Origin: Gammaproteobacteria bacterium
GTDB lineage: Bacteria; Pseudomonadota; Gammaproteobacteria; Chromatiales; Chromatiaceae
Reading direction: 5' to 3'
Assembly (NCBI GenBank): GCA_018812525.1
Contig: JAHJDE010000052.1
Coordinates: forward strand, 1-36,333
Length of the DNA stretch: 36,333 bases
The translations under genes and the position numbers were made by a program. Below are positions 1-36,333 of this stretch, piece after piece. Every line of letters starts with the position of its first letter. Position 1 is the stretch's first letter. Under the pieces are notes generated by a model. That model was not told the DNA's origin, made no database searches, and saw nothing but the letters and a program-made list of their open reading frames with translations.

Positions 1-145
1 AATGGCCTTCCTGACCATTTTGCAAGACGAAAACGAAAAATGCGATTTTTCGTTTTCTTCATTTTCAATGGCTTAGGCCATTGAAAATGGCGGTTCATCC
101 CTGAACCGCAAGAGGTTCTTGCAGTTTTGCAAGAACCTCTGAATT
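1..145. repeat. Dispersed palindromic repeat, family A, copy 1 (cut by window edge)
   Basis: The segment is built of nested palindromes. One is around GGCCTTCCTGACCATTTTGC at the left edge, one is around CATTTTCAATGGCTTAGGCC, and the last is the hairpin AGAGGTTCTTGC...GCAAGAACCTCT at about 111-139. A nearly identical copy lies inverted at 13650-13837, and a shorter copy lacking the middle lies at 7035-7115. The left end is incomplete here, because the inverted copy continues one further palindrome arm. No open reading frame is evident. It is a non-coding dispersed repeat; mobility is inferred only from its multiple copies. Confidence 0.85.
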
Positions 146-224
146 CCGGCGTAATTTCCTGCCCCCATAGAGGGGCACTGGTGGTTCGCGTCGTTGTCAT
201 TGCCACTCGACCGCTCGCCCATAC

Positions 225-460
225 CTACACAAACCTACCCATAGGTAGCTTTGCTGCTGGGTTCCTGCTTCGCTGAGGCCGGTTTCGCCTTGAGCTTGCG
301 CCCAAGGCCAGCGCCTTCCTCTCCACAGGCTGAACGGTGGTACTCACCGCCAGATTCTTCAGATTGATTGCCGCGTTGACATCTCTATCGTGAACTGAGC
401 CACACGCAGGGCACGTCCATTCACGCGCCGACAGCGGCAAAGCGTCGAGCTTTTGACCCT
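225..460 (-). pseudogene. tnpB: 3' remnant of IS200/IS605-family tnpB (RNA-guided nuclease/accessory protein)
   Basis: The minus-strand reading contains [20 protein letters not shown] followed by NLKNLAV, the C-terminal zinc-ribbon and last RuvC-like aspartate block typical of TnpB. Only one CxxC pair is present; the first one and the whole N-terminal RuvC/DED part are missing. TnpB-like similarity starts at about [10 protein letters not shown], near position 460, and the reading upstream of that is unrelated. Intact TnpB is about 350-450 residues, so this is roughly the last fifth. There is no neighbouring tnpA. It is a dead insertion-sequence fragment. Confidence 0.75.
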
Positions 461-563
461 TTCTACGCGGCGCCAGCGGGTTTATGACCTCGCCAAAGCC
501 AGCACCGGACAAGCCGAGCGCCGCGCCGGCCACACGCTGAACAGGACGCCGGTGCCGAGCAGA

Positions 564-640
564 GGAAAAGGGGGACGCTTCCCTTTTTCCATCTTTCTTT
601 CATCTTCCAGAAGAAAAAAGGGTAACGTCCCCTTTTTCTT
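564..640. repeat. Imperfect inverted repeat with AAAGGGGACG arms
   Basis: The arm at 566-588 (AAAAGGGGGACGCTTCCCTT...) is matched by an inverted-type arm at 614-637 (AAAAAAGGGTAACGTCCCCT...). Each arm is itself close to palindromic, so the region can fold as two hairpins or one long one. It resembles short REP-like repeats that are frequent in proteobacterial intergenic DNA. No coding potential is seen. Confidence 0.6.
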
Positions 641-713
641 TGTTTCCTATCTGGTAACTACACCTTCGCCATAACCACCCAAAGCACGGCCCGAAGCGTC
701 ATGGTAATTAGTG

Positions 714-765
714 CATTTAGTAAACTGTCACCGTAATTCCATTTAGTAAACTGTCACCGTAATTC
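714..765. repeat. Perfect tandem duplication of a 26-bp unit
   Basis: Two head-to-tail copies, 714-739 and 740-765, of the unit beginning CATTTAGTAAACTGTCACCG are identical over 26 bp. They lie about 40 bp beyond the 3' end of the permease gene on the minus strand. The motif looks like a duplicated insertion-element end, but no transposase is attached. Confidence 0.75.
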
Positions 766-802
766 TGCTGCCGGGTACCGCGTAGTCGGTGGATGTCAGC
801 GA

Positions 803-2020
803 TCATGGCGCAGGTGCCTCCGGCTGCCACTCCAGCAGGGCCAGCATGACGAAGAAGCCGATGACGTAGGCAACCGCGACGAACCAGCCGTGGCGCAGCC
901 ACTGGCCGACCGACTTAGCTTCGGGGAACAGGTTGGACAGTGCCACGCCGGCCGATGAGCCGAACCACAGCATGGAACCGCCGAAGCCGACGGCGTAGGC
1001 GAGGAAGCCCCAGTCGTAGCCGCCCTGCTTGAGTGCCAGGGCGGTGAGCGGGATGTTGTCGAATACGGCGGAGACGAACCCCAGGCCCAGCGCAGTCTGC
1101 CAGGAGGCCAGCGGCAGCTTCTCGACCGGCATCATCGAGGCGCAGGTGACCAGCGCGAGCAGGAAGACCGCACCCTTGGTCGCGTCTGGCAGCAGGCTCC
1201 ACTCGGGCTTGCGCAGCGGCACGGCCAGGAGCAGTGCCGCCCAGACGGTCAGACCCAGGACGGGGAGGCGTTCGGCCAGCACCGGAAACTTCAGGTTCAC
1301 CGTGACGTTGGCGATGATCGCCGCGACGAGGATGAAGCCGACGATGCCCAGACGCGTCCAGTCGATGTGATGCGCGGCCTGAAAGTCGCGGCTGATGGCC
1401 ATGTGCCGGTGCTGCTGGATCGCGGCCGGGATGCCGAATATGACGAGCGCGACACCGGCTGCGGCGTAGGCGTGGAGCACGGCGGCGGGGGAAATGCCCG
1501 CGATCCACATCATCGTGGTCGTCGTGTCGCCCACCACCGAACCCGCGCCACCGGCGTTGCTGGCCGCGACGATGGCGGCCAGATAGCCGATATGCACTTT
1601 CCGCTTGAACACACTGGCGGCCACCGTGCCGCCGATCAGTGCCGCCGCGATGTTGTCGAGGAAGCTGGAGAGCACGAAGATCAGCACCAGCAGCACGAAG
1701 GGGCCAAGCCAGCCTTCAGGCAGGAGTCTGGGCAGCACCTCGGGAACGCCGGAATCTTCGAAGTGCCGCGCCAGCAGCGCGAAGCCGACCAGCAGACAGA
1801 GCAGATTGACCAGCAGCACCCACTCGTGGCCCATGTGCGCCGCGAAGCCGACGATACCGGTGCCGGTCTTGAAGCCGGTGAACAGGATCTTGTAGGCCGT
1901 GATGGTTGCCAGGCCGGCCAGGGCCACCTGGAGCACATAGTGGTGGAACAGGGCCACGCCGAGCAGTGTGGCAGCGAAAAGAATAAAATCGACCGGGATG
2001 CCAAAGAGTTCGGGTGACAT
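803..2020 (-). CDS. Ion-transporter superfamily permease (citrate-transporter/ArsB-NhaD type)
   Basis: This is a 405-residue, strongly hydrophobic protein with about ten predicted membrane segments. It has the two re-entrant-type repeats typical of the SLC13/ArsB/NhaD ion-transporter superfamily: SSFLDNIAAALIGGT at about residues 118-132 and VSAVFDNIPLTALAL in the C-terminal half. VVGDTTTTMMWIAGISP lies between them. The family moves carboxylates, arsenite or Na+/H+ across the inner membrane; the substrate here cannot be assigned. The start is the ATG at 2018-2020, preceded by a strong AGGAGGAA-type ribosome binding site at about 2023-2031. The gene is divergent from the universal stress protein gene, a pairing that suggests ion or pH homeostasis under stress (inference). 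Confidence 0.85.
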   Translation of the reverse strand: MSPELFGIPVDFILFAATLLGVALFHHYVLQVALAGLATITAYKILFTGFKTGTGIVGFAAHMGHEWVLLVNLLCLLVGFALLARHFEDSGVPEVLPRLLPEGWLGPFVLLVLIFVLSSFLDNIAAALIGGTVAASVFKRKVHIGYLAAIVAASNAGGAGSVVGDTTTTMMWIAGISPAAVLHAYAAAGVALVIFGIPAAIQQHRHMAISRDFQAAHHIDWTRLGIVGFILVAAIIANVTVNLKFPVLAERLPVLGLTVWAALLLAVPLRKPEWSLLPDATKGAVFLLALVTCASMMPVEKLPLASWQTALGLGFVSAVFDNIPLTALALKQGGYDWGFLAYAVGFGGSMLWFGSSAGVALSNLFPEAKSVGQWLRHGWFVAVAYVIGFFVMLALLEWQPEAPAP

Positions 2021-2089
2021 GTCTTCCTCCTGAGGGGGTTAGAATACCATTGAGTCCTGCCTGTCGTTAAATAGATCGGAGTTTGAACC

Positions 2090-2515
2090 ATGCTGAAAAC
2101 CCTGCTTCCCGTTGATGGCTCACCCGTCTCGCTGCGCGCCGCCCAGCACGCCATCCGGCTGGCCCAGCACTGCGAGCCGACAGAAATCCTGCTGATCAAC
2201 ATACAGCCGCCGGCGGATTCCCCTGAACTGAGAAGCCACCTGCCTGTCGCCGAAATCGAGGCGATGCAGGAGACACGCGGTGGGGACGCGCTGGCATCGG
2301 CACGCGCACTGCTCGACGCAGCGGGCGTTGCTTATGTGGCTGAGGTGAGAATCGGTCCCGTGGCCGAGGCCATCGTCGCTTGTGCCGTCGAGAGCGGCTG
2401 CGACAAGATCGTTATGGGGAGCAAGGGCGAAAACCTCCTGATGGAAGTCATCATTGGTTCGGTCGCGCACGAGGTTCTGCGACGTTCGCACATTCCCGTG
2501 ACTTTCGTGAGATAG
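2090..2515 (+). CDS. uspA: Universal stress protein, UspA family, ATP-binding type
   Basis: This is a 141-residue single Usp domain. The N-terminal strand LKTLLPVDGSP carries the usual V-D-G/S adenine-side motif. The C-terminal loop reads G110-x2-G113-x9-G123-S124, exactly the GxxG-x9-G(S/T) signature of the ATP-binding Usp subclass (MJ0577 type). A GGAG ribosome binding site sits about 10 bp before the ATG. The gene shares a 69-bp divergent intergenic region with the permease at 803-2020. These cytoplasmic nucleotide-binding proteins support survival under stress; the partner process is not known, although Usp proteins next to transporters often regulate them (inference). Confidence 0.9.
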   Translation: MLKTLLPVDGSPVSLRAAQHAIRLAQHCEPTEILLINIQPPADSPELRSHLPVAEIEAMQETRGGDALASARALLDAAGVAYVAEVRIGPVAEAIVACAVESGCDKIVMGSKGENLLMEVIIGSVAHEVLRRSHIPVTFVR

Positions 2516-2589
2516 CGAGGTAACGCCGAATACGCGGGAGAATACGATCCGTTACGGCGGTCTTAGCATTGTCCCGGTATCGCTATGGC

Positions 2590-2678
2590 GAAAGAAGGGG
2601 TCACGAAAGAAGGGGTCGAAAGAAGGGGTCAAGTCTTGTAATCAAGCGCTTGCATGATTGCAAGACTTGACCCCTTCT
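2590..2678. repeat. Triplicated GAAAGAAGGGGTC unit leading into a long hairpin
   Basis: GAAAGAAGGGGTC occurs three times, at 2590-2602, 2605-2617 and 2618-2630. The last copy starts a hairpin with 23-bp arms, 2621-2643 and 2656-2678, with one mismatch and a 12-nt loop. It follows uspA by about 75 bp and could end its transcript, but no T-tract follows the stem, so a repeat element is the better description. The rest of 2516-2829 shows only the yajC leader. Confidence 0.8.
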
Positions 2679-2763
2679 CTGATGACTGGGCTTCGTACAT
2701 GGCGTGCGGGGTCATAGCCCCCATCAAGACAACAGGAAATTCCGGATGCCCGCTATTTTTCGC

Positions 2764-2793
2764 CCTCTCCCCGCCGCCCATCTATGGCATAAT
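2764..2793 (+). promoter_or_regulatory. Candidate promoter of the yajC-secDF operon
   Basis: TGGCATAAT at 2785-2793 resembles an extended -10 element about 37 bp before the yajC ATG. No good -35 hexamer is seen at the expected distance. It is proposed only because it lies between the repeat region and the first gene of the operon. Confidence 0.25.
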
Positions 2794-2829
2794 CCCGCCC
2801 CTGTGTCATACCTTCGAGAGTGAGTCGCT

Positions 2830-3168
2830 ATGAGTTTTTTTATTGCCGACGCCCTGGCAGAGGCCCCAGCCGCCGCAGCGGCTGCCCAGCCCAATCTGAT
2901 CGAAAGCCTGATCTTCCCCATCGGGTTGTTCGCGGTCTTCTATTTCTTTTTCATCCGTCCCCAGATGAAACGCCAGAAGGATCACAAGAAGCTGATCGAA
3001 GCCCTGGGCAAGGGGGACGAGGTCCAGACCGAGGGTGGCCTGCTCGGCCGCATCGTCGAACTGAGTGACGATTACGCCAGGATCGAGGTGGCCGACAATG
3101 TGGTTCTGGTTGTTCGCCGCTCCTCCGTCCAGGTGGTGCTGCCCAAGGGGACCTTGAAAGAGATCTGA
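2830..3168 (+). CDS. yajC: Sec translocon accessory subunit YajC
   Basis: The 112-residue protein has a single membrane segment at about residues 26-43 (SLIFPIGLFAVFYFFFIRPQ), immediately followed by the family-typical IRPQMKRQKDHKKL and a short cytoplasmic domain containing KGDEVQTEGGLLGRI. YajC forms the SecDF-YajC subcomplex of the inner-membrane translocon. It is the first gene of yajC-secD-secF, the standard order. The usual upstream neighbours queA and tgt are absent here; a repeat-filled gap precedes it. Start ATG at 2830. Confidence 0.95.
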   Translation: MSFFIADALAEAPAAAAAAQPNLIESLIFPIGLFAVFYFFFIRPQMKRQKDHKKLIEALGKGDEVQTEGGLLGRIVELSDDYARIEVADNVVLVVRRSSVQVVLPKGTLKEI

Positions 3169-3223
3169 TAACTGATCCGATCCCGCCGCCAGCCGTCGTC
3201 GACGCCTTCATCCGGTACATCCC

Positions 3224-5077
3224 ATGAATCACTACCCCCTCTGGAAAAACCTGCTGGTTCTTTCGGTCCTGCTGCTCTGTGGATTGTTTGCGCTGCCGAA
3301 CATCTACGACCAGGACCCCTGCATCGAGGTTGCGCCGGTCCGCGACGCCGCCATTGAGCCGGGCAAGCGCGAGGCCGTGGAGCAACTCTTGAAGGAGGCC
3401 GGGATCAGCTACAAGGCGGTCAAGCCGGTCGGCAATCGCCTGATGCTGCACTTCCCCGATTCCGATTCCCAGCTCAGGGCGCAGGAGCATCTGCAGGGCA
3501 AGCTGGGGACCGGTTATTCCCAAGCCATGACCCTGGCCCCCGATCTGCCGGGCTGGATTGCTTCGCTCGGGCTTCAGCCCATGTATCTGGGGCTCGATCT
3601 GCGCGGTGGCATCCATGTGCTGATCGACGTGGACATGGATGCGGCCCTGCTCCAGGCGATGGAGCGCTACCTGGGCGACATCCGCACCTTCCTGCGCGAA
3701 GAGAGGCTGCGGTACAGCGGCCTGCGGCAGGAGGGCGACAAGCTGTCCCTGTCCTTCAAGGAGGCGGCGATTAGGGACGAGGCTGCGAAGAAGCTCGCTG
3801 AGGAGTTCCGCAACCTGAAAATGGAGTCCCTGGACCAGCCTGATAGCTATTCGATCAGCATCACCATACCCCTGGCGGAGCAGATCGCGGTCAAGAAATT
3901 TGCCCTGCAACAGAACATCACCACCCTGCGCAATCGCGTCAACTCCCTGGGGGTAGCCGAGCCGGTCATCCAGCAGCAGGGCGAGCGCCGTATCGTGGTA
4001 CAGCTCCCCGGTGCCCAGGACCCTTCCAAGCTGAAGGAGATCCTGGGGGCGACCGCGACCCTGGAATATCGCCTGGTCGATACGGAACACAGCGTGGAGG
4101 ACGCCCTGGCGGGCCGGGTACCGCCCGGCGCCAAGCTCTACAAATCCCGTGATGGCCGGCCGGTGTTGCTGAAGAAGCAGGTCATAGTGACCGGCAACCA
4201 GATCACCGACGCCGCCTCCGGCTTCGATTCCCGTGACGGATCGCCCATGGTCACCGTCAGCCTCGATGGCCAGGGCGCGCGCCGTATGCGCAGTGTGACC
4301 ACCGAGAACGTCGGCAAGCCCATGGCCGTGATATTCATCGAAAACCGCACTACGACCAGCAGGGTGGATGGCAAGGTCGTGAAGCGTAAGGAGAAGGTGG
4401 AGGAGGTCATCAGCATCGCAACCATCCGCGAGCCCTTCGGCGCACGCTTCCAGACCACCGGCCTGGACAGCCCGGCCGAGGCGCGCGACCTCTCCCTGCT
4501 GTTGCGGGCCGGCGCCCTGGCTGCGCCGATCGAGATCGTGGAGGAACGCACCGTCGGCCCCAGCCTGGGCCAGGACAACATCAATCAGGGCTTCATATCG
4601 GTCGTCATCGGCATGTCGGTGGTCATGGCCTTCATGATTTTCTACTACAAGATGTTCGGCGTACTGGCCAACCTGGCCCTGCTGTTCAACGTGGTGATGA
4701 TCGTCGCGGTACTGTCACTGTTGCAGGCGACCCTTACCCTGCCCGGCATCGCCGGCATCGTCCTGACCGTGGGCATGGCCGTGGACGCCAATGTCCTGAT
4801 CAACGAGCGAATACGCGAGGAGCTGCGCATCGGCAGTTCGCCCCAGGCCAGTATCTTTGCCGGCTACGAGAAGGCCTTCGCCACCATCGTCGACTCCAAC
4901 CTCACAACCCTGATCGCCGCCGTGGTCCTGTTCGGATTCGGCTCCGGGCCCGTCAAGGGTTTCGCCGTGGTGCTGTTCATCGGCATTCTCACTTCCATGT
5001 TTACCGCCATCATGGGCACACGCTCCCTGGTCAATTTGATCTATGGCGGCAGGCGCGTTAAGCGACTCTATATCTGA
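3224..5077 (+). CDS. secD: Protein translocase subunit SecD
   Basis: SecD is a 617-residue RND-family membrane protein that uses the proton-motive force to pull exported proteins out of SecYEG on the periplasmic side. An N-terminal membrane helix spans about residues 8-27. The conserved GLDLRGGIHVLIDVDM is at 123-138. The large periplasmic P1 head follows, then TVGPSLGQDNINQG and five C-terminal helices with GMAVDANVLINERIREELR in the fourth. Length matches the gammaproteobacterial norm of about 615. It lies 55 bp after yajC and 17 bp before secF, so the three are probably cotranscribed. Confidence 0.97.
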   Translation: MNHYPLWKNLLVLSVLLLCGLFALPNIYDQDPCIEVAPVRDAAIEPGKREAVEQLLKEAGISYKAVKPVGNRLMLHFPDSDSQLRAQEHLQGKLGTGYSQAMTLAPDLPGWIASLGLQPMYLGLDLRGGIHVLIDVDMDAALLQAMERYLGDIRTFLREERLRYSGLRQEGDKLSLSFKEAAIRDEAAKKLAEEFRNLKMESLDQPDSYSISITIPLAEQIAVKKFALQQNITTLRNRVNSLGVAEPVIQQQGERRIVVQLPGAQDPSKLKEILGATATLEYRLVDTEHSVEDALAGRVPPGAKLYKSRDGRPVLLKKQVIVTGNQITDAASGFDSRDGSPMVTVSLDGQGARRMRSVTTENVGKPMAVIFIENRTTTSRVDGKVVKRKEKVEEVISIATIREPFGARFQTTGLDSPAEARDLSLLLRAGALAAPIEIVEERTVGPSLGQDNINQGFISVVIGMSVVMAFMIFYYKMFGVLANLALLFNVVMIVAVLSLLQATLTLPGIAGIVLTVGMAVDANVLINERIREELRIGSSPQASIFAGYEKAFATIVDSNLTTLIAAVVLFGFGSGPVKGFAVVLFIGILTSMFTAIMGTRSLVNLIYGGRRVKRLYI

Positions 5078-5094
5078 CCCTGGAGGGCAGCGGT

Positions 5095-6030
5095 ATGGAA
5101 CTGATCAGCTCCAACCTCAATATCCGTTTCTTGCGCGCGAGCAAACTCGCGCTGGTACTTTCCGTCGTGGCCATACTGGCCTCAGTGGCAGCCCTGCTTA
5201 CCAGAGGGCTCAATTTCGGCATCGACTTCACCGGCGGCACCCTGGTGGAGGTCGGTTATACGGAGAGCGTCGAGCTGGATAAGGTTCGCAAGGACCTGGC
5301 CGCCGGCGGTTTCAGCGATGCAGTGGTGCAGCACTTCGGTTCGGCCCGCGATGTCCTGATCCGGCTGCCCCCATCCGCCACGCAGGGCGACCAGAAGCTG
5401 GCCGACAAGGTATTCCAAGGACTCTCCGCTGGCGGCACCCAGTTGGAACTGCGCCGGGTGGAGTTCGTAGGTCCCCAGGTGGGCAGCGAGTTGGCTGAGG
5501 ATGGCGGACTGGCCCTGCTCTATACGCTGATCGGCATTCTGGTCTACGTGGGTTTCCGCTTCGAATATCGCTTTTCCCTCGGCGCGGTCCTCGCCCTGGT
5601 GCATGATGTCATCATTACCCTCGGCTGCTTCTCTCTCCTCTGGTACGAGTTCGACCTACCGGCCCTGGCGGCGGTCCTGGCTGTGATCGGCTATTCCCTC
5701 AACGACACCATCGTGGTCTTCGACCGCATCCGGGAAAACTTCCGCAGGATGCGCAAGGGGAGCCCCGAGGAGATTACCGAACGGTCGCTCAACGAGACCC
5801 TCTCCCGCACCATCATCACCTCCCTGGCCACCTTTCTGGTGGTGCTGGCCCTGGCCCTGTTCGGCGGCAAGGTAATCTTCAGCTTTGCCATGGTGTTGAT
5901 CATCGGCATCCTGATCGGCACCTACTCCTCCATCTATGTCGCCAGCGCCCTGGCACTGGCCCTGGGTGTCAGCAAGGACGACCTGATGCCGGTGCAGAAG
6001 GAAGGGGCCGGGACCGACAACCGGCCCTAA
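5095..6030 (+). CDS. secF: Protein translocase subunit SecF
   Basis: This 311-residue partner of SecD has six predicted helices. The family motif FGIDFTGGTLVEV follows the first helix (about residues 41-53), and the RND signature YSLNDTIVVFDRIRENF lies in the C-terminal helix bundle. A GGAGGG ribosome binding site about 7 bp before the ATG fixes the start. The short tail (EGAGTDNRP) is ordinary. It ends 20 bp before trmO, which may share its transcript. Confidence 0.97.
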   Translation: MELISSNLNIRFLRASKLALVLSVVAILASVAALLTRGLNFGIDFTGGTLVEVGYTESVELDKVRKDLAAGGFSDAVVQHFGSARDVLIRLPPSATQGDQKLADKVFQGLSAGGTQLELRRVEFVGPQVGSELAEDGGLALLYTLIGILVYVGFRFEYRFSLGAVLALVHDVIITLGCFSLLWYEFDLPALAAVLAVIGYSLNDTIVVFDRIRENFRRMRKGSPEEITERSLNETLSRTIITSLATFLVVLALALFGGKVIFSFAMVLIIGILIGTYSSIYVASALALALGVSKDDLMPVQKEGAGTDNRP

Positions 6031-6050
6031 TCGCCACGGCGGCGCCGGCG

Positions 6051-6758
6051 ATGGAGCCTGACTTCCATTTCGAGGCCATCGGCCGGATCGAGAGCCCCTA
6101 TAGGGAGAAGTTCGGCATCCCCCGCCAGTCGGGCCTTGTGCCGGCCGCGCGGGGCAGGCTGATTCTGCTGCCCCCCTACGACTGCCCGGAGGCCCTCGCG
6201 GGCCTGGAGACGACCAGCCACCTCTGGCTGCTGTTCGTCTTTCACGACATCGGCGCCGGCTCCTGGCGTCCCCGGGTACGCCCGCCCCGTCTGGGCGGCA
6301 ACAAGCGGGTCGGGGTCTTTGCCACCCGTTCCGGTTTCCGCCCGAACCCCATCGGCCTGTCCGTGGTCAAGTTGGAGGGGATTCGGTGCGACGGGGAGGG
6401 GGTGAGCCTGAGCCTCTCCGGTCTCGATCTCCTCGATGGCACCCCTGTGCTCGATATCAAGCCCTACATCCCCTATGCCGATGCCCTCTCCGATGCCAGC
6501 AGCGCCCTCGCCCCGGCGCCCCCCGGCAAGCGACTGGCGGTTATATTCGATACGGATGCCGAAGCGGTACTCGCGGCCTTAGGGGATGGGGAGTACCTGC
6601 GCAGCCTCATTGCGGAGACATTGACCCTCGACCCCCGTCCCGCCTACAAGGGCGAGGCGGACGAGAAGGAATACGGCATGCGCCTTGGGGGATGGAACGT
6701 CCGCTGGCGCCTGAATGGCAAGGAGAGGGTCCGGGTGACCGATATCGAACCGGGGTAA
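6051..6758 (+). CDS. trmO: tRNA-Thr (N6-methyl-t6A37) methyltransferase TrmO
   Basis: This is a 235-residue TsaA/YaeB (TrmO) family protein, which methylates t6A37 in tRNA-Thr using S-adenosylmethionine bound in a small beta-barrel. Family blocks visible are IGRIESPYREKFGIPRQ at 10-26, SHLWLLFVFHD at 56-66, GVFATRSGFRPNPIGLS at 88-104, and LLDGTPVLDIKPYIPYADA at 127-145. A C-terminal domain ends in DIEPG. Length matches the E. coli protein (235). It directly follows secF, probably as the distal operon gene; no functional link to export is implied. Confidence 0.93.
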   Translation: MEPDFHFEAIGRIESPYREKFGIPRQSGLVPAARGRLILLPPYDCPEALAGLETTSHLWLLFVFHDIGAGSWRPRVRPPRLGGNKRVGVFATRSGFRPNPIGLSVVKLEGIRCDGEGVSLSLSGLDLLDGTPVLDIKPYIPYADALSDASSALAPAPPGKRLAVIFDTDAEAVLAALGDGEYLRSLIAETLTLDPRPAYKGEADEKEYGMRLGGWNVRWRLNGKERVRVTDIEPG

Positions 6759-6768
6759 TTCAAACGAA

Positions 6769-7027
6769 TAAGGCGTCGAGCAAGAATAACTTGAGCAATA
6801 TTGCGCTCGGATTTAGGAGCTGTCCGGGAATAAGTTGGACAATATCGCGCTCAGATTCAGGTCAGATTTGGTCGATCTGATTGAGCAATACCGCTTATTT
6901 TCGCGGCAGAGCCGCTCCCACCGCCGTGGGAGCGGCTCTGCCGCGAAAATTGATCGATTGAAGATCGGCCAAATGTGGCCTGAAGACGAGATGCAAGATG
7001 TTCAAGTTATTCTTGCTCGACGCCTTA
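6769..7027. mobile_element. MITE-like element with perfect 26-bp terminal inverted repeats
   Basis: Terminal repeats at 6769-6794 (starting TAAGGCGTCGAGCAAGAATA) and 7002-7027 are exact reverse complements over 26 bp. In the middle, 6897-6921 and 6926-6950 form a perfect 25-bp stem with a 4-nt loop. The stem sequence (GTGGGAGCGGCTCTGCCGCG) resembles REP-like hairpins known from pseudomonads. At about 6815-6833 there is a single GGAGCTGTCCGGGAATAAG motif, related to the ends of the separate element at 32721-32887. No transposase is encoded. The element fills most of the trmO-rluE gap. Confidence 0.85.
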
Positions 7028-7034
7028 GGAGGAA

Positions 7035-7115
7035 CTTGCAAAATGGCCATCCTGGCCATTTTGCAAGGCTCATCCCTGAACCGCGAGAGGTTCTTGCAGT
7101 TTTGCAAGAACCTCT
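7035..7115. repeat. Dispersed palindromic repeat, family A, short copy
   Basis: It starts with the palindrome TTGCAAAATGGCCATCCTGG and continues through CATCCCTGAACCGCGAGAGG to the hairpin GGTTCTTGCAGTTTTGCAAG. It matches both ends of the longer copies at 1-145 and 13650-13837 but lacks their middle palindrome. It abuts the MITE that ends at 7027. Confidence 0.8.
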
Positions 7116-7163
7116 TAGGTCTTGTTTTTCGGCCTCGGCTCGCACCAAAAGGAAAACATCAAG

Positions 7164-7340
7164 ATGAAGCTGCGTATTGCAGTTATTCTCAGCACTCTTG
7201 CATTGATCCGGGGGGATTGGATCAGTCTGGGTGGCATCAGTAACGAGGTGCGCCAGGAGGAGCGCTCCCTTACCGGCTACTTCAATCGCCAATCGATCCA
7301 GAACCTGGATCTGCGGTTCAGGGTCACGGAACTCCACTGA
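7164..7340 (+). CDS. Small possible secreted or membrane protein, 58 residues
   Basis: The ATG at 7164 opens a 58-codon frame. It begins [17 protein letters not shown], a hydrophobic leader-like stretch, followed by a polar tail ending [10 protein letters not shown]. It ends 8 bp before the rluE ATG, which suggests translational coupling with rluE. An AAGGAAAAC stretch about 9-16 bp upstream could serve as a weak ribosome binding site. No family is recognised. It could also be a chance frame in rluE leader DNA or the remains of a longer gene. Confidence 0.35.
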
Positions 7341-7348
7341 ATCCGGGC

Positions 7349-7930
7349 ATGGCCGAGCTGATTCTTTTCAACAAGCCCTATGGCGTCCTTACCCAGTTCA
7401 CCGACAAGGAGGGCCGCCCGACCCTGGCGGATTCTATCCCCCTGCCGGGCGTGTACTGCGCCGGTCGGCTGGATCTGGACAGCGAGGGATTGCTGTTGTT
7501 GACGGACGATGGGCGGTTGCAGCACCGGCTCTCAAACCCAAAAGCAAAGACATGGAAGACCTACTGGGTCCAGGTGGAAGGCATCCCCGACGAAACCGCC
7601 CTGCAACGTCTGCGGGAGGGCGTTCTGCTCAATGATGGCCCCACTTTGCCTGCTCAAGCCAAGGCAATTCCAGATCCCAAGCTCTGGCCGCGTGACCCGC
7701 CGGTGCGTTTTCGTGCCCAGATACCCACGACCTGGATCGAACTCAGGATCCGTGAGGGCCGCAATCGCCAGGTCCGGCGCATGACTGCCGCGGTTGGTTT
7801 TCCTACGCTCCGACTGGTCCGGGTGCAGATCGGCGAATGGCGGCTGGAAGGGCTGCTGCCGGGCGAATGGCGGCAATTGGAGGTTCCCGGCATAACCGTA
7901 CCGAGGCGCGGAATCCGGGAAAGGCTGTGA
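7349..7930 (+). CDS. rluE: 23S rRNA pseudouridine(2457) synthase RluE
   Basis: The 193-residue RsuA/RluB/E/F-type pseudouridine synthase lacks an S4 domain, as RluE does. [10 protein letters not shown] opens the protein. The catalytic block [18 protein letters not shown] has the nucleophilic aspartate at D42, and [20 protein letters not shown] is the family C-terminal motif. RluE modifies U2457 of 23S rRNA. The nudJ and mnmA genes downstream follow a widespread gammaproteobacterial order. Confidence 0.92.
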
Positions 7931-7944
7931 TAAAATCCCGCGCC

Positions 7945-8391
7945 ATGCCTTGGACACCCTGCACCACTGTCGCCGTCATCGCCGAGAGAGAGGGCCATTT
8001 CCTGTTCGTGCTGGAATGGGCCAGGGGGCGGCAGGTCATCAACCAGCCTGCTGGCCATCTGGAAGAAAACGAACACTTCATCCAGGCCGCCATCCGCGAG
8101 ACCCGAGAAGAGACGGCCTGGGGCTTCCGGCCCGATGGGTTGGTGGGGATCTACCGTTGGCGCATTCCCCCGCAGGGTCCGACCTATGTCCGGTACTGCT
8201 TCCATGGCCAGGTGGACGACCACCGGCCGGATCAGGCCCTGGACGAAGGGATCATTGAGGCCCTCTGGCTGACCCCGGCGGAGGTCCGTTCGGGTCATTA
8301 TCAGTTGCGCAGTCCCATGGTGCTGCGCTGCCTCGACGACCATTTGAATGGGCGGCACTTTCCCCTGGAGTTGATCAATGAGATGGACTGA
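7945..8391 (+). CDS. nudJ: Phosphatase NudJ (Nudix hydrolase)
   Basis: The 148-residue protein contains a complete Nudix box, G37-x5-E43-x7-R51-E-x2-E-E-x2-G60, within GHLEENEHFIQAAIRETREE. NudJ hydrolyses HMP-PP and nucleoside di- and triphosphates with Mg2+. The ATG at 7945 (MPWTPCTTVAVIAE) is preferred over upstream in-frame starts because those overlap rluE and extend past the family N-terminus. It lies 14 bp after rluE and upstream of mnmA, as in E. coli-type gene order. Confidence 0.92.
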   Translation: MPWTPCTTVAVIAEREGHFLFVLEWARGRQVINQPAGHLEENEHFIQAAIRETREETAWGFRPDGLVGIYRWRIPPQGPTYVRYCFHGQVDDHRPDQALDEGIIEALWLTPAEVRSGHYQLRSPMVLRCLDDHLNGRHFPLELINEMD

Positions 8392-8426
8392 CGGCCTTAC
8401 CAATAAAATCCGCAAAGCGCTCTTTT

Positions 8427-8524
8427 GCCCCCTCCCCCTCTGGGGGAGGGTTGGGGAGAGGGAACGATCAGGGGCGAGGCGGCCTTTATTCCTTTGGAGT
8501 GGCTCGCCTCGCCCCATGATCGTT
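8427..8524. repeat. Palindromic repeat, family B, copy 1
   Basis: A G-rich hairpin (GCCCCCTCCCCCTCTGGGGG...) is followed by inverted arms at 8463-8480 (AACGATCAGGGGCGAGGC) and 8506-8524 (GCCTCGCCCCATGATCGTT). A second copy with an extra nested insertion lies at 12180-12315. The right end supplies an ATG used, or usable, as start codon of the following gene. Confidence 0.8.
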
Positions 8525-9130
8525 ATGCTGATGCTCTGGCTCCCCTCCCTGGCCGGGGCCGTGGGCTTTTTCCCCGAGGATTCCCCGCGTGACTGGGCGA
8601 ATCCGCCCAAGCCGGACAAATTCACGGTCTGCTTCAACCACAGTTGCGCGGAGACGGCAACCATCGGCATCGGCGAGGCCGACTGGCAGCGGATACGGGA
8701 TCAGTTCTCGCCACCGCCCAAGGACCCGGCCGAGGAGCGCCAGCGCATCGCCAGGGCGATCGGGCTCATGGAGATCATCGTCGGGCCCGTCATTGGCACC
8801 CAGAACGACAAGAGCATGAACCTCAAGGGCGTCGGCGCCGAGGGTAACCAGCAGGACTGCATCGACGAGTCCACGAATACGACCACCTACCTGACCCTAA
8901 TGGAGCAGGATGGCCTGTTCCGCTTCCATTCAGTTCAGGAAACCTCCACGCGCGGCTGGTTCATCATGGGTCTGCCCCATACCACGGCCGTGGTGCGCGA
9001 CAAGCAGAGCAAGGTCGATTATGCCGTGGACTCCTGGTTCCACGACAACGGCGTGGAGCCCGAGATCCTCCCCGCCAAGGAGTGGTGGCACGGCTGGCAT
9101 CCCGCTGAATTCAAGCAATACAAGCCGTAG
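8516..9130 (+). CDS. Exported protein of unknown function, possible papain/transglutaminase-like fold
   Basis: A signal peptide (MIVMLMLWLPSLAGAV) precedes a mature domain of about 185 residues, so the product is probably periplasmic. No family name is recognised. Three spaced elements look like a Cys-His-Asp arrangement: QQDCIDESTNTTTYL, GLPHTTAVV and YAVDSWFHDNG. Transglutaminase-like cysteine proteins have this order, but the resemblance is pattern-based and weak. The ATG at 8516 lies inside the right arm of repeat family B; ATG at 8525 is an equally good alternative. A longer in-frame start at 8378 would translate the repeat and is unlikely. It sits between nudJ and mnmA, where a functional link is not evident. 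Confidence 0.75.
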   Translation: MIVMLMLWLPSLAGAVGFFPEDSPRDWANPPKPDKFTVCFNHSCAETATIGIGEADWQRIRDQFSPPPKDPAEERQRIARAIGLMEIIVGPVIGTQNDKSMNLKGVGAEGNQQDCIDESTNTTTYLTLMEQDGLFRFHSVQETSTRGWFIMGLPHTTAVVRDKQSKVDYAVDSWFHDNGVEPEILPAKEWWHGWHPAEFKQYKP

Positions 9131-9216
9131 GAGCGCCTTGCAGCAGAATTTGACTCAAATGCAAAGCATTCCGGTACTCAAGAACCCTAATCTCAATGAA
9201 CCTGGAAACCTCCTTT

Positions 9217-9413
9217 CAACCGCGAAGGACAAACACCAAGGAAATCACTGGATTATCTCCGTCAAGGCATTCCCCTTCCGGGTAAATGGCCATGCGTTGT
9301 ACAGGCGGGTTTTGTATGGGCGGGTGTTGTACGGGCGGGTGTTGTACGGGCGGGTTTCAAACCCGCCCCTACCCTACCCTATTCCTGGCGTTCCTTTGCG
9401 TTCTTTTCGGTTG
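9217..9413. repeat. Repeat region with four 15-bp tandem units inside inverted borders
   Basis: The borders CAACCGCGAAGGAC (9217-9230) and TTCCTTTGCGTTCTTTTCGG (9391-9410) are inverted to one another and resemble the arms at 33589-33658. Inside are four tandem units TTGTACGGGCGGGTG or near variants, at 9297-9311, 9312-9326, 9327-9341 and 9342-9356, ending in a GGGCGGGTTT/AAACCCGCCC hairpin (9348-9368). The region from 9131 to 9427 otherwise holds only the mnmA leader. Confidence 0.7.
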
Positions 9414-9427
9414 ACGAGGAAATCGGG

Positions 9428-10558
9428 ATGAAAGGGGCCGTGGTCGTCGGTCTGTCCGGCGGTGTCGATTCGGCCGTGGCTGCCCTGCTGCTGAAGGAGC
9501 AGGGCTGGGCGGTCTCCGGCCTGTTCATGAAGAACTGGGAGGAGGATGACGCCGAGGCCTACTGTGCCGCCGCCGAGGACCTGAAAGAGGCGCGCGCGGT
9601 GGCTGAACGGCTCGACATTCCCTTGGAGACGGTCAACTTCTCCGCCGAATACTGGGACCGGGTCTTCGAACTCTTTCTGGCCGAATACCGTATCGGCCGC
9701 ACACCCAACCCCGATGTCCTCTGCAATCGGGAGATCAAGTTTCGCGCCTTCCTGGATCATGCCTTGGAGCGGGGAGCGGACTTCATCGCCACCGGCCACT
9801 ATGCCCGGCTGAGCCACGAGCCCGGCGCTACCCGGCTCCTGCGGGCAGCGGACGAGGAGAAGGATCAGACCTATTTTCTTTACATGGTCGGCCAGGCCGC
9901 CCTGGCGCGGACGCAGTTTCCCTTGGGTGGCTTGCGAAAGAGCGAGGTGCGGGAACGGGCACGCGCGGCGGGACTGCCCAACTTCCAGCGCAAGGACAGC
10001 ACCGGGATCTGTTTCATCGGCGAACGCCGCTTCAGCGACTTTCTCAAGCGCTACCTCCCGGCCAGCCCCGGCCCTATCGTCACGCCGGAGGGCATCGAGC
10101 TGGGGGAGCACCAGGGGCTGATGTATTACACCCTGGGCCAGCGCAAAGGGATGGGTATCGGCGGCCAGGCCGAGGGCAAGGAATCACCCTGGTATGTGGT
10201 GGACAAGGATCTGGACCGCAACCGGCTCATCGTGGCCCAGGCGCACGACCACCCTTTACTGCTCTCCTCGACCCTGACGGCGACCGAGCTGCATTGGGTG
10301 GCGGGCGCCCCGCCGGACGGGGAATTCGGCTGCCAGGCCCGCATCCGTCATCGCCAGCCCCTGCAGGACTGCGCCTTCATGCTGTCCGGAAGCGATCCCG
10401 GCCGCTGTAGCGTACGATTCGAACAGACACAAAGGGCCGTCACTCCCGGCCAATCGATTGTCTTCTATCGTGGCGACGACTGCCTCGGCGGCGGGATCAT
10501 TGAATCGAGAAGTACCCAAGGGCTCGCCCCCGTTGCAGCCTGTCCGGCCTGTTGGTAG
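9428..10558 (+). CDS. mnmA: tRNA-specific 2-thiouridylase MnmA
   Basis: This 376-residue ATP-dependent enzyme makes 2-thiouridine at wobble U34 of tRNA-Lys, tRNA-Glu and tRNA-Gln, receiving sulfur through the Tus relay. The PP-loop SGGVDS is at 10-15. The two catalytic cysteines are C99 in NPDVLCN and C195 in [15 protein letters not shown] at 123-127 and [11 protein letters not shown] are also typical. A GAGGA ribosome binding site precedes the ATG. The C-terminal tail after GGGIIES is slightly longer than usual ([16 protein letters not shown]). The usual next genes hflD and purB are absent; an N-ATPase operon follows instead. Confidence 0.96.
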
Positions 10559-10636
10559 GAGGCGGCGGCGACGAGTAGACGCATTGGGATCGATTTAGGG
10601 GCAAAAGTAACACCAAGCTGGGTAAGCTACGCTTGA

Positions 10637-12139
<1,503 letters not shown>

Positions 12140-12179
12140 AGACCAGAAGAATTACCGTGAAAGTCGCGAAGCACTCGTT

Positions 12180-12315
12180 TGCCCCCTCCCCCTCTCGGGG
12201 GAGGGTTGGGGAGGGGGAACGATCAGGCATGTCCTGAGCGGAGTCGAAGGAAGCGGAGTCGAAGGGGGCGAGACCACCTTTCATCTATCGGGGTGGGGCT
12301 CGCCCCATGATCGTT
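12180..12315. repeat. Palindromic repeat, family B, copy 2 with nested insertion
   Basis: It has the same G-rich hairpin and AACGATCA...CCCCATGATCGTT borders as the copy at 8427-8524. The left arm is interrupted by CATGTCCTGAGCGGAGTCGA and a partial duplicate. A further CCTGAGCGGAGTCGAAGG copy lies at about 12332-12350. It begins about 40 bp after the atpD stop and marks the start of foreign DNA between atpD and atpC. Confidence 0.75.
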
Positions 12316-12365
12316 AGGCCGGCAAACCCTGTCCTGAGCGGAGTCGAAGGGGCGGCCCACATCCC

Positions 12366-13586
12366 TCACAAACACCCCACCGGCACCCCCACCAGTTTTT
12401 CGTCCAGCATCCTCGGCCGCTCGTCGTTGTTGAGGACGATGCCATAGGGACAGCAGCGTTCCTCGACGAAGTCTCGAATGGCCCGTAGCGAACGGCTGTC
12501 CACGTGCTGGGTGTATTTGATTTCGATTGGCAGCAGGCCGAACTCGCCTTCCAGCACCAGATCCACCTCCGCGCCCGCGCCGGTGCGGTAGTGGTAAGCC
12601 CGGTAATCCGTGCTCTGGACGTCCAGGCCGCGCAGCAGGGTCTCGATCACCATGCCTTCCCAAGAGGCTCCCATGCCGGGGTGGGCACGCAATTGTTCCA
12701 TGTCCTGGAGGCGCAGCAGGTAATGGAGCAGGCCGCTGTCGCGTAGAAAGCCCTTGGGGTGTTTCACCACACGTTTGACGGCGTCCTTGTCGTAGGCGGG
12801 CAGATGGCGCCAGAGAAAGGTACCGTCGGCGATACGGAAGTAGTCCCGGGCCGTGGGCTGGGATGCGCCCAGGGCGCGCGCCACTTCGGAGTAGTTGATG
12901 ACGCGGCCGGATAGGTGGGCCAGCATGTTGGCGAACAAGCGGAATTTTTCCCGGTCCAGCCCCGGAAACAGGCGTGGCAGGTCCCGATCCAGATAGGTTT
13001 GCAGGTAGTTCTGCATCCACAACTTGGTGAAACGGGGTTGGTTCTTTAACCAGGTTTCGGGATAGCCACCGCGCAGCCAGTAGTCGTGGATGGCAACCGG
13101 CTCAAGCCGGGCGGGCAGGCCCAGGTAGTCCCGCAATGGCCGGCGCTCCGCCAGGCATGGGAAGAACCCGGAAGGCGGATGCCCATGGGCCTCGGCCAGG
13201 CCGAAGGGGGATAGTTCCACGATGGCGACGCGCCCCGCCAGGCTTTCCGACATGGCGGAAAGCAGGTCCGGGGAACTGGAGCCGGTGATGACGTATCGAC
13301 CGGGACGGTTGCGGTCGCTGTCGATGGCCACCCGCAGGGCAGGGAATAGACGCGGCTGCAACTGGCATTCGTCGATGGCGACACGATCTGGATTGAGCCG
13401 AAAGAACAGGTCTGGGTCCCGTGCGATGGTCTCTGCGTCCGCCTGTTTTTCCAGGTCGTGGATGCGCCAGTCGCCAGGTATCTGCCCCAGCAGCGTGGTC
13501 TTGCCGCACTGGCGGACACCGGCGATGGCGACACAAGGGAACAGGCCGAGCAGTTCCACAATCAGGGCGAGGGCGTGGCGATTCAT
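12366..13586 (-). CDS. AAA_14/DUF4143-type ATPase with PD-(D/E)XK-like C-terminus
   Basis: The 406-residue protein has a Walker A G23-VRQCGK-T30 and a Walker B-like VAIDECQLQP at 69-78. A sensor region VITGSSSPDLLS follows, then the family motif VELSPFGLAE. The C-terminal DUF4143 part has the restriction-fold pattern EVDLVLEGEFGLLPIEIKYT. Such ATPases are frequent in accessory DNA; their role is unsettled, with links to defence or toxin-like systems proposed. The start at 13586 (MNRHALALIVELL) is preferred, because the longer frame to 13670 reads into repeat family A. It lies opposite to the atp genes it separates, with repeats on both sides, so it is probably a separate acquisition. Confidence 0.85.
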   Translation of the reverse strand: MNRHALALIVELLGLFPCVAIAGVRQCGKTTLLGQIPGDWRIHDLEKQADAETIARDPDLFFRLNPDRVAIDECQLQPRLFPALRVAIDSDRNRPGRYVITGSSSPDLLSAMSESLAGRVAIVELSPFGLAEAHGHPPSGFFPCLAERRPLRDYLGLPARLEPVAIHDYWLRGGYPETWLKNQPRFTKLWMQNYLQTYLDRDLPRLFPGLDREKFRLFANMLAHLSGRVINYSEVARALGASQPTARDYFRIADGTFLWRHLPAYDKDAVKRVVKHPKGFLRDSGLLHYLLRLQDMEQLRAHPGMGASWEGMVIETLLRGLDVQSTDYRAYHYRTGAGAEVDLVLEGEFGLLPIEIKYTQHVDSRSLRAIRDFVEERCCPYGIVLNNDERPRMLDEKLVGVPVGCL

Positions 13587-13649
13587 ACCGTGCATTCTCA
13601 AGCACAGTCCTTGGTTATGCAAGGTAATAGCTGGCGACCAGATGCACTG

Positions 13650-13837
13650 GAGGTTCTTGCAAAACTGCAAGAACCTCTTGCGGTTCAGGGATGAACAGCC
13701 ATTTCCAATGGCCTAAGCCATTGAAAATGAAGAAAACGAAAAATCACATTTTTCCGTCCTTTGGTCCGTAAACGGTACATCCCTGTACCACTTCTCGTTT
13801 TCGTCTTGCAAAATGGTCAGGAAGGCCATTTTGCAAG
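13650..13837. repeat. Dispersed palindromic repeat, family A, inverted long copy
   Basis: This is the reverse complement of 1-145 with few differences, and complete on the side cut by the window edge there. About 40 bp (TTTGGTCCGTAAACGGTACA...) are inserted in its middle. It lies immediately upstream of the DUF4143 ATPase gene and about 130 bp before atpC. The remainder of 13587-13965 shows no gene. Confidence 0.85.
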
Positions 13838-13965
13838 TTCCTCACTGGTACCTCGATTTGGAGTACCGCTTTGTTGCTGCCCCATATCCCCATAGCCAGC
13901 ACCTGCTCCTGGGCTATGCTTGCAGTGAAGGTAACTCGTAGTGCCTCCGTGACAGAGAATTCACG

Positions 13966-14376
13966 ATGAACAGCTTCCACCTGTTGCTCCAAGACGCCAC
14001 CCATGCCGAGGAGATCGGGGGGGTGACCTCCTTCGTCGGCGAGGATGCCTCGGGATCCTTCGGTATCCGGGCGAGCCATGCCCGCTTCATGACCTTGCTG
14101 GTCATGGGCCTGGCCCGTTTCCGAACCGGTGAGGAGGACCCCTGGCAATACCTGGCCCTGCCTGGCGCCCTGCTCTACTTCCGCGCCAACAGGCTGACCC
14201 TGACCTGTCAGCACTATTTGCGCGACGACGACTACGGGCGCATCAGCACGGCCCTGGCGCAACAGCTCCTGGCCGAGGAGGAGCAACTGCGCGGCACGAG
14301 GGAGAGCCTGCGGCGGATGGAGCGGGAGTTGTTCAAACGCCTCGGGGAGTGGGGCAAGACGGCCTACGCAGGATGA
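13966..14376 (+). CDS. atpC: N-type F1F0-ATPase epsilon subunit
   Basis: The 136-residue protein matches the short N-ATPase epsilon type: an N-terminal beta-sandwich (SFVGEDASGSFGIRASHARF, then ALPGALLYFRANRLTLTCQH) and a C-terminal helical pair rich in Glu, Arg and Leu. Epsilon couples and regulates the rotary stalk. In N-ATPase operons it follows atpD directly; here it is 1.8 kb away because of the DUF4143 ATPase insertion, so polar effects on its expression are possible. ATG at 13966; no strong ribosome binding site is seen. Confidence 0.88.
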   Translation: MNSFHLLLQDATHAEEIGGVTSFVGEDASGSFGIRASHARFMTLLVMGLARFRTGEEDPWQYLALPGALLYFRANRLTLTCQHYLRDDDYGRISTALAQQLLAEEEQLRGTRESLRRMERELFKRLGEWGKTAYAG

Positions 14377-14396
14377 GCATCTAGGACTCCACCGCG

Positions 14397-14506
14397 AATG
14401 ATGCGGTTCGTGCCTCACCACATCCTACAAAAAGGCATCGCAACTGTTCAGCTCAATTCGGAAATTGCCCCCTCCCCCTTTGCAGGGGGGGGTTGGGGAG
14501 GGGGGG
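14397..14506. repeat. Two short repeats between atpC and atpQ
   Basis: ATGCGGTTCGTGCCTCACCA at about 14402 belongs to the same family as the repeats at 26480-26831. GCCCCCTCCCCCTTTGCAGG at 14468 and onward is the G-rich hairpin also found in repeat family B. They stretch the atpC-atpQ gap to 162 bp, whereas N-ATPase genes are usually tightly packed. Confidence 0.6.
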
Positions 14507-14538
14507 CCGAATAGTTACAATGCATCGAGGAATTTGGG

Positions 14539-14808
14539 ATGAACCAGCGGAATGAACTCAGGCAACAGGTGGAACGCCAGGCCCAGCGCATGCGCAAGGC
14601 CGAACGGGAGCGGCCGACCCTGATCGGGCAGACGGTCTTCGTCGGCACCCTGGGCCTGTTGCTGGTGCTGCCGGTGGTGGGCGGGGCCTATCTGGGGCTC
14701 TGGCTCGACGGCCTCGCCCAGGGATATTCATTACGCTGGACCCTGAGCCTGATCATCCTCGGCGTCATGGTCGGCGCGGTTAACGTCTATCTGTTTATCA
14801 GGGAATGA
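14539..14808 (+). CDS. atpQ: N-ATPase accessory membrane protein AtpQ (AtpZ/AtpI-like)
   Basis: The 89-residue protein has a charged N-terminus and two membrane helices, at about 30-52 and 66-85, with the family-typical GAYLGLWLDGL loop and a VNVYLFIRE end. AtpQ/AtpZ proteins assist assembly of the c-ring or ion uptake. Downstream one expects atpR and then atpB. Instead a 6.5-kb defence island starts at the stop codon, and a second copy of the last 25 codons appears at 21317-21391. The last seven codons overlap the antisense 3' end of the res remnant, so this short stretch is read on both strands. Confidence 0.85.
   Translation: MNQRNELRQQVERQAQRMRKAERERPTLIGQTVFVGTLGLLLVLPVVGGAYLGLWLDGLAQGYSLRWTLSLIILGVMVGAVNVYLFIRE
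14734..14808. repeat. Left direct repeat: 3' end of atpQ
   Basis: These are codons 66-89 plus the stop of the intact atpQ. The distal part (CTGTTTATCAGGGAATGA) also forms the antisense end of the res remnant. It is paired with 21317-21391. Confidence 0.9.
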
Positions 14809-16190
14809 TGCCGAATGGCATCTCTGATACCGGCTGGATCGAACACGACCTCGAAGCACCACTGACCGAAGCTGCCCTGCTCGTTGACCGCCTGAATCCA
14901 GGTTTGCATGGCGGCCCGCTTGGCGCGATTTTGATCGCTGTCCTGGCCTTTCACCTCCAACACCAGCGTCTGGCCGCTATTCAGGCGAATCAGATAATCC
15001 GGGATGAAATTTCGGGACGACCCCCGATAGAGATAGCGAATCTTGAAGTCCAGATGGTCATTCTTGGCCCAAGCCAGAACCGTCGTCTCTTTCTCGCAAA
15101 GATCCGCCACAGCCTTTTCCCAAACACTGTCATACACCACATGGCTGATCTGGGATCGAGCCGTGGCCTCGCAGGGTTTGGTGGTGTACCAGGTACGCAT
15201 GCGGGCGGTGGAGCCGATGGGGTTTTCCTGATCGAAGCAAACCGCCAACCTTTCCTGGTTCTGCAACTGGACGAACCGGTTCACATGGCCGACCAGACTG
15301 TCCATATTCATGGCGATCAGGATGCGGCGGCGCACCGGGTCCTGGTGCCACAGACTTGGGATTTCGAGCCTGCCGCTGGCCAGGAAATCCTCCACCAAAC
15401 GGATGAGCTGCACAGCAAGATACTGCCTATCGCCAGAGAAGGTGTCGGCGCTTTGCAGATAGAGCTTGCGTGCGGCGCGGAAGATCAGGTTTTGCAGACG
15501 AAACTCTTCCACCGCTTTTTCCAGGTCGATCTCGCTCACCTTGGATAGATCGGCCTGACCCGCCAGCGCCGGGGCGACTTCGGCATGGATGGGCGTCTGC
15601 ATCGGGTCCAGGGTCAGAGGCTCCATGACCTCCCAATCCATGGTCAAGGTCGGCCTCAGCACCGTATCGATCCGCAGCACATTCGGCCATCGGATTTCAA
15701 ACTGATTGCGCCCCGGCACCACCTCCACCTGGATGCTCGGCTTGGGTGGGGGCGGTGGCTCTCCGCCTTCCCCCACGTCTTGGAAGATGGACAGCGGAAC
15801 GCCGAACACATTCACATATTCCGGCAGAAACAGCCCGTTCTCGTCCCGCTCGTATGAAACGCGCCGAAGGCCCCGGCCGATCACTTGCTCGCACAGCAAT
15901 TGGCTGGTGAAGGCGCGCAGGCCCATGATGTGGGTGACATTGGCGGCGTCCCAGCCCTCCGACAGCATTGCCACGGAGATGACGTTTTGCAGTCGCTGGC
16001 CCGGCTTGCCTCGCTTGCCCACGGAATCGACGATGGCGCGCAACTGCTCTTCCTGCCTGGACCGCAGCAGCGCATCACGCCTGTCTTGCGGCAATCCTGC
16101 TGCCTGGAGGATGGCCTCCAGGCGCTTGGCATAATCCCTGTCCTTGGTGATCGACTCCCCCCGTTCCGCCTTTTTCCTGTGCGGGCTGAA
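14787..16190 (-). pseudogene. res: C-terminal half of a type III restriction subunit Res (helicase N-terminus lost)
   Basis: The frame from about 16190 encodes the last roughly 468 residues of a Res-type DEAD-helicase/endonuclease. Visible are helicase motif V (VISVAMLSEGWDAANVTHIM), motif VI (EQVIGRGLRR) and a C-terminal PD-(D/E)XK nuclease (IPDYLIRLNSGQTLVLEVKG). The motif I-III helicase half, about 500 residues, is missing. The DUF4276 gene occupies its place, and the junction lies at about 16195 in a different frame. Family-like sequence is readable up to FSPHRKKAERGESITKD, before any plausible start; the first usable start is TTG at 16094. Restriction activity is therefore unlikely. The 3' end overlaps atpQ antisense. 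Confidence 0.8.
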
Positions 16191-16783
16191 ACCGCCAATT
16201 CGTTGATGCGGTTACGCGCCCTGGCCAAGCTCGGGGAATGGCTGGCCGCCCGCTCCCCACTCCAGTGGTTGTGAATAAAATCACCCAGCACCTTGTTATA
16301 GCCAAGGCCGATTTGTGAGGTGGAACCGGCAACCGGCAACAGATCCTGTTTTAGGGAGCGACTCCTGCTTTTCCTCGCCAAATTGAGCAATTCGGCCTTC
16401 GGGTCCCTCAACCCGTCGGGATTATCTGGCAGCCGAGCAATGGATAGGCCCAGAAATGCCGCCATGGCCTCTCTATCCGCCAATAACCAGGATTCCGTTT
16501 CGCGTACCGCCACTCGAAACAACAGATTCAGACCCATTTCGCGGCTGCCGAGCCAGGCCCTCTTCAGGGAAGGCGCGCATTCGCCCTGATCGAGATCGGT
16601 CAACAGCAGCAACGGAATTCGCCGGGAGATTTCCAGGAAATTCGGCAAACGGGATTTCAGATATCCGAATCCTCTTTTGCGAAAAGTCTGGCACACACGC
16701 AGCCCCCCTCCCGTCTCGGCAACCAGACGATGACCGACCGCCTCGCTGAGTTCGTCCTCCGTGGCAAGCATGATGTCCGTCAT
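15881..16783 (-). CDS. DUF4276-family TOPRIM-like protein, 3' end fused out of frame into res
   Basis: The first roughly 196 residues resemble DUF4276 proteins. An acidic cluster follows the first strand (LATEDELSEA, E9/D10/E11), a DxD-type motif is in LLLLTDLDQGECAP (D63/D65), and RVAVRETESWLLADREAMAA is at 90-109. The E plus DxD layout suggests a TOPRIM-like nuclease fold (inference). After about residue 196 (RINEL, position about 16196) the frame runs through res DNA in the wrong phase, giving about 104 meaningless residues. The gene is therefore a chimera at its 3' end. It overlaps the ABC ATPase gene by four bases (ATGA), so the two form a translationally coupled pair like RloA/RloB or AbiL modules. 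Confidence 0.75.
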   Translation of the reverse strand: MTDIMLATEDELSEAVGHRLVAETGGGLRVCQTFRKRGFGYLKSRLPNFLEISRRIPLLLLTDLDQGECAPSLKRAWLGSREMGLNLLFRVAVRETESWLLADREAMAAFLGLSIARLPDNPDGLRDPKAELLNLARKSRSRSLKQDLLPVAGSTSQIGLGYNKVLGDFIHNHWSGERAASHSPSLARARNRINELAVSARTGKRRNGGSRSPRTGIMPSAWRPSSRQQDCRKTGVMRCCGPGRKSSCAPSSIPWASEASRASDCKTSSPWQCCRRAGTPPMSPTSWACAPSPANCCASK

Positions 16784-17940
16784 TGGCCCCAGGACCCAAG
16801 CCGAGAGACTTCCTGGGGCCTTGTCTTCGGCAAAACCACATCAGCCACGGAGAGGCCTGCTTGCAGGCTCAGATGCTCCTCTTGGGTAATCCCACGAATA
16901 CGGCTGCCTTCCGTCGTCGACTCCAACACCACCACATCCCGCCCGTCGATTCCAGGATTGCCTAACAGGGCCTCGCTGTGGGTGCTGATGATCACCTGGC
17001 GTCGGTGCTTGGACTGCCGCAACAACCGGTCGATCAACAGCGGTATCTGTTCCACAACCCCCTGATTCAGCGAAAGCTCCGGCTCTTCCAGCAACAGCAA
17101 GGAGTCACCGTCCAATAGCGACCAGAGCAACCCGATCAATCGCAAGGTTCCATCGGAGAAGTGCTCCTCCCTCTGCCATGCCCCATGGGGTCGGTGATGC
17201 TCATAAAGCGCCTCCAGGTGGGGCCTGCCGGAGACCTTGTCTGCTTGGAAACGCAGATCCTTGAATTGGGGAACGGCAGCGGACAGCGCCTTGGTGATCT
17301 TGCGCAGACGGGCATCGCGGGTCTTTGCGGGGCATTTGGCGATACGCTCCAAGAACCCTTGGCCAAAGGGATCGTCCTCAAGGCGTTGACCGCCGATCTT
17401 GTCGCCATATTTGAGTAACTGCGGCACCAGATGCAGATAGGTGACGTTGCTGAAGAAATCGGCGATATCCCTGAACTCGCCGTTGGCCTGAATCTGCTCC
17501 AAGTGGGTTTGGGTGAGCAATTGCTCATCCTGGACATCATGGGTATTGGGCCGTTCGAACAAGCATCTCCCCTCGCGCCAGACCTGCTCGGCGGAAACCA
17601 GCAACCGGTGCGTCCCCTTCCCTTCGGGTTTGAAGCCCAGAATGTATTTCCAGGCAGGCTCCGGCGACTCACCCTCCTCAGCCAAATGTACCTCCAAGCG
17701 AACCTCGGTATCCTTGCGGGCATGGAGGCAACGCAGCTTGGTGATTCCGTCCCTATCCTTGACGGCCTTTTGCAGCCCGCCACCGGCCGGCTTGCTTAGG
17801 TCGCGCAGGAAACGAAACACATCCAGCAGATTCGATTTGCCGGAGGCATTTGGTCCAATGACATAGGTCCTCGGGGACAGATGGATCTCCGCATCGCGGA
17901 AATTTCGCCAGTTCTTCAGCTTCAAATAGGTGATATGCAC
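16780..17940 (-). CDS. RecF/OLD-like ABC-type ATPase (AAA_21), partner of the DUF4276 protein
   Basis: The 386-residue protein starts MHITYLKLKNWRNFRDAEIH, typical of RecF/OLD-like ATPases. Walker A GPNASGKS is at 29-36, an ABC-signature-like FSDGTLRL at 261-268, Walker B LLLLEEPELS at 281-290, and the H-loop in IISTHSEALL at 317-326. No nuclease domain is fused; the downstream coupled gene probably supplies it. ATPase plus TOPRIM gene pairs are known anti-phage modules (RloAB and AbiL types) and are often lodged in restriction-modification loci, as here between mod and res. It lies 17 bp after mod and is probably cotranscribed. Confidence 0.85.
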   Translation of the reverse strand: MHITYLKLKNWRNFRDAEIHLSPRTYVIGPNASGKSNLLDVFRFLRDLSKPAGGGLQKAVKDRDGITKLRCLHARKDTEVRLEVHLAEEGESPEPAWKYILGFKPEGKGTHRLLVSAEQVWREGRCLFERPNTHDVQDEQLLTQTHLEQIQANGEFRDIADFFSNVTYLHLVPQLLKYGDKIGGQRLEDDPFGQGFLERIAKCPAKTRDARLRKITKALSAAVPQFKDLRFQADKVSGRPHLEALYEHHRPHGAWQREEHFSDGTLRLIGLLWSLLDGDSLLLLEEPELSLNQGVVEQIPLLIDRLLRQSKHRRQVIISTHSEALLGNPGIDGRDVVVLESTTEGSRIRGITQEEHLSLQAGLSVADVVLPKTRPQEVSRLGSWGQ

Positions 17941-17957
17941 GGCCGGAAATCCTCCCG

Positions 17958-20900
17958 TTACTCCAGTGGAATAACCTTCAGTGATTCAATCCCCCTGTCA
18001 TCCACGATCTTAACCGCGATACAGCGGTTATTGCCCGGCATGAAGGGTATCGAGACCGTGCCGTGGAATTGGGCCAGAAGCACCTCGTTCAGCTCGGCGC
18101 GGATATCCCGCTTCAGCTTGTTCCAGCCCTCCTTGGCCCCGGCCATGGGGAAGAATACCTGCTGGGGAAACAGCGAACGGTTGTCGTAGTCCGTATCCAA
18201 CGCCCACATCGCAATCTGTTTCTTGCCGCCGGACCTCAGTTCACCGCTGCTGGTGTCGAAATAATCGAAGCCGTGGACCTCGACTTCATAGCGGCCATCG
18301 GGCAGATGCCGCAACTCCACGTCCGGCTGGCCCATCAGCCAGAAAGACTGATTACCGGCGCGGGCCTTCTTCAAATCTTCTGTGAGCAGATCGGTATTCA
18401 TCTGCACCTTCAGGGCGGTGATGCCCTTGATGTTATCGATGTCCTTCGCCGCTTCCGGGTCGAAGGTGAAGGCGCAAAACACCAGCATCTTGGGTAGCGG
18501 GAACAGCTCGCCCGCCTCTCGCATGGCGATCTCCACCTGACGCTGCTCCAACGCGGCGTGTTCGGGGCCGAAGCTCACAGCGACCCGCTGGCTCGATTCG
18601 GCAACCGTGCCTACCGCGTGGATGTACCTGGCGCCCGGCAAAGGTTCCAGGTCGATCAGTTTCAACATCTGGCCCGCCTTGCCGCGGATACCGGTCTTCA
18701 GCAGTTCGTCGCGCCATTGCGCCTGGCGCGAGGTCACCCCGGAACGGGCCACCGCCACGTCGGCCTCGAAACCCATACTACCTTCCCCGTCGTGATTGGG
18801 TTCCAGGGCCAGCACCGTGGGGAAAGGCACCGCCTCCACCGTGAAAGGGCCTGTGATGCGCAGCTTGGTCTTCGATTTTTCCGCCTGGTCGAAGAGGGTT
18901 TCCTGATCTGCGTGGGCGGCGATGGAGGCGTCCATCTGCCTTTGCATGGCTTGGCGCGCCGCGTGGAAGGCATCGAACGGGGCGCGGGCGGATTCGGGCC
19001 AGTTGGGCGGAAAATCGAAAGGAACCTCCCATTCCTGTAAGGGCGAATTCATTCGCCCTTGGGCGGCTGAAGCCGCCCCTACAAGTGATTCGTTCAGGTC
19101 GGCCAGCGTCTTTTCAATGGCCGGATGCAACCGCTCGTAAATCTCGTCGATCTCGGGATTGTTGGCGATGGATTTCAGCGTGACGTGGGGCACGGTCTTA
19201 TAGATGAAACCGCCGCGCAGCCCCTCCTGGGGATATTTCAGCTCGTAATAGTCGTAGCCGGCGGTGAGCAGCCGCTGCTTGGCCAGAGTAACGGCGACAC
19301 GGGAGGTATCGCAGGTGATCCAGCGCCGGCCCCATTTCTCGGCAACGAAGGCGGTGGTGCCGGAACCGCAGGTGGGATCGAGCACCAGGTCGCAGGGGTC
19401 GGTGGTCATCAAAAGGCAGCGTTCGACGATGTTGGCGTTGGTTTGAACAACGTAAACCTTCTTGTCTGAAAACCCAGAAGTAACCGTATCAGTCCAGAGG
19501 TTGGAGTAGGGAAAGACTGGGAAATCGTCTATATAGCGCACGTAGCACAGTGTCTTGCCGACCAAATCAAGTCGCCCTGAACGCGCAAGCAACCGCATAC
19601 CTGATTCACCAGTTTTCCAATATCCATTAGCTGGCCGAATTTGTTTTCCAAATACTTCAACAGGGAAGTCGCCGGGCGGTCGCTGGCTAGTCATATTGTC
19701 AAGGCGAAAGACCCTTGTCCCTTCTGCTGCCTCTGTTAGCGCCTTCTCCACATCTGGAACACGAATACGCTGCCCATCTGGGTATCGTAGTGACGAGTAC
19801 TGTCCACCTCCTGCACCACCTATCTCCTTGTCCTTAAAAAGCTGACGGTATTTCACCTTATCACTATCTCTGGCATACCAGACAAGGTAGTCGGATACGC
19901 CAGCCAATAGTTCGCTCGTCGCGCTACTTGTTTTCGCGACAGTAATCAGGCTGACAAAATTGCCCGCGCCAAACACCTCATCCATCACCTCCCGCACATG
20001 GTGCAAATTCTCATCCGAAATCTGCACAAACACACTGCCCGACTCGATCAACAACTCCTTCGCCAGCAGCAAACGGTCGCGCAGATAGGTCAGGTAGGAA
20101 TGGATGCCCAATTCCCAGGTATCGCGGAAGGCCTTGATCATCTCCGGTTCCTGGGTCAGGTCCTCGTCCTTGCGGTCCTTCACATCGCGCTTGTGGGTGA
20201 AGGGCTGGAAGTTGGAGCCGTATTTGATGCCGTAGGGCGGGTCGATGTAGATCATCTGCACCTGACCGGCCATGCCTTCCTTTTGCAGCAGGGAGTTCAT
20301 CACCAGCAGCGAGTCGCCGGAGATCAGGCGGTTGGCCCAGTCGCGTTCGTGCTTGTAGAAGTCGATAGCATCACGTAGCGGCAGATTTTCGAAGGGGGCG
20401 GAAAAAAGATCGGGCTGGAAGGTACCACCTCCCCTCACCCCTGCCCCTCTCCCGCTTGCGGGAGAGGGGTTCTTTAACTGCTTTTGCAGGGCGGCGAGGA
20501 TGGTGGCGGGGTCGATGCGCTCATGAACGTGCAGGGAAACGGTGTCCACCTCGAAGCTGGTGCGCTCGGCCTTGCCACTCCAGTTGAGGTAGGGGGCCTG
20601 CATGCGCTTCAACTGTTCCAAGGTGGCGCGCATCTGGGCCGGGTCGCCGGACGCCAGGGCATCGTCGATCAGGTTTTCGATGCCGGCCCGGCCGGAATCG
20701 AACTGCAAGGCCGGGTCGATATGGGGATCGTAGGCCCAGCGGGTCTCATTCTCGACCCCGTCGCTGGTGGTATCCACCATGCCCACATGGGGGTTGTTCT
20801 TGCGCTTGTCGCCGTGGCGGTAGGAAAGGACTTGGCTCGGCTGGTTGGCAGTACCTCGCGGGGTGGTCTCCTTTGCCTTGCGAGGCCTCGATGCCTCTGG

Positions 20901-21185
20901 GGCAGGCCTCTCCTGATGCTCCAGCGTAAATGGCTCATCGTCGGCCTCCTCTTCCTTATCCGTCTGGCCAATCAGGTAAACCGAGCCCCCGCGGCCTTTG
21001 CCACGGCCCAGGATTTCTTCGGCAATCAGACTTTCGCGCAAGGCATCGAACGCTTCTTGGGCAATCTCCCGCCCCAGGACCGTCTCCATGGCAGCCCGTA
21101 ACCGCTGATTCCCCGCCATTCCGCCAAGCGCCTCCAGTTGCGCGATCAATGTGCTGCGTAATGAATCCTCGACGTTGTTGTCCAT
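17958..21185 (-). CDS. mod: Type III DNA methyltransferase Mod (adenine-specific, beta class)
   Basis: This 1075-residue site-specific methyltransferase has the catalytic DPPY in MIYIDPPYGIKYG (315-318) and the SAM-binding DPTCGSGT at 603-610. This order, DPPY before FxGxG, is that of beta-class N6-adenine enzymes, including type III Mod. A target-recognition region lies between them, and long N- and C-terminal extensions are typical of large Mod proteins paired with BPTD_3080-like Res. Two palindromic repeats are inserted in frame, giving residues 238-254 and 702-716, outside both motif blocks. ATG at 21185 follows a TGGGGTA ribosome-binding-like stretch. With res truncated it may act as an orphan methylase. 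Confidence 0.9.
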   Translation of the reverse strand: MDNNVEDSLRSTLIAQLEALGGMAGNQRLRAAMETVLGREIAQEAFDALRESLIAEEILGRGKGRGGSVYLIGQTDKEEEADDEPFTLEHQERPAPEASRPRKAKETTPRGTANQPSQVLSYRHGDKRKNNPHVGMVDTTSDGVENETRWAYDPHIDPALQFDSGRAGIENLIDDALASGDPAQMRATLEQLKRMQAPYLNWSGKAERTSFEVDTVSLHVHERIDPATILAALQKQLKNPSPASGRGAGVRGGGTFQPDLFSAPFENLPLRDAIDFYKHERDWANRLISGDSLLVMNSLLQKEGMAGQVQMIYIDPPYGIKYGSNFQPFTHKRDVKDRKDEDLTQEPEMIKAFRDTWELGIHSYLTYLRDRLLLAKELLIESGSVFVQISDENLHHVREVMDEVFGAGNFVSLITVAKTSSATSELLAGVSDYLVWYARDSDKVKYRQLFKDKEIGGAGGGQYSSLRYPDGQRIRVPDVEKALTEAAEGTRVFRLDNMTSQRPPGDFPVEVFGKQIRPANGYWKTGESGMRLLARSGRLDLVGKTLCYVRYIDDFPVFPYSNLWTDTVTSGFSDKKVYVVQTNANIVERCLLMTTDPCDLVLDPTCGSGTTAFVAEKWGRRWITCDTSRVAVTLAKQRLLTAGYDYYELKYPQEGLRGGFIYKTVPHVTLKSIANNPEIDEIYERLHPAIEKTLADLNESLVGAASAAQGRMNSPLQEWEVPFDFPPNWPESARAPFDAFHAARQAMQRQMDASIAAHADQETLFDQAEKSKTKLRITGPFTVEAVPFPTVLALEPNHDGEGSMGFEADVAVARSGVTSRQAQWRDELLKTGIRGKAGQMLKLIDLEPLPGARYIHAVGTVAESSQRVAVSFGPEHAALEQRQVEIAMREAGELFPLPKMLVFCAFTFDPEAAKDIDNIKGITALKVQMNTDLLTEDLKKARAGNQSFWLMGQPDVELRHLPDGRYEVEVHGFDYFDTSSGELRSGGKKQIAMWALDTDYDNRSLFPQQVFFPMAGAKEGWNKLKRDIRAELNEVLLAQFHGTVSIPFMPGNNRCIAVKIVDDRGIESLKVIPLE
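19038..19082. repeat. 45-bp double-hairpin repeat inserted in frame in mod
   Basis: Two adjacent perfect hairpins, AAGGGCGAAT/ATTCGCCCTT (19039-19060) and GGGCGGCT/AGCCGCCC (19061-19078), make up an element starting GTAAGGGCG and ending CCCCTAC. Its 15 codons are read in mod as VGAASAAQGRMNSPL, residues 702-716. The length is a multiple of three, so the frame is kept. Confidence 0.8.
20424..20474. repeat. 51-bp hairpin repeat inserted in frame in mod
   Basis: A perfect 12-bp stem, CCCCTCTCCCGC (20444-20455) and GCGGGAGAGGGG (20458-20469), is embedded in CCCTCACCCCTGCCCCTCTC. It is read in mod as KNPSPASGRGAGVRGGG, residues 238-254, low-complexity sequence unlike its surroundings. It is related to the G-rich hairpins at 8427, 12180 and 14468. 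The reading frame is preserved. Confidence 0.8.
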
Positions 21186-21316
21186 GGCAAAATACCCCAG
21201 TTATTTGGTTCGGCTGGTGTCGGCGGAAAGGGGATTGGTGCCTTCTTTCAGCGCAAAATCACCCGCCAATGATACGGCACCGGGCGATTCTCTTCCTCTT
21301 TGTGGCATGGCAGATG

Positions 21317-21391
21317 CGCTGGACCCTGAGCCTGATCATCCTCGGCGTCATGGTCGGCGCGGTAAACGTCTATCTTTTTATTAGAGAATAG
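21317..21391 (+). repeat. Right direct repeat: displaced 3' fragment of atpQ
   Basis: This second copy encodes the last 24 residues of AtpQ with a TAG stop. An ATG at 21314 is in frame, so a 25-residue single-helix peptide (MRWTLSLIILGVMVGAVNVY...) could be made, but no ribosome binding site is seen. It keeps the native downstream context, with atpB 68 bp further on. Confidence 0.85.
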
Positions 21392-21459
21392 GCTTGAGGG
21401 AATTTCCTAAAGCCTCAGGCCTAAAGCCTAAAGCCCAAGCCTCTAACCGGAGCCCGAAC

Positions 21460-22140
21460 TTGTCCGACGCAAGCCTTCTCATCGAACCGGTACTGCGGCT
21501 GGGTCCCCTGGCGATCACCGGCACGGTGCTGACCACCTGGGGGATCACGGCCCTGGTCGGGTTCTCGGCCTGGCTGGTCTCGCGCCGTCTGGCCATCGAC
21601 CCCGGTCCGGTGCAGACGGCGGCGGAGGGCCTTGTCTGCGCCATCGATGAGGCGGTCGTTGCGGTCAGCCCTCAACACGCACAGCGGATCATGCCCTTCA
21701 TCGGCAGCCTCTGGCTATTTCTCGCCATCGCCAACCTGACCGGGCTAATCCCCGGCCTCGACTCGCCCACGCGGGACCTCTCCGCCACGGCGGCCCTGGC
21801 CATCCTGGTCTTCCTCTCGACCCACTGGTTCGGCATCCGCATCCAGGGGCTGAAGGGCTACCTGCGCCACTACCTGACGCCGAGCCCGATCCTGCTGCCC
21901 TTCCACCTGATCGGCGAGGTCACCCGCACCATCGCCCTGGCCGTGCGGCTCTTCGGCAACATGATGAGCCTGGAGATGGCGGCCCTGTTGATCCTGCTGG
22001 TGGCGGGCTTCCTGGCCCCGGTGCCCATCCTGATGCTGCACATCGTCGAGGCCCTGGTGCAGGCCTATATTTTCGGCATGCTGGCGCTCATCTACGTCGC
22101 CGGCGGCATCCAGTCACAACAACGCAACCCAGCGGAGTAA
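21460..22140 (+). CDS. atpB: N-type F1F0-ATPase subunit a
   Basis: This 226-residue stator channel subunit has about five membrane helices. The essential arginine is R163 in TRTIALAVRLFGNMMS, and the last helix contains IVEALVQAYIFGMLALIYV. The TTG at 21460 (MSDASLLIEP) is chosen because GGAG lies 7 bp upstream. The longer frame from 21394 reads a CCTAAAGCC-type simple repeat (MREFPKASGLKPKAQ) and is probably not translated. N-ATPases place atpR immediately before this gene; only the atpQ fragment and simple repeat are found there. It is tightly followed by atpE (3-bp gap). Confidence 0.9.
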   Translation: MSDASLLIEPVLRLGPLAITGTVLTTWGITALVGFSAWLVSRRLAIDPGPVQTAAEGLVCAIDEAVVAVSPQHAQRIMPFIGSLWLFLAIANLTGLIPGLDSPTRDLSATAALAILVFLSTHWFGIRIQGLKGYLRHYLTPSPILLPFHLIGEVTRTIALAVRLFGNMMSLEMAALLILLVAGFLAPVPILMLHIVEALVQAYIFGMLALIYVAGGIQSQQRNPAE

Positions 22141-22410
<270 letters not shown>

Positions 22411-22420
22411 GGGCCGGGCC

Positions 22421-23164
22421 GTGGAACTGAACTGGACCACCTTTCTGCTGGAGCTGGTCAACTTCCTGGTCCTGGTGTGGATCTTGAAGCGCTTCCTCTA
22501 CCGGCCGGTGCAGGAGGTGATCGCCCGCCGCCGGGCCGGGATCGAAAAGACCCTTACCGACGCCCATGCACTGCGGACAGAGGCTGAGACCCTGCGCCAA
22601 CAGTACGAAAACCGTCTCGCCGACTGGGAGCAGGAGCGGCGGCTGGCGCGCGAGGCCCTGATCCGGGAGATCGAGGCGGAACGGACCCAGCGCCGGGCCG
22701 GGCTGCATGCCGATCTCGACCGGGAACGGGAGAAGGCGCGCGTAATCGCCGAACGCCAGCGAGCCGACGCCCTGCGCGGCCTGGAGCAGACCGCCCTGGC
22801 CCAGGGCGCCCGCTTCGCCGCCCGGCTGCTGGAATCGGCGGCCGGCCCCGAGACCGAGGCGCGGCTGGTCGAGCTGGCACTTACGGAACTGAGCCAACTC
22901 CCGATTGAAAAAGGCATGGCATTGCGCAACCACCGGGCTGGGATCGATGAGAGGGTCGTCGCCAGCGCCTTCCCCCTCCCCGAGGGACAACGGCTCCGGC
23001 TGACCCAGGCCCTCGCCGCCCTGAGCGGCGGCGAATCCCCGGTGCGTTTCGAGCAGGACGCCAGCCTGATCGCGGGCCTGCGCATCAGCATCGGCCCCTG
23101 GGTCCTGGCCGCCAACGTCCGGGACGAACTCCAAGGCTTCGCGGAGCTGGGCCATGGGGATTAA
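22421..23164 (+). CDS. atpF: N-type F1F0-ATPase b subunit (extended, delta-like C-terminus)
   Basis: The 247-residue protein starts at GTG 22421. A single N-terminal membrane helix, about residues 6-24 (TTFLLELVNFLVLVWILKRF), leads to the family-typical LYRPVQEVI. A long charged coiled coil spans about 35-125. The C-terminal roughly 120 residues probably replace delta, as in other N-ATPases, which lack a separate delta gene. It lies 10 bp after atpE. A 228-bp MITE follows 19 bp after the stop and separates it from atpA. Confidence 0.9.
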   Translation: MELNWTTFLLELVNFLVLVWILKRFLYRPVQEVIARRRAGIEKTLTDAHALRTEAETLRQQYENRLADWEQERRLAREALIREIEAERTQRRAGLHADLDREREKARVIAERQRADALRGLEQTALAQGARFAARLLESAAGPETEARLVELALTELSQLPIEKGMALRNHRAGIDERVVASAFPLPEGQRLRLTQALAALSGGESPVRFEQDASLIAGLRISIGPWVLAANVRDELQGFAELGHGD

Positions 23165-23183
23165 CCACGCCCAAGGGCTTTTT

Positions 23184-23411
23184 GTAGGTTGGGTTAGGCG
23201 CGCAAACGCAGCTTCGCTTCATCTCTCTGCAAGGTATATGCGCGCCGTAACCCAACAGGCGCCGGTAAGAATGTTGGGTTTGTTCGACGCATCCCTGCGC
23301 CTCACCCCGTTGGGGCTGGCGCGAAAATCCGCTCCCGGCGTTTTTTTCGGCGCGCATATACCTCGAAGAGAAACGAAGCGTAAATGCGTTTGCGCGCCTA
23401 ACCCAACCTAC
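23184..23411. mobile_element. MITE-like element between atpF and atpA
   Basis: Perfect 26-bp terminal inverted repeats lie at 23184-23209 (GTAGGTTGGGTTAGGCGCGC...) and 23386-23411. Subterminal stretches (CGCTTCATCTCTCT and AGAGAAACGAAGCG) also pair. An internal AACCCAACAGGC.../TGTTGGGTT palindrome is present. No transposase is encoded. The GTAGGTTGGGTTAG motif recurs in part at 25009-25084. The element lengthens the atpF-atpA gap to 264 bp. Confidence 0.88.
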
Positions 23412-23428
23412 GGCTATGGCGGGTTCTC

Positions 23429-24925
23429 ATGAGCACGCCCCCCGACAACCTCCTGCAACGCCAGGCCCGCTGGCTGGACAGCTACCAACCGGGGCTGCGG
23501 ATCAGCGAACGGGGCGCCGTCGTCTCTGTGGGCGACGGCATCGCCTGGATCAGCGGTCTGCCCTCAGCCGCCATGGACGATGTCCTGGCCCTCGCCGACG
23601 GCAGCCGCGCCATGGTCTACGACCTGACCGAAGAGTTGGTCGGCGCGGTGCTGCTGCACCAAACAGACGACCTGACCGCCGGGACCAGCGTCAGGAGCAC
23701 CGGCCGCACCCTGAGCCTGCCAGTCGGCGATGCACTGCTGGGACGGGTCATCGATCCCCTGGGGACACCCCTGGACGGACTGCCGCCCCCGATCCCCACC
23801 CGCACCCAACCCCTGGAATCACCCTCCCCGCCCATCATCGCCCGCGACTTCGTGCGCCAGCCCCTCTACACCGGCCTCAAGATCGTCGATACCCTGATCC
23901 CCATCGGCAAGGGACAGCGGCAGTTGCTGATCGGCGACGAGGGGCTGGGACGCAGCGCCATCGCCCTGGACGCAGTGATCCACCAGCGCGGCCGAGCCGT
24001 CCTTTGCGTCTATGTCCTGATCGGCCAGAGGCGATCCACCCTGGTCGATGTCATCGAGACCCTGCGTGAGTTCGGCGCCATGGATTACAGCCTGGTGGTG
24101 GCCGCCGAGGCCAGCAGCCTGCCCGGCCTGCAACACCTGGCCCCCTTCGCCGGTTGCGCCGCCGCCGAGTTCTGGATGCAGCAGGGGCGGGATGTACTGG
24201 TGGTCTACGACGACCTCTCCACCCACGCCAAGACCTACCGCGAACTCTCCCTGCTGCTGCGCCGCCCGCCGGGCCGGGAGGCCTTTCCCGGCGATATCTT
24301 CTCGGTCCACGCCCGACTGCTGGAGCGGGCCACCTGCCTCAACGCCGCCCAGGGCGGCGGCAGCATCACCGCCCTGCCCATCGTCGAGACCAAGCTGGGC
24401 GAGATCGCCAGCTACATCCCCACCAACCTGATCTCCATCACCGACGGCCAGATCTATCTGGACCGGACCCTCTTCTCCAGCGGCTTCCGCCCCGCCATCG
24501 ACATCGGCCGGTCGGTCTCCCGCATCGGCGGCCGGGCCCAACAGCCGCGCATCCGCGAGGAGGCCGGCCGCATGAAGCTGGACTACCTCCAGTTCCTGGA
24601 ACTGGAGGTATTTACCCGCTTCGGCGCACGCCTGGAGGCCGGCATGGAGGCCGCCATCCGCCGCGGCCGGCTGCTGCGCGAAATCCTGAAACAGGAACGC
24701 CTCGCCCCCCTGCCGGCGGCGTTCCAGATCGCCTGGCTCATCGCCTTCAACGACAGCCTCTTCGAGGAGATGGAGCCCGAGTCAATCCCCGCCCTGCTGG
24801 CGGGCCTGGAGGAACGGGTCCGGGGTTCCGGGCTCGGCCTCGACAGCCCGCGCGAGGAGTGGCGGGCCGCATTGGCCGATTGGCTGAAGGCCCCTGTGGA
24901 ATCAAATCCTATCGAATTACGGTGA
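23429..24925 (+). CDS. atpA: N-type F1F0-ATPase alpha subunit
   Basis: The 498-residue non-catalytic nucleotide-binding subunit has an intact overall fold: [20 protein letters not shown] in the N-terminal barrel, [10 protein letters not shown] at 108-117, and [34 protein letters not shown] contains the arginine finger. The P-loop reads IGDEGLGRS at 168-176 in place of the usual GDRQTGKT, so the Walker lysine is R175. Alpha sites are not catalytic, so this may be tolerated. ATG at 23429, 17 bp after the MITE. The gamma gene atpG, expected next, is absent; only repeats and an opposing gene follow. Confidence 0.92.
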
Positions 24926-24966
24926 CACTTCACTAAATATACTTGATTAATTGCATTTATTACTGG

Positions 24967-25084
24967 AGCAAAAAGTCGATTTTTGCTTGTTACTCATGGT
25001 ATTAGCTCGTAGGTTGGACTGCCGATAGGAAGCCCAATAACCTTGGCCAGCGCCAAATGTTGGGCTTCGTTCCTCAGCCTAACC
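24967..25084. repeat. Hairpins downstream of atpA in a gene-free stretch
   Basis: AGCAAAAA/TTTTTGCT (24967-24974 and 24980-24987) forms an 8-bp A/T-rich stem that could weakly end the atp transcript, though no T-run follows. At 25009-25084 a GTAGGTTGG...CCTAACC border pair encloses GAAGCCCAA/TTGGGCTTC arms (25029-25037, 25060-25068). It looks like a decayed short relative of the 23184-23411 element. All frames of 24926-25187 were read for a gamma-subunit start or fragment and none was recognised. Confidence 0.55.
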
Positions 25085-25187
25085 CTGCTGAAGTAACCTT
25101 CCGGGGCTCGCCGCGCAGGAGGATCTGGCAGCGCGGCACCAGGTCACTGATAATTGGAGTAGGGGGGCCGCCGCAGGGGCGTTGCCG

Positions 25188-26159
25188 TTACCCCGGCCGA
25201 AGGCTGGTTACCGGAAGGTAACCAAAATCCTTCTCCTCCTTGGCGATCTGTTGGATGTCTTGGCAGTACACCAGCACGGCGGTACGGGGTTTCCGGTAGC
25301 GTTCGACGATGTCCAGGAAGCCGACGCTGACCGTCGCCTCTCCCCTTGCCTGAGGGTGAAGCCGGTTCATCCGGTCCATGATCAGCGAATGCGCTTCGAC
25401 ATAGAGACAGTCTTCGGGGTGCGACAGTACGGTCTCGAACACCTCGTGCAGGTGGTTCAGCTCCAGATCCTCCAGGGTATCGCCCAGTTGCTTCAAAACG
25501 CCGTCCAAGGCCCTTTGCAGATCGGGACGATCTTCCCCTCTGGCGCTGCGCAGCCGGTCGAAGGCCATATCTTTCTCGAAGCCGAGCCGTTCCTTCTCTT
25601 GTCTGATGCGCTCGAATCCCACCCGGACCCGCTCCAGGAAGCGGTCGAACAGGGTCCAGGTCAGCCCTTTCCGGGCCTCGGCCAGGGTCGGGGCCGGTCC
25701 CTCCAACTGATGCTCGCTGAACCAGACCAGCCGCTGGGGGACATCCCGCCGCAGGACGCCGCCCTCGTCATCGACGCCGAAGACCTGCCGCTCCTGGCGG
25801 TACGCGGTCAACAGGAGATAGGCCTCGCCCTTCCCGCCGGCGGCGACGTAATCCCGGATGGCCTGGCTGTCGCGGATCACCTCCTGCATCTGCTGGGTCG
25901 AGGCGAACAAGGTATGGACGAGGGGATCGAACTGGAAGCTCTCGGCATCCAGTGTAACCGGCCCCGGAATGGCCCGAGCCACGCGATCCACTTGTTCGAG
26001 CGCCCTCGCGAGGGGTGCCCGGTAACGTTTCGGCCAGCCACTGGCCTGCGGCAGGCGTGAATCCACCAGGGAAACAGCCCGGCCCAGGGCTTCGTCCAGC
26101 CCTGGAACCGCTTCTCCGGTCCCGAAAAGTCCAATGAATCGCGCTAACAAAGCCATCAT
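25188..26159 (-). CDS. Conserved-looking protein of unknown function
   Basis: The protein is 324 residues from the ATG at 26159 (MMALLARFIGLFGTG), chosen because AGAGG lies directly upstream; the longer frame to 26231 starts in repeat DNA. It is soluble, with no signal peptide. The middle region (about 165-230) is rich in charged helices (RVRVGFERIRQEKERLGFEK) and could form coiled coil. The C-terminal part contains VYCQDIQQIAKEEKDFGYLP. I do not recognise the family. It lies between the broken atp operon and the msh operon, on the same strand as msh but 685 bp after mshE with repeats between, so cotranscription is doubtful. Confidence 0.75.
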   Translation of the reverse strand: MMALLARFIGLFGTGEAVPGLDEALGRAVSLVDSRLPQASGWPKRYRAPLARALEQVDRVARAIPGPVTLDAESFQFDPLVHTLFASTQQMQEVIRDSQAIRDYVAAGGKGEAYLLLTAYRQERQVFGVDDEGGVLRRDVPQRLVWFSEHQLEGPAPTLAEARKGLTWTLFDRFLERVRVGFERIRQEKERLGFEKDMAFDRLRSARGEDRPDLQRALDGVLKQLGDTLEDLELNHLHEVFETVLSHPEDCLYVEAHSLIMDRMNRLHPQARGEATVSVGFLDIVERYRKPRTAVLVYCQDIQQIAKEEKDFGYLPVTSLRPG

Positions 26160-26254
26160 GCCTCTATTAAATCCAGCCAGTTGGGGACGATGCCATGAAC
26201 CCATATTTTCCGCGGGTTGTAGGTCGACCACTTCGACCAGCTCAGGGCAGGCAT

Positions 26255-26272
26255 GTCGGGCTAAAGCCCGAC
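26255..26272. repeat. Short GTCGGGCT hairpin
   Basis: GTCGGGCTAAAGCCCGAC is a perfect 8-bp stem followed by CTACGGG. It is partnered upstream by an interrupted GTAGGTCGACC copy at about 26219. It is a common intergenic repeat type with no gene in it. Confidence 0.5.
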
Positions 26273-26479
26273 CTACGGGCTGTTAATCCTGTCAAAAACA
26301 GGTCGGCAACCTGATCGGCGCGGGGCCCCTTCCCGTTGATTACCCGGTCTTTCCCGCATCCCCTATCCCATCGATCCAGGTCTCCCTCAGCAAGATGAAT
26401 GCCACCGCTCCCGGATTTCCGCTACGGCTCTGTTAAGCCGGCTTCCTTGTGATCTGTTGCCGCATCGTCAGCGTAGGCT

Positions 26480-26831
26480 GAGCGGTAGCGAACCGCATCG
26501 TTCGCGAGACCACATCCGTCCCTGATCGGTGCGGTTCGTACCTCACCGCACCCTACGGGCTCTGCGTCGCAGTAGGGACGCCGGTTACCCGGCACCCCCT
26601 GCACAAATCCCGGTGTGCAATTTTCCCGCACCGGGTTCCTAAGTTATGCTCACTCTCGATAGTAGGATGCCGGTGAGCGGTAGCGAACCGCATCGTTCGC
26701 GAGACCACATCCGTCCCTGATCGGTGCGGTTCGTACCTCACCGCACCCTACGGGCTCTCAACGCTCTTATCCCACTCATCGAACAGGTTAGTCGAATAGC
26801 CCGTAGGGTACGGTGAGGCACGAACCGCACC
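26480..26831. repeat. Exact 84-bp direct repeat plus inverted partial copy
   Basis: 26480-26563 and 26675-26758 are identical over 84 bp, starting GAGCGGTAGCGAACCGCATC and ending CGCACCCTACGGGCTCT. An inverted part (AGCCCGTAGGGTACGGTGAG...) lies at 26798-26831, just before the mshE stop. A diverged relative is at about 14402. Each unit contains GCGGTAGCGAACCGC and GGTGCGGTTCG palindromic pieces. The 685-bp space between mshE and the upstream-coordinate gene holds nothing else. Confidence 0.9.
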
Positions 26832-26844
26832 TCACAAGTCAGGG

Positions 26845-28581
26845 TCATTCCGCCAAGAGGTATTCCACGTCGCTGCTGATGCGGATTACCTCGTCAAGGC
26901 TGGTCAAGCCCTGGCGGGCGTATTCCAGGGCCGCCTGGGGCAGGGGCACGAAACCGGGCTGCTTGGATGCCAGCCGGGCGAAGGCGTCCAGGTCCTGCCG
27001 CCGCAGGGCGCTGATCATCCCCGCGTCCAATTCGATCAATTCGTACACCCCCAGCCGCCCCTTGTAGCCCGTGCCGCCACACTTGCCACAACCCTTGCCG
27101 GCCAGGAAGCTGCCTGCGGCGCCCTCCCCTCTGGCCAGGGTTGAAAGCCAGACGCGTTGGGCCTCGTCCGGCTCCCGGGGTCTGGCGCAGAGGGGGCAGA
27201 CCCGGCGCACCAGCCGCTGGGCCAGGATCGCCAGGAGGGAGGAGGCCATGAGATAGCCCGGCGCCCCCATGTCCAGCAGGCGGCTGACGGAGCCGACGGC
27301 GCTGTTGGTGTGCAGGGTGGAGAAGACCAGGTGGCCGGTGATGGCTGCGCGCAGGCCGATCTGGACGGTCTCCAGGTCGCGCATTTCGCCGATCAGCAGG
27401 ATGTCCGGGTCCTGACGCAGGGCGGTCCGCAGGACGCGGGCGAAGGTCAGCTCGATCTGATCGCTGACCTGGACCTGATTGACCCGATGGAGGCGGTATT
27501 CGACCGGATCCTCCACGGTGATGATCTTGCGCTGTTCGGTGTTGAGTTCGTTCAGGGCGGAGTAGAGGGTGGTGGTCTTGCCGCTGCCGGTGGGGCCGGT
27601 CACCAGGATCAGGCCATGGGGCCTCTGGATGAGCCTGCGCAGGGCCTCGCGGAGGGGGCCGGGCAGGAGTTGATCGAGGCTGAGTATCCCCCCGCTCTGG
27701 TCCAGCAGGCGCATGACCACTGACTCGCCGTGCTGGGTCGGCATGGTGGAGATGCGCACGTCGATCTGTTTATCCTTCACCTTGATGTTGAAGCGGCCGT
27801 CCTGGGGCAGCCGCTTCTCGGCGATGTCCAGGTTGGCCAGCAGCTTGAGCCGCTGCACCAGGGCGGGGGCGATGCGCTTTTCATTCATGACCCGTTCCTG
27901 GAGCATGCCATCGACCCGCTGGCGGATGCGCAGGACCTTTTCGTCCGGCTCGATGTGGATGTCCGAGGCCTCACTGGCCATGGCGCTAGCGAACAGGCTC
28001 TCCAGCAGGCGGAAAACAGGCGCCTCGCCCGAGTCGCCGACCCGCATCATCTGGTCCAGATCGACCTGGTCGCCCTGGGTCAGTTCCTCGTGCAATTCGC
28101 CGGCGATGGAGGAGAAGGCGTCGCCCGACCCGCTGTAGACCCGATCCAGATAGCGCATCACCTCCTTCTCCATGGCGATGGCTTGGCGAATACGCTTGCC
28201 GAGGACCCGGCCCAGCTCGTCATAGGCGAAGAGATCGGTGGGATCGGCCATGACCACCAGGGCGTCCCGCTCCCGCTCCTCCACCAGGAGGACACGGTAG
28301 CGCCGCGCCACCATCTCGGGCAGCCGGCGGGCAGTCTCCAGGTCGAGGGACAGCTCTTCCATCTCGATGAAGGGGATCTCCAACTGACGGGAGAGGAATT
28401 GCAGCAGGCGCTGCTCGTCGATGAAGCCCAGCTCGATCAGGGTCGCCCCCAATTTATGACCCGAGCGCTTCTGTTCGTTGAGGGCGACCTGGAGTTGTTT
28501 CTCCGAGATCGCCAGATTCTGCACCAGCATGTCGCCGATGCGGATGCGCTTGGGACGCTTGGGTTCCAGGGCCAGGGTCAC
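26845..28581 (-). CDS. mshE: MSHA/type IV pilus extension ATPase MshE
   Basis: The 578-residue PilB/GspE-family hexameric ATPase powers pilus polymerisation at the inner membrane. The N-terminus has two tandem 24-residue MshEN motifs, R14-Q37 (RIGDMLVQNL...) and K43-Q66 (KLGATLIELG...), the cyclic-di-GMP-binding module. Walker A GPTGSGKTT is at 329-337, the Asp box lies around ITVEDPVEYR, and Walker B is DPDILLIGEM (391-400). The zinc site is CPLC plus CGKCGGTGYKGR. Its start overlaps the mshN stop by four bases. Motility or adhesion is therefore probably under cyclic-di-GMP control. The usual next gene mshG is missing. Confidence 0.94.
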   Translation of the reverse strand: MTLALEPKRPKRIRIGDMLVQNLAISEKQLQVALNEQKRSGHKLGATLIELGFIDEQRLLQFLSRQLEIPFIEMEELSLDLETARRLPEMVARRYRVLLVEERERDALVVMADPTDLFAYDELGRVLGKRIRQAIAMEKEVMRYLDRVYSGSGDAFSSIAGELHEELTQGDQVDLDQMMRVGDSGEAPVFRLLESLFASAMASEASDIHIEPDEKVLRIRQRVDGMLQERVMNEKRIAPALVQRLKLLANLDIAEKRLPQDGRFNIKVKDKQIDVRISTMPTQHGESVVMRLLDQSGGILSLDQLLPGPLREALRRLIQRPHGLILVTGPTGSGKTTTLYSALNELNTEQRKIITVEDPVEYRLHRVNQVQVSDQIELTFARVLRTALRQDPDILLIGEMRDLETVQIGLRAAITGHLVFSTLHTNSAVGSVSRLLDMGAPGYLMASSLLAILAQRLVRRVCPLCARPREPDEAQRVWLSTLARGEGAAGSFLAGKGCGKCGGTGYKGRLGVYELIELDAGMISALRRQDLDAFARLASKQPGFVPLPQAALEYARQGLTSLDEVIRISSDVEYLLAE

Positions 28582-29774
28582 AAGGGGGCACCGTTGGAGA
28601 GTAGATTGACCCGCCGTCGCAGGTAATCGATCAGGGCCGCCGGCAGGCTGTTGATCGCCAGCGCCCTGCGATAGGCCGCCAAGGCCTCGTCGCGTTCGCC
28701 AGCCCCCTCCAGGGAGATACCGAGGCCGGCCCAGGCCTGGCCGTCCGCCTGATTTCGCTTGAGCAAGCGATGGTAGACCTTGGCCGATTTACTGTAACGG
28801 CCCAGCTTCTGCAACATGGCGCCCCGCAACTGATCCACTGCCACGGGCGACGGCCTGCCCTCGGGCAGGGTCCGCCCCAGGTAGGCCAGGGCCGCCTCGG
28901 TCTGCCCCATGCCGTCCAGGGCCTGGGCGTGGATGACGATGAGCCCCATATGGCTCCCCTGCCCCGCCGGCAGATCCTCGGTCAGACGCACCGCCTCGGC
29001 CATACGCTTCTCGTTCAGGAAGAGGGTCGCCAGCATCAACCGCGCCTGCAAATGGCCCCGGTTGAGATCCAGGGTCCGGGCCAGCGCCTCCTCCGCCTCG
29101 GCCATGCGGCCGCCGGCCCAGGCACGTTTGGCCTGGATGAAGAGCCCGTCCTCCTGGCGCACACGCCTGACCGGTTTATTGGGGGCGGGCTCGGGTGACG
29201 GCGCCTTATTCGCCTTGGCCTTGGCTGGCGCCGGCTCCAGCGGGAGGTTCGCGGGCGAGGCCAGGGCCGCCTCTTCTCCGTCCCCGCGCACGGGGGGATA
29301 CGCCTCCTTTTTGACCGGTTCGGGCATCTCCTCGGCGGGGGGCGGTTCCTTCCCCGCCGGTAGCGGCTCGATCTCTGTCTGCGGGGGTTCCTCGGTCTTG
29401 GGGGGGGTGGCCTCTTCCCTATTCCCGTCCGGGGCGGACTGGGCCAGGGGCAGCGGGGGCGGTTCGGGCTGTTGCGCCCGTTGCGGCTCGACGGGAACGG
29501 GCTGTGGCACGGGATCGGGCAATTTTGCCGGGACGGCTTCGACGGCGGCGGCCAGGGGCTGCGGCGTTACGGCGTTGATGCGGAGTTGCAGGAGAAGGTA
29601 ATAGCCGAGGGCGGCCAGGAAGAGCAGCAGCAGTCCACCCCAGGCGAGGTATCTCAGCAGGTCGGGGGTCTCTTTCGGGGTTGCGACCGCCCTGGGCAGA
29701 TCGTAGTCGATCGCCTTCTTCTCGTTCTCGGCGCGCCCTTCCAGGTCGCGCAGCATGTCATTGATGAGGCTCAT
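28578..29774 (-). CDS. mshN: MSHA biogenesis TPR protein MshN
   Basis: This 398-residue bitopic inner-membrane protein has a cytoplasmic N-terminus (MSLINDMLRDLEGRAENEKK) and one membrane helix at about 42-63. A proline/glutamate-rich linker spans about 75-205. C-terminal tetratricopeptide repeats begin around RAWAGGRMAEAEEALARTLD. This architecture and its place between the ExeA-like ATPase and mshE identify MshN. It overlaps both neighbours by four bases. It probably scaffolds assembly across the periplasm. Confidence 0.88.
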   Translation of the reverse strand: MSLINDMLRDLEGRAENEKKAIDYDLPRAVATPKETPDLLRYLAWGGLLLLFLAALGYYLLLQLRINAVTPQPLAAAVEAVPAKLPDPVPQPVPVEPQRAQQPEPPPLPLAQSAPDGNREEATPPKTEEPPQTEIEPLPAGKEPPPAEEMPEPVKKEAYPPVRGDGEEAALASPANLPLEPAPAKAKANKAPSPEPAPNKPVRRVRQEDGLFIQAKRAWAGGRMAEAEEALARTLDLNRGHLQARLMLATLFLNEKRMAEAVRLTEDLPAGQGSHMGLIVIHAQALDGMGQTEAALAYLGRTLPEGRPSPVAVDQLRGAMLQKLGRYSKSAKVYHRLLKRNQADGQAWAGLGISLEGAGERDEALAAYRRALAINSLPAALIDYLRRRVNLLSNGAPL

Positions 29775-30676
29775 GTACCGGGGCCGAAGAGATACCAGGC
29801 CCCCGTGGCCGCCATTGCCGAGGCGCTCAGGCCCGCCATACGGCGCCAGAATCCCAGGGCACTGGTCCCGACCGTGCCGGCGCTGTCCTTGATGGCGCTA
29901 ACCACATGGGGACGTTTGACGACGCGGCTGCCCTTGCCGTAGGCGGCCAACAGGGACTTGTGGGCGATGATGTTGATCAGGCGGGGCGTCCCTTTGGTGG
30001 CACGATAGAGCTGTTTGATCGCGGCGGGCTCGAACAGGCCCTCCCCGGCCCCGGCGGCCCTCAGCCGGTGCTGGATGTAGCCCTTCACCCCCTCCCGGTC
30101 CAGGGTCTTCAATTGGAAGGCAAAGCTGATTCGTTGTAAGAGCTGGCGGGCACCGTGCAGGCCCAGGTTCGCGTCCAGCTCGGGTTGGCCGAATAGCACC
30201 ACTTGCAACAATTTGCGTTTCTCCGTTTCCAGGTTGGTGAAAAGGCGGATGGCCTCCAACCCCTCCGGCGGCAGGGCCTGGGCCTCGTCCAGGATCAGGA
30301 CCGCCTGCCGGCCTGAGGCGGCCAGTTCGATCAACCGCTCGTGAATGCGCTGCATCAAGCGATGCTGTCCCATGTCCTCATCGGAGTCAATTCCCAGCTC
30401 CGTGGCCAGGGCATGACGCAGGGCCGAGGCGTTCATGTAGGGGTTGGGGATGTAGGCGACGAAGAAATTCTCCCCCAGCAGGTGCAGCAGCTTGCGGCAG
30501 AGCAGGGTCTTGCCGCTGCCGACCTCGCCCAGGATCTTGATGAAGCCCTCGCCCATGTTCAGGGCGACCCTGAGCAGATTCAGGGCCTCCTGGTGGGAGG
30601 GATTCGGGTAGTAGAAATCCGTGTCCGGGGTCAGCCGGAAGGGTGCGTCGGTGAAGCCGAAGAATTCCTGATACAT
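29771..30676 (-). CDS. mshM: MSHA biogenesis ATPase MshM (ExeA-like)
   Basis: The 301-residue protein begins MYQEFFGFTDAPFRLTPDTD, the classical ExeA/MshM start. Walker A GEVGSGKT is at 50-57 and Walker B is VLILDEAQALPP. A possible membrane helix lies near the C-terminus (SASAMAATGAWYLFG). ExeA-type ATPases help insert or assemble the secretin through the peptidoglycan, but no peptidoglycan-binding domain is visible here. The gap from mshL is 7 bp and the overlap with mshN is four bases. Confidence 0.9.
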   Translation of the reverse strand: MYQEFFGFTDAPFRLTPDTDFYYPNPSHQEALNLLRVALNMGEGFIKILGEVGSGKTLLCRKLLHLLGENFFVAYIPNPYMNASALRHALATELGIDSDEDMGQHRLMQRIHERLIELAASGRQAVLILDEAQALPPEGLEAIRLFTNLETEKRKLLQVVLFGQPELDANLGLHGARQLLQRISFAFQLKTLDREGVKGYIQHRLRAAGAGEGLFEPAAIKQLYRATKGTPRLINIIAHKSLLAAYGKGSRVVKRPHVVSAIKDSAGTVGTSALGFWRRMAGLSASAMAATGAWYLFGPGT

Positions 30677-30683
30677 AACTCAC

Positions 30684-32375
30684 CTACCTTTCCGAAAGGG
30701 TTCTGATTCGATCCAATGATTGCTGCTGTTGGTCCCGCCAGGCCGCCGGGGAATCCACCACGATCGGCCGCAGCAGGATGACCAGCTCGCTCTTGACGGT
30801 CCGGTCGCGGGTGTGGCGGAAGAGATTGCCGATGACCGGGACCTCGGAGAGACCGGGCGTGCCCGATGTCTGGACAGTCGATTGGTTCTGCATCAGGCCG
30901 CCGATGACCACCAGTTGGCCGCTGGTCGCCTTGATGACGCTGTCCGACTCGCGCACGGTGCTGAGGGCCAGGGGCAGGCTCTGGGTCTGGCCCGCCACCT
31001 CGATGACCTTGGTCTGGTCGGTCACTTCGCTCACGGCCGGGTGGACATGGAGGATCACGTCGCCCTCCTTGGTAATACGCGGGATCACGTCCAGGGCTAT
31101 GCCCGAGAAGAAGGGGGTGAGGGTCACGTCGGGCGAGGTGGTGGTCGCCGTCCCCGTCACCGTGGTCGAGGAGATATCGGTCACAAAGAATTCGTCCGTG
31201 CCCACCTTGATGACCGCCTTCTGGTTGTTGACCGTGGAGATGCGCGGACTGGACAGGACCTGCACGGTCCCCTCGCTCTTCAGCAGATCAATGAAGGCGG
31301 TAAAGTCGCCAAGACGCAGGGCGGCGGAGAAGACCCCGCCGAAGGCCGCTACTTCGGTAGCGGCGACTGCCGCGTAATCGGCCGGATTCAGGTCGCCGGT
31401 ATTACCGGCGATGCCGCTGAGACCGGTATCGCTGCCAAAGACCGAGCCCCCGCCGGTATGGCCCAGGGTCATTGTCCTGCCATTCTTCTCCAGCAGGCCG
31501 GCCCAGTTGATGCCGCTCTGGGAGCCGTCGTTCAGCCGCACCTCGACCACCTTGGCCTCGATGACCACCTGGCGCTGGAGATTGTTCTGCGTCACCTTCA
31601 GGTATTCGCCCACCTCGCGCAGTTCGGTCGGCATGGCCCGCACCACCACCACCCCCGACTGGGGCGTGACCACCACGGAGCGCCCCTCTCCGGCGCCGAT
31701 GATTGATTTGAGAGCCGTCTCCAGCTCTTTCCAGAAATCGGAATCCGAGTGGGTGATGATCTGGGTGCCGGTGATACGCTCCTCGCTCGTGGAGCCGCTC
31801 GCGCCCTTGTCCACCGAGGTCCCGGTGATCTGGCCGGAGCTGACCCGGGTCTGGGAATTGCCGCTGCGCTTGATGTTGAGATAGTCAATCTCGAAGATCC
31901 GGGATTGCAGCCGGGCCGGGGTCACATTGAAACCGGCCCGGGTCTTCTCGTATTCGTAGCCGTAGACCTCGCGCAGGACCTCCATCACCTCGGGCACCGT
32001 AACCGCCTTGAGGTTGAGGGTGATGGTCCCGTTCACGGCGGGATGGACCACCATGTTGTAGGAGGTCCCCTCGACAAGCCCCATGAGAAAGGCGCGGGCC
32101 GGGGCGTCGCTGATATTCACATCGAAGCGCTCGTCCTGCACCACATGGTCGGCCCCCAGGTCGATCCTGATCTGGGGCATCAGGGCGGCGCTCACATCGG
32201 CCGGCGGCGGATCGCCGGAGCCGGGCGCTACCTGACTGCCCTCCTTCAGTTGCTCCTCGATCGCCGTCAGGGTCTCGGTCTCCTGGCGCTCCTCCTGGCT
32301 CTTGCATCCCACCGCCAGGACCAGCAACAGGGAGACCAGGGCCAGAAACGGCCGCAACAGGATTTTCCGTTTCAT
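30684..32375 (-). CDS. mshL: MSHA pilus outer-membrane secretin MshL
   Basis: The 563-residue lipoprotein secretin has a signal sequence with lipobox LAVG-C (cysteine 24), an STN-like region around RAFLMGLVEGTSYNMVVHPA, and a secretin N-domain (TLKSIIGAGEGRSVVVTPQS). The C-terminal secretin core carries VTDQTKVIEVAG and GLMQNQSTVQTSGTPGLSEV. It forms the outer-membrane pore for the pilus. The start codon overlaps the mshK stop (ATGA). A glycine- and threonine-rich insert around residues 300-345 (LGHTGGGSVFGSDTGLSGIA) is typical of MshL. Confidence 0.93.
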   Translation of the reverse strand: MKRKILLRPFLALVSLLLVLAVGCKSQEERQETETLTAIEEQLKEGSQVAPGSGDPPPADVSAALMPQIRIDLGADHVVQDERFDVNISDAPARAFLMGLVEGTSYNMVVHPAVNGTITLNLKAVTVPEVMEVLREVYGYEYEKTRAGFNVTPARLQSRIFEIDYLNIKRSGNSQTRVSSGQITGTSVDKGASGSTSEERITGTQIITHSDSDFWKELETALKSIIGAGEGRSVVVTPQSGVVVVRAMPTELREVGEYLKVTQNNLQRQVVIEAKVVEVRLNDGSQSGINWAGLLEKNGRTMTLGHTGGGSVFGSDTGLSGIAGNTGDLNPADYAAVAATEVAAFGGVFSAALRLGDFTAFIDLLKSEGTVQVLSSPRISTVNNQKAVIKVGTDEFFVTDISSTTVTGTATTTSPDVTLTPFFSGIALDVIPRITKEGDVILHVHPAVSEVTDQTKVIEVAGQTQSLPLALSTVRESDSVIKATSGQLVVIGGLMQNQSTVQTSGTPGLSEVPVIGNLFRHTRDRTVKSELVILLRPIVVDSPAAWRDQQQQSLDRIRTLSER

Positions 32376-32716
32376 CTTCCACCCCCAGGGATTCGTGTCG
32401 ATTTCTTCAGGTCGGCCCCCGGCATGGTCAGGGTCTGTCTCCGTCCCCGTACCACCAGGTCAACCTCGCCCGAACGAATGGCCGTGACCAAGGCGCTGTT
32501 CACCCGGTCGCCCACGGCGGCGGTAATGCCGTTGATGATTGCCAGCGGCCGACCGGCACCCACCTTCGTCATATTCAGTTGCAGCGGGATCTCCGCCGCC
32601 GGTGCCGCACCCGCATCGGCGGCCGGGATCAACCCAAGCGGCGGCTGGGTGGGATCGCGCATCCCCTCCGCCCTTGCCGCCAGCGCCGCCATCATCATCA
32701 GCAACCACATAATCAT
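32372..32716 (-). CDS. mshK: MSHA biogenesis protein MshK
   Basis: The protein is 114 residues from the ATG at 32716 (MIMWLLMMMAALAARAEG), with a signal peptide and the MshK/PilP-like start of the mature part, MRDPTQPPLG. AIINGITAAVGDRVNSALVT and VDLVVRGRRQTLTMPGADLK follow. It is a periplasmic partner of the secretin. The start lies 5 bp from the border of the MITE at 32721-32887; an apparent 203-residue frame from 32983 only translates that element and is rejected. Separation from mshJ by the MITE may weaken coupling. Confidence 0.85.
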   Translation of the reverse strand: MIMWLLMMMAALAARAEGMRDPTQPPLGLIPAADAGAAPAAEIPLQLNMTKVGAGRPLAIINGITAAVGDRVNSALVTAIRSGEVDLVVRGRRQTLTMPGADLKKSTRIPGGGR

Positions 32717-32720
32717 CAGC

Positions 32721-32887
32721 CTAGGAGCCTGTCCGAGAATAGGAACCGTAGCGAGGAGAAGCCATTTTGAGTCATTTTTTTCGGTCATTTGAGGCGAATA
32801 TTGGGCATATTTAACGAAAATGAGCGGAAAAAAGGGCCAAAATGGCTTTTCCACAGTAGGATTCTCTATTCTCGGACAGGCTCCTAG
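32721..32887. mobile_element. MITE-like element inserted between mshJ and mshK
   Basis: Terminal inverted repeats GGAGCCTGTCCGAGAATAG (32724-32742 and 32866-32884) are perfect over 19 bp and flanked on both sides by CTAG, probably a CTAG or TA target duplication. The interior also folds back (AGCCATTTTGAGTC against GGCCAAAATGGCT). No transposase is encoded. The right CTAG provides the TAG stop of mshJ. Joining the flanks without the element leaves the TAG stop 4 bp before the mshK ATG, the likely ancestral junction. A lone related end lies at about 6815. Confidence 0.88.
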
Positions 32888-33567
32888 ACACCGAGCCACT
32901 CCTTCGAGAGACTCAGGGTATGCAACCGCAGCCGGATCAAGGCAGCGGGATGGCCCTTCACCTCGTATTCCAGCCGGTCCCAATAGAATTGCCAGGGCAG
33001 GCCCTGGAGCGACTTCAAATAGTTCAGGGTCGAGAAGTAGTCTCCCTCGAACTCGATCTCGAAGGCGTGCCGGTAAACTCGCATCCCCTCGGGCTCCTTG
33101 CCAGCGGCGGGCGGCTTCCCGGCGGCGTCGAGGGGTTCAGTCTCCAACCCTTGAAGCCGCACCAGACTGAGCCCGGAGACCTTCTTCAAGATCTGCTCCA
33201 GCAGTATCGCGACCTCGCCCGGCGCAATCAGGGTCTTCTCCAGCGAACGGGCCGCCGCCTCTTGCCCCTCCAGCTCCTGTTGCAGCGCCACCAGCTGCTG
33301 GCCGGCCTCACGATCCGGGTTCTGAATCTGGCGCAGGGCACCCAGCTCGACCCTGGCATTCAACTCTGCGATCCGGTTCTGTTGCGCCTCGATCTGGCCG
33401 GCCAGCCCCCCCTGCCGCGCCTGGAGGGGCTGCCAGAACAACCCGTCCCAGGCAAAGTACAGGGCAACCAGCAGGGTCACCAGGATCAGCGCCCGCTCCC
33501 GTGGGGAGAGGGCATCGAAGCGGTCCCGCTGCCGTTTCCATTGTTGGATCAGTTGCTCGCTGTTCAT
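32884..33567 (-). CDS. mshJ: MSHA biogenesis protein MshJ (PilO-like)
   Basis: The protein is 227 residues from ATG 33567 (MNSEQLIQQWKRQRDRFDAL). A short cytoplasmic segment leads to one membrane helix (ALILVTLLVALYFAWDGLFW), a periplasmic coiled coil rich in Gln, Glu and Leu, and a ferredoxin-like PilO domain (HAFEIEFEGDYFSTLNYLKS). It is an inner-membrane alignment-complex component with the PilN-like protein. The TAG stop belongs to the flank of the inserted MITE. Confidence 0.88.
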   Translation of the reverse strand: MNSEQLIQQWKRQRDRFDALSPRERALILVTLLVALYFAWDGLFWQPLQARQGGLAGQIEAQQNRIAELNARVELGALRQIQNPDREAGQQLVALQQELEGQEAAARSLEKTLIAPGEVAILLEQILKKVSGLSLVRLQGLETEPLDAAGKPPAAGKEPEGMRVYRHAFEIEFEGDYFSTLNYLKSLQGLPWQFYWDRLEYEVKGHPAALIRLRLHTLSLSKEWLGV

Positions 33568-33588
33568 CCAGACCAACCCATATCAACC

Positions 33589-33658
33589 GCGAAGGACGCA
33601 AAGAACGCGAAGATTAAGATGTTGATAGCGCATCTGGCGTCTTTGCGTTCCTTTGCGC
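33589..33658. repeat. Inverted repeat in the mshJ upstream gap
   Basis: GCGAAGGACGCAAAGA (33589-33604) pairs with TCTTTGCGTTCCTTTGCGC (33640-33658). The same motif pair borders 9217-9413. It sits in the 110-bp gap between the PilN-like gene and mshJ, the only sizeable gap in the operon besides the MITE. Confidence 0.65.
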
Positions 33659-33677
33659 CTATAAATGCGTTCTCGGT

Positions 33678-34289
33678 TCACTGCTTGGCCTCGCCCATGC
33701 CGGTGCTGGAGAGGCGGAAGCCGACATAGCCCTGTCCGGGCGCCCTGCCGAGTTCCACCTTGCCGAAGGCGATGCCCTGGAAGACCGGCACCGCCTCAAG
33801 GGAACGCACGAAGGCCGGCGCCAGGGCGGGATCGGTCACCCCGCCGCGCAGATCGACGCCCTGTTCGGCATCGATGAGGATATGGGTCAGCCAGACCCCG
33901 TTGGGGGTCCGGGCCGCCAGCCCCCTGAGGTAGTCCTGAAGATCGGCTGGCGGTTCCTCCCGCACCTGCTGCAACAGGGCGAACATGCGCTTGTTCTGCC
34001 CGATCTTTTGCCGCAGGGCCTCGATCCGTGACTCCAGCAGGCGGTTGCGCGGGCGCAGGGTCTGTTTTTCGAGCTTGTCGGTCTGGGCCTCCAGCAGTTC
34101 CACCTGCCGGCGCACCTGGCCATATTGAGACTCGTCGATCAGGAGCCGGATGGCACCATAGACCTGGATCAGCACCATGGCCGCCGCCGCTATCCCCAGC
34201 AGCTTCAGCGAGGATTCGGCGGAAAAGGGCCGGCCCTGGCCCCTGACCGGCCGCTGGTAGAGATTGATCCGTTGCTCCAACTGCTGCAT
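33678..34289 (-). CDS. PilN-like MSHA biogenesis protein
   Basis: The protein is 203 residues from the ATG at 34289 (MQQLEQRINLYQRPVRGQGR), which shares a base with the stop codon of the previous gene (TGATG). The N-terminal QRINLYQ is PilN-like. A membrane helix follows (LLGIAAAAMVLIQVYGAIRL), then a coiled coil and a PilN C-terminal domain (GVWLTHILIDAEQGVDLRGG). In MSHA loci this corresponds to the MshI2-type gene. A longer frame to 34502 overlaps mshI and is discarded. Confidence 0.85.
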   Translation of the reverse strand: MQQLEQRINLYQRPVRGQGRPFSAESSLKLLGIAAAAMVLIQVYGAIRLLIDESQYGQVRRQVELLEAQTDKLEKQTLRPRNRLLESRIEALRQKIGQNKRMFALLQQVREEPPADLQDYLRGLAARTPNGVWLTHILIDAEQGVDLRGGVTDPALAPAFVRSLEAVPVFQGIAFGKVELGRAPGQGYVGFRLSSTGMGEAKQ

Positions 34290-35212
34290 CAGAGCGCCCC
34301 CCGTGCCGCGCCGATGGCGGGGAGCAGACGGATCATCCGGTCGCCGCTGAGGGCCTCGACCCCCTCGGGCTGCTTGGTTGCCAGGGCGCCGACCGTAACG
34401 GAGAGATTCTCCGTGCAGTAATCGACGATGCCGCCGCGTATGGCATCGGGGCAGACCAGATTGATCCGTTCCATGGGCGGGATGCTGAACTGGTTCTCGC
34501 AATAGTCCATGGAGCGCTGGATCTCCAGCACGATCGCCTCCATGGGGTCGGTGGGGAGCTCGCCCTGATTGGGGGTTAGATCGACGCTGAGCAGCTTGAT
34601 GCGCCGGCTCAAATAGAGCACCCCGCCCCGGAATATCTCGATCAGGCTGAAACGGGGGCCGAGGAAGAGCAGCACCTGGGGGGGCGGCTCCCTGTCCGCC
34701 GTGACGAAGAGATTGCGCAGGGCGAGTTCGCAGATATCCAGGGCCTGCAAGTCGAGACCGCTGTCGATCACCCGGTCGGCCAAGGGCTTCAGCCCAGCGG
34801 CGCGCGCGGCGACCACATACATCAGGCGCGGCATGCCGGGGCGACGCCCCTGGGGCAGCATGAAGAAATCCAGGCGGGCATCATCGACGTGATAGTCCAG
34901 CATGTCCTTGACCCGCCAGCGGATCGCCAGGGGCATCTCCTCGGGGGGGGCCTCCGGCGCCTCGATCTGAAACAGACTGTAGTCATCGGGCTCCAGCGCC
35001 ACCACGGCGGGAACCCCTTTCAAACGCTGCTGCCTGACCAGTTGCGCCAGCGCCGGACCCAGATCCGCCGGACCACAGTCCACCACCCCCTGGGTAAACA
35101 GTTGCCGGCCCTCCCTCTCCCCTCGGATGACGGCATAAGAAAATCCCTGCGGGTTGAAGCTGACGCCAACCCCCACCCGCACGGCTCTCTCTCTTTTCAG
35201 CAATGGAAACAA
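34289..35212 (-). CDS. mshI: MSHA biogenesis protein MshI (PilM-like actin fold)
   Basis: The 307-residue cytoplasmic PilM/MshI-type protein contains VRVGVGVSFNPQGFSYAVI (the first actin-fold strand pair), RWRVKDMLDYHVDDARLDFF and ALDICELALRNLF. A LGPRFSLIEIFRGGVLYLSR segment and EIQRSMDYCENQFS are also family-typical. It anchors the alignment complex through the PilN-like partner. The only fitting start is TTG at 35212 (reads MFPLLKRERA) or the TTG four codons later. It is the first gene of the operon; mshH is not upstream, where murI diverges. Confidence 0.85.
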   Translation of the reverse strand: MFPLLKRERAVRVGVGVSFNPQGFSYAVIRGEREGRQLFTQGVVDCGPADLGPALAQLVRQQRLKGVPAVVALEPDDYSLFQIEAPEAPPEEMPLAIRWRVKDMLDYHVDDARLDFFMLPQGRRPGMPRLMYVVAARAAGLKPLADRVIDSGLDLQALDICELALRNLFVTADREPPPQVLLFLGPRFSLIEIFRGGVLYLSRRIKLLSVDLTPNQGELPTDPMEAIVLEIQRSMDYCENQFSIPPMERINLVCPDAIRGGIVDYCTENLSVTVGALATKQPEGVEALSGDRMIRLLPAIGAARGAL

Positions 35213-35365
35213 GGACTTTACTCTTTATCGCTTTCTTAGCCCGCCACCTTCGCTCACAATCTAATCCTTTGCATCATGAATTCATTCTATCTTACTGATT
35301 TCCAAGTGTAGATGAAATAAAAATATCTGCAATGCCGAGTGGCCCATAAACCCTCAACGGCGTGA

Positions 35366-35395
35366 TTCGGCAACCCTCCACTCCTGCCGTACAAT
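35366..35395 (+). promoter_or_regulatory. Candidate murI promoter
   Basis: TACAAT at 35390-35395 fits a sigma-70 -10 box (5 of 6). TTCGGC at 35366-35371 is a weak -35 box with 18-bp spacing. Transcription would start near 35402, very close to the first murI ATG. The opposing msh promoter must lie in the A/T-rich stretch 35230-35330, but no clear hexamer pair stands out there. Confidence 0.35.
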
Positions 35396-35403
35396 GCTCG
35401 GCC

Positions 35404-36273
35404 ATGCACCAGCCCCATCCCATGGAAGCAATGCGCCGGCAACCCATCGGGGTCTTCGACTCCGGGATCGGCGGGCTCTCCGTACTGGCCCATATCCATC
35501 GGCGGCTGCCCTGGGAGGGGCTGCTCTACGCCGCCGACTCCGCCCACGTCCCCTATGGCGACAAGCCGACTGCGGAGATCCGCCGGCGCGTATCTACGGT
35601 AGCAGAGGCCCTGCTGGGCTTGGGCGTCAAGGCCCTGGTAGTCGCCTGCAACACTGCCACGGCGACCGCCATCCAGGACCTCCGCAACCATCATCCCCAC
35701 TTACCCATCATCGGCATGGAACCCGGCGTCAAGCCGGCGGTTGCCCAGAGCCGCGCCCGCCGCGTCGGCGTACTGGCCACCAACGGCACCCTGCGCAGCG
35801 GCCGCTTCAATCACCTGCTGGAACGCTACGGCGGCGGCGCCGAGGTGATCGTGCAACCCTGCCCCGGCTTGGTGGAACGGGTGGAACAGGGCAAACTCGG
35901 TGACGGCGTCACCGAGGCCCTGCTAAGGCGCTATCTGGAACCCTTGCTGGAGAACGGGGTGGACTCCCTGGTGCTCGGCTGCACCCACTACCCCTTCCTG
36001 ATACCCCTGATCGAACGACTGGCCGGTCCCGAGGTATCGGTTATCGACACAGGCCCCGCCGTGGCGCGCCAAGTGGAATTACGGCTGAACGAGCACGGCC
36101 TCCTGAGCGGCCGGCATGTAAGCGGCGGCATCCGGTTCTTCACAAGCGGTGAACCGGGCCGTCACCAGGCCATGTTCGAGTGTTTATGGGGAAGGCCCCT
36201 GCTGTTGGAGCAGTTGCCGGAATCCGCCGGGGTTGATTTAACATTCCAAAAAGCGGGCCAGTTGGTCGAGTAG
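35404..36273 (+). CDS. murI: Glutamate racemase MurI
   Basis: This cofactor-independent racemase supplies D-glutamate for peptidoglycan. Family blocks are present: IGVFDSGIGGLSV with the N-terminal aspartate, ADSAHVPYGDK, VVACNTATATA with the first catalytic cysteine, and VLGCTHYPFLIPL with the second, then IDTGPAVARQV near the end. Three in-frame ATGs (35404, 35422, 35431) give 289, 283 or 280 residues, all within family range. The third has a GGAAG just upstream and would fit a transcript starting near 35402. The gene is divergent from the msh operon and unrelated to it. Confidence 0.94.
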   Translation: MHQPHPMEAMRRQPIGVFDSGIGGLSVLAHIHRRLPWEGLLYAADSAHVPYGDKPTAEIRRRVSTVAEALLGLGVKALVVACNTATATAIQDLRNHHPHLPIIGMEPGVKPAVAQSRARRVGVLATNGTLRSGRFNHLLERYGGGAEVIVQPCPGLVERVEQGKLGDGVTEALLRRYLEPLLENGVDSLVLGCTHYPFLIPLIERLAGPEVSVIDTGPAVARQVELRLNEHGLLSGRHVSGGIRFFTSGEPGRHQAMFECLWGRPLLLEQLPESAGVDLTFQKAGQLVE

Positions 36274-36333
36274 ACCGAAGGCCCAAGCGAGGTCTGCCCA
36301 TTTTCCAGTGATGCTTTCATTGAACGCCTCGCC

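Follow-up and report, generated by a model that had tools for sequence, protein, structure and literature searches.

Two described families of palindromic repeats stand closest to the elements considered here. Triplex-motif (TM) repeats have long been known in hundreds of proteobacterial genomes, including E. coli K-12, and the route by which they spread is not known. The TM_ECO pattern, CCCTCNCCC N3-6 GGGNGAGGG N3 GGGNGAGGG, has 3610 occurrences across 262 proteobacterial genomes (Holder et al., 2015; PMC4666352), and according to the available part of that paper, remnants of transposases or integrases were never found around the E. coli motif, nor were mobility genes near it. The other family consists of REPs. 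Intragenic REPs are described, in the accessible text of Di Nocera et al. (2013; PMC3733652), in Xanthomonas, Stenotrophomonas and others, and recB of two Xanthomonas species has an insertion at roughly the same position; in P. putida and C. koseri, most REPs at gene starts are suspected to be non-coding. An earlier note on the DNA analysed here had called coding insertions of palindromes rarely noted in gammaproteobacteria, a statement at odds with the REPs inside genes described there. In-frame insertion, as already published in the available text of PMC3733652, is therefore not the new part of what follows. The new part is a pairing: TMs have a gene partner, DUF559 (PF04480, a Vsr-like nuclease). 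No link of DUF559 to palindromes or triplexes was found in the open-licence literature searched.

Two unrelated palindromic elements in one mod gene

The window, that is, the whole stretch of 36,333 nucleotides analysed, comes from a Chromatiaceae genome of 3.5 Mb in 215 contigs. Its relevant features are as follows.

17958-21185, minus strand: mod, N6-adenine DNA methyltransferase of a type III-like restriction-modification system, 1075 aa (PF01555 at aa 309-636; solved-structure matches)
19036-19083, minus strand: block 1, a 48-bp inverted pair of GTAG-type REP hairpins, in frame, coding for VGAASAAQGRMNSPL (aa 702-716)
19061-19078, minus strand: block 1 hairpin GGGCGGCTTCAGCCGCCC; its exact stem is single-copy in the genome
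19041-19058, minus strand: block 1 hairpin GGGCGAATGAATTCGCCC; its stem occurs at 6 genome places
20424-20474, minus strand: block 2, an element classed by pattern as a triplex motif (TM/PIT type), in frame, coding for KNPSPASGRGAGVRGGG (aa 238-254)
20444-20469, minus strand: block 2 palindrome CCCCTCTCCCGCAAGCGGGAGAGGGG, pyrimidine arm and purine arm
20431-20441, minus strand: block 2 purine third-strand tract GGGGTGAGGGG, read directly from the sequence of this strand
12184-12205, no strand: palindrome of the same pyrimidine/purine class, CCCTCCCCCTCTCGGGGGAGGG, between listed ORFs
8430-8450, no strand: palindrome of the same class near the start of ORF 8378-9130
14465-14503, no strand: imperfect relative of the block 2 repeat
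9333-9372, minus strand: GTAGGGGCGGGTTTGAAACCCGCCC element, of the genome's main GTAG family

The top matches of the window Mod among solved structures are the type III Mod subunits 6k0w and 4zcf. Block 1 is a pair of inverted hairpins laid out over 48 bp as TGTAGGGGCGGCTTCAGCCGCCC-AA-GGGCGAATGAATTCGCCCTTACA, with a GTAG tag at one end (GTAGGGGCGGCTTCAGCCGCCC) and GTAA at the opposite end; GTAG-tagged short palindromes, often in paired hairpins, are likewise what the accessible text of Di Nocera et al. (2013; PMC3733652) describes as GTAG REPs. Block 2 belongs to an unrelated family. Its 9-nt arms, CCCCTCTCCC and GGGAGAGGGG, enclose the 6-nt loop GCAAGC, as in the TM_ECO/PIT palindrome, and are followed by the third strand, these parts together coding for most of the block 2 peptide. 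A pyrimidine arm, a loop of 3-6 nt, a purine arm, a short loop and a purine third strand are common to block 2 and TM_ECO/PIT as the available part of PMC4666352 presents it. The two differ in that the E. coli motif is described there as always intergenic, whereas block 2 lies inside a gene, and in that the third strand of block 2, GGGTGAGGG, follows a 4-nt loop, whereas the published pattern has GGGNGAGGG after 3 nt. Folded as single-stranded DNA, blocks 1 and 2 have z values of -6.1 and -4.2, and for each, 0 of 200 dinucleotide shuffles was as stable.

The earlier note had read two different palindromic repeats in frame inside mod. Both repeats are real and both are in frame in the 1075-aa ORF; what that reading missed is that they are distinct kinds of element, one of them with a nuclease gene as partner. 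It gave block 2 an extent, 20424-20474, that does hold the palindrome and the third strand, but the block 1 element is slightly wider than the 19038-19082 proposed, at 48 nt (19036-19083). It was right to place both outside the catalytic motifs: the N6_N4_Mtase Pfam match (aa 309-636) excludes both, block 2 lying N-terminal and block 1 C-terminal to it. In-frame landings without stops are common, because the block 2 element is open in 5 of 6 frames and the block 1 element in 4 of 6. An AlphaFold model of Mod (30 sequences; mean pLDDT 52, pTM 0.28) is too poor to rely on; in this model, site 1 would be a coil after helix 677-700. The encoded block peptides were not found in the literature search.

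Direct repeats of 73 bp (95%), at 14734-14806 and 21317-21389, bracket a block of mod, AAA, DUF4276 and res-fragment genes that sits inside an F1F0 ATPase operon resembling the alternate type, as if a restriction-modification island had been inserted in the ATPase operon with a long target duplication. The restriction subunit (BPTD_3080 family, 14787-16094) has its C-terminal half only, matching positions 546-969 of a 970-aa model, with an AAA ATPase gene and a weakly DUF4276-like gene in place of the N-terminal half. Because its Res gene is only this C-terminal fragment, the window Mod may be under weak selection. Another repeat family, at 35-139, 7070-7114 and 13650-13754, consists of long copies in inverted orientation (105 nt, 97%) that include a strong AGAGGTTCTTGCA hairpin, and identical 85-bp direct repeats lie at 26479-26563 and 26674-26758, their starts 195 bp apart.

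Both blocks have relatives elsewhere in the source genome. The block 2 palindrome, CCTCTCCC..GGGAGAGG, occurs at 28 places (reversed-pattern control, 0), and the block 1 hairpin GGGCGAAT at 6 (control, 0); the GTAGGGGCG family of block 1 has 119 strand matches genome-wide (47 + 72), against 10 (4 + 6) for its control. The 28 places of the block 2 palindrome represent 27 distinct copies, 24 with a purine third strand and 3 without. The whole-genome search for hairpins inside genes that the earlier note had called for, run for this palindrome, placed 9 of the 27 distinct copies inside 8 recognisable genes: mod, ClpB, RecD, a sensor histidine kinase, a Complex I-like subunit, CbiG, HsdS and HsdM (two copies); for the remaining 18, the ORF calls from coding scores are rough. 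At the palindrome site ClpB has 30 residues, compared with 5 in E. coli ClpB. In hsdM (L113:484-1884, contig C148 of the genome), frame shifts lie between the two triplex-type palindromes, by decay or assembly. A RAYT (Y1) gene flanked by block 1 repeats was sought and not found: the GTAGGGGCG element is absent from flanks of up to 1.5 kb at the genome's 7 Y1 loci (one shortened by a contig end), and no GTAG element stands beside these genes.

Scattered insertions at the same Mod linkers

Mod homologues were gathered by a scan of named genomes. Among the best 80 of 165 relatives, 72 span the linker that holds block 2 and 78 the linker that holds block 1. TM elements are present at the block 2 linker in 4 of the 72 (L038, L054, L084 and L094), and recognisable repeat palindromes, of three families, at the block 1 linker in 8 of the 78. 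Most homologues therefore have neither block, as an alignment had been expected to show, and the view that palindromes of intergenic type occupy non-catalytic linkers here is supported by the comparison.

The block 1 linker is the more varied of the two. L081 has a GTAG pair of the same design as the window element, with GTAG at both ends. L032, L041 and L038 have in-frame elements with ATTCCCGC..GCGGGAAT; those of L032 and L041 share a CGTC tag, an 8-bp stem and a CCA tail with the CGTC-1/dRS3 REPs in the accessible text of PMC3733652, a family other than that of either window block. In L054, L084, L092 and L094 the palindromes are of TM type, some of them imperfect, and a perfect-stem scan found further palindromes of this type in L054 (about aa 806 and 864) and L084 (about 864 and 962). 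L073 probably has a GTAG-tagged hairpin repeat at this linker, judging from its sequence, and L093 a probable repeat that we take to be of the CTGAGCGTATCGAAGGG type. Stem length was discarded as a detector at site 1, where ordinary homologues reach 9-12 bp with one mismatch; because it does not separate repeats from ordinary sequence, site 1 repeats were identified by reading the DNA, and the stems of at least 9 bp in L030 and L055 were not counted. The Aromatoleum mod (L091:2917-7692) is broken into two frames, the second of which has a 21-bp perfect inverted repeat close to its start.

On a Mod tree of 80 rows, built by a quick method with the insert columns left out, the five block 2 carriers (window included) take 5 changes, at least 3 of them forced by well-supported branches, and a single clade of the five is rejected (p-AU 4.5e-7). 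The 11 block 1 carriers, with the probable ones and the window included, take 9 changes. Since carriers are scattered, the Mod linkers have been targeted repeatedly, either through insertion or through transfer of pieces. The earlier note had named distant Mods with the same peptide blocks as the finding that would make the blocks ordinary protein sequence. Similar blocks do occur in some distant homologues, but with other palindrome families at the same spot or with the same family scattered over the tree, and the blocks are therefore repeated insertions.

DUF559 genes and triplex motifs

The Mod of M. capsulatus (L084) has about 360 extra residues at the block 1 linker, made up of many TM-type palindromes and a whole DUF559 domain, and DUF559 was therefore taken up as a candidate partner. 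Across 94 DUF559 loci (24 from hand-picked genomes, plus the 70 with the highest scores among the rest of the phylum, with three weak or duplicate rows dropped), a TM-class palindrome lies within 200 bp of the gene at 83, on both sides at 47, and 11 have none. Control genes had none within this distance (0/102, comprising 0/60 Mod, 0/6 Y1 and 0/36 other methyltransferase loci). Because many of the control-gene genomes are TM-poor, flanks beyond 600 bp in the same loci are the fairer control. The exact CTCTCCC family reaches 3.14/kb at 0-150 bp from DUF559, 0.2-0.6/kb at 150-600 bp and at most 0.11/kb beyond; it is found within 150 bp at 51 of the 94 loci (both sides, 28), and variant pyrimidine/purine palindromes are present at most of the 43 remaining loci.

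The motifs beside DUF559 are oriented. Their third strands point inward in 86 cases and outward in 13, with 35 lacking an assigned direction. Among 49 two-sided loci, 23 have motifs inverted and facing inward, as inverted terminal repeats surround the enzyme gene of a transposable element, none has them facing outward, 9 have both in the same direction and 17 are unassigned. The arm class of the TM is also common to nearest DUF559 homologues of less than 80% identity in 52 of 85 cases (shuffled mean 28, maximum of 500 shuffles 41); below 60% identity this fades to 38 of 85, inside the shuffled range. The consensus of 85 DUF559 sequences conserves DF...ElDGgQH, residues of PD-(D/E)XK nuclease type which we take to be catalytic, and one DUF559 of the source genome matches 3hrl, 'Endonuclease-Like Protein', at E 7e-30.

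DUF559 and palindrome load also go together across genomes. In 24 hand-picked genomes, DUF559 was present in 11/11 with at least 12 palindromes vs 1/13 with 8 or fewer; E. coli gave no match in the DUF559 control run of this comparison, despite its ycjD. In an even sample of the phylum (398 genomes), a strong DUF559 match, defined as E <=1e-20 by a cut-off chosen after the list had been inspected, was present in 67 of the 79 genomes with at least 10 palindrome copies vs 37 of the 319 others (odds ratio 42), and in 10 of 251 genomes without an exact palindrome. The 12 palindrome-rich genomes without a strong match include 4 with a weak one, and when every PF04480 match is counted the figures become 71/79 vs 74/319. 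The link holds within families (pooled odds ratio about 37, z 6.5; 12 informative families), and when 3 palindromes are deducted for each DUF559 match, the odds ratio is still 21. One genome with a variant palindrome had only 2 copies of the variant in a 400-kb sample. A Y1 (RAYT-type) transposase was considered as partner of the block 2 palindrome and rejected, being present in 35 of the 79 palindrome-rich vs 178 of the 319 other genomes.

Cassettes of DUF559 with palindromes also lie in frame in otherwise continuous genes, namely Mod, HsdM, HsdS and an amidotransferase. In the HsdM of L252, 159 residues including palindromes and DUF559 fall between residues 496 and 505 of 3khk, and in the amidotransferase of L249, 246 residues fall between residues 90 and 94 of 7ylz. 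An HsdS-like ORF of the source genome has DUF559 after Methylase_S, flanked by one perfect and one degenerate palindrome; what follows this cassette was recognised as HsdS by eye only. By Pfam, DUF559 interrupts CbiG (cobalamin synthesis) at the mid/C boundary in L230 and L231, and CbiG looks likewise split in L233 and L275 from a reading of the ORFs only. Where the CbiG of L230 and L231 holds DUF559, that of the source genome holds a lone palindrome, and the second palindrome of its HsdM, of TM type, lies at the linker matching the full cassette of L252. HsdM and CbiG thus each have a linker occupied by a lone palindrome in the source genome and by a complete cassette elsewhere, and single TMs may be left over from cassettes or arise as their by-products.

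E. coli K-12 has a DUF559 gene of its own, ycjD, with matches in 3365 of 5426 complete E. coli genomes. The published TM no. 9 of MG1655 (1351204-1351239) is 168 bp from it, and a decayed TM-like tract overlaps its 3' end. Strain L323 has a 106-bp deletion relative to L319:3360-3465, which takes away this tract at the 3' end of ycjD and leaves TM no. 9 in place. The fabI-ycjD-sapF interval was dropped as an empty/filled pair, as the two strains inspected whose match is confined to the surroundings of fabI have other genes there; no close pair of this kind was found.

Explanations for the blocks and relation to known systems

The explanation that we favour as a whole, and consider somewhat more likely than not, is that two unrelated palindromic families were inserted independently in permissive linkers of Mod, where the blocks would have been kept as in-frame, largely stop-free and tolerated additions. 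The TM family would be spread by a small element, an endonuclease gene of DUF559 (Vsr-like, PD-(D/E)XK) between inward TMs. The nuclease may cut at or near TM DNA in the form of a hairpin, cruciform or triplex; repair copying after the cut would then seed whole cassettes and, far more often, single TMs as by-products, and copies landing in frame in loops would survive, restriction-modification genes included. The bolder proposal, which we advance tentatively as having not quite an even chance, is that DUF559 and TMs together make up a minimal mobile element of a new class, in which inward triplex ends enclose a Vsr-like endonuclease gene. Such an element would spread lone TMs across proteobacterial genomes, would account for the origin of PIT/TM repeats, and would insert in frame in protein linkers, repeatedly in those of methyltransferase and specificity subunits, the window mod among them.

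A simpler reading is that selfish repeats are plainly tolerated: REP-like elements insert in frame in flexible linkers, and DUF559 is a passenger that homes into TM pairs already there. In-frame REPs are published (PMC3733652, available text), E. coli has five inverted TM pairs that could be empty sites (PMC4666352, available text), and most TMs of the source genome are not beside DUF559. A passenger would not be expected to come with more TMs elsewhere, unless TM-rich genomes merely offer more homes, but palindrome load tracks DUF559 within families and after removal of the flanking copies, and we regard this reading as rather unlikely. Alternatively, the TMs could be regulatory or terminator parts of DUF559 and other genes, with the linkage an expression feature. 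Hairpins can serve as terminators, and the position within 150 bp of DUF559 would suit such a role. Against it, the motifs are as frequent upstream as downstream and face inward there too (upstream, 45 inward and 7 outward), the cassettes sit inside host reading frames, and no promoter or terminator activity of TMs was seen in earlier work, as cited in the accessible part of PMC4666352; we consider it very unlikely.

The remaining alternative, that the blocks were part of the ancestral Mod as ordinary sequence and have disappeared from other lineages, draws on the five Mods with a similar block 2, four of which have like flanks (KN; GAGVR in at least three). The letters in common are mostly the TM itself, however, and site 1 holds at least three unrelated palindrome families. 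The scatter of carriers (5 changes, at least 3 forced) argues against common descent, and for block 2 the AU test rules it out, so that we give this reading hardly any credence.

A tightly linked, conserved nuclease gene is a concrete candidate for the spread of TMs, testable in laboratory E. coli, and the link hints at what DUF559, among the many families without an assigned function, may do. By writing new peptide segments into conserved proteins at repeated positions, the element also provides a natural experiment on insertion tolerance.

Several known systems resemble parts of this picture. The palindromic elements of Rickettsia (RPE), in the available text of PMC10969869, are likewise inserted in frame in many proteins; they are about 150 bp long, and no sequence kinship with the window blocks is claimed. 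VsrA of Caulobacter also has a DUF559 domain of the PD-(D/E)XK superfamily; it was studied as a mismatch-repair endonuclease, and the string 'palindrom' does not occur in the accessible portion of that text (PMC12907096). In organisation, the DUF559-TM cassette resembles the REPtron, a REP-RAYT unit (PMC3733652). The two differ in enzyme, the REPtron having a Y1 transposase and the cassette a nuclease of PD-(D/E)XK type, with Y1 unlinked to palindrome load here. They are alike in that, as the accessible text describes the REPtron, a gene is flanked by its own repeats while many lone repeats lie elsewhere, some of them within genes.
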